64,000 nt of DNA from Pseudocercospora fijiensis CIRAD86 (taxonomy: Eukaryota > Ascomycota > Dothideomycetes > Mycosphaerellales > Mycosphaerellaceae), in the NCBI RefSeq assembly GCF_000340215.1, contig NW_006921541.1:677876-741875 (forward strand), given 5' to 3'. Positions 1-64,000 of this stretch are shown piece after piece; position 1 is the stretch's first letter; each line of letters starts with the position of its first letter. Position numbers and translations under genes: made by a program. Under the pieces are notes generated by a model that did no database searches, was not told where the DNA came from, and saw only the letters and a program-made list of their open reading frames with translations.

Positions 1-82
1 CAGGTGATATTCTTGCTTGCGTCGTTCAAAGCTACTGCTGTCAATCGACGCCTTGCACCTCGAGGAATCTCGAATTGAGCTT

Positions 83-1307
83 CTACGTCAAGGTTACATT
101 GACAGCTTTCAATATATCATCCACACTGGTCGAAGGACCACCAGGGACAATGTCACGCCAGATTTTCTCATCAACCATCTTCCCCGGCTCAAGTGTGCTC
201 CAATTAGGGCTCTGCTCGGTCCGAAGCCAGTTGAAGTCATCTACCTTGTGCCATTGATTGTCGATATCCTTGTCGCTCTCGAGCATGTACGCCTTAGGAA
301 GAGGAGTGAAGCGGATGCTCGAGCAATTCTCGATAATAGGTCGAGATGAGGTCAGGAGATAGACGTCGCAATTCGAAGAGTCATGCATGCGGAACTGTCG
401 GCTAGTAACAAGAATGACAGAATCCTTGACATTCGTGATATGTGCTGCTCCACTTACGTGCCCACCAATGATGAGGGAAGAGGTGATGTTTTTGAGTATA
501 AGCTGGGCGAAGGGCTTGTCCGCCGCAGGTTGGGATAGGTCGACGACGCATCGCTCCAGATCTGAGACAGTACCGGAACTGGTGGCGTGACTTGCCGAAG
601 TTGGGAGAACTATGTGAACATTCTCGTGGTTGTTAATGGAGACAGCATTGCTGTCGGAGAAGGAAGGTTGGCGAAACCTGGTAGTATCAACGGGAAGATT
701 GACGCTCTTCGAGCGATTTGCCTCCGTCAAGCTTCCAGCCTGCTCATCTGCCGGAGCCGCGAATTCGGCCGGGGTGGTCGGCAGGCTGGACGCGTTCGAG
801 ACATCTGAAACATATCCTGTTATCTGTCGTCGCTTCTGATCTGCCAACTCTGCAGCATCGCTCAGGCTGATGGCAGATTCGTTCTTGCCTGCAGAGAACA
901 AAGGCCCAGACTTCGACTTGAATGAGAATTTTGGTTTCGGAGCATATGACGCTCTCACCTCTTGCAATTTGCTATTCAGGGCTTTGATGGCTTCTCCATA
1001 GGTACGCTGATCGTAAGCTGGGATGTATGAGGACGCGTCCTGGACTTCGCTTGACAATCTCGCGATGCCGGAAAGGCAATGCTCAATTGCGTCCGCTCTT
1101 TCGCCTCCGGTGATGCTGTGTTGACCGATGCGGGCCATCTGCTCTTGTAGGTCTTTTCTCAATCAGCATGGCAGTATGGGTTAGCCATTGCTATCACTGC
1201 TGACCTGTGACTTCATGCTGGAAATAACGGAAGAACTTCTGGCTTGGATTGAGCTGCGCAGCTGGCGCGGCCTGCTCGTCTGATGTCGCCGTTGCTGCTG
1301 TCGCCAT
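83..1307 (-). CDS. Tubulin-binding cofactor C (TBCC)
   Basis: Two exons on the minus strand, 1307-1205 and 1152-83, give 390 residues. The ATG at 1307 opens a short Ala/Thr-rich leader followed by FFRYFQHEV, the start of the N-terminal spectrin-like helical domain of TBCC. Joining across the 52-nt intron gives EVTDLQEQM. The middle is Ser-rich. The C-terminal half is a C-CAP/cofactor C beta-helix: HIVLP, SSLIIGGHVSGAAHI, then SRQFRMHDSSNCDVYL, which holds the position of the conserved Arg that stimulates GTP hydrolysis by beta-tubulin in this family. Known role: last step of alpha/beta-tubulin heterodimer folding in the cytosol, with cofactors D and E. The donor (GTCAGC) and acceptor (AAAAG) are weak, so the exact junction is uncertain; the family call is firm. 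Confidence 0.88.
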
Positions 1308-2064
1308 CGTGTCTGTGTCACGCGAGGTGTTGATTCCGCGAAGAGGTTCAAGCAGTCGGAGTGCTTGGAAAAGTGGAAGAGCTCAAGAGACGTGTTGTTC
1401 GAGAGCCTCACACTTTGCCACACGTCACTCGCGTCTTCAAACAGGAAAGTACGATCTTATGGACGGATCATACCTATGGTGTTGAGCACATGTATCGTTG
1501 TCGTCGCTTCCTGATTTCGAGGTTGTACCCCGCTTCGGAAGTGCAGCCTGAGGCCAAAGAGACAGAGGTGTTTACTCCTTCGCAACGACGCGTATCGTCC
1601 TTCATCAGCAGTGCACAGATGTCCAGGAAATTCAAAGCACAACCAATTGCACCAAAGATCCCGCATTCTCACAAGTTGGCTTGACTAGAAGACCTCGATA
1701 CGTCGCGCAGATTTATGAAAATTCAATTTGACAGGTTGCTGTAGCTGCTCACAGAAGCTATCCACTGTGCCATTGCCCAAGCTCTGCTGAGAGTGTACTT
1801 AGAGGCATTGTATCCACCGTACGATCGCCACCGGATACTGCGCAGACTTGGCCCATTCGAATCGAGAACACTTAGATCTCCAACAACATGGCTACGGGAG
1901 GCTCAGAATTCGACTTTAGCACTGAGAACAAGAAGCACAAGGGGAACGCTGGCCAAACGACAGCGAGCATTGTCTCTTCGAGAACAGATTGGTCTTGACA
2001 TCGGCTTCCTCTCAGCAGTGTTCACTCCTGAAATCGTCACCACCTCTCTACCTTCAGCCTCGAT
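1308..2064. other. Intergenic stretch, no supported gene
   Basis: Upstream region of the TBCC gene and downstream region of the next minus-strand ORF. Open frames here lack ATG starts, splice partners or protein-like composition. The best is a 36-codon ATG frame at 1888 on the plus strand (starts MATGGSEFDF), too short to support. Confidence 0.5.
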
Positions 2065-2484
2065 TCATACCCTCTTCCTGCTTAACCTCGTAGCTTCTCG
2101 AATCCTGCTCGCCGCACTCTGTCCCGGTCTTGGTGGTCCTGAAGCTCCGCTCACAGCATTCCTCCTACATATCCGGTAACTCGTATGATCATTTGCGACT
2201 CGGGTCAGCCAAGCTTGGATCTCATGGTTGTATCTGGAACTATGATGTCCTGGCGGGCGCAGACGATGTGGTGTCCTTACCCAATTGTCTGGTGTAAGTC
2301 GCGGTGATGTGCCGGGTGATGGAGGCGTGATGATGATGGTTGGTATGTCAGGGCCCGGCTCCTGCTGTGCGAGAACATGCACATGTCGCGATCTTGGGGA
2401 TAGTGGCGGAGTATCTTCTCGGGAGCTCAGACGCTGCGGTATGTATGGGTTGATGCTTATGCCAGCTCGCCTTCTTCGCGACAT
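2065..2484 (-). CDS. Small hypothetical protein, basic and Ser/Pro-rich
   Basis: Single-exon reading from an ATG at 2484 gives 139 residues. It starts MSRRRRAGISINPYIPQR and continues with PPLSPRSR and PPSPGTSPRLTP, the low-complexity basic Ser/Pro type common in fungal hypothetical proteins. No domain, signal peptide or membrane segment is visible. The frame is open 54 codons further upstream without a good start. It could be one exon of a longer gene or a chance frame; the composition favours coding only modestly. Confidence 0.4.
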   Translation of the reverse strand: MSRRRRAGISINPYIPQRLSSREDTPPLSPRSRHVHVLAQQEPGPDIPTIIITPPSPGTSPRLTPDNWVRTPHRLRPPGHHSSRYNHEIQAWLTRVANDHTSYRICRRNAVSGASGPPRPGQSAASRIREATRLSRKRV

Positions 2485-3026
2485 TGTATGAGTTGTGCTT
2501 GACCTGCTGGAACTTCTTTGACTCGATCTTAGAGGAAAGCAAGGGACAAACATAGTCTTTATAAGTCGCTCAGACTCCAGAGACACTCGAAAGACTCTAC
2601 AGCGACTCCGGTATTCTGGTTCACTCGATGCTTGACTGGTACACAAAGGAAGGTAGCCAACAATGGACAGTGTTTCGCCCCGTCCATTTTCCGAGACACC
2701 TGCTACTAATGTTGTGCTTCACCAGTGCAGATTAGATCTGGCCAGTTTTTTTTCACCCAGTCTTTCGATGACTCGAATCACGATAAGGTGTCTGAAGATC
2801 CAACCTTCATGTTAGTGGGTTGTGGGGCGCACCTTCCTTCACTAAACACTTTCTCAAGCATTTCGCTGAAGCTAGCAGAAACGACAAACTTTAAACCTTG
2901 CAAATGTTGATATCATCTGCTCAGCTCCATCGATACAAGAGCATCGACCATTTAACGGCAATATACTCCTGCTGCGAAGACTGCGGTCGCAACCAGGACC
3001 AAGATCAGACCTCATCAAAGGCAGAC
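2485..3026. other. Intergenic stretch between divergent ORFs
   Basis: Separates the minus-strand ORF starting at 2484 from the plus-strand ORF starting at 3027. It probably holds both promoters. No RNA gene or repeat recognised. Confidence 0.5.
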
Positions 3027-3773
3027 ATGTCATTCCACGGATTCCCACCACCACCTCCTCTAGCAGACTCTCCATCGCAGCCTGGTAAAACACAGCCTGC
3101 TTCAGCGCTGTACCAGTACGAGAGGTCGATAGTAGAGAGCAAGTACGATGACCAGAACAATACGCTTTTCGGGTGGATAAGAACCACGGACACGCAGACG
3201 TGGACGACTTATGTCAACCTACAGACCGGTCAATAGCGGAGAGCCAGCCCGTATCTGTCTCCGCCACAGCCAGCTCGCATGACGGCTTCTCCTGCTGGGC
3301 TTCCCACCACAAGCCATGTGCCTAGCACCAACCCTTTCCTGTCATCAGGACTGTCCCAACAAGCAACCAAAACTGGCGGAAACTCAGCCTCTCGCCATGA
3401 AAACGCCGATGCTCGCCCCTTGAGCGCCTTGCCGCCTCGTATCACGCATAACAGAAACAGGCGTCTCTCTCGTGAGCTACAGCGAAAAAAAAATGCGAGT
3501 ATCGTATCGACACTAGACACTGCGCCTATTTCGGATCCCACTCCTGGCCCTACCGAGTGGCCAGCTGCGCTAAGATTGAATCCTCACTCGGACTTTGCAC
3601 AAACTGCCACTGAGTGGGCACTTGCCTCGACGTCAGAGCCTCCTCCAGCTCGCGTGCAGATTCCCGCCCAGAAGTCAAAGGGTTCAAACAAGCGGACGTT
3701 TGAGGAGCACAGTGCTGGCGACAAGGAAGAGAACGCGGAGCTGCCGCTCAAGGAGTCATTGCGAAAGCAATAA
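3027..3773 (+). CDS. Hypothetical Ser/Pro-rich protein broken by one in-frame TAG
   Basis: The ATG at 3027 (MSFHGFPPPPPLADSPSQ) opens 69 residues ending WTTYVNLQTGQ at a TAG (3234-3236). The same frame continues without another stop to 3773, adding 178 residues of Ser/Pro/Thr-rich sequence with a late basic/acidic segment (SKGSNKRTFEEHSAGDKEE). No known domain. Both halves look coding and share one frame. The TAG is therefore a true stop followed by a chance ORF, a nonsense mutation (CAG to TAG), a readthrough codon (context CAA TAG CGG), or a sequence error. No intron can remove it and keep the frame: the only good nearby donor, GTACGA at 3142, would need an acceptor that shifts frame. Confidence 0.45.
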
Positions 3774-4691
3774 AGAGAAATTCCGCGTGCAATGGTGAGA
3801 CTAAAGGTATGCTTTGATCGCCCAATTTCAAAGTGGTAATGTGAAGCTGACTTTAGACGAAAATTTAGGTATCTCCGTGACGCTACAACGACCTTTGAGG
3901 CGTTTATCGGCGATAAGAGTTCTCTTGTATACCAGAAATATCGGCCACTATCTGGCCGAGAGAATTATGCTCGAATTCGAAGCGGAAAGCACAGTTGCCT
4001 TCTATTGGCCTTTCGGGAATACATGATGCCGATGGTAGATGAAGCTGCATGAGCCGAATGTGTGAAACAAACAAGAAATCCTGATGGTTCTACAGCAGAA
4101 GCCGTTGTAGCACGTTCACATAGCATTCCTGGACCAAGGTCCCGCTCTGCAGTTGTGAAGTTACTTATGACTTGTTCGCGGCCGAATCGTTTCGCTCCCG
4201 GTGCCGGCTATCTCCTCTGTGATGGCCAAGGAAAGGTGGAAGGTTATTACTAGAAGCTGTGTAATTAGCCATTGAAAGAAAAACAATCTCATCGCTCGAT
4301 GTTATTGTTGCTTGTACCAATGCCAAGCATCTACGAAAAGTGGGTCCTTCAATTGCTATCCTAGATCCTGGGTCACCTTTCACCAGAGACAAGCTTCTCT
4401 GCGTACGTACTTCCAAGGCCCCTCCACTGGCTGCACACTGCTGCTGACGCCTCGTGATACGAGTTGCCGAGAAAATCGCGCGGAGCGGGATCAGAGGTAT
4501 AGAGCTCTTTGACACAAAGTCGCTCAAGCTAGAAAGCGCTTTGGCATCATCATATCGAGTTCAAGAGTTGGCATGCTGCATGCACGTCTTGGCCCGCCTT
4601 AAACTCTCTACACCTCTCTGCTTTGCAAGCTGTAACACTTAGCTATTCTGCCGCATCCATGTCTGCTAATCGATAGCCTGTATTGAATACG
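3774..4691. other. Intergenic stretch, no supported gene
   Basis: Upstream region of the YVC1-like gene. Open frames on both strands here are short and lack domain-like sequence or splice signals. Confidence 0.5.
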
Positions 4692-7133
4692 ATGGACCAC
4701 CTGCCATCGCCTCATCCTTCGAGAGCGGAGACTTTTAGCTCTCCCGCAAGAACGACATTCTTTGAACCGGGCCACCAAACCGACGACCCTTCTGAAATCG
4801 GACCACGAAACGACCATGACGATGATGAATCGCAGACAGAGCACAACGATGATAACGCTTCGTCGCCGCAGCATATCATGGTTCAAGAGCCGAGGGTCAG
4901 ACCGAGTATGCCGTCTAAGAGGAATACGTTCAAAGGGTCGAATAGGCAGATCCACGAAGCGCTACGGATGCAGCAAGCGCGAGCGGAACAAGAGATGCTG
5001 CTAGGCGATCATGAAGAGGCGGACGACGATGGCTGCTATCCACCAAGAAAGAACGACGATCCTAGAATACCTAATCCGCACGCTCATTTGCCAGTATACA
5101 CTACGATACATAAAATAAAGAGATTGGTAGAAGCCAGTATAGGTGCGGGACAGTTTTCGCATATTATGGCAAATTACATGCTGATGCTCTGAGCAGACGA
5201 TCCATACAGTCCTGATCAGCTTAAGAGCCCGCGCATGAATGTCGCAGTCGTACGACCGTTGGTTGACCACCTGTACGATCCGGACGATGTCTCTATCATA
5301 TTTTGCTTGTTGGTCAACCGCGTGCAGTTCCTACGCGAGCAATCGTATCAGGCACACCACCAGACCGTGAACATCACGAGAGCACATCTATGTGAACTGG
5401 TCGCAGCAAGAATATTGCGCCGGTTTGACGAAGATCATGAAGGACGACTTGGACTCCTCACACTGGCCAACGTCCTTGTGGCTGGCTTCGAACCCTTCCA
5501 GAACGCACCGGGCGAGATCGCAAAGCAGCATAGGACAGAATTGCACTGGACAATTCGGTGGCAAATAGCGCGCCCGGAATTCCAGCGTATGCTGACTGCG
5601 TTAGAAGTGGCCATCGTGTCAGAGGCGAAAACTTTCTTGAGCGCGTCTGCCTGCCAAAAGATCGTCGAGAACGTCTACCAAGGGCGCATCATCTACACTC
5701 CGACGTCCTTCATCGATATACTGCCCGACCACTACAAGAATCGCGGAATCACGCTTTACGATCCTAGGAAGGCACCGATTTTGAATCAATATCGCTTGAT
5801 TGTGCCGCGCACCAGGAACATCATAGAAACTGTTCAGTTTGTGATTCTTTTGGTACTGTACATCTGGACCATGGTCAGCAAAGCGCATACGTATGGGCCC
5901 GATCATACCAAATTCATGACTGTTGAGCTGGTCTTCATCGTATATGCCATTGGCTGGAATTTGGACGAGATCGCATCAATTTTCGAGCACGGATGGACGG
6001 TCCACACAGAAAACTTATGGTCCTTCCTTGACATTGCATTTGTGTTTATCTTTTGGATATATTTTGGCGTCCGCATGCATGGCCTCGTGATGAACGACCA
6101 CTCCCTCGGCTGGCTAGCAGAAGACATCCTCGCTCTGGCAGCACCCGTCCTCTTACCACGCCTGGCTTTCTGCATAATGCCTGAGAACATGGTCTTCATC
6201 TCTCTACGAGCGATGATGGCCGACTTCACCTTCCTGACCGTAATTGCAGCCTGGTGCTTTGGCGGCTTCATCCTTGCAATGTGGTGGCTCTCCGAGACCC
6301 AAGAAGGCTTCCTCAACCACACCATCATCACAATCTCAAAATGGATGCTCTGGATTTGGTTCGGTCTCGATGGCACTGGCATACAACGCAGTGTCGAAAT
6401 GCATTGGTTTCTTGGGCCCCTTCTCATGATCACCTTTGCATTTCTCGGCAATACTCTCTTCCTTACAATCCTCGTGGCCATGCTCAGCAACACCTACAAC
6501 ACGCTTTCTCGCAACGCCACCGCCGAAATCCAGTTCCGCCGCGCAGTCTTGACCTTCGAAGGAGTCAAGTCAGACTCACTCTTCGCCTACCGTCCACCGA
6601 CCAACGTTCTCGCCTTCCTCATCCTTCTCCCTCTCAAGTTCCTGCTCACGCCACGTTGGTTCCACAAAGTCAACATCACTGCTGTGCGAATCCTCAACGC
6701 TCCCATCCTGCTGTTGATCTCCTGGTACGAACGCAGGTACTTGTGGAAACGTTCTCGCCACCTCTTTCCCCCTCGCAAGCACTCGTGGCTCTCAATGTGG
6801 GAACGTTTTGGAGCTCACGGTGATCTGCAAGCTGTATTCGACGCCGAGCCCCCCGAGAGCGTCTTGGCGGAAATGGATGATGTGGATGATGTGCTTGGAG
6901 GTGACTTTTTCGATGGGCTGGACTACGTGTCTGCAATGAGAGCCAGGCGTGGAAGCCGGAGTCTTAGTGATGCTAGCGGTGTCTTTAGCGGGGCGTTCTC
7001 CAGGTCGAGGAGTAGGATGAACGGGCTCTCGAGATTGAGAGATAGACGAGGCACGCCGGGTGCAGATATGTCGCATGCAGAGGATTTACCTGGTCCTGAT
7101 GTGCATGATGGAGGTAGCTTTAGTACTGCTTAG
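4692..7133 (+). CDS. YVC1-like vacuolar TRP cation channel
   Basis: Two exons, 4692-5142 and 5197-7133, with a 54-nt intron (GTGCGG...GAGCAG), give 795 residues. Residues 1-150 are an acidic/polar cytosolic region. The junction yields VEASIDDPYSPDQLKSPRMN, the conserved entry into the fungal Yvc1 family. Membrane segments follow from about residue 355 (ETVQFVILLVLYIWTMV) through about 585. A re-entrant pore stretch (ISKWMLWIWFGLDGTG) precedes the last helix (LLMITFAFLGNTLFLTILV). The C-terminus carries an acidic cluster (EMDDVDDVLGGDFFDG) like the calcium-responsive acidic tails of fungal Yvc1, then an Arg/Ser-rich tail. Known role of the family: calcium-permeable channel of the vacuolar membrane releasing stored Ca2+ under osmotic or mechanical stress. 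Length matches the filamentous-fungal family. Confidence 0.93.
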
Positions 7134-7805
7134 AACATACACCTCGCCGGCACGCCGCACACTTGCAACCCACGAGAACCGTCAACATCTCATCACCGCA
7201 CCCTTCCCCATCCCTCACCCCCCTCACCAAGCTTCTCATTACATCTCTCGCTTCCACGAGTATGTCCGTGTGAGCCTCCCAGAGCACACTGGTTAAACAC
7301 TTCGGTGCTGTTCGGGGCATGGGTGATTTTGATGGGGTTAGAGTCCTGGAGTTTCGAAAGGCAGAAGAAATCGAGAAGGGTGCAGCTGCTTGCATATGCT
7401 TGAGAACCCAAGGTCTATGCTGAAGTTCATCCCGATGCTGTTTCGGTCGAAAAAATACGCGGATATTGGCTGTGAGTGTGAGTGTGAGGGAAGACAGGTG
7501 GCCAACGAGGAAGCGTGCGCGACAGGAGTTCACGAATTCTGAGACCATGGTGTACATGTAATTCTGAATGCTTATCCCAGAGCGCATGACCGTCTTTGCC
7601 TTCACCAAGCTCTAGATATCTCTACAAGCCCTGCAAGGGTCCTACCTCCCATGTCTTCTCCTACCAGGGAGCTCCAGCTCCACAATGACCACATATACTA
7701 GTAGACCGAAGACTGAACACGAGCTCCTCATACCCCACCTGAACAATATCCCTCGCTTTCATCACTGACACACGGAAAACCTCGCCAAGGAGTACCGTCA
7801 CCAGC
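7134..7805. other. 3' flank of the channel gene, no supported gene
   Basis: Contains a minus-strand frame (7120-7608) ending in a Cys-containing tail (VGCKCAACRRGVCSKQY) that overlaps the channel's 3' end, but no start, splice sites or family support it. Treated as UTR/intergenic. Confidence 0.45.
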
Positions 7806-8202
7806 ATGTCCTTTTTCACACCAATACTCAAGAATCTCTCGACTTCCCCGGAGATCACTACCAAGTCACCTCCTCTCTTGTATTTCTTGCCTGCTTCTCC
7901 CAAGTGCCTTCTGATTTCTCTGCTGATTGATTTGTGTCCTATTTAGTCTCCCGAATCTTTTCTTCACGCCTCGACTAGCCAAACCTTCAAAGGCTCATCA
8001 ACCACCACATTTGACGCATGCTTCGCATTGGTTAAATGCTTCTGATGCGGCGCATGGAGATGGTGTGAAGAGGTAAGTCCAGTAGATGCTGGAGTTGTAG
8101 ACGCAGACCAGGACTGACGAGTTTTGCAGAAATCCTGCTATTACCGCGAAAATTGTGTCGGAGAAGATTTATGAGGGTGTTGTTGCTGGAATGGGTAGAT
8201 AG
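7806..8202 (+). CDS. Small three-exon hypothetical protein (98 aa)
   Basis: Built from splice signals: exons 7806-7903, 7947-8072 and 8130-8202. Intron 1 is 43 nt (GTGCCT...CTATTTAG with a CTGAT branch site). Intron 2 is a textbook 57-nt fungal intron: GTAAGT donor, ACTGAC branch site, TTTTGCAG acceptor. The three exons join in frame to 297 nt ending in TAG. The product starts MSFFTPILKNLSTSPEITTK and ends KIVSEKIYEGVVAGMGR. No domain is recognised. Exons 2-3 are well supported by the second intron; the first exon is less sure, and a minus-strand frame overlaps it. The gene converges on the beta-lactamase-fold gene with only 12 bp between stop codons. Confidence 0.55.
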
Positions 8203-8214
8203 CACTTCATTACC

Positions 8215-9447
8215 TTACCCTCCTCTTAAAGTCCTCACTCCTCCTGTTCCGAGAATTTCGATAATCGTCCTCTTCCCTTTCTCTCCAGCGATTCCACCTA
8301 TCCCTCTCAGCATTCGGATAACGTCCTCGACCTCGAATTTCTGACTCGTGATCCATTTCGTGGCCCAGCCTTCGTTCTCTTTCATTTCATCGTGTGCTGC
8401 TATCCAGTACCGCACATCCACCTCTTTTACAATTTCGATTCCGCCTGGTGCTCCGCTGCTCACTGTGCCTCCAAGAATTTTAGGGTTGGATTCAATGTTC
8501 AAGGAATGGAACAGAGCTGTGATTGGGATCGCGCGGGGAAGGAGCGAGAGGTGGGTTTCGATGTATGGGCGTAGGAGAGGCGGGTCGATGCCGTGCGGCG
8601 TGTAGAGGATGGAGAGGACGTTTTCGTGATTTTGATGTCGTTTGCTCAGCGTTGAAGATGTGCTTGGTCTTTGGGCGCCGCTTGTGCTGGGACGGCTTGT
8701 GTCTGGCGATGTGAGACTCGTTGGAGAAGGCTGTGGGAGATTGTGGATTGCTTTGAAGATGCCTTTTGGACTTGCTACCGAGGGTCGTTTGCGTGAAGGG
8801 TTGCGCGAAAGTGGGTGCGAGACTCCCTGGCGTGCGAGTACCGGAAGGTCGGAAAGGTTGACTGTACTGCCATCTGGTGCTGTCATTAAGGTGCCTGGCG
8901 GGCAGTATGTGATTGCGATGGCGTTATGTAGCCTTGTGAGGTCGGTTTTGGTCGAGATGTTCGCGATTGTGACCTCGCCCTCTGCACTGGCTGAACTGTA
9001 TGGGTCGATGGGTATGCGTAGGATTGTGTCTGGATGATAAGCACTATAAGGCACGAGCTCTTCTACGATGCCGGGGCGTTCGAAGTAATTCCACGACCGT
9101 ATCTTCTTGGCCGCTTTTGGCGTTGCTAGGATTCGCGTCCTGGTGAGTTTGGGAAGTGAGCATAGCGTCTCCTCGTTGCAATGATCGGGCTTGTCTTGGC
9201 TGATTATGATCAGGTCTATCTCGTCCTCAACCTCTTTCAGGGACTGGATCGTCGGGGTAGAGGTATGGGTGCTCGTGGCGAACTTGTGATGGAAGATGGT
9301 CGTGCTACCGCTGAGCCATGGGTCGATCAGAATGGTATATGATCCGGGAAATGCATGCGTGCTCTTGCAGTCGTCTGGCGCGAAGGACGGCTTGAAGGTC
9401 AGCATGAATGAAGTGTCATCGTTGAGCTGCTTTACAGTCAAAGCCAT
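8215..9447 (-). CDS. Metallo-beta-lactamase-fold protein (UlaG-like)
   Basis: Single exon of 410 residues from the ATG at 9447. The N-terminus reads as a beta-lactamase-fold hydrolase: TILIDPWLSGSTTIFHHKF, then DLIIISQDKPDHCNEETL, RILATPKAAKKIRSW and late SILYTPHGIDPPLLRPYIE. The layout resembles UlaG/L-ascorbate-6-phosphate-lactonase-like members of the superfamily. The canonical HxHxDH metal motif appears as SQDKPDH, so the first two His are not present, while the Asp-His pair remains. A Ser/Pro-rich insertion (about residues 215-275) separates the halves. No signal peptide. Substrate unknown; metal dependence cannot be assumed. Confidence 0.78.
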   Translation of the reverse strand: MALTVKQLNDDTSFMLTFKPSFAPDDCKSTHAFPGSYTILIDPWLSGSTTIFHHKFATSTHTSTPTIQSLKEVEDEIDLIIISQDKPDHCNEETLCSLPKLTRTRILATPKAAKKIRSWNYFERPGIVEELVPYSAYHPDTILRIPIDPYSSASAEGEVTIANISTKTDLTRLHNAIAITYCPPGTLMTAPDGSTVNLSDLPVLARQGVSHPLSRNPSRKRPSVASPKGIFKAIHNLPQPSPTSLTSPDTSRPSTSGAQRPSTSSTLSKRHQNHENVLSILYTPHGIDPPLLRPYIETHLSLLPRAIPITALFHSLNIESNPKILGGTVSSGAPGGIEIVKEVDVRYWIAAHDEMKENEGWATKWITSQKFEVEDVIRMLRGIGGIAGEKGKRTIIEILGTGGVRTLRGG

Positions 9448-11138
9448 TGTCGACTATGCTTTCACCCGCCTGGCAGCAATTGCAACGCGTAGTTGTTCGC
9501 TGTCTTACTTATTACCATCTTGCACCTTGGGTACACGGAGACGAGCAAGGTCCGTAATATTCAGAACCTGGGTGTCTGCAGCGAGCCGACCAGTCAAGAC
9601 AGACACACGCACAATGGAGGCGCGGCCAGCAAGTTGTGTCATTTAGGCACAAGACAGCATTATTGGAGGAAAGAGGTAGGAAAGCAGGAGTAAGACGACT
9701 TGTGCATCTCGCAGACATGGTATGGCACTGTAATCACATGCTGGCATCTGTCGCGTCGAATAGAATGCGCACTTGGTACCGAGCATGAGGGAAAGCGTGT
9801 GCTTGGCGACAGATTAATGCCATCCAGCTCTGGGCCACGTTGTGCAGGAGCGAGGGAGGGGGCAAGTTCTGGCGAGGAAGGCGGAAGGCGGAAGGCGGAA
9901 GGGGGCAAGGGAGGTGAATGAAATGCGTCATTCAAAGGCTTGGTTGAAATTGGGTCAATGTTTTGACGGCTGCTTCTCACGTGGTCCGTGTTGACGCGCA
10001 CTGTGCGATGCAGCCCCGATAGCTAGTATGCAGCTTCGTCTCACGTTGCTAAATTGTGGTACTGCTCTTTACATCAAATGGAGTGGTCTTCTTGTCTTTT
10101 GCATCAACGAGGCTGTGGATGTCGGCCAATATTAATGCAATGATCCGGAATGCAAGAACGCCAATGGCTGGGGCCGCAAAGCAACCCATTCACCCCTGGA
10201 GTGGAGTGCAAGCTACGGAGGGTGTCGCCGACGGAACGCGAAACAAATGCACCGTCTCGCAGCTACGCAGAAGGCCAGCGAAAGCGCATGCGCGTGCGGT
10301 CGCACATGTGGTGAGTGATCTCAGGCCCGTCACTTACGCTGAACAGGCGAGAGCGAGAGTCGAGAGTTGATGGGCCATGGGCGCACGCGAAGCGAGGCAG
10401 GAATGCTTTGTCCTCACATTTTGCCGGGCGAGCCACCTGCAGAGCCTTCGAGGCTCTTTTGCCGCGAAAGGACTAGCCTTTCTGCTCACCAGTGTGCTCA
10501 CGGTCCTAAGTTGTCGCAAAGACCCCGCACCTCCGCGCAGAATCACCATTCACCACCCACACCCGCCTCCTCTGAACATCCACAGATCGCAGACCACAGC
10601 ATAGGCGTGCGGCGCGTGAACAGTGAGCAGCTCCGTGCGGCCGATTGAGCCTGCGATCGTGAGATTGCGGCAGCAAATTTAAAATCTGGAACTCGTCATC
10701 TTGAGCAGGAGGAGCAGGAGCTGGCCTTGTTGTCTGAGAAGGACCTTGGAGAAGCTCTGGTGAGCACGAGCACGAGCAACCCTTGACAGCTCACAGCACG
10801 CACCACAATCGCCGCCGCACTGCGAGCAGATAGCTACTAGGAGAGGTCGCTCCGCCGTATCATTGGTACTGCATCGTATCCATAGCTTCTCGATCTGGAC
10901 AGCTCCCGCCGAGCACGAGCGCTCTTGCGCAAGAAACCTGAAGCAACCAACGACGCCCGCTGCCGAGCTGAGCCTGAGCCTCGTCCAACTTGCGCCCGGC
11001 TGAAGCAAGGCGCGGAGAGGACTACAGCACCTAACGTGCAGTAGTCAGAGCACAGCAACACAGCTCGACAGCTCGACAGCTCGAGCTTTGCTTGCTGCTG
11101 CCGCTGTCCTGACCAGAGCCGGGGTGCTCTTTTCTGCA
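9448..11138. other. Long divergent intergenic region
   Basis: Lies between two divergently transcribed genes and presumably holds both promoters and a long 5' leader for the zinc-protein gene. A GGCGGAA-type tandem stretch occurs near 9880-9905. The last 450 bp are rich in CAGC/AGCTCG-type sequence. No protein-coding frame or RNA gene is supported. Confidence 0.55.
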
Positions 11139-12951
11139 ATGCCTCCGAGAACCACCACCACCAACACCCTGACTGGCCAGTTTTCGCTGAGTCAAAGCGC
11201 CGATAACGATGTTACTTGCCCTCTGCAAAACAGCGACGGTAGTCACTGCAGGAAGCGATGCCTCGGCGTAAGTCTGCTCCTCTATCACTCTCCCCCCTAC
11301 CGCTACTCACCACTCCACCGACCTTCCTTCCAAACGTGCAAGAACAAAACACGCACCTGCCCTGCCCCGCGCCTCGCCTCGCCTCGCCTTACTGAACTAA
11401 CCATGCCTCGCTCGACAGGAGAAGAAGTACCGCTCGATGCAAGAGCATATCCGCCGAGCCCATCCCGAGTACTACATCCCCAAGCTGCCGGCCACCAAGG
11501 AGAGCTTCGAGTTGATGATCAATTCCCCTCCTCACGAGCGCCCCGAGATTGATCCCAACCACGCCAACCATAACCGTGGCCAGCACAATTACACACAACA
11601 GCAGCTCTCTGATCCGTCAGGTCTGTCTCCCAACCAGTACCAGTATGGCGCGGGGCTCACTGCCTTTGAAGGATTTGCGAACCCCTTGAGCGGTGGACAT
11701 GATGGTGGCTATTACAGCATCGCCGACGCCGAGGCCCAGGCGATATACAATGGCTTTGAAGCCGGCCGAGGATCGGCTGAATATCGCAGAGGCTCGCTGA
11801 TACCGGCCGCCTCTGCCGCCCAGGCCCTCGCACAGCTGCACTACCAGCACAAGGCAGAGTCAGACTGGCATCAGGATGACGGCTTGGCACAGGTGAATTC
11901 CCTCCTGCTTGTTGACTCATTCTCGCCTACAAATACTGAGGCAGATCAACTTCAGAATTCCTACGGCTTCGGGAACGATGACTTCAAGAGCTCTCACCTC
12001 ACCGTCGACCCTGCTTTGGAAGATGCAAGCTTCATGGCGGGTCAAGCGTATCCAGCCACACTGGCTGGTGAGCAGTCTAGTCTTCTCCCCGGCCTAGCCC
12101 GTTCGCCTGACAGAGCGAACGCTCTGCCGCCCATGCAGCGCAGCTTGTCAAGATCAGGCCCGATGAACAGGGCTCGAAAGTCCAGCTTGACCCAAGCCAG
12201 ACTCGGTAAGCATGAGCGTCGAAAGTCGAACGAGTACAAGAGGCGTAGCGGCGACAGAAAAGCCCTGTCTACCGACCCCACACCTGCCGCACTATATGGC
12301 AAGCGGTGGGAAGACCTCATCGACGCTGCTGCTAGTGCCACAGAAGAGGAGGAGGGCTCCCGGGATCTTACGCCGGTAGGTGGTTTGGCACCATCACCAT
12401 ACCCAGTTCCTGCTTTTTTTCAGAGCAGCTGATCAAAGCTTCAGATTCCAGCTTCACCTTACCAATCACCCCAGGTTAACTCTAGGACGTCCTTGCCGCC
12501 ATTTGCACTCGGTTCACAGTTTCAGTCATATCAAGCCTCGCCACTCACGAGGGCGCTAACGCCGCCTCCCGCTGACGACGGAGCACTTGGTCTTCAACCC
12601 TTTCCCTCAGTTGACTCGAGCTTATCGTCCCATCAGCATCATAACAGCACCGACTCCGGCTCGCAATTCCACATCATGCACGCTTCATCGATCGATTCTA
12701 ACTCATCACCTGTTTTTAACTCAGCAGCAAACTCTGGCGACAGTGGCGGGAGTCCCATGGTCTACTGTGCAGGCTGTAGAAGAGCCTGCAAGGTCGAGGT
12801 GTGCTACGCTTGTACAGCATGCATATGTGCAGTGTGCTCCGCGTGCACAGATGCGATCATCTCGGAGCAGTCTCGCGGTCGGATGTCTGGTTGCCCCAAG
12901 TGCCATGCCATGGACAGCGCGTACAAGCCATTCCAGCTCGAGTTCAGATAG
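11139..12951 (+). CDS. Zinc-binding protein: N-terminal C2H2-like finger, C-terminal Cys-rich RING-like domain
   Basis: Three exons, 11139-11267, 11419-12375 and 12445-12951, give 530 residues. Intron 1 is 151 nt (GTAAGT...CGACAG); intron 2 is 69 nt (GTAGGT...CTTCAG). Exons 1-2 join to CPLQNSDGSHCRKRCLG then EKKYRSMQEHIRRAHPEYY, a C2H2-like finger leading into PKLPATKESFELMI, which I recognise from an uncharacterised ascomycete family. A long Ser/Gln-rich linker with RRKSNEYKRRSGDRK follows. The C-terminus (about residues 472-530) has CAGCRRACKVEVCYACTACI, then CSACTD and CPKC, a cross-brace-like Cys pattern. Probably a nuclear regulatory or ubiquitin-related protein, by analogy only. The TAG at 12949 is followed in the same frame by another Cys-rich ORF (next entry). 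Confidence 0.82.
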
Positions 12952-12963
12952 CATCGGCAAGAG

Positions 12964-13338
12964 ATGGAGTCTCCCGCAATTGCCGCAAGCTTTCCTGGGC
13001 CATATCTGCGTTCACCTTCACGAGCGCCGGTCATAGTGAAAGCGGAGACTTCAGGACGTGGCAAGCAGCTCTGCATTCAGTGCAAGAAGCAAAGATACGA
13101 GCACGACTTTGAGCGATTCCAGGTCGCCAACTGGCCCACCTGCAATCTTTGCGCCGAGCGATACAGCAGAGGCGTGAAACCTCTCAGCGAGGAACTTTAC
13201 TGCTCATGGTGCGCACGAACACTACCCAAAGCCAATTTCATCCGCAAGGGTTGCGGGTGGCTCTCCTGCAACGACTGCTCTGCAGTGGTTAGAGAGCCCA
13301 AGCTCGAGCCTCACATCAAGCAGGAACAGCAGGACTGA
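12964..13338 (+). CDS. Cys-rich ORF in frame with, and 12 nt after, the preceding stop
   Basis: ATG at 12964, 124 residues, ending at TGA 13336. It carries four CxxC pairs: CIQCKKQRYEHDFERF, CNLCAERYS, CSWCARTLPKANF and CNDC, i.e. two likely zinc sites of four Cys each. It lies in exactly the same frame as the preceding gene; only TAG plus CAT CGG CAA GAG separates them. Options: a separate small gene (unusually tight spacing), a C-terminal extension reached by stop readthrough, or the original C-terminus cut off by CAG to TAG. I found no intron that bypasses the stop in frame. The Cys spacing makes chance coding unlikely. Confidence 0.65.
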   Translation: MESPAIAASFPGPYLRSPSRAPVIVKAETSGRGKQLCIQCKKQRYEHDFERFQVANWPTCNLCAERYSRGVKPLSEELYCSWCARTLPKANFIRKGCGWLSCNDCSAVVREPKLEPHIKQEQQD

Positions 13339-14275
13339 ATACGACCTCTGGGCTACACTCATTATCATTATATAACGAATTTACGAAAAGAGGGAAGGGC
13401 CTCGTGACTTTCGCATTGCAAGGCGCTGGTGGAGAAGAGTTGCGACTTATACGTTTTTTAGAGTTCCCTCATTTACGACTAGGACGACAAGGGGATGGGA
13501 TGGGATGAAGAAGAAGAAAATGATACCCCTGGCCGCCTATTTCCAGATGGGCCGAAGGAGTTTTTACCATAGAGGAGAACATTTGCGTTTGAAAAGCTGG
13601 TTCCGTGGAAGGGACAGGGCGCTGGGCGCTTTTTTGGAATTGGTTGACTGGTTTTTGCTTCTTGCTTGATGTCTTTTCTCTCTCTTTCTTGTAGATAGCT
13701 TTGGATGAGCTCAGCTCTATGGGTAATCCGGCAGTCATTGCTAGGTATTTAGAGATGGGTGGACGTGGGAATGGAATGAAATGAAATGCAATGAATCGAA
13801 ACGATATCTCGGTGTTGAGATGATGCGGGTTTTGATTCCGTCTACTTCAGATCGAAGTTTTCTACCTACTAGAATCTAAATACGATGATACATGTAGGTA
13901 CTGCTTCGAGTAGTACGTGTAAGGTAGGATGAAGTGAAATGGAAGGAAGCAAGACAACTTGGAAGGCAATATTTGAATAGGTATATTGTAACTTGCCTCG
14001 ACCTCTACTTCGAATGGTTAGTCTGAACTGGATACATGAGGTGATGCGTAGGTGTAGGTATTCCTGGTAGAAGCCTATGAATGATATCGCTGTTTCATTC
14101 ATCTTTGAGCTGAGAGCGATTGTCTTTGCATGTGCATGTGCGTGTGTGGAAATGGATCTTGAGTTCAAAGGGTAGCTCGTACTGCCTTTTTTGTAACTAT
14201 GAATATATAGCTACGGTTTTTTTCACTCGGTAGTTGTAGTTAATATTCGTATAAGAGTGTAGGGTAGCTGAGGTA
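13339..14275. other. 3' flank leading into the repeat island
   Basis: Unique-looking sequence with purine-rich runs (13500-13560) and ordinary CpA/TpG content up to about 14.2 kb, after which composition changes sharply. No gene supported on either strand. Confidence 0.5.
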
Positions 14276-17200
14276 GACCTGACGTTTATGTTAGCTTATC
14301 CTGCCTTTTATTATTACGTTATAGGTAGTTAGTTTGCTATAACTGGATTTGCTCTATACGTGTCTTAGGAAAGTGTCTCGCTAAGCGTAGGCGAGGAGAG
14401 TGAACTCGCTAGTAGAGAAGCTGCGATTGTTGTTTTAGATATAAAGTTATATCGAGTATAGTACGTAAAGTTAGCCTAGGGTTAGGTAGTTATTAAAATT
14501 TACAATATACGTAGAGTTATAAGCCGTATCGTTTATCTCGATTGCCGAGGACGAGAACGAGAGTACTTGCTATAATTATAAGCAGTTGTTAGAAGATTTT
14601 AGTACCCGGCCGATTAGCCCTATATATAATTTCCGAGGCATTCCTTCGTAGATAACCGGATCTAAGAAGTGTTAATATTGCTAGCTAAAATAGGCATTCC
14701 GCGGATGCTAGGGTCTCTAACCTTATATCGTCGAAACCTAATAGTATAGGGCCTATTTTCTATATAGGAGGTGTTGCTAAAGTCGCTATAGCTATCTATT
14801 ATTACTACAATACTTATTAACTTATTTAATCTAGCTCTTTAATCTAGCTCTTTAATATAGCTTATCTTATCCCTATTTCTATAACCTATTAACTGCGCTA
14901 TTCGCTATTTAGTCCGTTAACCTAAGGCTCCTTTATGCCGAAGGAACAGTTTAAATAGATATAGCCCTTTGTAACTAACTTCTAAGAGAAACATAAGGGC
15001 GCTCGTTATAAGGATAGGTTATCGTAGCGGACGATATACTACTATCGTTATCGGCGTAACTTTAATCGCAATCGAGAGCTAGGTATTAGTATCTATAAGG
15101 TAGAGTTTTATAAGGACCTATACGACGCGTCGATAGCTATAATCGCGGTATTCGATCGGAAGGCGGATAAGGAGCCTCGTAGCTATAAGATCGCTCGAGG
15201 AGGCCGCGATTCGGCGTATAGTAATAACAATATCTATAGTTATACGATAGACTATATAGTGAGGTTAATATAGTAGATTAAGTCGTGTTACGAAGCTAAC
15301 TAGACTAGCTATAGGATGTAAGGGCTTCTAGTAATAGCCTCCGGGTTGTTATCGAACACCTAATAGATTAGTATAACTATAAAACGGCTTATATATTCTA
15401 CCTACTAAAGGAGGGTACTAATATAGGTCGTCTTACTATTATTGGAGCGTACCGTGCAAAGAAAGGTATTATAAAGTAGTCTGCAAAGAAGAATATAAAG
15501 AGGGTATCCCTAACTAAGAAGGGCAATATTCGATTATAGCTAGACAACCTTAATCGTTATCTCGGCCCTCTTATAGACGATATTACAGGCGTAGGACTCT
15601 CCTATAAGGCTCTCTCTATCCGTATAGAGGCATTCTAGTATAAGGGTGTTGTATAGCAGGCCGACTAGTAGCGTAAGTTGCTAAATAGTGGTATTGCTAG
15701 TAATGTAGGTTCCTATTTCTTTAGAGCTAGTAGTGCCTTAGGCATTAGCTTTCCGGCTCTCTTCCTAATATACAAATTTCGATAGCAACGACTAACCGTC
15801 TATATATAGTTATTTCTCTTCGATGCGACCTACAAAACGTCCGATAATAACTTCTACCTATTTATAGTCTATATCCGCAATGCCTTCGGCTCCTAGATAC
15901 TAGGGAGGCATATATTGCTATAGAGCTAGCGAGCAAAGCTAATTAAGGCTAGGCTTTAAGTATTAAAGAAATAGGCACCCGGCTAGAAGCCTATAGTAGC
16001 TATAACTAACGACTCGGCTTAAGAACAACGCGCTATTCGACTAGCATTTAAAGAGGAGGCTATAACTATATATCTCTATTAACGATACGCTAAAGAGACC
16101 TTCCTACGACACTTCCCCGAGAAGCAGTATCTACAGGTTTAGCGGCTATTTTCCTATGCGATTTACTACGCCCGTAGCGACGTAGAAGTTATCGATACTA
16201 TCGATAGAATCGTATAGGAATTGAGAGACAAATACGCCTCGGATAAACAGGTGCAATACCTCCTTAATAACTAGCGTAAGAAGTCGTATCTATAGGCGAC
16301 TTAGGTACGGCTAGGAAGCCCTCTTTTAATATAGGTCTAGATAACATCGCCTCTCGAGGGCTATTATAACGCTATTAAATACGATAAGAGGAAAGAGATA
16401 GTCTAGCTGTCTATATATAGTACTATAGTCGAGCTAATAACAATCGACGCTCGATTGTTATAGAAGGCAGACCTTTAACTATACTAGGTTAGAAAATCTA
16501 CTAACTTCTAGAAGGTTAAAGAGATACTATTCTTCGAGCGGCTTCAACCTCTAGCGGCTTAGGACCTTGTTAGAAAGCAGCTATCAATCGTAGAAGAGTA
16601 TAAGGCAAAGGGCCTACCGACCTACTATAGCCTTATGCTATATAATAGATAGGAGCCGGCTCCGGCTTACTATAACTGCCTTCCGTAGTTTTAAACCTAC
16701 CTACCTTGTTACTATATCCTTAGGTTCTACCTGTTTGTTACGCTATTAACACTCTAGCAACAATAGGTATACGTTAATTAGTATACTAGCTTCAATTCTA
16801 TAAAGATAAGCCTATATTAGAAGTAGCGAGACAGCGATTAGTTATAGCTAGAAGGCTACGAAGATACGCGGAAGCTATAGACTATAGGAGATCTATATCT
16901 TCGTAATTTAAGGTCGCACTATAACGAGGCCGCCGAGGGCCTATTTTAACACTTCTATCGTATTCGCGACGATAAGACTATTAATCTAGTAGTACGCGAC
17001 AGCTATATACGCGGCTTCCTTCGCAAGGTTAAGGATACGCTATATAGCCTTACTAACTACTCGATTACTAATTACTACGAGAGCGGCGCCCCTAAGGTTA
17101 CCTTTATAGGTAAGCGGCCGCGGTAGTAGACCTTATACCTTCTAGCGTAGCCGACGACTCTAACTCGGTCGACAACCTTAACCTTCCGAGCGCTAGCTAT

Positions 17201-17329
17201 AGCGCGGCCGCCGCGATAGCGACAATAATAGCGTATTAATTAGGCTCTATTATCGTTACCTACGCGCCCTTACTTCGAGCCGCTATATCGCGAGTCGCTA
17301 CTAGATATATAGTCGGTATAGCCTATAGA
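14276..17329 (+). mobile_element. Mutator-like (MULE) transposon copy 1, left part, RIP-degraded
   Basis: Plus-strand frames interrupted almost only by TAG/TAA still read like a MULE transposase. Near 15800-16120 there is LFLFDATYKTSDNNFYLF, the usual DDE-type first-Asp region, then IVAITNDSA and EQRAIRLAF. Around 16340-16380 comes SPLEGYYNAIK. Cys/His motifs of a SWIM-type finger cannot be read through the decay. CpA and TpG are nearly absent. The left boundary is set where composition shifts and is approximate; I could not find a terminal inverted repeat there. The element is interrupted at 17329 by the chromovirus and resumes at 32543. Confidence 0.72.
17325..17329. repeat. Target-site duplication, left copy (ATAGA)
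   Basis: ATAGA directly precedes the left LTR and recurs directly after the right LTR (32538-32542). The second MULE copy, read on its own plus sense, carries the uninterrupted site CCTATAGATATCGAC with a single ATAGA. Confidence 0.9.
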
Positions 17330-17451
17330 TGTTATACATCGTATATTATAAAGTAGATAATTATTCTAAGTCTATCTAGGCTTAGAGAAGTATATACTAT
17401 AGGAGGCTAGGGCCTCCTACCTAGCCTATGCCTATACCTGCCTTCGTAATA
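17330..17451 (-). repeat. Left LTR (3' LTR of the element), 122 bp
   Basis: Aligns without gaps to 32416-32537. I count five differences, all transitions, as expected from RIP or short divergence time. The minus-strand sense runs from TATTACGAAGG (ancestral TG start) to ATGTATAACA. Confidence 0.9.
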
Positions 17452-17519
17452 GAATCCCCCGGTCCCGAAATGTCTGCGACTACGCGGACGGTAGACTTAG
17501 TATCTATATATATAACAAA

Positions 17520-20500
17520 AGAGATTTTAGGCTATACGCTCCTAGTTTTCGTCTCGCTATCCCTATTCTTCCTTGCCCGCTAATACTTAATATCCTATTT
17601 CCTCTAGCTAGGTCGTTAACGCGCGAGAGTATAAGAAGCACTACTGTTCGCTAACTGCGGGGTCTCTAGGATGCTCGTTATCGGGTTCTCCTTACTATAG
17701 AAGGCGCAGTTCTAGAAAGCGGAGGCCCTTTTTCTTATTAGTAGGATGTAGACTATTAAAAGTCTCTACGGTAAGTTTTCCGAGCGCCTTACGTAGGCCC
17801 TTATCGCCGCTCGGTCGTACTAATCTATAGAGCGCGGTAAGTAGTTTAAAAAGGTCGCTTTCCTCTTATCTAAGGTACTATAGTAGCGGTAGGTCTTTTA
17901 TAGCCTTAATCGCATTCGTAGCGGAGTTAGGTTCTTTAGATATACGCTAGATAGAATCGATAATTAGGGGTAGACTTAGGGTCGGCTCGTCTTCGTTATC
18001 GTATTTAATAGTGCCGTCTTCTAACTAGAAATCGGCGAGTGTATTTATAAACTCTATAATATTATCGAGGCTAGTAGGGTCGAATTTGCCGTTCTATTCG
18101 GTACCTTCCTAGTCGAATTAGTTACCGTAGTCTACAACCTCTCTCTAATTCTCTTCTAGTAGTTAGGCAAACGTAGTACCGAACTTCTAATATAGCGCGA
18201 TATATCTCTCGTACTATAACCTCTCGTCGGTGTTTAGTTCGGCGAGGTCTTCGTCGTCTATTACTTAATCGTAGCCGCTGTCTTCGAGCGCGTCGCCGAC
18301 GGCTCTTATAAGGAGGCCGACGTATTACTTGAATTCTTACGGGTCGGTGTCCTTCTACTAATTTCCTTATAACGTAGCTAATACCTTCCGAAAGTCGTCG
18401 TCGTCCTATCTATAGTTACGTATCGCCTCGATTAGTAAGATACGGCTATCGTCGATAGACGTAGGCTCCGGCGGAATTTACTAGACTATCTTTATAGGGC
18501 GGGCATATATTAGCTCCGCGAAATATAGCTGTTTTACGGCCTCGAGCTTATCGAGAATATCCTCCCTAGGGGGCCGAAACGCGTTATCTATAGTAGACCT
18601 AGAGTACCCGGTATCCTTAGTCGCGATTTGCTATAGCGGCCGTCCGCCGCTTCGGTCGTCGAGTTCCCGCGCGAAGTGCTTAAGTAGCTATCTAACGTCG
18701 TTATCTCCCTTATAGTAAACGATAGTCGCCTAGGGCATAGGCTAGATCTTGTTATTTCCGTCTATTAGGACGAGCGCCTTTATCTAGTATCGAAGGACGG
18801 CGGCTTTTAATAGTAAGGGTACCGCCGATATAAGGAGCTTGCTTATTAGGTAAAGTATTAAGCGGTCGCCGTTTTGTTAAATAACGTTTATTATTTGCTT
18901 AGGGGCGTAACTTAGCATCTAGTTCGTCTAGTTGCGAAAAGCGTTTATATCTACGTCTCTATCGTCTCTAGATATACTAGTAACGAAATCTCGATTCGGG
19001 AAAGGGTCGGCTTTATTAATTTTCTCGATCTTATCCTAAGCGGATACTAGCATTTAGGAGACCTAGAAGTAAATGTTTCCGCACTCGTAGTCGAAATTTA
19101 ATACGACTAGTATTAGATAGTAGAGGTAGGCTTTCTATTCTTTGTCTAGGAATATCGCGAGGATAAGCTAGCTAGTATCGATATTAAGTTCGTAAAAGGC
19201 TACGGAGCGGCGGATAAAATCCTTCTCCTACTCCCTTAATAGACGTAGCTTATTACCGGGTAGTACCCGCTCTAAGTCTGCGTTACGGAAGGCTATTATA
19301 AGTCTCGGGAAGTCGAAACGGCTTATAGGGAGGCGGATCGTCGAATCCGTAAGGAGTCCTTAGGGAGCTAGTCCTACGTAGATAGCGGCGTCTACGATCT
19401 CCTTATCTACGCGAGTTGTAGGTTTACTTAAGTCTAAATTGCCCTTATCGGTTGCTTTCTTCGGCGCCGCTACGGATTTCGCGGCTTACGCTTTAGTAGA
19501 CCTAGCCTTTCCTACTATTACGGCCTTCCCGGCAGGCGCCTTTATAGATTTACCTTTCCCGGCATCTAGGTCGGCTTTGCTATCGTCGGCTTTAGTAGAC
19601 TTAGCCTTTTTAGTAGCGGTTAGCGGGTCGGCTTTGCTATTGTCGGCTTTAGTAGACTTAGCCTTTTTAGCGGCGGCTAGAGCCGACGTAGGTACATCCT
19701 TGCGCTTTCTAGCTATCGAGGTAGAGGCGGCCTTCTATACTTTCGCGGCTTTCTAGGCCGCTTTCTAGGCCTTTGCGTCGGCCTGCTCCTAGGCCTTCTG
19801 TTCTTAGAGTTTAGCCTTGAATTTCTTAGTCTATATAGATATCCTCTAGTCGATTGCTTTTTTCTACTTTATATAGTCGGGATATAGTAGTATCGCCGGG
19901 CGTTAGTATCCGTCTTTCGTTATCGCCTTAGCCTTCTCTTCGTAGTAGGCTAAAGGAATATCCTAAAAGATTATGCCTTAGGTAGCCGGTATAAGACTTA
20001 ATATTAGGTCTATTAGTAGGGCGCGTAGGCCTAGTAGGAAACGGCCTAACTATATCTAAAAGTTGCGGATAACGCGCTCGAAATCCCTAGTAATGTCGCT
20101 ATATTCTAATTGCTACTTCTCGTCGTCTATAAGCGCCGCGATTAACTATATATATATCGAGCGCTATATTTTTAGCTGTTCGCCCTAAAGAATTAGCGCC
20201 GGGTAGGGTTTAGGGAAGATATCGTAGATAGACTCGAGGTCTTCGATAATTCTCTACCTTAGATCTGCCTTATAACGCTCGAATATATCGGCGATTAGTC
20301 CGGCGAAACAACTCGCTACCTCTATATAGTTTACGAGGCAGCCTACTCCTTCCGTAACCTAGTATACTAGCGCGTAGTAGGCGACGGTAATAGGCGTTAT
20401 TTCGCCTTAGTAAATCGTCTAAAAAGCCGTTATATAAGCAAGACTGTTTCGCTCGTATCTTAGGACGGCGTAGTTCGGTATCGTAAAGTCCTCCGGAGCC

Positions 20501-22236
20501 TTAGAGGTATATAAGATCGAGTTATTCGTAGAGAAATCGCCTTTATTAATATTATATAGTAGCTTGTTACCGGCGGTCGCCTACTCGAGTAAGCGTACGT
20601 TAGCACTATAGTAAGGGTTTCTCGGTCCGCTCTAGCCTTTCCTTATCTATCTAGGAGGGTAGATCTCGCCCGTACTCTTTTAAATCGCCTTAGGCTATTC
20701 GCCGGGGGGGGCGTATTACTAATTTACGTACTTTTCGGAACCGTATATAGAATCCGGGTTAATAAGCGCCGTCTTAAATTCGTTAAGGCTAAAATATAAT
20801 AGCTAGACCGATGCGAGGTATACCGCTAGTCTATTAGGCAAAATATTAATAAGCTAGTCCGCCCGTAGTGCCGCGCGTACGCCGAGAATAGCCTTCTTCC
20901 TAGCTTAGGTAGGCTTCTCGTCGTCGGCGTCGAAATCGTACTCGTCCTTAAAAGAGGCGAGGTCCGGCTAGAGGCAGTTGCTATATACGTCGCGGCCCTT
21001 ATTATCCTTTTTTCTAAACTTCCTCTTATACTAGTCGAGCTTAGCCTTCGAGGCCTTCTTAATATCGGCGAGACGCGTAGCGCGCTCGCCCTCTATCTCC
21101 GATTCGATCTATAGGGCCTTATAGCTATTGTCTTTAAGGCCCTCTTCTCTCGATTCCTTACGATAGACCTAGCGTCTAGCCTTAGTCTCTATACCGTCGC
21201 GAAGCTTCTATTCGTAGAGGTCGAGGCGTTCGCGACCCTACTAATCGTAGGTATCGTAGTAGTGCGGCGCGTCGGCGTTATAGCTAGTCTCTAAGGTATA
21301 GTAGAGGCGGTTTCCTAAGGCGCCGATCGTTTTATAGACCTAAGGTATAGCTATATACTCGATCCGAGGAGTGCCGAAAGCCGTATATCGCTCGGCGTAG
21401 ATAGGAGCTACGGGTAACTATAGTACTAGAGCTTTCTCCGGCCTACTATTCGTTATAATCTTATATAGGAGTTTGTATTCGCGTCGTATTATACCGTTAA
21501 TAGAACGTACTAGTATACTAGGTACGTCCGAGACGGCGTTAGCCTTATAGCTAGCTCTATCGATATATAAGAGTATATCGGAGAACCTTAGCACCTTGTC
21601 TAGGTACGGTATACGTAGGATTTCGCCCGGCTTAGGTAGTGCGATAATAAGGCGCTTTATCTTAGGCGCCTATCTCTTAGTAGCCTTCTATCCTTACTCT
21701 TCTTTCCCGTCGTTATCGGATATATCTTCCTTAACCTCGTCGTTATCCTATCCTTACTCTTCCCTATCGGTAGATATAGCCTACTTTCCTACTACTCCTC
21801 TATTATCTAGAGTAGTAGACTAATTATCCTTAGGATTTCCCCTATCTCCCGTAGTATCCTTATCCTTAGTTCTAGGAATAGGCTCCCCTTCTTCGTTATT
21901 GCTTTTTTTATTTTTATTTTCTTTATTCTCGTTTTCTTTATTCTCGGGAATAGGCTCCCGTCCTCTATTTTCCTTATAGTCTTTATTGCTATCTTCTCTA
22001 TCTATTTCTATAGCCTTAGGATCCTCTCTATTCTTAACTCTATTACTCTTTCCTATTTCCTTAGGATCTTCGTCGCGCTATAGCGATATCGTTACCTAGC
22101 CGGACGGAGGCGTTTCGGGGGTGCCGCCTAGTAGAGGCGTGTATTCTAGTAGAGGTATGTCTTCCTAGCCGAATATCGCCGCGCCGCGCTTTAACTAAAG
22201 CTTCGACCCGCCGGCTATAGTAGTAATGCTTCTTAT
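17520..22236 (-). pseudogene. Additional ORF of the chromovirus, about 1,570 codons, function unknown
   Basis: Reading the minus strand in one fixed frame from about 22236 gives a continuous protein-like sequence down to about 17520. It is broken only by TAG/TAA codons that fit ancestral CAG, CAA or TGG; I saw no indel over 4.7 kb. The start codon is probably the ATA at 22236 (ATG before RIP). Order: Gly/Pro-rich start, a charged Lys/Glu/Asn-rich region (about 22080-21660), a long globular-looking region (about 21660-19880), a Lys/Ala-rich linker with a repeat (KKAKSTKADNSKAD and KKAKSTKADDSKAD, about 19570-19680), and a second globular region (about 19450-17580) with acidic stretches such as DDEDLAELNTDER. 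No reverse transcriptase, integrase, env-like membrane helix or signal peptide is visible. It lies between the chromodomain end of pol and the 3' LTR, the place of env or extra ORFs in other LTR elements. Confidence 0.72.
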
Positions 22237-22699
22237 AATGCTTGTTTAACGTTACTATAATATAGATAGCTATAGTTACGCGCCTCGTAGCTATATATAT
22301 TGTTACGCCTCGTAGCTATATATATTGTTGTTATCGTTAATCCGAGCGATAGTTAAAATATTACTTCGGCGATATAGTCCGAGCTTCTACGTACCGCGTT
22401 AGTAACGGTCGCGCGGGTACGTAAACCTTATTCTAGCCGCGTATATCTAATAGATAGAAGGCGCTAGAATAGCTAGAAAGTAAGGGTACGGGAGAAGGAT
22501 AGAGTAGCGTCTTAGGCCCGATATCTAGGTCTATAATACGTATAAGATCTGTTTAAGTAATTTTCCTAGAAACTTCTTAGATTTCTCCTAATAGGGGAAA
22601 AACCTATAGCTATAGGTCGAGGTACCGATTCGTAGTAATTAGAGGGAAACGTAATATAGTAAAAAAGGACGGTAAGGTATCGTTACGGAGGATTCTACG

Positions 22700-25600
22700 A
22701 TACGCCCCTACCTATGTATTTAGTAGGGCTAGAGTATCTCGCTATCGCTAGATCTCCTCCTTAGTAAGGCGTCTTACCGTCGGGATAAGCGCCCTAGCCT
22801 TTAGTTTACGCGATCGGGCGTTAGATACGGATAGTAGACCTAAGGTCTTAGCCTGTTTCCGGGCGTCGTAGCTACCGCTATCGCGGAAGCGATATACGTC
22901 TAAGCTAATCGATTCGCTTAACGTAGTATTTTTACTTGCTAGCGAAGTTAGCCGGTTCGGGTCTATATCGGTAGCCGACTAACCTATCTACGCTTCCTAG
23001 GCGTCGGGTTAGGTAACCTTCTTAATAGACTTAGGATCGCTATCTTCCGCGTAGTTCGGCCTTCCGCCTCCTCTTAGCGGCTACCGTCTTATAGGCTACG
23101 TATCTCGCCGTAGCTATTTCTCTTTATTATTATTAGACTAGAGTCGCTTTACTATCGGCGCGACCTACGTAGGTATTCGCGATATTAGGGATAGTTTTAT
23201 CTAACTAATCTGCTTATCCGTAATTTAGGAGTCCTCGAACTAGTCGATTAGGTAAGCGTTACTCTCTAGAAGGTCGTCTGCCCTAATCTATTTATTTATT
23301 ATTAGCTGCTCGTCCTTCTACTTAACTAGATATTCCGTTTTTCCTCTAGAACTATACTTCCCTAAAACGCGTTTAGGAGTTATTGCTAGTTGCTTAGACT
23401 ATAGGTCTATCGGTACGGGGATATAGTCGTATAGTCTTACGAACGGGTCCTTTACTAGGTTAGGGGCTAGCTTAAGCTACGCGATCGATATTACCGGGTA
23501 GAACTTAGCTAATTTCGGCAGCTCTAGTTTATAGGCGAGCTTACCTATCCTTCTCTTAATCTTAAAAGGGCCTATAGCCTAATTGCTATATTTGCGATAG
23601 CTCTAACTATATACGCGATATCCGTAATATAGCCTAAGTATAGTATAGTCTCCCGGCTCGAAGAATATATACTAATGCTTAGTATCGTAGCGGTACTTTA
23701 TATCTACCGCTACGAAGGCTATAGATTCCTCGGCTACGTCGCGAAAGTACTATCGTAGCGTTACGTAGTCTTTTAGCTACAATTCCTAGAGCCCGATAAA
23801 GGCGTCGGTATTTAAATCGAACCCGAAAAGTATCTTATCGGGCGAGACGCCGGTACTCGCATTCTTAATACTCCCGAGATAGGATATAAGGGAGGGAAGG
23901 ACGTCCGTCTACTATATATCTAGATTTGCCGTAACAAAATACCGTATAGCGATCTTAACGGTCTAATTTGTACGCTTAGACTAGCTATCTATCTATAGGT
24001 AGTAAGCTATAGAGGCGAGGATCGATATACCTAGCAGCTTTATTATTATAGTAAAAAATTTAGATAGCTATTTAGGGTCCCGGTCGCAAATAAATACCTT
24101 AGCAACCCGCTAAGATCGTTCTTAGATAGACGTAAGGTATTAGGCTACCTACGTTTCTATAGTCTACTAGCATTTCCCGGGAAGTAGTAAAACTCGCTTA
24201 GATTTCTTATAGGTAACTATAAGGAGCGTATCGAAACCTTCGTTAGTAGGCGGGAGTCCTATAATCTAATCCGCTATTTAGACGTCTATAGGAAGTCGAT
24301 ACTTCGAGTCTATTAGGTTAAGCTAGCCGTAAGGCTTATACCGAGTCGATTAGTTCGCCTTATATATATTACACTAATCGATATATCGTTCTAAATATCG
24401 ACGGTAGTTCCTAATATAGAAACTAGCGTTAACTCGATCGAGCGTACGCTAGAACCCCGCGTAGTACCTTAGGTTATATACTATCTTAAAGATCTCGTAA
24501 GTAAGAGCGAAAGGAATATATAATCGAGAGTAAAGTAAAACTAGGTCGACGTAGTAGATAAGGCCGTCCTCCCGAAAGAATCTAATACTATATAAGGACT
24601 TTAGGTCTATAGGAATATCGTCTAGCCTCTTAAGCGCGTTCTATATACTACGAGCGGCCGTATCCTCTAAAGAGCGGAGAGAAGGCGGTTTTAGGAGGTA
24701 GCCGGGCGTCGCCTTAGGATAGACCTATAGTTTCTCGCTACTATCTTTGCGCTAGGCGGCTTCGAGGTATACGGATCTTCGCTTAAGCTCTCTATCTCGC
24801 TCGCGTTTCTACTTCCTCCTCGCTTACCGGTTTAATATTCGATCTAGCTAAGGTTACTATTCCTATATATACGCTATCTCGATAGACTAAAGGACGGAGA
24901 GTAAACGTCTCTACGGACGGTCTTCTTAATAAGCCTATCTTAGCTAGGTCTTAAAGTTATCGGACAGCGATATAACCGTTTTAATATAATAGCTAGGTTC
25001 CCCTCGGAGACTATAGAAAAATATAGGGATCTTATCGTAGGCCTAGTATTTATATCTATCGAGTCGCGAAAGAAAATACTTAGTATAGTCGATCCCGGAT
25101 AGGGATACTATATTAACTAACGCTATAGTAGGAAGAATAGGAACGCTTAGATAGAAGTTCGGAAGGGCTAAGGATCGCGGCCTAGGATCTAGGTAAGGGG
25201 GTATAGTACCGGTCTTTAGTATAGGCCGATTCTAGGTATCGTTCGTATATCGTCTAGATCTTTCTATAATATATACCTTTTCTACGCCGCTCCCGATATC
25301 TTCGATAGACGTAGGGTTTTGTAGCATTTCTAACATCGGCGCCCTTACTAATATCGCGGGAATCTCGTCGAGGCCGCTTATATTAAGGTTATATCGATTA
25401 GAAGAGCTCGTATCTTACAATCGGGAGAGTATATCGGGAGCGATATAATTCCTACCTAGCCTATAAATAATATCGAGGTTTGTAAACTAGGAAATATATA
25501 CCGCGGCTTAGATAATTCGGCGGTTAAGGCTAGCCGTAGATACCGTCGTTGCGATCTATATCTTTTTCGCTATCGTAGTAACTATACTATAGTCGGTAAC

Positions 25601-28100
25601 TACGATAGTCTTTAGCGCGGAATCTACTATATAAGAGGCCCTCTTAATTGCCTATACTATCCCGAACAATTCGAGTTCTATAGGCTAGTAGCGGGCTTCG
25701 GCCCCGGTAAGTATATAGCTAGTAAATCCTAAGACCTTAAGTCTATTACGCGGGAATTGCTTAGATCTCCGTAACTAGGTAGTACTATTAACGAAATCTG
25801 AAACTATATCGTCTCTACGAGTTACTAGTTCGGGCTCCTCGTATTCTATATCTAAGTCTCCGTAGACTTAGTAGTATATTATCCCGATTCCGAATTCCTT
25901 AGATATATTAACGTCGATATAGAGGGTAGACTTAGGGTTAAAATGCTAAAGAAACCCTCGGTACTCTTCCGACTATATCGACTATATAATTTCCTAAGCG
26001 GTATTTATTTCGTTAGTCTATTAGAGGCGCGCGCCCCGTATTTAAGCGCGTCGCTTGCCTCCTTTCGTTTAGGTAGCCTAATAATCCTTTATAGCCGCGA
26101 CTTTCGCCTATTATAGCGGTAGGGTAATTCTTCCGTAGTATAGTACCGTAGACCTAAGGTAGCCTACTAGTCCGAGATATTGCTTAAGTTATTCGGCGTT
26201 AGTAGGTTTTTCTAATTCTCGTAGTACTACGAGTCGATCCGCCTACGTTACGAAGCCTTTTCCGTCTACTTCTCTATCTAGGATTTTTATAGAGGGGAAA
26301 CCTAAGAACGCCTTTCCTAGCTCTAAACTAAACCGTATCTTATCTATTTTTTTAAATACGCGATTAAGCAAATCTCGGTAGGACTCTAGGTCTACCGAGC
26401 CGAGAACTATATCGTTAATATACCTATTCGCTACGTCGCCGAATTCCCGTAGGGTACGGTCGAGTAGTCTTTATACGTACTATACGCTATTATAGTAACC
26501 TATAGTAGCGACTTTTAGATATTCCTATCCCCGCGTAGTATTAACGGTAAATTTCTAGCGATCCTTTTCCGCGACTACGAACTAGTAGAATATAGATCTT
26601 ATATCTATAATAGAAATGTACTTATAGCCGCGTAATTTCGCGATAATATCGTCCTAGAGTAGTAGCGGGTAAGTGTCCTTCTAGGATATACTATTAAGGC
26701 CTCGGATGTCGATTACTACGCGCGGCTTCCTATACGTAGTACTATCGTCGCGGAAAAGAGTTCTCTAAACTATAAAGACTAGCTATACTAGCGGCGATAG
26801 CTTTTTACTATAGGCTATTTTGCCTTAAGTATAAAGCTTATTAAACTGCTTATTTACCTCTATATTGTCCTTATTAGATATACGGTAGACCTTGCTACTA
26901 AACTTCTCGTTTTCCTAGCCCGATTTAAGTAGGAGCTCTAGCTATCTATCTTTAGGAAGATCGATCGTCGTACCTCGATCTATCTATAGTTAGGGGTATT
27001 TCTCTACGATAGACCTAATGTCTAAGGCTACCGCGGTATCTAGATTCGCTATATAGATCGTTACTCTAGCCGAGGTTATAACGGTAGCTATCCCCGTATC
27101 TACTAAGATCTTCGTAGTATCGGAAGGGTAGTCTAGGTCTATTAAGTCTATCTCGTCGTTTTCGCTAAGTCCGTAAATAGTAGGTTAAGATTTACGGATC
27201 CGCTAGAATTATAGGCCTACTCTAGCCTAATCGCGATTTACGGAGTCTTTAGCTAGAGGCGGGATTAACTAAAACTAGCCTATAGCGTCGCTTTGAAAAA
27301 CTGCTAGTAACTATAGGTCTATCGGTTCGGATATATAGTAGAGCCTATTTATTAGTCGTAGATCTCGTCTAAGAGGCGCGCCGCTAATCTTACGCTCTAT
27401 CGACCTAGGGTCGGTATCGAACTCGTCGATCTAGTAGAAGTTATCTAGCTATAGTTCCTATAATTCGCCTATACTTCGATATCGCTAAATAATTAAGTCG
27501 TTATCGTAGCTAAGGTTACGGACCTATACCGCTAGCATCTCTAGTCCGGCTATATAGGCGTATACTACCGCCGTATTAGGGAGGCCTAGTAGATTTAGCG
27601 CGAAGAGGAAGTCCCTATTTACGTCCTTTAGGGCGTCGGCTTTATCGATTTATACCTTAGCTATAACGGCTATATATAGTAGTACTCTTAGTCTATCTAT
27701 AGACTTGATATTAGCGCGTAGGAAACGATTAGATTTTAGCGAATAGGCGATCGGTATAAGCGCGCCGTCGTTTCCTATTATCTTAATATATCTAGCGCCT
27801 ATATAGATAATAAATCCTACGGGCGTTATAATATCTATCCCGAGGAGTATATTATAGGGTAAGTTTAGTATTACCCTTACTAGCTATTTAATATAGGCTA
27901 GAGCGGGTAACTAAGAATACCTAGTAAAGATAGGAAAGTATATCGACAAATTAATCTATTACTCGTACTATATACTTCTAGCTAAACTACGGAATTCTAG
28001 AGGTTGCTTAAGATACTAAATATCGTCCTACCCTAGTTATATAGTTAGCTACCCCCGGTCTATTATAGATGCTTTAGTACTAGTATCGAGGCAAACGCGC
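22700..28100 (-). pseudogene. Chromoviral pol: RT, RNase H, integrase, chromodomain
   Basis: Minus-strand frames give, in order: an aspartic-protease-like stretch (ILVDTGIATVI, about 27130); RT entry (RGTTIDLPKDR, then KPRVVIDIRGLN about 26750-26695 and KFTVNTTRG); the RT active site as RYINDIVLGS (about 26440), where family members have YxDD; RNase H beginning YIDVNISKEFGIG and ending YRLGRNYIAPDILSRL (about 25440); the integrase core and tail (FFTIIIKLLGISILASIAYY, SKRTN about 24040-23950); then GKTEYLVK*KDEQLIINK*IR (23345-23285), whose stops at KWK and W positions identify a chromodomain. The set defines a Ty3/gypsy chromovirus. All copies of the key motifs are damaged, so it is not functional. 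Confidence 0.85.
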
Positions 28101-28799
28101 TTAAAATCCCCTTCCGGAGAAAGGGCGTAGTTCGCTTCGACGATATCGTAATATCTAAAGGTATAAGCTAGGTCTCCCGGAGGGAGTTTTACTAAGTAGG
28201 GTATGATTTGCAATTCCTATTAAGGGCGTTCTCGTATATAATAGACCTATAGTATAAGGTTATTAATAGTACCGAAGGAGCGCTTCCCTACGCGAGCCTT
28301 CCTATCGTCGATAGAGGAAGAAATCTTCGAGGTACTCGATAAAATTATATAGTACTACGCCTCTTCTACTAAGGGCGTAGCCTTAGCCGTTTAGGCGATA
28401 TAGTAGACTTAGGGCTACTCCGTAACTAATATTATAGCATTCTAAGTATTTAACGCGTCTAGATTAATCGAGGACCTCCCGATAGTAGTCGCTACGCCCG
28501 CTAGGATATCTAGTAGCAAATCTAATATATAGATAGAGCTAGGCGTAGTCTACTATAGAGCGATCGTAGCGGAAGAATCTTCTATAGGAAAAGCTACGCC
28601 CGCTAGCGTAGGCGTATAATCCGCTATAGGGGGGCGCGATACCGATATAGACTAGAATATTTAGGCTTAGATATCTGTTAATAGACTAGAGGTTGCGGGC
28701 TATAGTGCTAGAAGTATAGGTATCGATATTTAGCTAGGCTATCCTACTATAATCGTTATTACTAGGTATAAAGATATTTACTTATCCGATAGTAAGCGA

Positions 28800-31700
28800 C
28801 CCGGCGACTTAGGGAGTTCCGCTACCGCTAGAGATCCTAGAATTTCCGGTAGACTTGCGGTTTTATACTAGCTAGTAGTAACTAGTTTTACTTCTAGCTC
28901 GAGGAGTTTCCCGGAGCTAGCTCGTAAAGAATATTCGTACGCTTCCTAGTAGCGTCCTTAGGGTACGTATAATCGAGGTAGCTATTAAAAAACTCGTTAG
29001 CCGAGCGGAAAACCTCTCTATATATATTGTAACGCGTCTACTAACCTTCGGGTCGCGTCTTATCGCGTTAAGGCTAGGCATTTACCTTAGGTCTACGAAC
29101 CTGCGGCTAGGCGTAGTATACTAGAGTTAACTATAGATTTGTAGGAGGAAGAGCTTAGTCCTCTTCTACCTCGATACCGCCGACATCCTCGCCGGCTACG
29201 TACTAATCCTCGGCCTACTCTCCGCCCTCGGCTTAGGTAGTATTATCGTATTCTAGTTCTTAATAGTTAGTCTCCTACCCTAGGTCTACTAAATCGTAGA
29301 AGAACGTAGCTTTACTACGAGCCTAGGAATTTGCGGGAATGCCTTAGCCTCTTATATTTCTAAAATTCGTCTACTATCTCTAAGGATTCGGATACTACGG
29401 GAGACCGCGGGCGTCTACTATTTTCTCGTTCGCGCTTACGTTTACGCCCTATAGTCTCTAGCGGCTATAGACCTATAATCTAGGCTAACGGCGTTACTAG
29501 AATATATTAGGTTGCTACCGATTATAGGGATTGTTGTTTCTAAGAAAAGACGAGCGTCTAGTATTAAAACGAGACCTAGACGCGAACCTAGGGTCTACGA
29601 ACCTACCCTATACCGAATCGCTACGTCGAAGGTTTAACTTACTATTATAGTAGCCGGTAGTAGTGCTACCTAGAGGATATAACTCTACCTATATCGTATA
29701 ATAGGCTTATATTATATCGATAAGTGTCTAATACGTCTATAATAGCGTAGGCGTATTAAGATCGCTATATAGCTCTAGTACGATCTTCCGGAAGGTATAG
29801 TTAATTTGCCCTATAAGTAACTCCGTACCGCTTTACTACGCTAAACGCATAACGTTAATAACGAATTCGCTTACGCTCTTTCGGGCCGCGACTTCTTTAA
29901 TACGATATTGTTCCGATTCTAATTCGCGCGCCGCGACTAAGAGGTCTAATCGGAACTACTCGCGTAAGGCCTCCTTCTATCGCTCGATACCCGGGCTAGT
30001 TTAAAGGAGCGTACGTCGATCGTTAGTAAGGCCGTAAAGGTACTAAGCTAAGGCGGAGCCCTAAAGGTATCTATATAGTAATAGACGTAGGGTTGCTACT
30101 AGATACTCGCCTACTTAAATAGCTATATCGAGGCGAGTAATAAAAGCAAAAACGTCTCGATAATAGGCCGTATTACTAATATATATAACTAGGCCTTTGC
30201 CCTTACTCTCCGGAAGGTCCTTATTAAAATACCTAACTTACTTAGGCTTAAACTTATAGGGCGCGACCTCCTAGCTAAAGTCCGTAACTAGAGTATAAGG
30301 AGGACTAGCGTATTATAGAGTATATACGTCGGCGGGCTCGAACCTCGGGTCTATAAAGCCGGCCCTATCTTAGGTAGGCCTAGGATTGCCTTTAGCGCTA
30401 AGGCCTCTATAGGCGTAGCGTTCCGAGCTAATCTCTAGTACGATACTAGCTCGAGCATTCCGATTCTAATTAGCTAGCTACTTAGCTCTAGTCGTACCTT
30501 AGCTAGTTCGGCTACGTATCGCGTAAAGATTTCTATATCGCTACTACCCCGGTAGCCTAGAATAGTTATTATTCGGTCGTAGGGCCGCTAAGGCAGCGTT
30601 ATTAGACTATATTACCTCTACTAGTTTTCCTACTAATGCCTCTAGCTTATTATATCTAGTATTGTCGTTGTTAGTGCTAGCGGAGGTATTGTTATTCCTA
30701 TTATTCCTAGCATTAGTATTAGTATTAGTAGTAGCGTTGTTATTCGCGGTAACCTCGTCGTTAAAGTGTTTAGTAGACTTAGTAATCCTCCTTCGACGTC
30801 GCTATTCGTCGGTAAGGAACAATTTAGGGATACTATTCGTATCGATAGTATAGCGCTATTCTAAGGCTGTTAGAGGTAGTGCTCTACTAGCTTCTATACC
30901 CTTATCTCTACTTTTGTTCTTAGCTCTTATAGCCTCCTTACGGCCTTCGTTAAACGCTTGTTAGATTTAGGCCTATATCTCGATCTCGTAAGCCTCGCGC
31001 TGTTCGTCTAATGCCCTCTATAGACGTATACGATCCGTAGCTCGATTATTATCTACCTTAGTACGTTGCTCGGCTAGCTACTAAGCTACCTAGGACTTTA
31101 TTTGTCTAATTTTATCTCGCTATTTAGCGCCGGCTATACCGTTTGCCGGTACTATAGATCCTAGAGCTTACTTACCCGATATATCTTCTCCTTCTAGCTA
31201 GGAATCCGGTAGTAAGCTAAGTATCGAACTACTAGATACCGAGATTAATAAGCTCTCGCGAGGCTTAGGAGGCAGGTCGTCTTTACGAAAGGCTCCGAAA
31301 TTCTTAAAAACGTTACCCGTTAGTAGGTTGATTTTAAAAGACTCCCTATATCTATTAGGCTTAGCTTAGCCTAAGTTCTCGTCCTTAATTAAGCGACGGA
31401 CGCCCTACTTCTCTAGTCGTAGAGGGATATAAACCTTGCGGCGACGTAGCTAATTCTCGCCCGCGGCCGGATTCTCGTCGGTAGACTTAAGGTATTCTAC
31501 TAGCTACTAAGCGAAGTATAGGCTATCCGACTAGTGCGAAGTTAGACGATATACTTGTCGTATAGCGGAAAGCGATAGGGAGTTGTCGTTAACCTACGAG
31601 CTAATAATCTTAGCGCGTATCTAAGGCTTAGGGGTTGCGTCTTTATCTATATCTAGAACGCGGGACTATAACCTTAGGCAACGTAGAGGTTTAGCCTCCT

Positions 31701-31980
31701 CCGGATCCTCGTACTACTCGGTAATAGCGATAACTCTATATCTAAGATCCTTCTCGAATAGCTTGCTTAGACACTACCTTAGTTTTAAGAAAGCTAATAG
31801 TATATATACCGTATAAACTAGGTAGTATCTGTCTTCCTTTAATTCGGGAAGAGTATAATCCTCCTAAGCTATAGGCGGCGGATCGTTCGGAGATTCCTAG
31901 TCCTTTAATACTATAGGCTCTAGTATTGTAACGTAGATATTAAAAGGCAGAGCGGGAAACCGTCTCGATATTAACCGTAG
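28800..31980 (-). pseudogene. Chromoviral gag, RIP-degraded
   Basis: One minus-strand frame reads as a capsid-type Gag: YFNKDLPESKGKGLVIY, FAFITRLDIAI, VGEYLVATLRLLL, GSALA*YLYGLTNDRRTLL and FRLDLLVAARELESEQY between about 30240 and 29880. An Asn/Thr-rich run precedes it (about 30660-30780). The frame stays coherent upstream to about 31980, giving a Gag near 1,000 codons, long for this group. A zinc knuckle may lie near 29520-29460 but its Cys codons cannot be read reliably. Stops are TAG/TAA only. The 3' end is approximate. Confidence 0.72.
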
Positions 31981-32415
31981 TTATAGGCGTAGTAGCTACC
32001 GTAAGAGTAGTCGGAACCTCCTACGTCCTTATACTTAAAAAGGGGGAAGTTAGGAGGGTTAGGTACCTAGCTCCTACTAACCCGAACTAACGCTCCTACC
32101 CTTAGTAAGTAAGGGTATTAATAGAGGGAGCGTAAAGCGCGCCGCGGCGTAGGGCTAGGTCTATCGTCGATCTCCGAGCCGATTCGCCTATAGATCTCGT
32201 ATATTTCGTACTAAATTATAGCCTCTTTCTTTATAGCGTAGCTGCGGCGTTCTATAGTACGGAAAGTAGTATTAGAGTAGTTCGTTAGGATTCTCCTTCA
32301 GCGCGGAGGACTTTTCGCCTTAGAGAGGGGAAATAGTAAACCGTAGTTCGGATAGTCCGTTTAGAGACAGTTAGTACGTGTTTTTACGCTAGTACTCGAA
32401 GCGAAGCTACTATTT

Positions 32416-32537
32416 TATTATATATCGTATATTATAAAGTAGATAATTATTCTAAGTCTATCTAGGCTTAGAGAAGTATGTACTATAGGAGGCTAGGGCC
32501 TCCTGCCTAGCCTATGCCTATACCTACCTTCGTAATA
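32416..32537 (-). repeat. Right LTR (5' LTR of the element), 122 bp
   Basis: Partner of 17330-17451. It starts TATTATATATCG where the left copy has TGTTATACATCG, i.e. G-to-A and C-to-T changes only. Confidence 0.9.
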
Positions 32538-32542
32538 ATAGA
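32538..32542. repeat. Target-site duplication, right copy (ATAGA)
   Basis: Direct repeat of 17325-17329, followed by TATCGACTTAG, the continuation of the MULE sequence seen uninterrupted in the inverted copy near 63500. Confidence 0.9.
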
Positions 32543-33077
32543 TATCGACTTAGTTAAAGAGATAGATTTAATAGGCGATACGCCTCGAGCGTCGAATACG
32601 TCCTTTATCGACCTTATAACGCCTTAGCGGCCGTTACGAGTTATAGACCTTAGATTAGAGGCATTAGCAGCTTCTTAATATAACTAGATAGATAACGACG
32701 ACGCGATACGTAAGATAAAGGATAAGAGAAGGACTTCTAATCGATACGGCGATAGTAATAAGAGGCTAAGATAATATAGCGATAGCAATAAGAGGTAGAG
32801 TTAATATAGCGATAGCAACGTCGTTAAAACAGCTTCTATATATAGGCCTATAGTGCTAGTAATACGTATTAATATTAGAGTTAATCCTTGTCTATCTAGT
32901 TAACTAATTAGGCAAGCCGTCGTACTAAGAACACCCTCCTTCTTAACCCTAATCGTTACCTTAGCTAAGGCCATTCTAATCCGGAACAGGTTATACTACC
33001 ATATCGGGACTCTGTTAGCAAACTTTGGTGGCTGCAGCCTAGAAGAGTGGTACACTAAAATCTTTGGACAATCGCCT
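32543..33077 (+). mobile_element. MULE copy 1, right part and terminus
   Basis: Continues the element left at 17329. It matches, in inverted orientation, about 62911-63510. A short tandem array of ATAGCGATAGCAATA-type units lies near 32745-32825 and varies in length between the copies. The last 90 bp (from about 32985) keep normal CpA/TpG content and are almost identical in the two copies up to GGACAATCGCCT, which marks the element end within a few bases. Confidence 0.75.
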
Positions 33078-34615
33078 CTATCTCTTGCTATGCCATGAGT
33101 CGACGTACAGTAACGTACTTCCCGTGTATGGTGGATGAGGCGAGGTCGAAGAAGCTAGTTCTAGGCTGGTTGTCTTTAGCACATGCGTTAACGGCAAGTC
33201 TGAGGGCACGCATGCAAGGGTCGGGGATACTCTTGTGTTGTGTGTTGGCGTCTATTTGCATGTCGATGGCCTCATCAAATAAATACCGACACTTTCTGCT
33301 GTCGACTATTGCGCTTGCGCGACATTTCAGCCTTCAGGGACCAGGTTGTTTTACGCTGACAGCCATGTCCTAGAGAAGTGGTATTTGCCGGCAAAGTCCA
33401 GTGTGAGAGTGAGGTGCGTACAGGGCTCTTTGTACACTTTCTCCGCACGCTTGTTTCGTTTTATGCAAGTGACAAGTAGCAAGAGGCATGTGGCGTGGTG
33501 TAGATCAACACGCTGATGCATGGCTACTACGCATTAGGGTTGGGACTGGCGGAACATCCTCCGACACAGCCTATCATCAAGGAGATGTTGAAGCATAGGT
33601 TGAGAGGTAGCGACATGGTGAGGTAATTGGAAGTCGAGATGCCTAGCGTAGCATTGAGTTCAGCTTCGCATGCTTTGAAAAACGATGTGGAAACTCCTCG
33701 GCTGTATGTCGTTGCATAAAGTACTGGACATGGTACTCGGGTTGCTCAATCTGGCTTCGCAAGCGGGCAGAAAGGCCTTGTCGTGCGAATTGCCCAAAAT
33801 TGGGACAAGTCCTTCGGTTGCGGGTCAAGCATTCGGCGATGCTCGCGATAATTTCGCCATGCACTTTCTTTGTGATGGCAAGCGCGGGCGAAGAGAGTAA
33901 GCTCGCTGGCCGAAGCGACGTCTCCCGGTACGCATTGACGCCAGCAGCCTAAGCGACCCTAGGAAGGCGTAGAGCTATGCGTCGTCGACAGCGCGGCAGG
34001 AAAGAATGGCTGCCTCTTTCTCCACATTGCCGCAGTTAGTTCGTTGAGTGGTAATGGAAATCGTGGTCAGCGACGTCGGCGAGCTGATGATGAAGGGTTC
34101 AAGTCATACAGGACCGTCGTCGTAGAGGCTGGTTGCATGCTAGGGCGAGTGCGAGGCGTGGTTGTGTGTGGGCTATGCCGTGCATATGCATAATTAGCGC
34201 GGGTGAGCTGTGGAAACGAAACCACAAAGCTCTGAAAGCTTTGGTGTCGGCGCATATAATAAAGCAGAAAGTGCCCGGGATATCATACTATGATCATAGC
34301 GCACATAATCTCCCCTTTGGCTTGACCCACGAGCGCAATCCCTTACATCTCGTCCGGACAATCCTAGTGACTCAGCCACTGCAACCCATATCCGGATATA
34401 TCTTCACCACTTTCGCTCGCCCTCCGCCTCTGCCGTGCTCGGGTTGCCCATTTGCAGCACCCCCCAAAAGCGCTAAACCCAAACCCGTTCCCATAAGCAC
34501 CGCAGTGTCCTTATTGATTTCGAATCCGCGGAGCCCTCAGCCCATAGCAACTGCAGGCGTGCTTGAGACGCCTTTTGCCAGAGCACCAACTCCAGGACAC
34601 GCCGCACATCATATC
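33078..34615. other. Intergenic stretch right of the repeat island
   Basis: Normal base composition resumes. The longest plus-strand frame (33095-33373, starts MSRRTVTYFPCMVDEARSKK) abuts the transposon end and has no recognisable domain. A candidate promoter region for EMG1 lies at its right side. Confidence 0.45.
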
Positions 34616-34754
34616 ATGGCTCCCGACATCTCTCGCCTTGGGTCCAACTCGCCAGAGGGTGAGCAGATGGAAAAGACCTTACTACACAATTCGGCCAACA
34701 CCGAGTGGGTTGGCCGGAGACCCAGCGCCTCCGGACGAGAAACAAAGCGATCCC
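34616..34754 (+). other. Candidate upstream exon or upstream ORF of EMG1
   Basis: The ATG at 34616 (context ATCATGGC) opens MAPDISRLGSNSPEGEQ and runs 46 codons to a perfect donor GTGAGTAAA at 34755. I could not find an acceptor that joins it in frame to the EMG1 start at 35032; acceptors at 34837, 34854, 34928 and 34956 fail by frame or stop. It may be a 5'-UTR exon with an upstream ORF, or a separate small gene. Confidence 0.3.
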
Positions 34755-35031
34755 GTGAGTAAAATTTATATCTTTCTGTGCTGATCGTATCTTCCCCTCC
34801 GCACGTCGGCATTCGCTGCCGTCGTCTGGATGACCAGTCGCGCGTGGTGCACAGCGGTCGGACACCTGCGGCTGAAGTCGCTTGGAGCTTCCTTCCATCT
34901 CGATTTTGCTCTGCCTTATACGCTGCAGGCATCCCATCACCACATTGTGCAATCAGCACCATCGATCTCGCATTTTCTGCCTTCCACCGCGACGCATCGC
35001 GCCGCGCCTTTCAACAAAGACTTGCAATAAG

Positions 35032-35860
35032 ATGGCTGACCAAAAGCTCGCCACGAGCTTCACAGGCACGCAGACGCAATCTCTCCCTCCTCCATCGCTA
35101 CCACTGCTCGTTGCTGAGCAAGCCCATCCTATCCCCTCCTCTGAGCAAGACAGCCAGCGCCTCATCGTAGTCCTGTCTAACGCCAGCTTGGAGACATACA
35201 AGGCTGCCCACGGGCGCAATGGCATGAAAGATGACAAGTACAGCTTGTTGAACAGCGACGAGCACATCGGCGTCATGCGCAAGATGAACCGTGACATCAG
35301 TGATGCACGACCAGATATCACACACCAGGTATGTATCTCCATCCCTGTCACCATCACAGTTCAACATTGATGGGAGACATCAGTGCCTCCTCACGCTCTT
35401 GGACTCGCCCGTCAACAAGGCTGGCAAGTTGCAAATATACATTCATACCGCAAAGGGTGTGCTTATTGAGGTTTCGCCTACGGTTCGCATTCCGCGTACA
35501 TTCAAGCGATTCGCCGGTCTCATGGTCCAGCTTCTACACAAGCTTTCCATCAGGAGCACTACCTCGCAAGAGAAGCTTCTGAAGGTCATCAAGAACCCAA
35601 TCACCGACCACCTGCCACCAAACTGCCGAAAGGTCACGCTGTCATTCGATGCTCCCGTGGTGAGAGTTCGTGACTACATATCGGATCTTGGACCAAAGGA
35701 GAGCATCTGCGTCTTCGTGGGAGCCATGGCGAAAGGCACAGACAACTTCGCCGACGCCTTCAAGGACGATGCCATCTCCATCTCCAACTACTCCTTGTCC
35801 GCCAGTGTGGCTTGCAGCAAGTTCTGTCACGCTGCCGAGGACGTCTGGGACATCATATAA
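35032..35860 (+). CDS. EMG1: Ribosome biogenesis methyltransferase Nep1/Emg1
   Basis: Two exons, 35032-35328 and 35384-35860, with a 55-nt intron (GTATGT...CATCAG), give 257 residues. The N-terminal 45 residues are variable. Then [14 protein letters not shown] starts the SPOUT-class domain. The intron splits DARPDITHQ from [17 protein letters not shown], and [33 protein letters not shown] and [12 protein letters not shown] carry the substrate and S-adenosylmethionine sites with the family's trefoil knot. [20 protein letters not shown] closes it. Known role: N1-methylation of a pseudouridine in 18S rRNA and 40S assembly in the nucleolus. Length and motifs are intact. Confidence 0.96.
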
Positions 35861-36418
35861 TCTACGCCAACTGCACGATCTGGAGCTGTACGACTCGCCA
35901 CACGTTTGTACAAAGCATGAAGGTATGGAAATGGAAAAGCCAAGGCAAGTATGAGGTCAACACGCACTCTACCATGAGCCGTGATAACAACATCGTGGTC
36001 ATGATGAGTGCGGCACGTGTGTGTTTGGCTGTTGGAGCTTGTTGGTTTGGATCACAACATCACATTCTAGCAATTGCTTTCAACAGACTGTATACTTGTG
36101 AAGCGCCATCTTTTGGTGGTGCTTTGGCACTCAACGTGTCTTGGCGGTAGCTATTAGCCTGCTGGGACTGTTTTGTTTTGACGAGTAGAGGCGGCCGTGC
36201 GTGACGGGTGGGAGAAAGATGGAAGTAGTCATGGCGTGGTTGCATGGCATGTTCAAAAGTTATGCTTGTTGGACACCAAAAGCTTCTTTGGCGGCGATGG
36301 GATGGCAGGCAGACGTTATCTGTACAACACCCAAAAAGTCTTCACCTTCATCTCGCAATTTCATGAAATCTAACGAACTTGCCTCTTCAAATCTCACTTT
36401 TCCTTCCAGATCTCATCG
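35861..36418. other. Convergent 3' flanks of EMG1 and COG5
   Basis: No coding potential beyond chance frames. Presumably both 3' UTRs. Confidence 0.5.
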
Positions 36419-37744
36419 TCACCGTCCAAGCGGCCCAACCACACTACTAACCATAACCGCCGCCTCCCTTTCCCAACTCACACCCCCTTCCTTCTTCCCC
36501 CTCCCCCCACCAAACTTCCCTCTATACCCCCGATCCACACAATCCCGAATCTGCTCCCTGACACGTTCCCGATTACTCCTCAAAGTCCGGGCACTAACCC
36601 CCCCTCTCGAAAGAATCCCTTGCACTCGCGTCGTCAATTGACTTGCCAAACTCCTCCAAAAATACGAGGGTAATGACGAAGTATCCAGATTTCTGAGGAG
36701 GGGTTGCAGGAGGTTTTCATTTTTATCTGGGTTGGTGGTGTTCGATTTTTGTGATGCTGGTGGTTTTGTTGTTTCGAGAAGGGTTTCTAGGGCGATGATG
36801 TTTTGACATCGGGCGGAGATTTCGAGGAGGGTTTTTTCTAGTGTGGGATAGGTTGCGAGCGAGCGGTCGAGGGATGCGAGGCTGGATTGGAGGGAGGTTT
36901 GGAGGTAGGTTGTTAGAGAGGTGAGGAGGATGGTGGGTTCGAAGGGTTCTGGGTTGGTGGAAGAGGTTTTGGGTGGTGGGGAGAGGAGGTAGAGGGTTTG
37001 GAGGGCGGAGGTGGTTTTTGCTTTTGTTTGTTCGGCTTGGGAGAAGGTTTTTTCGGCGTTGTTGATGTTGCTGATGTTGGGGGTTGTTGTTAGGCTGCTG
37101 AGGCTGAATTCTCGGATTATGGTTCGGGATTTTTCTGCGAGGGTTCGTTCGTGGGAGGTGCAAAGGTCTTGGCGGATGTTTTGGGCGATTTGGATGCGAG
37201 AGAGGTCTTTGCCTTCGTTGCCTTCGTAGCTTTCTTTCAGCTCGAGAATTGTTCTGGCTGCTGGGAGCATGCTTCTGTGTCCATCCCTCCGGTCGACTTC
37301 TTCCATGGAGATTTGCAGTTGTCTTGCTAGTCCGACTGCTCTTTGAACTGCTCTTCCTAGCCTCAATGTCCGCACCATTCGCTCGGCTGCAAGCCGGACT
37401 TGCTCTGCGGCTTCATATCGCTCTACCACCTCTCGTTCTAGGCGTTTGTAGCTTTCGTTGAGCGACTGGACCTGCTCTTCCACTGTCTCCAGAATCCGCG
37501 TCGCGCTCTCGGTCTGCGTGCGCGTGTGCAAGACTATTGGCAGCGCATTCTGAGTAGCCAAGGTGTCGATGTGGGTGTCTACTTCTTGGACGTCGAAGAG
37601 GACTCTCGAAAGTGGAGTGGAAAGATCGAGAGGTGTGTCGGAGGCATTGTTAGTCGCAAGGACAAGGCTATTCGCATAGGCTGTTGGAGAAAAGTCTGGA
37701 GCTCGAAGAGCTGGCGAGAGGTAGGTGGAAGTATCGTCGGCCAT
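36419..37744 (-). CDS. COG5: Conserved oligomeric Golgi complex subunit 5
   Basis: Single exon of 441 residues. The ATG at 37744 ([19 protein letters not shown]) is chosen because upstream codons begin only with GTG. The N-terminal motif ([20 protein letters not shown]) and the following heptad-rich helix ([40 protein letters not shown]) are those of COG5. The C-terminal part ([33 protein letters not shown]) completes the fungal form. Known role: part of lobe B of the COG tethering complex in retrograde intra-Golgi vesicle traffic. The length is that of filamentous-fungal COG5, shorter than the human protein. Confidence 0.9.
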
Positions 37745-38034
37745 TTCGAGACTTGTGCTCAGTTGAGTTGAGTTGTTGTCATGTGGAAAGAGGATTCTGA
37801 GTTGGTCCCTGCTCTGGTTCACGCCAAGCTAGCTCCTTCTGCACCTCAGCTGCTTCCAAGGTTGTATCTTGCTCCCGTTGTACTGATGTATGTTGTAAAA
37901 CTTGGCCGTCTACTGAGCACATCAACGCTGCTAACGGACACTACTGAGGGCCGCTATCCGTGCACGATGTGGCTTGAAGCATCCCTGCGCTCTTGTTGCA
38001 CCCCTGCTTCTGGAAGTGCTTGCTTAACATGAGC

Positions 38035-38610
38035 GGATCTTTGTTCTACTACCTAGATGCCTTCCTCGGATGCCCCACAGAGCGCGATGATCGTGATGAA
38101 ATTCTGGCCGGGATCGTAGACCTTTTGGAACGTTGGGTGGTTCTGGTATACATATTCTGGTCACTAGCCGCCCTGAGCTCGACATTCTATCGTCGCTTCG
38201 CGAAATTATTTTCAACGAACTCGACCTCCAAAGATATAGAAGTAATGCTTCTAGCGATATTGATGTCTTCATTCGAAAGACTGCAGATGAACTTTCTCGA
38301 TTGGGAGGACTGCCGCCAGTGGTATGCAAGGAAATCTGAGAGACGCTTAATGCAAAGACAGATGAGATTTCAGTTCATCATATTTAATCTGTTCATGTGT
38401 GAATCTAATGCTCTGAGGTTCCGATAGTTTGCTGGCCAGCTCGATATTCTACGAAGAAAGAAAGTCCTGAAGCATGATGCCGTCCGAAAGATCCTCAAAG
38501 ACTTGCTAGCTAGCTTGGACCAAACATACGATCGTATACTGCTTGAAATCGAGAAGGATCAAGAAATGGTATCCGCAGCTGGCACAATTTTGCAATCAAT
38601 TATATTTTAA
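38035..38610 (+). pseudogene. Relic of an NLR-like NACHT protein
   Basis: FYYLDAFLGCP resembles the Walker B region (LDALDECP) of fungal NACHT proteins and is followed by DEILAGIVDLLERW. A one-base shift near 38133 then gives IHILVTSRPELDILSSLRE, the LVTSRP sensor motif, and RLGGLPPVVCKEI. After further stops and shifts, FAGQLDILRRKK and LLASLDQTYDRILLEIEKD match the region where these proteins have CQLDxLR and LPxTLDETYxRIL. Neither the P-loop upstream nor ankyrin/WD repeats downstream are present. At least one frameshift and two or more stops make it a dead fragment. Fungal NACHT-NLR genes act in heterokaryon incompatibility and innate immunity. Confidence 0.72.
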
Positions 38611-39240
38611 CACAAGGATTTTGATTGTTCTGAGTCTGATTCCAAGACGCTCCTCGTTGATGTTCGCCTTGTAGGTGAATCAGTCAAGCGTCCAGTTATC
38701 ACTACGCCTTGTTCTTTCGAGAACATGATACCATCAACGTAATCGTTGAGACTATCGTGGAATGTGAATTCCGGAATCTTGGATATAGCCTCGGCCATTC
38801 CTCCGGATATTGGGTGGCACGTGGTCTCGACGAATTTCGTGGCTTTGCGCAAGCGGAGCTTCACGAGTGTTGTCACACCCATAGTGCCTACAGCGCCTGC
38901 TGCGCCGCGAAAGAGATCCGCGTTCTCCTCTTCTGAGCAAGTGACAGTGTCGCCATTTGCAAGAGAAATTTCCACGTGCTCTAGGGTGCGATCAAAGAAT
39001 CCATGGCGGAAAGAGCAGCTCTCACACGATGTACCCGCGTATCCGCCTCCAACAGTAATGCCCGGGAATTCCATTACGACAGGGGGAATGAGACCATGCT
39101 TCAGGGTGGCTTCTACAAGCCTGTCCATTGGCATGTTCGGCTGGACTAGAGCGTACGGCTGCTCATCTTGTGAATTGACAAAGTTGCTCCTGTATGAGCG
39201 GTGCAGTGGCGATATTGAAATGCTCGTGCATTATTGAGGA
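38607..39240 (-). pseudogene. Fragment of an FAD-dependent DWF1/DHCR24-like reductase
   Basis: Minus-strand frame with ALVQPNMPMDRLVEATLK, PPVVMEFPGITVGGGYAG, SFRHGFFDRTLEHVEI and AAGAVGTMGVTTLVKLRL: the FAD-binding PCMH domain of the delta(24)-sterol reductase-like family. It then reads VDGIMFSKEQGVVITGRLTD and ends abruptly in non-homologous SDSEQSKSLC. The dinucleotide-binding start of the domain and the whole C-terminal catalytic half are missing, and the upstream continuation (SNFVNSQDEQPY) degenerates. It is therefore truncated at both ends. Its end overlaps the NACHT relic by a few bases, which suggests rearrangement in this repeat-flanked segment. Confidence 0.72.
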
Positions 39241-39561
39241 CGCGCCGCGGCTGAGCTGTATCGAAGGGTCGGAGCTTGCATAGTGGAACGATCTCAGGGG
39301 ACATGTGTTTATTGCTCCCTAGTAACTGTCAACCAAAATCATGCTGGGCTTAATCATGGTGTGAATAGTATCGTGAGAGCTTTGTCGGTGCACGAAGTGA
39401 AGTGGGATTGGAGTGTCGTGAATGAGAAATGCCTTCCGTCGGCTCAATCTCGGCCATCGGCGCTTCGGCAAGCTCGCGCCGAATTCTATATAATGTTAGA
39501 ATAACCCGAAAACAAGTGCTGGGACTGACCGAATCGGGCGAAACGAGAACGAGGAGAACGC

Positions 39562-39739
39562 GGGGAAATCACGTGCGGGAACTTCAAAATTCGCGGCTAC
39601 TCCCGGGCCTCGCGGCCGCCTCGCGAACGGGTATAGATCGTCTTCCTTACGGGGAAATTACGTACGGGAACTTCAAAATTCGCGGCTACTCCCGGGCCTC
39701 GCGGCCGCCTCGCGAACGGGTATAGATCGTCTTCCTTAC
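39562..39739. repeat. Two tandem copies of an 89-bp unit
   Basis: 39562-39650 and 39651-39739 are near-identical (GGGGAAATCACGTGCGGG versus GGGGAAATTACGTACGGG, then GC-rich CCGGGCCTCGCGGCCGCC). The visible differences are C-to-T and G-to-A, consistent with RIP on the second copy. The pair sits directly left of the satellite array. Confidence 0.9.
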
Positions 39740-39819
39740 GTGAGCGTAATGTATTTATATAGCTCGAAGAGCTATAAGTAAAGGCCGAAGAGCTACAAGT
39801 AAAGGCTAAGGCGACGAGC

Positions 39820-41018
39820 CTAATCTAAAACGCCTAAAGTAATTTTAATCTAAAATACTTATAGGAATTCTAATTTAGAATACTTATAATACTAAGTACT
39901 ATTTAGAACGCGTATAGTAACTCTAATCGGGAGCGCTAATAGTTAGTACTACTATCTATAACGCTTATACTAAGTTTTATTTAGAACACGCTATATAGTA
40001 ATTCTAATCCGAAACGTATATACTAAGTCCTATCCGGAACGCGTATAGTAAGTACTATCCGGAACGCGTATAGTAAGTACTATCCGGAACGCGTATAGAA
40101 AGTCTAATTCGGAACGCTAATAGTAAGTACTATTAAGAACGCTTATAGTAAGTAGTACTATCTAAAATACCTATAGTAAGTACTATTTAGAACGCGTATA
40201 GAAAGTCTAATTCGGAACGCTAATAGTAAGTACTATTAAGAACGCTTATAGTAAGTAGTACTATCTAAAATACCTATAGTAAGTACTATTTAGAATACTT
40301 ATAGCAAGTTATATCCGAAACGGTTATAGTAAATACTACTAAAAACGTTTATAGCAAGTACCCTATATAACGCCTACTACGAGTACCCTATAAAATGCCT
40401 ATAGCGAGTACTCTATAGAATATCTATAGCGAGTAGTACTATCCGGAACGCGTAGGATAAGCCTTATTTTAAACGCTTAGTATAGTTAGTTCTATATAGA
40501 CCGGAACGTTTCGAACTGTTTATAGTAAGTACCTTATATAACGCCTACTACGAGTACCTTATAAAACGCCTATAGTAAGCACTCTATAGAATATCTATAG
40601 CGAGTAGTACTATCCGGAACGCGTAGGATAAGCCTTATTTTAAACGCTTAGTATAGTTAGTCCTATATAAACCGGAACGTATATAGCAAGTCTAATCCGA
40701 AACGCTTATAGAAAGTCTTATCCGGAATATAAAAAGTAAGTCTAAGTCTAATTCGAAACGCTTATAGTAAATACTATCTAAAACGCCTATAGTAAATAGT
40801 ATTCGAACTACCTATAGCGAGTACCCTATATAACGCCTACTACGAGTATCCTATAGGACGCCTATAGCGAGTACTTTATAGAATATCTATAATACTAAGA
40901 ATAAGTCTAATTTAGAACGCTTATAATACTAAGTACTATTCGGAACGTATATAGTAAGTCTAATCCGGAGCGCTAATAGTTAGTACTACTATCTATAACG
41001 CTTATACTAAGTTTGTAC
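39820..41018. repeat. Degenerate 25-bp minisatellite array
   Basis: About 1.2 kb of a repeat whose clearest unit is CCGGAACGCGTATAGTAAG plus TACTAT (25 bp), exact in tandem near 40030-40090 and drifting elsewhere (GGAACGCTAATAG, AGAACGCTTATAG). Higher-order duplications are visible: a block of about 105 bp occurs at about 40090-40194 and again at about 40194-40298. A block containing GCGTAGGATAAGCC occurs near 40450 and 40620. CpA and TpG are scarce, so it has been through RIP too. Confidence 0.88.
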
Positions 41019-41249
41019 GCCCGGATTTGATAGTAATAGCCGCGGCGCCTAGAAGTTATAATATTGTAAGGCCCGCCGTCCGCGTCTGCGACGCGGACTA
41101 GGGACTAGTGTTTACAGAACACAACAACGCGACTTCGACTTCGCGACATTCAGCAGCGGTAAAGTGCTACTTACCAGGCATTTGCAGACGCACACCCAGC
41201 GCGCATGACGGCAAATAACACAGGATAGACTGATCGACAAGCCGCGGCA
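41019..41249. promoter_or_regulatory. Short upstream region of the ApsB-like gene
   Basis: Only about 230 bp of normal-composition DNA separates the satellite array from the ATG. It contains a perfect inverted repeat (GTCCGCGTC, TGC loop, GACGCGGAC, 41078-41098) inside a 52-bp block running from TGTAAGG to GTTTACA (41065-41116). No defined promoter motif is claimed. Confidence 0.35.
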
Positions 41250-44200
41250 ATGGCGCACAACTACATCAACACGCCGGGCACAGAACGCGGTGATGGCAAT
41301 GGCACCTTCATCAGCCCGGCCAAACTGGACATGTCCTTTGCCCAGCCCTTCGCCTCGCCCTCAAAAGACCCGGCTCAGGATCTCAGAAGTCGAATGCGCG
41401 GACTAAGAGGTGCGCCGTCAACCGCACGAACTCCGCGGCCGAGGACAGCATTAGTCGATAGACGTAATCCGACGGGCAAGCAAGAGTTCACTCCTCTGCT
41501 CAAGAGTGCCAAGCGCAATCAACTACTGCAGCAGAGCATTATGGAAGAAAAAGAGAACACCGATACTCTGAAGACACCTGCGGGCTTGCGCGCGAGCTTC
41601 GGTAGTAAGGCTACGCCCGGTCTGCCAATTGAGGCTTCAATGCTGGAGGAATTCACTGGTAGTTCTGGTGATCGCGAAGCTACCCCCCAAGCGCAGCCCG
41701 TCAGCTCGTCCATGGTCGACTCGACGCCCATTCCTCAGATGCCGACGCGAAGTAATGGTGTCCTCGAACAGGGCAATGTCTTGACTCTGCGCGACCAGGA
41801 AGCCAAGCTTGACCAGATCTCGAAAGACAACTTTGGCCTCAAGCTGAAGATTCACTACCTGGAAGAGGCGTTGAAGAAGAGCGGTACCGAGTTCCAGCAG
41901 CAGACTCTGAAAGAAAACGTCGAGCTACGAACGAACAAGGCGCAATTGGAAGTCGACCTCAAGAAGCAACGGAAGCGCTTGTTGGAGGCGGAGCACCAGC
42001 TGGAAGAGTACAAGATGTGGTTGAGAGACTACCAAGAAAAAGTGAAGAAGCGACATGCGAGTGAGCGCGATCAAGAGGAGTACGACCGCTTGCAGAAGAT
42101 GGCAGAAGAATCGCAAAAGATTGCGGATGAGCGTGAGCATGAGCTGGAACAGATGCGAGAGAGACTCGACCAGGCCGAGATCCTTCAAGGCGCGTCAGAC
42201 GAGGTGCGCGGACTGCGAGAAAAGCTCGAGGATATGGAGCAAGACGTTCGGGATCGCGAACGCGAGCTGGACGAAAAGGATGCACAACTCGAGGACTTGC
42301 AGGAAAAGCTGCAAGAAGCCGAACAAGCAGACGATCCTGACCGGACACAGCGTTTGCGAGACGACATCGGAGAACTGCAGTCAGATATCGCCGAACGACA
42401 GCGACTACTACAAGAGAAAGACGACCGGTTGGCAGAGCTGCAGAAACAGGTGAAGGCGCTTCAAGAGGACAACGCGAACCTTGATAGCATGCAGCAAGAT
42501 ATTGACGACATGGACCGAGAGCTGAAGGACAAAGACGATGAGCTCGATCGGAAGGACGCGCGGATCGCAGAACTGGAAGCACAGGTCAACAGCGTGTATG
42601 ATCGGGAAAAGTCGACGAAAAAGCTTCGAGGCGACATGGAAGCTTTGGAAACTCAGCTTCGCGAAAAACAGCAGACCATTGACGACAGTAATGAACGACT
42701 ACGAGCATTAGAGAAGCGTATCACGTCCACCGAATCAGCGCATGCTGCTGAACTTCGCCAGCGTGATGAGCAGGTCCGCAACGTCGAACGCGAGCTTGCT
42801 GACAAGGATGGCGAGATATCTGCTCTGCAAGAGCGCCTTCGAACTGCGCGTGGTAGCTGGGATGCTGAATCTCAGCAAGTGGACGCACGATTGCAAGAGA
42901 AGGACCGTTTGATACGTGAGAAGGAGGGTCTGCTCCGGGAGAAATTGCGAACCATTGAGGAGCGTGACGATGAACTCAGCGATCTTCAGACTAGGCTAAG
43001 GGCTGCCGAGAACGCTCGCGATGATACTTCATCCCAGCAGAGCCGCCGCTTGCGCGAACTTGACAACCAGGTCAAGGAGTTGCAAGAGAAGCTTCGGATA
43101 GCCGATGCAAGCACGCAGGCCAAGCTTAACGAGAAAGATGGCTTAGTACAGGCCCGAGAACAAGAGATGCAAACCCTTCAGAACCGCATCAACAACTTCC
43201 AGGCCGGCGACAGTGCCGAGTTGCGCAAGAAGAACGAACGCATACAGCAACTTGAGACTGACGTCAAATCCAAGGAGCGCGAGATCAGAGATCAGAGTCA
43301 GCAGATCATGAGCCTCAAATCGCGTTTGACAGCCATGGAAACACCTTCTAAAAAGGACGGCCTGATCAAGCAGCAGGCTGATCAAGTTCGATCTCTTCAG
43401 CAACAACTCCAGACCCTTGAACAAGATAAAGACGCTGAGCTGGATGATCTTGACAGGCAGTGCCAAGCGTTGGAGGACGAGAATGCATCACTCAAGCAAC
43501 GTGTAGAGACTCTTCGCAAGCAGAGTGAGGCAGCTGATCGTGACCACAGCATGCTCGGTCGACAAGACTCCGAGCTCAAAGGCAAGAACGAGCAGATTGC
43601 TGCCCTCGAAGACGAAGTCGACTCATTGCGAAGCAAGCTTCAGGAAGCAGTGAAGCAGCGTCAGACCGATGTGCGACAACTAGAAAGAGAGCTGGATCTG
43701 GCCAAGGCTAACAGCAAAGGTAATTCCGAGGAGGGTCAGCGTCGCCTTGAGTCGATGAAAGCCAAGCTGGCAGCAGAGTACGCCGAAGAAAAAGAGGTTC
43801 TTGAGGCAGAGATCGCCCTGCTCGAATCACACTGCGACCAAGTCGCTGCTGAGAAAGAGAAGCTCAATGCCAAGATAGAAGATCTTCAGGTGGAGGTCAA
43901 GAAGGCATGGCAGTCAAAAGAGGATGGTACTCCATCCCGAGAACGAAACGATCTGCGAATGAAACTCCAGCAGGCGGAGAACCAGAAGTCCACTCTCGAG
44001 CTCAAGGTCAGAATGCTACAGATCGACCTAGACGCAGCTGCCATCACGAAGTCCAACCTCTCACCTGTCCGCGAACGTCGGGACCTGCGTCAAAAGCTTG
44101 CTGAAGCAGAAAGCAAAATCAGCCGACTGGAATCACAAGTTGCTTCTCTGGAGTCCGAGCTGCAAGATGCTCAGCTTGACAAGACCATGGCTGAAGAGCG

Positions 44201-45340
44201 AGGCGACCTCCATGAGCTCCTCAAATCTGCCAAGATCGAAGCCGAACAGTCACAAATCAGCCTGACTAAGCGAGAGAAAGAGCTTGTGTCTGCGAAGCGA
44301 AGAGAGAATGAATTGAAGGCGCAGCTTCAGGACGCTCATGCTGAGATTGAAGAGCTGCAGGCCCAAATCGCAGACCTGGAGAACCGCACGCAGGCCATAG
44401 GAGACAAAGCGCGCCATTTCCAGACCCAGACAAAGGAGCTCAGAACCGCAAAGCAGCAGATTGAGGAGCTTGAATTCCAACTTCAAGATCGCAATGGTAG
44501 CTCTTCTGGCCATGCGCGACGTGAAGCTGAACTCCGCAGCCAGCTTCGTGAGGCGAAGTCTGAGCTTGATCGTCTGCAGCTTGATCTACAAGAGAAGGGT
44601 GACAACTCCAGACTGCCATAAGCAATGGAACGCCAACTACGCGATCGCCTTAGCAGTGCTCGTGCCGATGAGACGTTCACGCTTCAAGCACAAAACCTTC
44701 GTGGCCAAGTCGATGAGCAAGAGGCCGAGATTCAGGCTCTGCAATCACAACTCGCCGACCGCTCCAGCAGGCTTCAGTCAAGCCTCAGAGTCGAGACCGA
44801 ACTACGAGCCAAGATCAAGACCCTCAAACTACGGATGTCAAATGCCGATGTCGAAGACCGCTCTCAAGACTCCAAGGAGTTGTCAAAACTCCAAGAAAGT
44901 CTCTCATCCAGCGAAAAGCGCCACGAAGGCGAGATCAAAGGATTGGTCAAGCAAATCCAATACCTACGGGCCAAATGTGCTCGTGAAGAAGGTTTCCGCA
45001 AAGATCTGGTCTACGTCAAGGAATGGTTCCTGTTGCAGGTCAACATGTACAACGCCTGGTCAGTCTATCAATCCTGCTTTCTCTCCTGTACGCTCATGCT
45101 AACGTGTGCCATAGTAACAAGGAAGATCTCCGCCTTCTCGAAGAAATCGGTATTACGCCTGATCACTCTTTCCGTGAGAAGAAGCATTCTTTGCGAACGG
45201 TGGGACTTGCGGTTATTGCGACGGTGAGAATGCAGAAAATGGCTAGTGCTTGGAGTGGGAGTAAGAGATTGCATGAACAGCTCATGAGGAAGTTGGAGGG
45301 TATGAAGGGAAGGAGGAGTAGTGGGAAGGTTGTGAATTGA
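41250..45340 (+). CDS. apsB: ApsB-like microtubule-organising-centre coiled-coil protein, with an in-frame TAA
   Basis: Exon 1 (41250-45058) and exon 2 (45115-45340) join across a 56-nt intron (GTCAGT...GCTAACG...CATAG) to give MYNACNKEDLRLLEEIG. An in-frame TAA (44619-44621) splits the protein after residue 1,123; the same frame continues at once (AMERQLRDRL) to the natural C-terminus, about 1,344 codon positions in all. Residues about 176-250 (LTLRDQEAKLDQISKDNFG, KIHYLEEALKKSG) are the Cnn_1N motif shared by centrosomin, Mto1 and ApsB, which recruits gamma-tubulin complexes. The rest is heptad coiled coil. The part beyond the stop holds KGLVKQIQYLRAKCAREEGF and VKEWFLLQVNMYNAC, a conserved C-terminal signature of this family. 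So the stop removes real protein unless it is read through or is a sequence error. Confidence 0.87.
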
Positions 45341-46768
45341 TGTTCCATCTTGTGGCATCTTGGTTAGCGCGGTGTTGGAGCGATCATTGTTTGAGAGATT
45401 GGGCGAAGCATGCATATTGGAATGCATTTCGTATCGGCTGGCTTTCGTTGTGGGTAGCAGCATTGATGAGATCATGATATAAGCATTACTTCGGAGTGGA
45501 ATCTCAGGTGCTTTATCTTCATGTTCATCAATTGCTGAGCTCTGATTTTTAACCTCAGGTCCCTACTTGTTTGTCGAGACACCCATCGGCAGTAGAGCAC
45601 CTCTTGATTTGCCGTGGCCATGCTACTGAGTATCCTGCATGGACCGCATCGCTCGTAAACATGGCGCTGACCTCTTAGCATATATATTTATAAGCTTGTG
45701 GACGTGACATGCATGCCTGCCCCGATCAATCCTCCCATCACCCCATCCCCCTCGGCCTCCTCATCGCCTCACTCCCCTCACTCACCTCCTGTAACCACTC
45801 ACACCTCACCTCGAACCTAAAACTCTCCTCCTCCATCCCTTCCCGTATACATACCTCAAGATTCCTTTCCGCTTCCTCCTCCTCTCCCCACCTCAATCTT
45901 CGCCCTCGCAAGCTCCATGTCTCCTAGGCTAATATCAAGAACGAGATGGGGATAGATGCAGTACGGCTCAGAAGCATCATGTGATCGGACTGTTGAGCAA
46001 CTCTGTAACACCAACGCGTAGCGCCAGATTAAAGTTTGATATGCCACGTGAAAAATGGTCCATGCGCCGTTCGATGGGGATTTCCATGCAACGGCACACG
46101 CACGCACTATTTCTGTGCATAGTCCCAAAGCTCACGGTCTGCCGTCGATGAAAATTCAACAGCAGAGCAAGAAATACCTTCCGCTTTGTAGGCCTCCAGA
46201 ATAGCATCGTTTTGACGGCGTGATTGGCTGTGGAAGAGTCTTGGCACAGGCGACAAGTGGACCCTGACAAAGACAAGCGTCCGTCTCTTTGCTCTTTGGT
46301 AGATGCGTCCGGTCTCCTTGTCGCGTGAGTGTAGGTATTGTTTGTTGGACCGCTTCGCTCGCTATCCTCACCCTCACCAGCATCGCCGCCGCCGCCGCCG
46401 CCGCCGCTCTCCTCCGCCCTGTACCGTACCGCCAGCAGAAGGCCTGAGTCGAGTACCGCTGCGACCGCGACTAGCTCCAGCTCTGTCACGCGGCTCGCGC
46501 CAATCCTCTCCCGCGAAACCACTACGACCACTACTCGATCACCTTTCCTCCTGCATCGACCCTCTGCAGCTGAACGACACATGCTGTCGGCCAGCACCTC
46601 CGCCTTGTTCGCATAGTCCGCCCTTCGAATACCTTTGAGGACAGCAGGTCTGCAGGTCACTTCGACTTTCGAGAGCAATTTCTACGCGCCAAACCTCACA
46701 TCTCACCCTCCATCGCACACAGAATACGCTTAGCATACGAAAATACGATTTAGACATCTTCACTCAAA
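45341..46768. other. Intergenic region and VTS1 leader
   Basis: Pyrimidine-rich stretches at 45720-45900 and a (GCC)n run at about 46383-46410 lie upstream of VTS1. A long minus-strand frame across 45977-46678 is a product of the GC-rich repeat and is not supported as a gene. Confidence 0.5.
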
Positions 46769-48723
46769 ATGTCAAACATTATCGGCAACCGCAACAGCAC
46801 ACCTGAGACCTCGTCCTCGTCCTTCGGCGGAGGCTCCACTCTCCGCCCTCCCACTTCTCGCACGCTGGGGTCTGGCCATCACCTGCGTGCCTCTGCCGAC
46901 ATGGGTGCCTTTTCGGCCACCTCCCCGCTCGCTACACGAGGCATTCGTCCTGCCTCCGAAGTCTACTTCAACCAGCTGCGCGAGAGCGGCAACACCGCCA
47001 ACCCTGACGACGTTGAACGTGCCGCACAGCAATGGATTGCCGACATCGATCAGTACGAGACCACTCTGGAAGAGATGGCTGCCGCGACCCTTGACCAGGA
47101 TTTCAAGGACGAGCTGAGCGCTATCGAGCAGTGGTTCCGTGTGCTCAGCGAGCCTGAGCGAACTGCCGCTTTGTATGCTTTGCTTCAGCAGACCACGCAG
47201 GTCCAGATCCGCTTCTTCATCCAAGTCCTGCAACAAATGGCCAAGAGCCACCCCATGTCCGGCGTTCTTTCCCCAGCCGCGTTCAATGAGAAAGACCCGA
47301 TGTCTTCACGGATGAATGATGCCATGAATAAGCTAAATGTAGAGGGCTCACGTGGCTCATTTGGTTTTGGTGCGAAGCCGCCGCCTTCGCCAGGTGCCAA
47401 GCGCATGTCCGGCTTAGACCCCAACACGATCAAGAGCATGTTCCCAGACGCTGCAAATGCTATCGAGGATCAAAAGAAGGAATTTCAGGCGACTACTGGT
47501 AATGCGCCAAAGAGCAACAGAAACAGTGCGGTTGGAGATCGCTCTTCTCAGTACATGCCTACAATCTCTGCGCCGGACGAGGACAAGAAGAACGGTGGAA
47601 TTCCTTCTGGACCATGGAGGAACACCAGCGGCTCGCAGGGAGAGAACCAGCCACCGATCGGTAGGCCAAAGTCGTCTTCGAGCCAAGCCCAGGCTGCACC
47701 TATGGGCCAATTTGGTGTCAGCCAGGCTCCTCTACCATCGGCTGGCCTGCGTTCTTCACGCCCGTTCCCAATTTCTGGCGACAACAATATTCAGAGCCAG
47801 ACTGCCTCCAGTGGCTTGACCGACAGCACAGGCATGCCATTGATGTCACCATATGCGCCTGGTGCCAGCTGGGCTTCCATGACCAACACTCCTATGGTCT
47901 CCAACTTCAGCCAGCAGCAGAGCGCCAATCAGGCTGACATGGTCGCAAATGCCACTGCAATGAAGCTTGCTGCGCTTTCGACTGTGAACAATCGCATCCA
48001 GCTTGATGATGTGCGCAAGTATCGCCGTGCTAGATCTTCCGAGGGCCAGAACCAGCAACAGCCTTTGTCGCCCGGTATGCCCTCGAGCATCCTCATGACC
48101 AACGAGCTCGGCCAGATCTTGACTCCTCAGCAAGCAGCTGTACTACAGCAACAGCAGATCGCAGCTCTGCAGGGCCGACGCTCTCGACCTGCTTCCCCAG
48201 GCATTGCCATTACTGGTCCTCCGGGCGGGAACCCTGCAATGCCTCTTGGCGGGATGCAGAGCAACGGCTTCCTTGCTGCTGGCAACTACGATATGTCGGG
48301 ACTGCATAATGGAATGGCGGGCATGAACCTCAACACCCTCGGCGTAGGCGGCTTTGGCAATGAAGCATATCTCTCTGATGCCTCCGAAATCAATCGTGGC
48401 CGCTCGCCGAGAGGACGTCGGGGAAGCTCCAAGCCACCGGAGGATCCTACCGATCTTGCCTTGCTCAAGGATATCCCAAATTGGCTGAGGACTTTGAGGC
48501 TGCACAAATACACTGATAATTTGAAGGACATGCGATGGCAGGATCTTGTACAGCTAGATGACGCTGGTCTTGAGGGAAGAGGTGTTGCTGCGAAGGGTGC
48601 TAGGACGAAGCTGCTGAAGGTAAGCTGTGCCGGGGTGAAGTCGTGTATCATGGCGTGACTGACTGACATGGGTTGCAGGTCTTTGAGCAAGTTCGCGAAG
48701 CGCAAGCAGAAGGTCGCATGTAA
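46769..48723 (+). CDS. VTS1: Vts1-type SAM-domain RNA-binding protein
   Basis: Exons 46769-48619 and 48679-48723, with a 59-nt intron (GTAAGC...GTTGCAG), give 631 residues. The start context is CTCAAAATGTC. The N-terminus is Ser-rich, then [20 protein letters not shown] and [20 protein letters not shown] form a conserved helical region. A long Gln/Pro/Ser-rich disordered middle carries [12 protein letters not shown]. The C-terminal SAM domain (about residues 560-630: [46 protein letters not shown]) is completed by the tiny second exon ([14 protein letters not shown]). Known role: binds Smaug-recognition hairpins in mRNA and recruits deadenylases. The retained-intron frame would replace the domain's last helix. 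Confidence 0.94.
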
Positions 48724-49812
48724 GTTCAGCCGAACTTGACGATATGGCGCAATACATGAAGGCGAACAAGCATGGCGCGCTTGGTCGGCCTATTTTGGTC
48801 GTTCAGATTGATGGAAGAGGGGTGGCATCTGCGGTGCAGTCTACTGCTTCCACTTGCATGGCGTTGATCTGTTCATTAATATTTGACTAATAATGGGATT
48901 GACGAATGCCGCATGTTACGAGGAGTGAAGCGATGCTTTGCGAAAGAACGGGATTGGTAGTCATGTCGATGGAGGAAAAATGAGATGCGGCGATAATTAG
49001 GATATGTTTGAAAAGAGTACTGTTGTTTGTTCCAGCCGCCTCTCGGCGTCTTGTTCGCTTTCTTCACTACATGATTCGCAAAGGAATTGCCTTTAGATTT
49101 CGGATGCAGGATTCAATGGGCATGCAGCCGCAGCCACGTTCCCAGAACACATCGCGACATGAAGTCTGCGGAGCTGGGCAGACACTATATGTTTGGACGT
49201 AGACATTATATGTCTGAGACGTGTGGCACGCGTCGGAACAGCTTCTCTGGCATCTGTTACATGGGTCGCTTGCAGATGCCCACGATTGGCTCAGCGCAGC
49301 CCTGTGAATGTCTTGGCGCGCGAAGCGCTTGAACAGACTCCACCATTCACTTATTCGGCAAAGCTTCCTCCAACATCAAAAGAGCAGTGAATCGCCATCT
49401 TCCCTATTGTCAAACTCCCTTGTCTTTCCATTGTTCTATTCACGATGGAGCAAGTGACGCACAATGGGCCTTGGGCCTCACTCAGCCTTTATTCACCTTT
49501 GATGAAGGCTATTGTTCTTAAATGCGCTTTCTTCTTTGCTTTCGCTGAAAGAAATTGACTTACTCTCCCTCTTGTTCATATATGCGCGAAAACACTCGAA
49601 GTTCTCGAAACGATCACTCTCTCGTCGTTCCAGAAACACACGAACATCACGACTTTACGAACTCTTATCTGAGACAGCAGGATCTGTCTCTCAGGCCACG
49701 AAACTCCCACGCTCTCGCGACGACTCTTACGAACCATTTCATGCCTCGAAACTCAATCGAGCCTTCTACGTCGTTCTTTACCACGAATCTCATCGGACAA
49801 GCTTCTAGCAAG
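48724..49812. other. Intergenic stretch, promoter side of the GH16 gene
   Basis: No supported gene. The frame of the GH16 ORF stays open upstream to 49555, including an ATG at 49582, but those residues are not signal-like. Confidence 0.5.
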
Positions 49813-51177
49813 ATGTCTCTCACAGCAACTCTCCTAGCGCTTGTCGCTTCGACCACAGCCATGCCGCCTGTCTCTCCGGCAGCAATCGCGCCCAGAGCAG
49901 CCAATTCGACTGGATCTTACGAACTCGTCGCCGATTACTGCGGGGATACCTTCTTTGACCAATTCACAGCCTATACAGGCCCTGACCCCACCAACGGCCA
50001 TGTCGTATACCAGTCACTCGCAGATGCTGCAGATCAGAAATTGGTCGGCTTCATCTACAACGCCACTTCTGGCAACTCGACTGCGTACATCGGACCTGAC
50101 TCTACCAATCCTGCTCCCAATGGCCGAAACTCCGTCCGCTTGACGAGCAAGCAGACCTTCGAGGCTGGTAGCATGGCTGTCATCGACGTTCGTCACGCAC
50201 CCAGCCAATACGGCGTCTGGCCCGCGATTTGGCTGCTCGGTAGCGAAGGCACTTGGCCAGCCAGCGGCGAATCTGACATCCTCGAGTATGTGCACGAGGA
50301 CTCCCACAACGGCATGACTTTGCACACAGCTCCCGGCTGCAATGTCAACAATGCTTCTCTCGCCCAGCAGCAGGGCCGCCTTCTCCATACCAACTGCAAT
50401 ACCGGAAACGCCGCTACCGGCTGCTCCGTAGCTGCATACAACCAAACCCATCTCCCCGGCCCCTCAACCAAAGTCTTCTCCACCGCAGGCCGCAAATTCA
50501 ACCTCCAAAGCGGCGGCGTCTACGTCCACGACTGGCAGCCCGACGGCATCACCGTCTGGATGTTCCCCCAAAACCATCTCCCCTCCGACCTCATCGCCGG
50601 CCACCCCAACCCATCCACCTGGAAACAAAAACCTCTCGCCAAATTCTCCGGCGACTGCGATTTCTCTACCGCTTTCAAGTCCATGCAACTGATCCTGAAC
50701 ATCGATTTCTGCGGCGATTGGGCTGGGAAAGTTTGGGAATCTTCGGGTGCTGCGAACGCCACGGGGGTTGCGACTTGTAATGATTATGTTGCTAATCACC
50801 CGGAGGTTTTCGAGGAGGCTTATTTCGAGATCGCGAGTGTGAGGTTTTATACCAATAATCGGCAGAAACCTGGTGCGGGGCCGACTTTTGAGAAGAGGGA
50901 CGAGGGGAATATCAACTACCCTAATATTACGCGACCTGGGTGCAAGCATGGCCATGACATGACGACGACTTCGATTTCGACTCGACCCACGCCTTCCCTC
51001 AATGCTACAGGTCCGCACAACTGCACCGGCCATCATAACGCCACAGCTAGCTACACCGCCACAACTCTCGATTCACGCACCATCTCCCAAATCCTCGAGT
51101 CCGGTTCCACGAGCTCTTTCGCCATCGCTTGGTACATGGCCGCAGGTACGTTTCTCGTCTTTGCTTTCGTTTTGTAA
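49813..51177 (+). CDS. GH16 endo-1,3(4)-beta-glucanase, secreted, probably GPI-anchored
   Basis: Single exon of 454 residues from the ATG at 49813, chosen because it begins a signal peptide (MSLTATLLALVASTTAMP). The catalytic GH16 signature is GESDILEYV, with the nucleophile Glu153, Asp155 and acid/base Glu158. Other family landmarks are YGVWPAIWLLG, HTAPGC, YVHDWQPDGITVWMFP and QLILNIDFCGDWAG. A Ser/Thr/His-rich segment (about 395-430) precedes a hydrophobic C-terminus (IAWYMAAGTFLVFAFVL), the layout of a GPI-anchor signal. Known activity of the family: hydrolysis of beta-1,3/1,4- or 1,3-glucans, in fungi often cell-wall remodelling. A longer start at 49582 is possible but would bury the signal peptide. 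Confidence 0.92.
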   Translation: MSLTATLLALVASTTAMPPVSPAAIAPRAANSTGSYELVADYCGDTFFDQFTAYTGPDPTNGHVVYQSLADAADQKLVGFIYNATSGNSTAYIGPDSTNPAPNGRNSVRLTSKQTFEAGSMAVIDVRHAPSQYGVWPAIWLLGSEGTWPASGESDILEYVHEDSHNGMTLHTAPGCNVNNASLAQQQGRLLHTNCNTGNAATGCSVAAYNQTHLPGPSTKVFSTAGRKFNLQSGGVYVHDWQPDGITVWMFPQNHLPSDLIAGHPNPSTWKQKPLAKFSGDCDFSTAFKSMQLILNIDFCGDWAGKVWESSGAANATGVATCNDYVANHPEVFEEAYFEIASVRFYTNNRQKPGAGPTFEKRDEGNINYPNITRPGCKHGHDMTTTSISTRPTPSLNATGPHNCTGHHNATASYTATTLDSRTISQILESGSTSSFAIAWYMAAGTFLVFAFVL

Positions 51178-51897
51178 CTTAAGGCAGAGAGGCTTGACGT
51201 TTTTAGTCTTGATCATCGTGTCTTGGACGATTATGGTGTGGAGAGGGTGTCGGAGGGCGACGAAGAGGATGAATCGCGAACGGTTGGGGGTTGATGATGA
51301 TGGGTATTGGGATTGGGCGAAGTAGGCCGCGCTACTATGGATTTTGTCGGGAAGCGGTTTGGATGTGACATGGAGGTACTATGATGGAAAAAAGTTTCTT
51401 GTTTGGATTCATATTAACTCTCTCTCTCTCTCTCTATTGTTTCTCGCTTCTTTCTTTGTGTTCCAAGTTTAAGTTCTTCGCACGCGCAGAGCGATCTGAA
51501 AAAAAAGTGCGGTCACCCAGATCGCTCATTGCGGAAATAAATCACACAACAGAAATCTTTCATCATAGAGGCTTCCGTGCCATTCCAGACCCTTCATTCA
51601 GTTGCTCCCGCAGCATGTAATTGCCCTGTATCTTCCGTAGACCCCAGCGCCAAGTCCCTCATTGGCAATGGGACGGTTGACTGAGATGTCTCTTGTCTCG
51701 GGTGAGTTGACATGCGTGTTTCTGCCAGAGTGCAGGTGTGCGCGAGAAGGAGAGACATGATGAAAGGCAAGGGCGCTTGGGTGAGAATGTGTTGAGCAAA
51801 TATTCGGTCGATTGGACTTTCCTCCAAGCACTCACCTGTCAGTTGCAACGGAGATCTACATAGCATCTAGCCTTTCCGAGTGAGCGCAGGATAAATT
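51178..51897. other. Intergenic stretch with (TC)n run
   Basis: 3' flank of the GH16 gene with a (TC)n microsatellite at about 51418-51435. Nothing else recognised. Confidence 0.5.
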
Positions 51898-52340
51898 CTA
51901 TGCCTTTATTGGAAGCGAACTATATTGTAGAAGATAGTTAAATATCTGGATCCGAACTTGCGCTTCTTTGTCCTCGTGAATAGGTAGCAAGATGGCTCTG
52001 TTCTTGTCAGGTCGAGCTTCCTTGAAGAACGCTGGTTTGGCCTCTAGATAATCGGATACTTTATCGCGGAGCGCGAAGACGTCTCCGTCATCAGTTGCTC
52101 GAGTGTGTTTTGGGGTCGCAGCGCACATTGGCGTAGTCTCCATGTTCTGACTCTAGCTCCTCTCCTGTCAATCACGTTCTTCCGCTTGCGTAGTAACAAA
52201 GTATTCAAGCCTTGGGGCATGTACTGCGTGATTGTAGAAGCATCGATCGGGACCTCGCCTTCATCGAGTTTCACGTGCTCTGCAAACTTTGCGATGGCTC
52301 AGAGGAAGAGGGTGAAGTTGAAGTGGAATCGTGCTTGTTC
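51898..52340 (-). other. Possible degenerate ORF pair, weak BTB-like ending
   Basis: Two overlapping minus-strand frames read plausibly: one contains GEVPIDASTITQYMPQGLNT, the other DVFALRDKVSDYLEAKPAFF then LPIHEDKEAQVRIQIFNYLL. The latter faintly recalls the end of a fungal BTB/POZ domain. A stop (TGA) interrupts the first frame upstream and no intron joins the two. It may be a gene fragment or chance. Confidence 0.22.
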
Positions 52341-53649
52341 TTGTTCAGCCCAGTGCTGTGGCATCGAGCCCAGTGTCGCGCACAGCTCCAGATCTAAGCC
52401 TTTTAGCAGGGAGGCGCGGCGTTATAAGGAGCACGAATAGATTTCAATGACTCTTTCTCAGTATCTCGACCGCCGACCGTTCAATTTCCAGCTCCTCGGC
52501 GTCCTCTTTTGGCGGCATTCTCTGTACATGCTTATTCGAAGCATTGGAATTCTGAGAAGTACGCAGCAGGCAGCTCGGGCCGTTTCGTGAAGCATTGACT
52601 CTTGACGCGTTTGCAGAGCCCCACTCAAGTCGCAGTATAAAACGCGCTTTCTCCCACCCTTCGGCTTTCTTTTTCCTTTCCACACCATCTGCACCCACAC
52701 ACGACATACCCAACTTTCGCGGCACCAGTGCCACACCAGTTCTTCTGCGAGCGAGGTTAGCAGAACATGAGCCAGAAGCCTCTGGCGCCAGATCGGTCAG
52801 TTCTTAAGACTTCCTCGAGTCTGCGGCAGACCATGGGACCGTGGCGACCTCTCCTGTCAGAGTCCGAGACTCGTCACCCAATGAAGGGGGCAGTGAAGTC
52901 GTTGCGGTAAAGCGGGGCAATGATTCTTACGCCGGGATGCAGCGCTTAATTCCTCCCCGGCATGCTGGAATAGTGAAGGCATCCCCATGGGCTCTGGGAC
53001 CCTCTTTGTCCTGCGCCAGATCTTGCCAGAGGCTTCAGCCATGCTGGTACGCTGACCGCATGCATTTGATAAAACTGTGGAGGCGCAGGATGGCTTTTCG
53101 TATGTATGCCCAGCCCTTTGGATTACTGACAAAGTGTAGGCCATCAGCTGCTGGGCACAAATGCTTGGTACTGGAGGCCGTCAATACGCTTCGAGAGCAT
53201 CACAAAGTGCAAGCCCGTATGATCTTGACAAGTCGCTATTATCGAGACATCACGACACTCCATTGACCGGTATATCGATGTCCTTTGAGATTCGTCGGAT
53301 GGAAGCCGTCTGTGTGCCTCGACGCTGCGTCACATGTGCATGCATGGCTGCAATAGCATTGTAGAACATCAAAGCTTCCAGGCAGATCATGCAAGCCAGA
53401 AGTTTTCGAGCGTGAGCATGAGCTTGAGCGTGAGCGCTGATAGCGAACACAATGGAACCTAATGTGAAAGCTGAAGTGAGGTCGGGAGAGAACACAACCT
53501 TGAAATGGCGCGCACTCCACAATCGCATGGACCAAGCTCCGACTCGGCAATCTGGGGCAGGTACGTACAGCTCACGTTGATCACAAACACCTTCTAGAAA
53601 CTTACGATACGACCGAGTCACCTTCAAACATCGAGACTACACCACAAAC
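52341..53649. other. Intergenic stretch, no supported gene
   Basis: Several 70-140-codon frames on both strands lack starts, splice partners or domain-like sequence. Probably includes the promoter of the next gene. Confidence 0.5.
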
Positions 53650-54122
53650 ATGGCAGCAAGACTACCGCGCACTCTACGCGCACTCCCACGACCCGCGATC
53701 ACTTCCCCCGCCCAGACACTCGCCTTACGACGAAGCTTCCAAACGAGTCGAAAACTGCTAGCCGACACCGTAATCCCACCCAAGAAACCCATCGGAGCAT
53801 TCCGCGGATCGTGAGTTGAAAAAGGAAAACCCGAAGATGGACAAGAAGGTCGCAGTGTTGTTGATACGAGATTCAGATTATTCGGTTTCCTGCTGGGAAC
53901 TGTGCTTGCAGGAAGCGGAATGTATTACTACGTGGTGGACGAGTACAAGGTTTCGAATGAGCTGTTGAATGAGGATATCTATGTGAGGAAGAGCGAGAGG
54001 AGATGGGTATTGGAGGAGGAAGATGGCTGACGTGAGACTAATAGGCTTTACAATCTGCGGTGACGAGGTTAGAGGGATATGTCAAGGCTCTTGAGGTTGA
54101 GGTTAAGGGGTCGAAGAAGTAG
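53650..54122 (+). CDS. Small conserved fungal protein with one membrane helix, probably mitochondrial
   Basis: Three exons, 53650-53810, 53877-53982 and 54045-54122, with introns of 66 nt (GTGAGT...ATTCAG) and 62 nt (GTGAGG...GACTAATAG). Product 114 residues, not visible as one ORF. The N-terminus is Arg/Ser/Leu-rich without acids (MAARLPRTLRALPRPAITS), like a matrix-targeting presequence. FRGSLFGFLLGTVLAGSGMY is the membrane segment, then YYVVDEYKVSNELLNEDIY and a coiled-coil tail (LQSAVTRLEGYVKALE). I recognise the GAFRGxLFGFLLG...EDIY pattern from uncharacterised proteins widespread in ascomycetes. Function unknown; inner-membrane location is inference. Confidence 0.85.
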
Positions 54123-54536
54123 AGCTGCGGCGATGACGTTCAGGACAGCGAGCTCTTGGAGCCGTGAGAGATGGAACCGAACAAGGACGGAGTGGATGTC
54201 GGACGGTGGCCCGGACGTTGAGACTCTTCACTCTGCATTGAGGAACTTGGTGGCACGATCGTGTCAGAAACAGTCTGATGCGGGTATCAGCTCCTCTCTT
54301 TCGAGCCTCGTTTCCTAGGTCTTGTACAACATGATCACTATATACCCCCAAATGTCGCGTTGCTTCTGCGCAATGCGTAGCGTACTCGGCCGTCAAATCC
54401 AAAGATCTACGCTGTCTCGTGCAAGCAGATATATGTCAAATCCCTATATGCTCCCACAACGCCGGCCTGCTAGTCCCAATCCATCTGCATCTGAGCAAGA
54501 ATCGATAGCTACAAATTTCGAACATGGCTTCTGCCA
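54123..54536. other. Convergent 3' flanks
   Basis: Between the stop codons of the small mitochondrial-type gene and the carrier gene. No coding evidence. Confidence 0.5.
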
Positions 54537-55619
54537 CTACGATATGGTCTGCTTGACCTGGGCCTTTGCTTGCTCGACTTTCTCTGCTGCGATCTTGGCG
54601 AGCTTGTCCAGCTGTTCTTGTCGTGCTTTCCGCACGGCTCGGAAGAGCAGGACAAACATAAGCTCGACGCGTTCCTTGGTCATCATCAAGATACCTTGCA
54701 CCAAGAATCCCTTGAGAAGTTGTGGCGCGACACCCTTCCAGAGTCCGAGAATACCGTCTCGCTCGACGATGAAAGCCATGACCTCGGTAAATGACTTGAA
54801 AGGCTTGCCCATCCTCTGTGGCGGTGGCTTTGATTGCAGGCCGACTTTGGCGATAATCAATGGCTGTGTCACAATGGTCGCAATCATCTTCGAGAGTGCT
54901 CCGAGGGCTACAAGATCTGTCAGCATATCCATTCCTGAACTTGGAGCCCGTCTTCACTCACCAAATGCCTCATGAGGCGCCAATCGCGTCTTATTTGGGA
55001 AGACCACGGCGTGTAATCTCTCATATGCACCATACGTGATGGATGGGTTAACCACCAAGACCATGCTAGCACTCAGACCCCTCCACAGGCCAGCCACACC
55101 GTCAGGTCCGTCAATCACTTCCTTCGCAGTCTCCATTATACCCTTCTTCTCGCTCTTCTTCTGCGTTTGCTGTCTCGTAGTCACAACACTGATTGGGATG
55201 GTGAACAATTGCGCCAATGCGCCGGCAATAGCCCCCAACGTCAACTCCACAGGCGTGCTCGCGACCTTCCTGCTCTTGGCAATCTTGTCATGGTAAAGCT
55301 CTCGTACAAGTCCATACCAGTAGAAATATGCGAAGTTTGTGCTGACGACACCGAGCAGGTTTCCACCAAGGCCATTGAAAAGTCCCGAAACACCTTCCTC
55401 TTGAATGATGTGCTGAATTGCGTGAAGTGTGCCTTCATAGTGTACCTCGCTCGGATCTGCGGCGTAGGTATCTGTTTTGCTTCTCTTGACTTGTGTTTGT
55501 AATCTCGTCTTGACGAGATCGAGCGGGTAGACGAGCGAGTTGGCAACCAGAGCTCCTGCTGAACCGGCAAGAGCCAGGCCCCAAGCAGGCATCTCTTCTT
55601 TCGAAGGTGCGGGTGCCAT
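54537..55619 (-). CDS. PMP47-type peroxisomal adenine nucleotide carrier
   Basis: Exons 55619-54962 and 54907-54537, with a 54-nt intron (GTGAGT...CTTGTAG), give 342 residues. Three mitochondrial-carrier repeats are visible. Repeat 1 has PLDLVKTRLQ, repeat 2 PISVVTTRQQ (degenerate signature), repeat 3 QPLIIAKVGLQ. GLGGNLLGVVSTNFAYFYWY and SASMVLVVNPSITYGAYERL are typical of the PMP47/SLC25A17 branch rather than ADP/ATP carriers of mitochondria. The C-terminus is a Lys/Ala/Gln-rich coiled tail. The ATG at 55619 (MAPAPSKEEMPAWGLALAG) is preferred; the frame extends three codons further only through a TTG. Inferred role: ATP/AMP exchange across the peroxisomal membrane for fatty-acid activation. 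Confidence 0.88.
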
Positions 55620-56284
55620 TATTGGCAATGTCTATATTATACGATCCTGATCTCCGAGGTCGAGGCCGAGGCCAGTGGTGGGGCGGTGAGGAAAGTAGTC
55701 GGATTATCGTTGTGGTATCATATGGGAAAGTGTAGAACTCGTGATCGCTGTATTGTACAAAGATCTTATTCTTCTGGATACTGGTAAACAAAAGTAACAA
55801 AGGACAAGGCCGAGCGAGATGATGCTGGCCCAGTTGCAGCCTTCATCATGCTGCCGTTCTGAGGGCCGAGGTTGGAGCATATCGGTCCAGCTACTTTTTC
55901 GGCGATAAATCGCTGGGATTGCCGCGAGCACGGTGCACAGAATGGCTGGGATCGCACGGCCGTATCGGCAGCAATTCCGTTCACTCGAAATTCCGACGAC
56001 GACCACATCACGTTGTGCCTTTCACTTCATCCCTTCAGTCTTTGTGATCCGGCGACACCGACAAACCAGGCATGAGATAGCCCACACAGCTACAATCTCC
56101 TTGACTTTCTCCCCACCGAAAACCATTTTGTGAAACGAGTTGAAGAGAAGCAGTTGCAGCGTATGCACTGAGGGACAGACAGACGTCTACCCAAAAGTCT
56201 GCTACTCACCGAACGTTCCCCCGAGATCTTGCAAGCGCAGTCAGTGCTGTAAATAGTAAGACTGGACCTTCACCTCCCACTGAA
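55620..56284. other. Intergenic stretch, no supported gene
   Basis: Carrier promoter side and 3' flank of the carboxylesterase gene. Only chance frames. Confidence 0.5.
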
Positions 56285-58068
56285 TCAATAATACAGCGCC
56301 TGCTGCCACCACTCACACCTCGAATTCGCAGAATCATCAACCACCTGCGTAACTCCCGTAACATTCAGCACATTCATACTCGCATTCCTTCCAAAAACCG
56401 GGAAACTCGGGACTCCAGGTCCATTCGGGTCGCCAGTCATCGCAAAATTTGTGATATACTCCTGCAAAACAATCGCAGTGTCGGGCGAAGTGAGGCTTTC
56501 ACCATTATAGAACGTGTAAGCGATGTCATTTCCATGCAGAGCGGGTGGAACAGCGAATTGATAGGAGTGGGTGCGGTTTTGGTAAGCCTTGTCGAGGAAA
56601 AAGGTGTTACAAGTGAAAACAGCTTCCGAAAGCGCGTTTGAGATGCGAGCGATTTGGTCGGGGTAGTTGGAGCTTGGGTAGAGGACGTTTCCCAGGTACT
56701 TTGCGATTTGGGGGAAGCTGGGGAGGGTTGGAAGGAAGATTTGCAGCTGGGCGTAATAGGTGGTGTCGTTTTGACTGTAGGGTGATGTGAAGAGGAGGCC
56801 TTCGTCGGCGTTGTGGCCGACCATGACGTTTACGTCTTTGGCGAACTGGCCTTTGGCCAGGAGCTGGCCTGGGAGCTGTGGGGTGAAGATGCCGTCGACA
56901 ACGGGACCGTAGGTGAATTGTCCGTATGATGATGTGCCGACTTGGATGATGTTTGCGGTCTGGAGGGTCTCGTATGGAAGTTTCCGAGCTTCCTCGATCG
57001 TGGACACGTTCAGAAGTTTCAGATAGGCGTTGTAGACTTTTTCTTGCTCAACAGTGCTGACGTATGGTTGGAAGCCTGGACTTTGTAGGATTGCTTGCTG
57101 GAAAGCAATTGGCTTCTGGCCTCCGAATGCTGTGATCTGATGCATGATAGAGCCACCACCTGCAGACTCTCCGATCAATGTGATTCTGTTCGGGTCGCCT
57201 GTGTTTACAATATTGTCAGCATTACTCATTCCCGATCAGGAAATTTCATGGCACTTGCCTCCAAACTTTTTGATGTTCTGCTTGACCCACTCGATGGCCA
57301 GCCTCTGGTCGTAAAAAGCGGCATTTGCGGTGCCATTTTGTTGAAACGTAGGGCCTGAAAGCCAACCGAAAGCGCCAAGTCTGTAGTTCAAAGCAACATA
57401 CTGCGTCACAGTTAGCGACAACATCGGCCCTGAATCTGTATGATTCCCCTCACAATGATGCCCGAGTTGCCATTATCCTGGCTTCTCGCAATCAATCCAG
57501 CAGGATTACCAGTACTGCCTTTATCTCCACCAGTGTATCCACCTCCGTATATCCACACCAAGACAGGAGCACCCTCGTTCTTGTTTTCATTTCTCTTGTC
57601 AAATATGTTCTTGGGCACGTGAACATCGAGGAACAAGCAATCTTCTGTTGTTCTGGGATCTTGTGCTGGCAGTGCACCACTCCCAGAACTGCTCGTATTG
57701 AAATCTGAAGGGCTGAAATTTGTCTTGCCCTGCAAGTATTGAGGAATGAATTCTGAGGCAAGCAGGAGCCAAGCAGGGCTAGCTTGAGGACATATTCGTC
57801 CAATTTCGCCAGTCCGAATGACAGATCGGTCCTTCAATGGAGGTTGGGGAGCGCGAAATCTTAGATCGCCCGTTGGAGGTTGGGCATAGCGAATGTTGGA
57901 GAAGTTGTAGTATTGGCCTGTTTCGTTGAACACGGTGGCTCGTTGCACGACGTATCCCAGGTCGATTGTGGGAAGTTGAGTCGTGCGCTGTGTGAGTTCG
58001 GTAGCAGGTCGTGCGGAGACTGTGGTCAAAGAAAAGAGAAGTGTGACAGCATGGAGTGATGACAGCAT
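56285..58068 (-). CDS. Secreted type-B carboxylesterase/lipase
   Basis: Exons 58068-57454, 57400-57259 and 57198-56285 give 556 residues. Intron 1 is 53 nt (GTGAGG...GCTAACTGTGACGCAG). Intron 2 (60 nt) uses a GC donor (GGAG|GCAAGT) and acceptor AACACAG, joining KKFGG to DPNRITLIGESAGGGS. Signal peptide: MLSSLHAVTLLFSLTTVSA. Family landmarks: NIRYAQPPTGDLRFRAP, TEDCLFLDVHVP, VLVWIYGGGYTGG, YVALNYRLGAFGWLSG. Catalytic Ser264 in GESAG; acid Glu385 in GHNADEG; His474 in HGNDIAY. Type-B enzymes hydrolyse ester bonds of lipids, xenobiotics or plant polymers; the substrate here is unknown. Confidence 0.92.
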
Positions 58069-59212
58069 CTTTCTTGATTTCCTCAGATTGGCCTTGGAGA
58101 GGAAAGACGAAAAGGGAAAAGAAGCTCAAGAGTGCACTACAGTGACTACACGTCCATTGATTGAACAGAGTCCGAAGATGTAGTTAGAGGCGTGGAGGGA
58201 AGAAGACCGCAATACCTACCAATCAAGCGAGCAGTCTTTGCTTCTTGTACTCGATCTTGACCTTCCTCCAGCGCATGCGATGATGATTGATGCATAAGCA
58301 CCGGCTCGTAGTCCAGAAGAGGCAAGTACGTTCGCCTAGAGCTGAGACAGGATCCGAAATATGCATGGGTTGGAGGCGGTCGGTCTTCGCAGCAGGATGC
58401 ATGCACAACGTTGGCCAAGTCGAGTCAACGGCATTCTTGTCAGCGTGCCACGCGGTAGACGCAAGACATCTTGGCTTCTGGATTCTGGAATAACGATGTG
58501 CAACATGATTATAATTAAGCTTGTGCAACAACGTGGCAATGGGATGGGCATGCTTGATACGTAGCTCTACAGCAACCCGGCTGGAGGCGAAAGCGTTTTG
58601 GGCATCATGTGCGATGATGCGGTCTCGCGGTGAGGAGCCGGTGGAGATGCCGAAGGATTGGAGATGACTTTCAGCCTTTCAGGCACAAACTCTTCGGGCA
58701 TCGCTATCGCAGTCAGCGAGATCAGTCAGGTAACAACTGCACTGTCTTACTGCTCGACATTATTGCACTTTTCCAGGGCTTTCTAAAGCATCAATCAATA
58801 CAGTATGTACAGTACATAATCTGCTCGATGATATTTGCCGACTCGCTCGTGCCGCTCGTGGTCTGCAGGCATCATATCCGGCCGAGGTTCCCGAGTCGCT
58901 CCATCATCTCCACACGCTCCTATCGGCCTATCAAACAAGCGTGCGCAGAACAACAGGGTAACGGTATTAATATTGTCGGGCTCGTACCTCAAACGACAAA
59001 ACGCGCCGCTCCTATGCAGGATGCCAGGTTTACCTGATACAGTGTGCCGCAAAGCAGAAGTCATCCCGATCGCCGCTAATACCCAGTGACAAACACATAC
59101 AATTTCTCTGTCTTCAATTTTTCGCACAAGGCTCCGGATGTGCTGTGTCACCCCGTCTACCATGCTGTCCCCAAAGGCCGTGCGTCATAAGCTCTATAGT
59201 ATTACAACGACA
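58069..59212. other. Intergenic stretch, no supported gene
   Basis: Promoter side of the carboxylesterase and 3' flank of the metacaspase. Frames up to about 130 codons exist on both strands but have no domain-like sequence. Confidence 0.5.
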
Positions 59213-61009
59213 TTACATGACATACATAAGATTGGTGTCTGCGAGACATGTCAGCAAGGCTGTGTTGCGCATGCCAAGGTGGCGGAGCAGTGCACATGAA
59301 ACATACCAAGAGGATGGCTACAGCTCAGCTGTGGCTTTTGAGAATACTTGCCCTCCAGGTTGTCGCGAATGCTGTTGAGCAATTGGACGTAGCTCTGCTG
59401 AGGGTTCTTCTTGAGTGCGTTGATAAAGGCCCAAGACATCGCTCCAGTAGCTTCGCCATCGATATTGGCGTCTTGCCTGTGCACAAAAATAGGTTAGCCT
59501 ACGTCTTTGCAGTCGCGTGCGCGTGATGCTTCTGCGACGTTGTGGTGTTCCGCGCTGTCTGTGAGTCGATAGTGCCAACGCAACTCAAAGTCCCTCCGCC
59601 ATGAGGCAGCCTGGTAAGGCTCCTCAAGGCAGAGAGACTGAGAATTTTTTTTGTTGAACACTATCTCATCATCAAACGACTCGCATGAATGCAGCAGAGC
59701 TCCTCCAACGCCACGCTGAAATGCAGCAATCAATCAAAGCCCTTCAGAAATGGTTCCACATGGGAACGCCTTCACAAGGACTGTGATGTCCGATACTGGG
59801 CATAAACATGGGCTCGTCGGCAAAATGGGGATCAACATACGATGTCTGGGTGTCCTTGCTTCCACTCCACATGATGACATCTGCCGGAGATGTCTTTGTT
59901 CGCAGGTTGCGTTCATAGGTATCGCTACCACTAGTAGCTTTCTTAAAGAATCCAAGCGCGGTAGAAGCCATGCCGCCAATGTCTCCTCTTGCATAAGACG
60001 ATACAATGCCAAGCAAGCCTTGACCGGCCTCTTTGGCGAGATTTGGTTCTTTGAGCACACCTTGCGTGGAGTAGATGTATGGTAGATCGAGTGCTGAACC
60101 CGAATGGCAGGAATCGAAGATTGCCGTCAGGCGCACACCGGGCTGGAGAGATTGCACCCTACCAATATTAGCTTTATCCCACTTTTTAGTCATGGTAGAC
60201 TCACATAATACGATGCATCTCGTCGTCCACAATGTGTCCAGCTTGTCTGAAATCCACGGGATAAATGACCTCATCATATCCATCTTCCTCATCACCGTCC
60301 AGATCCTTAGTCTGACCACCGTGCCCCGAGTAGTGGAAGAAGAGTGAATCGTTGGGCCTGGCATCCTTGACCAGCCAATGCATCGCTCTCAGGATGTTTG
60401 CCTTGGTAGGCTGGCTCATGGGGTTCTGCTGGTCATCTGTGAGCGTGACCATGTCTTCTCGCTTGTACCCGAAATACTCGTTCAAGTATGTTGACATGTT
60501 CTTGACGTCGTTTATGCATCCTCGCAGCTGTCCTCGTTGTCCGAAGTAGTTGATGCCTATGAGCAGTGCTTTTCTCCTGCCTGTGCAATTCGAGTACTGG
60601 AAAGTGTATCCGCTCGGCGCGCCGTGTCCGAATTGCTGTGTCTGCTGCGGAGGAGGTGGAGGTCTGCCGTAGTCTGGGCGATGTGTCAGCAAAAGCTACG
60701 AAAGCCAACCGGTTCACACTTACTGCCTTGTGGTGGTCCTGGCGGCGGTCTGTTATACTGCTGAGGCGGCGGAGCTCCATATCCTTGCGGAGGAGGGGTT
60801 TGCTGATATCCATTTCCGAATTGTGGTGGTTGAGGCGACGGTGCGCCGTATCCAGCGCCATACTGTGGAGCGGGCGGAGGAGTGCCATATCCATATTGGG
60901 GAGCTGGAGGGCCATACTGCTGAGGAGGGGGATATCCGTTGAAGCCGTGCTGTTGAGGCGGCGGATAGCCCTGCTGGTTGTGGTAACCTTGGCCTGGATA
61001 GTACGACAT
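59213..61009 (-). CDS. Metacaspase (type I)
   Basis: Five exons (61009-60724, 60673-60205, 60158-59841, 59476-59307, 59238-59213) give 422 residues. Introns of 50, 46 and 68 nt have clean ends (for example GTAAGT, GTGAGT, GTATGT). The third is 364 nt (GTATGT...GTGCACAG), far longer than its neighbours. Residues 1-105 are a Pro/Gln/Gly/Tyr-rich prodomain ([20 protein letters not shown]). The caspase fold starts at [14 protein letters not shown]. Catalytic His213 sits in HYSGHGGQ and Cys269 in [35 protein letters not shown] and the last exon (DTNLMYVM) close the protein. Known role: Ca2+-dependent cysteine protease cleaving after Arg/Lys, acting in protein-aggregate clearance and stress-induced death. 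Confidence 0.95.
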
Positions 61010-62910
61010 GGCTGGCGGAAAGTGCGCTCAGGTGTTGAAGAGAGTGTGTGTGGGAGTTGTTCAGGTTGAAGTGCTCGGCTGAGTCGGCACTGCGCCAACC
61101 TGCTGACGCGCCGAGAATGTTTCACAGTGGCGAGGATGGCAGTATTTATCCTCGTGTGGAGCCAGGGACTCGAGGGAGGGGTTCTGTGGAGTAGGTAGGT
61201 CGAGGCGGTATCGATACCCGATCTATCTTGAGACTGCGTATGAGTATGAGTGTGAGTGTGTGCGTGCTGCGGCGGGCGGCTGAGCAGAAGTCAAAGTCAA
61301 CAGGTCGGCCTGTGCCTGTGACGATGCTGTGTGCGGTGCGGTATACGCCAGGACCAGCGGGAAGCGAAGCGATGGGCGGTCACCGTGTAGACTTGGTGAC
61401 TTTCCTCCAAGGATTCCTCAGGCTTCGTGACGCGCCAGCGCCAACAAATGCATACACTCTTAGGTAGAGACAGAATTTTGTGTCAAGGCTTGTTGGTCAA
61501 CGCCTCGCCTCGCCTCGCCTCGCATGCTGTCGAGCCGCTCGGCCTTCTTGGCGCGTCGAGGGGTAAAACTACATACAAGTCCGAATGTCCCGTCCCGTCC
61601 CGTTCTTCGCCATGGCTCCTTTCTCGAAACATCAGGTCCATCTTCTACTCTCATCAGATCCACCTTGCCAATTCGGCGGCCAATTCTGCAATCACAGCCA
61701 GTATTGATTCATCTTGCTAGAAGCTGCCGGTAGCATGGATCATTTTCTTGACGGTCGCTCCGAAGCCACAGCATGCAGTCTACAGTCTAGTCGACCGCCG
61801 CCGCATTATGCAGCCTTGCGACCAATAGGACATCACAATTTAAGCCTGGTCTGATACTGCCAGACAGACCCGAACTTCTTCATTCGACGCTTCGAGCATA
61901 CCACGTGCATCTCTGCTCCGATGTAAGCTTCTGCCAGCAGGACTATGCCACATGCGTCTAGATACGTTCTTCAGGTACATAGCCGGCATGCCTGCTCATC
62001 AACGTGGAAGCCACAGAGGAGCCTGCCAGAGGCGTTTTCGTGGCTGGCTGGCCACAGCTTCAACAATGAAGCACCAATTGGACCCGTGCGCGCACAATCA
62101 ACTCACAGCGGTGTGCTTTGCATCGAGCATCATCTCACTCTTCACCTGCATCTGCGTTGTCAAAGCCACTCACGCCACAACCATGCCATGCCATGAGGAG
62201 CAATCGCGGTATCCGCGTGGCACAGTGTTTACTGGCAGTGCATGTTCAGGGAATGACAGAACGAATCTTGAAAGGAGGTGGTGATGCGCTACATCACCCA
62301 TGTCACCAACTCATCTCTCTTTGGGAACCCGTTCGCCCAGAATTGGACTCCCGCTGAGCGTCACAGTTGCATTTGTAACAGGTGCAAAATCCAGGACTCC
62401 ATTCACTACACCCATGCTACTAGCCACTATCTGCTCTCGAGCAGCAAGATCTCACGATGGTCCTGAACTCTTCGCGCGACAGGGATTCGAGTAACAAATG
62501 GTAAAGCTCAGAAATTGATCCTGCCGCTCTGACGGGATTCGTTTGGAGCTTGCAGCTATAGCTCTGTGGGTCGGCATCTAAGAAGCACTGACATGATCGC
62601 ACTGACTACATGCCAAATGATTCCTCCGATAGCTGCAACGAATCAGGCACCGATGAACACAGCTCCTGCAGTCACCTAAATTTCGAAATGATGCTAACGA
62701 AGCCACGCCAAGTCACGGTAGCTTCGACGCAGGTGACTATGCATGCAATATCGAACTTTCTACTTCAGCCCTGCGAACAATAGCAGACTAGCGCTCCTGT
62801 GAACAGCCATCATTGAGGTTAGGCATAGCTCGGCACGAGCGACGGACATAGTCCAGGCCCATCTGTACCTGGCAAGGCTGACCATCATCCTCAATCCAGC
62901 AATCAGATAC
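61010..62910. other. Intergenic stretch left of the inverted MULE copy
   Basis: Contains simple repeats (TGAGTG-type at about 61235-61265, CGCCT-type at about 61503-61525). No supported gene on either strand over 1.9 kb. Confidence 0.5.
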
Positions 62911-64000
62911 AGGCGATTGTCCAAAGATTTTAGTGTACCACTCTTCTGGGCTGCAGCCACCAAAGTTTGCTGGCAGAGTCCCGATATAGTGGTATAACCT
63001 GTTCTAGATTAGAATGGCCTTAGCTAAGGTAACGATTAGGGTTAAGAAGGAGGGTGTTCTTAGTGCGACAGCTTGCCTAATTAGTCGACTAGCAGTCGAC
63101 TAGATAGATAGGGGTTAACTCTAATATTAATACGTATTACTAGCACTATAGGCCTATATATAGTCGCTGTTTTAACGTTGCTATTACTATTGCTATCGCT
63201 ATATTAACTTGACGTTACTATTACTATTGCTATCGCTATATTAACTCTACCTATTATTACTATCGCTATATTATCTCTACCTCTTACTACTATTACTATA
63301 TTAATTAGAAGTCCTTCTCTTACCCTTTATCTTACGTATCGCGTCGTCGTTGTCTATCTAGTTATATTTAGAAGCTACTATTCGCTCTAATCCGAGGTTT
63401 ATAACTCTAGAAGGTCTTTAAGGCGTTATAAGGTCGATAAAGGACGTATTCGACGCTCGAGGCGTATCGCTAGTTAAATCTACCTTTTTAACTAAGTCGA
63501 TATCTATAGGCTATACCGACTATATATTTAGCAACAACTCGCAACGTAGCGGCGGCTCGAAGTAAAAGCGCGTAAGTAACGATAATAGAGCCTAATTAGT
63601 ACGCTATTATCGCTATCGCGGCGGCCGCGCTATAGCTAGCGCTCGGAAGGTTATTATTATCGATCGAGTTAGAGTCGTCGGCTGCGCTAGAAGGTATAAG
63701 GTCTACTACCGCAGCCGCTTACTTATAAAAGTAACCTTAGGGGCGCCGCTCTCGTAGTAATTAGTAATGGAGTAGTTAGTAAGGCTATATAGCGTATCCT
63801 TAACCTTACGAAGGAAGCCGCGTATATAGCTATCGCGTACTACTAGATTAACGGTCTTATTATCGCGAATATAATAGAAGTATTAAAATAGGCCCTCGGC
63901 GGCCTTATTATAGTGCGACCTTAAATTACGAAGATATAGATCTTTTATAGTCTATAGCTTCCGCGTATCTTCGTAGCCTTCTAGCTATAACTAATCGCTA
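62911..64000 (-). mobile_element. MULE copy 2, inverted, partial (runs off the window)
   Basis: The reverse complement matches 32543-33077 (terminus AGGCGATTGTCC at 62911) and continues without a break into the sequence of 16830-17329, across the site where copy 1 carries the chromovirus. Differences from copy 1 are mostly transitions, plus length change in the ATAGCGATAGCAATA tandem array (about 63170-63310). Only the 3' 1.1 kb is inside the window. Confidence 0.85.

What the first reader, a model, noticed from the sequence alone, without database searches (positions are those of the whole stretch)
17330..32537. A 15.2-kb chromovirus, about twice the usual size, with only 122-bp LTRs
Seen directly: gap-free paired 122-bp repeats with only transition differences, an exact 5-bp target duplication, a polypurine tract beside the 3' LTR, and one minus-strand coding order gag - pol(RT, RNase H, integrase, chromodomain) - extra ORF. 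From family knowledge, fungal Ty3/gypsy chromoviruses are about 5-8 kb. The added length comes from a Gag near 1,000 codons and a 4.7-kb third ORF. I know of no described fungal lineage with this plan, though I cannot search.
Basis: partly seen in the sequence, partly recalled or inferred. Interest (0 to 1): 0.88.

Follow-up and report, generated by a model that had tools for sequence, protein, structure and literature searches.

The report
Giant fungal retrotransposon with third gene
This is one dead copy of a family of unusually long jumping genes in a fungus; each carries, besides the two usual genes, a large third gene of unknown function that natural selection once kept working.

Summary
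Window 17330-32537 is one 15,208-bp LTR retrotransposon: 122-bp LTRs differing by 5 transitions, a 5-bp target duplication, a polypurine-like tract, and a primer site matching an initiator tRNA-Met of this genome at 12 of 13 nt. Repeats elsewhere that lack the element match its joined flanks across the junction. The plan recurs: five further copies are colinear at ~15.2 kb, a sixth has a deletion; 24 of 24 family RT places have a third-ORF match downstream. A sister family (15.2-15.3 kb) shares gag, pol and third ORF; a distant 13.2-kb family shares pol and has coding sequence after it. Transversions, which RIP does not make, are in excess at third codon positions in gag, pol and ORF3, not in spacer or leader: ORF3 (~1,400 codons) was a real gene. 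All is RIP-killed. Size alone is not new: fungal Gypsy elements over 13 kb (PMC2864245) and 6-20 kb in Mycosphaerella fijiensis (PMC3562529) are in print. What ORF3 does, and its relatives elsewhere, remain open.

The parts
32416..32537 (-). 5' LTR (122 bp; element is on the minus strand)
17330..17451 (-). 3' LTR (122 bp)
   Evidence: 5 transitions, 0 transversions against the 5' LTR
17325..17329 (.). target-site duplication copy 1 (ATAGA)
   Evidence: empty-site match
32538..32542 (.). target-site duplication copy 2 (ATAGA)
   Evidence: empty-site match
32400..32412 (-). primer binding site, 3 nt inside the 5' LTR; matches the complement of an initiator tRNA-Met 3' end at 12 of 13 nt (the difference is of RIP type)
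17452..17466 (-). polypurine-like tract next to the 3' LTR (similar in family B)
28640..31937 (-). gag, ~1,100 codons, codon position 1 at coordinate 0 mod 3, 86 stops
   Evidence: transversions by coordinate mod 3: 115/231/111, p=6e-14; stops in the three frames 86/129/84; homology to family B, weak to family C (E=6e-4)
22640..28337 (-). pol, ~1,900 codons, codon position 1 at 1 mod 3, 119 stops
   Evidence: transversions 96/147/357, p=3e-42; stops in the three frames 196/119/170
27653..27883 (-). protease-like segment (LLG-x-D motif by eye, motif recalled); no Pfam hit
26114..26731 (-). reverse transcriptase, with Y-I-N-D where Y-x-D-D is expected (recalled motif)
   Evidence: tblastn with an intact Gypsy pol frame of the same genome, E=2e-11; family C tblastx
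25430..25930 (-). RNase H region (by eye; a family C piece hits RT_RNaseH_2 at E=0.005, below the Pfam cut-off)
23939..24586 (-). integrase zinc finger and core region
   Evidence: matches family C at 45-55% aa; weak match to a Gypsy pol in the same frame, E=0.11
23480..23578 (-). integrase C-terminal SH3 domain (Pfam SH3_Tf2-1)
   Evidence: 34.2 bits, cut-off 30, E=2.8e-8
23230..23371 (-). chromodomain-like motif at the integrase tail
   Evidence: by eye in families A, B and C; no Pfam support
22040..22639 (-). spacer between pol and ORF3, no codon periodicity (44/49/52)
17838..22039 (-). third ORF, ~1,400 codons, codon position 1 at 0 mod 3, 83 stops
   Evidence: transversions 314/460/277, p=2.5e-12; stops in the three frames 83/129/103; present in the copies checked; aa homology to family B ORF3
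19489..19734 (-). lysine/alanine-rich segment of ORF3, with a 57-bp tandem duplication at 19569-19680

Best explanation
It is a RIP-killed copy of an autonomous-type Ty3/Gypsy LTR retrotransposon family of giant size. Shown: one unit inserted with a 5-bp duplication into another repeat; three genes were under protein-level selection before death; the same plan recurs in the family and in a sister family. Inferred from the anatomy and from general knowledge of LTR elements: a ~15-kb RNA ran from LTR to LTR; an initiator tRNA-Met primed minus-strand DNA just inside the 5' LTR; the polypurine-like tract primed plus-strand DNA; an integrase with a chromodomain-like tail inserted the product, probably into heterochromatin; RIP then changed most CpA/TpG and put stops in all three frames. 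ORF3 lies behind a non-coding spacer, so it was probably made from its own start or a shorter RNA. Its high charge of both signs, its lysine/alanine-rich stretch and the lack of more hydrophobic segments than pol has favour an accessory protein of the particle or nucleus rather than an envelope (about 0.35 for that role).
For: LTRs, duplication, tract. Joined flanks match three element-free repeats (L047-L049) over 1,538-1,552 of 2,001 bp at 91-93%, and two more (L050, L053) over shorter stretches, all across the junction. Six other copies fetched: five colinear at ~15.2 kb, one lacking 20942-22893. A 1.1-kb ORF3 probe lies downstream of RT on the same strand in 24 of 24 family-A places: 15 at 5.3-5.4 kb, one at 3.4 kb, eight at 11-32 kb. 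Family B (4 copies fetched) is colinear in gag, pol and ORF3. Third-position transversion excess in gag, pol and ORF3, none in spacer or leader; ORF3 excess also inside family A in 4 of 5 copies compared with the window (the fifth has no transversion there), and in two segments of family C's 3' region. The same primer site follows the 5' LTR in the copies of A, B and C examined and fits an initiator tRNA-Met over 12-13 nt, several copies with one RIP-type difference. RT and SH3_Tf2-1. RIP: (CA+TG)/(AC+GT)=0.14 against 1.33-1.36 in gene-rich parts of the window. ORF3 16.2% K+R and 15.4% D+E; 12 of 421 stop-free 19-residue windows hydrophobic, pol 19 of 646.
Against: No intact copy of A, B or C was seen, so activity and expression of ORF3 are inferred. 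Region edges for the codon test were set after seeing the 300-bp scan; two of its ORF3 windows (19338-19937) do not show the ORF3 class, and the gag frame does not have the fewest stops (86, another frame 84). Family C's 3' region shows no detectable similarity to ORF3 of A or B, so a common third gene is shown for A and B only. The chromodomain has no Pfam support. ORF3 pieces had no Pfam hit and no protein hit. The strongest hydrophobic window of ORF3 (2.08) is in the membrane-segment range, and RIP distorts composition, so its role is a guess.
Confidence: 0.85

Rival explanations
1. Composite: a normal ~10-kb Gypsy element into which a separate 5-kb element (17.5-22.2 kb) was inserted, then copied along.
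For: Similarity between families A and B is much weaker in ORF3 than in pol.
Against: Apart from the LTRs, no direct repeat longer than 55 bp inside; an ORF3 match in 24 of 24 family places and in family B at the same place and orientation; codon selection in ORF3 across A and B.
Confidence: 0.03
2. The added 3' length is non-coding filler or captured junk between pol and the 3' LTR.
For: No open frame is left; no Pfam or protein relative.
Against: Third-position transversion excess 314/460/277 over 4,168 aligned sites (p=2.5e-12), while the neighbouring spacer shows 44/49/52; also within family A; ORF3 translations of A and B match at 29-55% aa in the ORF3 frame.
Confidence: 0.04
3. ORF3 is an envelope-like gene, making this an endogenous retrovirus-like element.
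For: Position after pol is where env genes lie (PMC5408684, passages read); the strongest hydrophobic window (2.08) would allow a membrane segment.
Against: No more hydrophobic windows than pol (12 of 421 against 19 of 646) and high charge of both signs; no Pfam hit. RIP removes Cys, Trp, Gln, Met and His codons, so the test is weak.
Confidence: 0.1
4. ORF3 is a captured host gene with a recognisable function that RIP damage hides.
For: Such captures are known in other LTR elements (PMC5408684, PMC6431247, passages read).
Against: An ORF3 piece of family B finds 47 places in the genome (48 candidates, all scored): 16 at 84-100%, 31 at 33-43%. I take nearly all for family copies by identity and position, not checked one by one. 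Outside the 84-100% group the only place without a stop is C21:149263-149442, an unmutated relic in a frame of only 148 codons. C18:362760 was not examined.
Confidence: 0.2

Closest known systems
Fungal chromodomain Gypsy elements surveyed by Novikova et al. 2010 (PMC2864245; section 5 and passages read, supplement not readable)
   Same: Gypsy elements of fungi, many with a chromodomain, lengths from 4.4 to more than 13 kb; the legend of Figure 3 lists an additional ORF of unknown function
   Different: Which element carries that ORF (fungal ones or the spikemoss one in the same figure), which families are over 13 kb, and their LTR lengths are in a figure and a table I could not see; no RT tree linking them to this element was made
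LTR-Gypsy elements of Mycosphaerella (Pseudocercospora) fijiensis, 2012 (PMC3562529; passages read)
   Same: Probably the same genus, perhaps the same species; sizes of 6-20 kb reported; most carry stops and RIP was found
   Different: The passages read give LTRs of a few hundred bp to over 1 kb and a gag-pol plan; no third gene is described in them
Giant plant Gypsy elements such as Ogre, and ORF3-bearing bdelloid elements (PMC6431247, PMC5408684; passages read)
   Same: Extra ORFs beside gag and pol, downstream of pol in the bdelloid elements
   Different: Ogre owes much of its size to LTRs of 1.9-6.5 kb; here the LTRs are 122 bp and the length is internal

Membership tests
LTR retrotransposon | Paired LTRs, target duplication, primer site, polypurine tract | tested here: met
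LTR retrotransposon | Reverse transcriptase | tested here: met
   tblastn E=2e-11
Ty3/Gypsy | Order RT - RNase H - integrase | tested here: met
   RT at 26.1-26.7 kb, then the integrase SH3 domain at 23.5 kb in the same minus-strand frame; RNase H between them by eye only
Ty3/Gypsy | RT groups with Ty3/Gypsy in a tree | not tested
   No reference RT set was fetched; only similarity to a Gypsy pol of the same genome
Chromovirus | Chromodomain at the integrase C-terminus | tested here: inconclusive
   Motif by eye in A, B and C. Its pieces in A and B were too short to be in the Pfam scans; one C piece with its start had no Chromo hit; the genome scan scored 150 of 1,033 candidates and the window's motif is not listed
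Endogenous retrovirus-like (env-bearing) element | Envelope gene with membrane anchor | tested here: inconclusive
   No more hydrophobic windows in ORF3 than in pol, but RIP distorts composition
Large retrotransposon derivative (LARD) | Internal region without coding capacity | tested here: not met
   Codon-position selection in all three ORFs

The most novel reading that the evidence does not exclude
Short-LTR giant chromodomain retrotransposons with a conserved third gene of more than 1,000 codons form an old lineage in ascomycete fungi; the third gene is a new protein family that serves the element in the nucleus, for instance in packing, targeting or resisting silencing.
Probability: 0.25. 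Interest if true: 0.65.

Novelty: new variant of a known kind. Interest (0 to 1): 0.45.

Why it matters
LTRs of 122 bp with ~15 kb between them show that a fungal LTR element could carry three long genes, beyond the ~10 kb around which size limits of retrotransposons have been set (PMC6431247, passage read). The transversion test shows how to tell that an ORF was real in elements wholly ruined by RIP, without mending anything. The third gene is a concrete unknown whose relatives can be sought in fungi with little RIP.

Tried and rejected
Pfam on stop-free pieces: 10 pol pieces, 50 of 69 listed gag/pol and family B/C pieces, 30 pieces of ORF3 and of C's 3' region (12 of 12 from the window, 14 of 15 from B, 4 from C), and 10 again one by one; only SH3_Tf2-1 passed its cut-off. 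RVT_1 and Chromo scans of the genome scored 150 of 2,414 and 150 of 1,033 candidates; the window's own copy is in neither list. Protein searches with an ORF3 piece and with RT pieces found nothing, but that tool admits only proteins 0.55-1.75 times the query's length, so this says little. Viral contigs: 10 pattern matches, no relative. Solved structures: five chance-level hits, E 0.22 and up. Dating by LTRs was dropped: in the 7 A pairs and 4 B pairs every difference is a transition, as RIP makes; the C pair counted has 6 transitions and 1 transversion. Comparing ORF3 of A and B with C's 3' region gave nothing credible. Eight paper searches for long fungal elements or a third ORF (listings) and one on M. 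fijiensis turned up no closer description; I opened nine papers, mostly for passages. Supplements were not readable.

Full report
What was checked. The finding was tested in the window and in the genome that holds it (G000, 73.9 Mb, 30 contigs; the window is C10:677876-741875). The host is a Pseudocercospora or close kin: a calcium-channel protein at window 5235-7130 is 96% identical to that of P. fuligena.

The unit. LTRs of 122 bp lie at 17330-17451 and 32416-32537, without a gap, with 5 transitions and no transversion between them, flanked by ATAGA. The element sits inside another repeat. When its two flanks are joined at one copy of the duplication (2,001 bp), three copies of that repeat elsewhere (L047, L048, L049) match over 1,538-1,552 bp at 91-93%, starting at the left end and running about 540 bp past the junction; two more (L050, and L053 inside the window) match over shorter stretches across it. 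So the whole 15.2 kb entered as one piece.

Recurrence. The LTR search gave 68 candidates, 40 of them scored. I fetched six further copies: five span about 15.2 kb and align along their whole length with the window's element, one lacks 20942-22893. Of these seven copies, six have an exact 5-bp duplication and one has 4 of 5 bases the same (the C22 pair was indexed wrongly there and corrected). I assigned 24 RT places to family A: 22 at 89% aa or more and two partial ones, from 150 scored hits of 248 candidates. All 24 have a match to a 1.1-kb ORF3 probe downstream on the same strand within 40 kb: 15 at 5.3-5.4 kb, one at 3.4 kb (the deleted copy) and eight at 11-32 kb, where I infer later nested insertions. 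Seven of the 31 ORF3 places used were left unpaired, two of them apparently second halves of split copies; nine weaker ORF3 hits (six at 72-73%, three at 77-81%) were left out, and 10 of its 50 candidates were not scored.

Sister families. Four copies of family B (RT about 80% aa) run 15.2-15.3 kb between LTR alignments of 126-150 bp and match the window in gag, pol and parts of ORF3 in the same order. Family C (RT about 44% aa) was measured in one copy: 13.2 kb with an LTR alignment of 187 bp; two more C copies gave LTR alignments of 188 and 192 bp. C matches A along pol; in gag there is one weak match (E=6e-4). After shifting LTR edges by eye to TG...CA, the four B copies and three C copies also show 5-bp duplications. 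In the copies of A, B and C examined, TGGTAGCTTCGC or a form with one RIP-type change follows the 5' LTR by about 3 nt. It is complementary over 12-13 nt to the 3' end, with CCA, of an initiator tRNA-Met gene at C5:2504115-2504245; the second initiator gene found (C6) would match over only 7 nt.

Are the genes real? No frame of 120 codons or more survives on the coding strand, and CpA/TpG are almost gone. RIP makes only transitions (general knowledge), so transversions between families A and B show older selection. By coordinate modulo 3 they are 115/231/111 in gag, 96/147/357 in pol and 314/460/277 in ORF3, against 44/49/52 in the spacer and 28/31/26 in the leader. The region edges were set after looking at a 300-bp scan, in which the ORF3 windows at 19338-19937 do not follow the ORF3 class. 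Stops per frame agree for pol and ORF3 but not clearly for gag, where another frame has 84 against 86. ORF3 of the window against five other family-A copies shows the same class in four (for example 8/22/8) and no transversion at all in the fifth; these five comparisons share the window and are not independent. In family C the region after pol shows periodicity in two segments and two frames (19/10/4 and 9/18/5 for one pair, 21/9/8 and 7/39/14 for another; the pairs share one sequence). So ORF3 was a protein-coding gene in A and B, and C also had coding sequence there, whose likeness to ORF3 was not detectable.

What the proteins are. RT is found by tblastn with an intact Gypsy pol frame of the same genome (E=2e-11); the integrase tail hits SH3_Tf2-1 at 34.2 bits. 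A chromodomain-like motif (YLVK-x-K and following residues) is read by eye in A, B and C without Pfam support. ORF3 pieces have no Pfam hit. ORF3 is rich in both charges, with a lysine/alanine-rich repeat at 19489-19734, and has no more hydrophobic windows than pol, though its strongest one would allow a membrane segment. A relic that escaped RIP at C21:149113-149559 (148 codons open; GC about 51%) carries part of the front of ORF3, an acidic/lysine-rich stretch followed by the conserved block, 54% identical to the window over 39 residues.

How it probably worked. Everything from transcription to integration is inferred from the anatomy and general knowledge of LTR elements. ORF3 as an accessory particle or nuclear protein is a guess at about 0.35; envelope about 0.1; a disguised host gene about 0.2.

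Novelty. Gypsy elements over 13 kb in fungi (PMC2864245) and of 6-20 kb in M. fijiensis (PMC3562529) are in print, and an additional ORF is named in a figure legend of the former without its bearer. In what I read no short-LTR family with a 1,400-codon third gene is described, but the table and figure that could show one were out of reach, and the library searched lacks most subscription papers.

Noticed in passing
G000:C5:2504115-2504245 (L057 and L056): An initiator tRNA-Met gene is interrupted near the junction of D stem and anticodon stem by 59 nt that begin GTGAGT and end CTAAC...TAG, like a spliceosomal intron. With the insert left out ARAGORN calls tRNA-Met(cat); with it, ARAGORN calls nothing in two runs and a tRNA-Arg with an intron in a third, intron-seeking run. 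The primer sites of the three retrotransposon families fit this gene, not the uninterrupted one at C6. One paper search gave nothing on this (listing only).
   Followed up: partly
window 23538-24137: 600 bp of the integrase region are 90-91% identical between families A and B with only 4 transversions, while the 300 bp on either side show 14 and 27: a hint of recombination between the families or of strong constraint.
   Followed up: no
window 62905-63485 and both flanks of the element: A second copy of the repeat into which the element inserted lies near the window's right end; with this one, 20 places in the genome match the right flank over more than 250 bp.
   Followed up: partly
window 28338-28637: About 300 bp between gag and pol in family A have no counterpart in the aligned family B copy.
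   Followed up: no
L034:3958-4455 and the like in L036, L038, L039: Family B has, between the end of pol homology and the conserved ORF3 block, a stretch reading as many NSSLLL-like repeats in a frame other than that of ORF3.
   Followed up: no
L012, L013, L015, L018, L020 against the window: Within family A, ORF3 of L020 has no transversion against the window while L012, L013, L015 and L018 have 38-51; in the pol tail L012, L018 and L020 have 7-9 and L013 and L015 have 39: a mosaic pattern.
   Followed up: no
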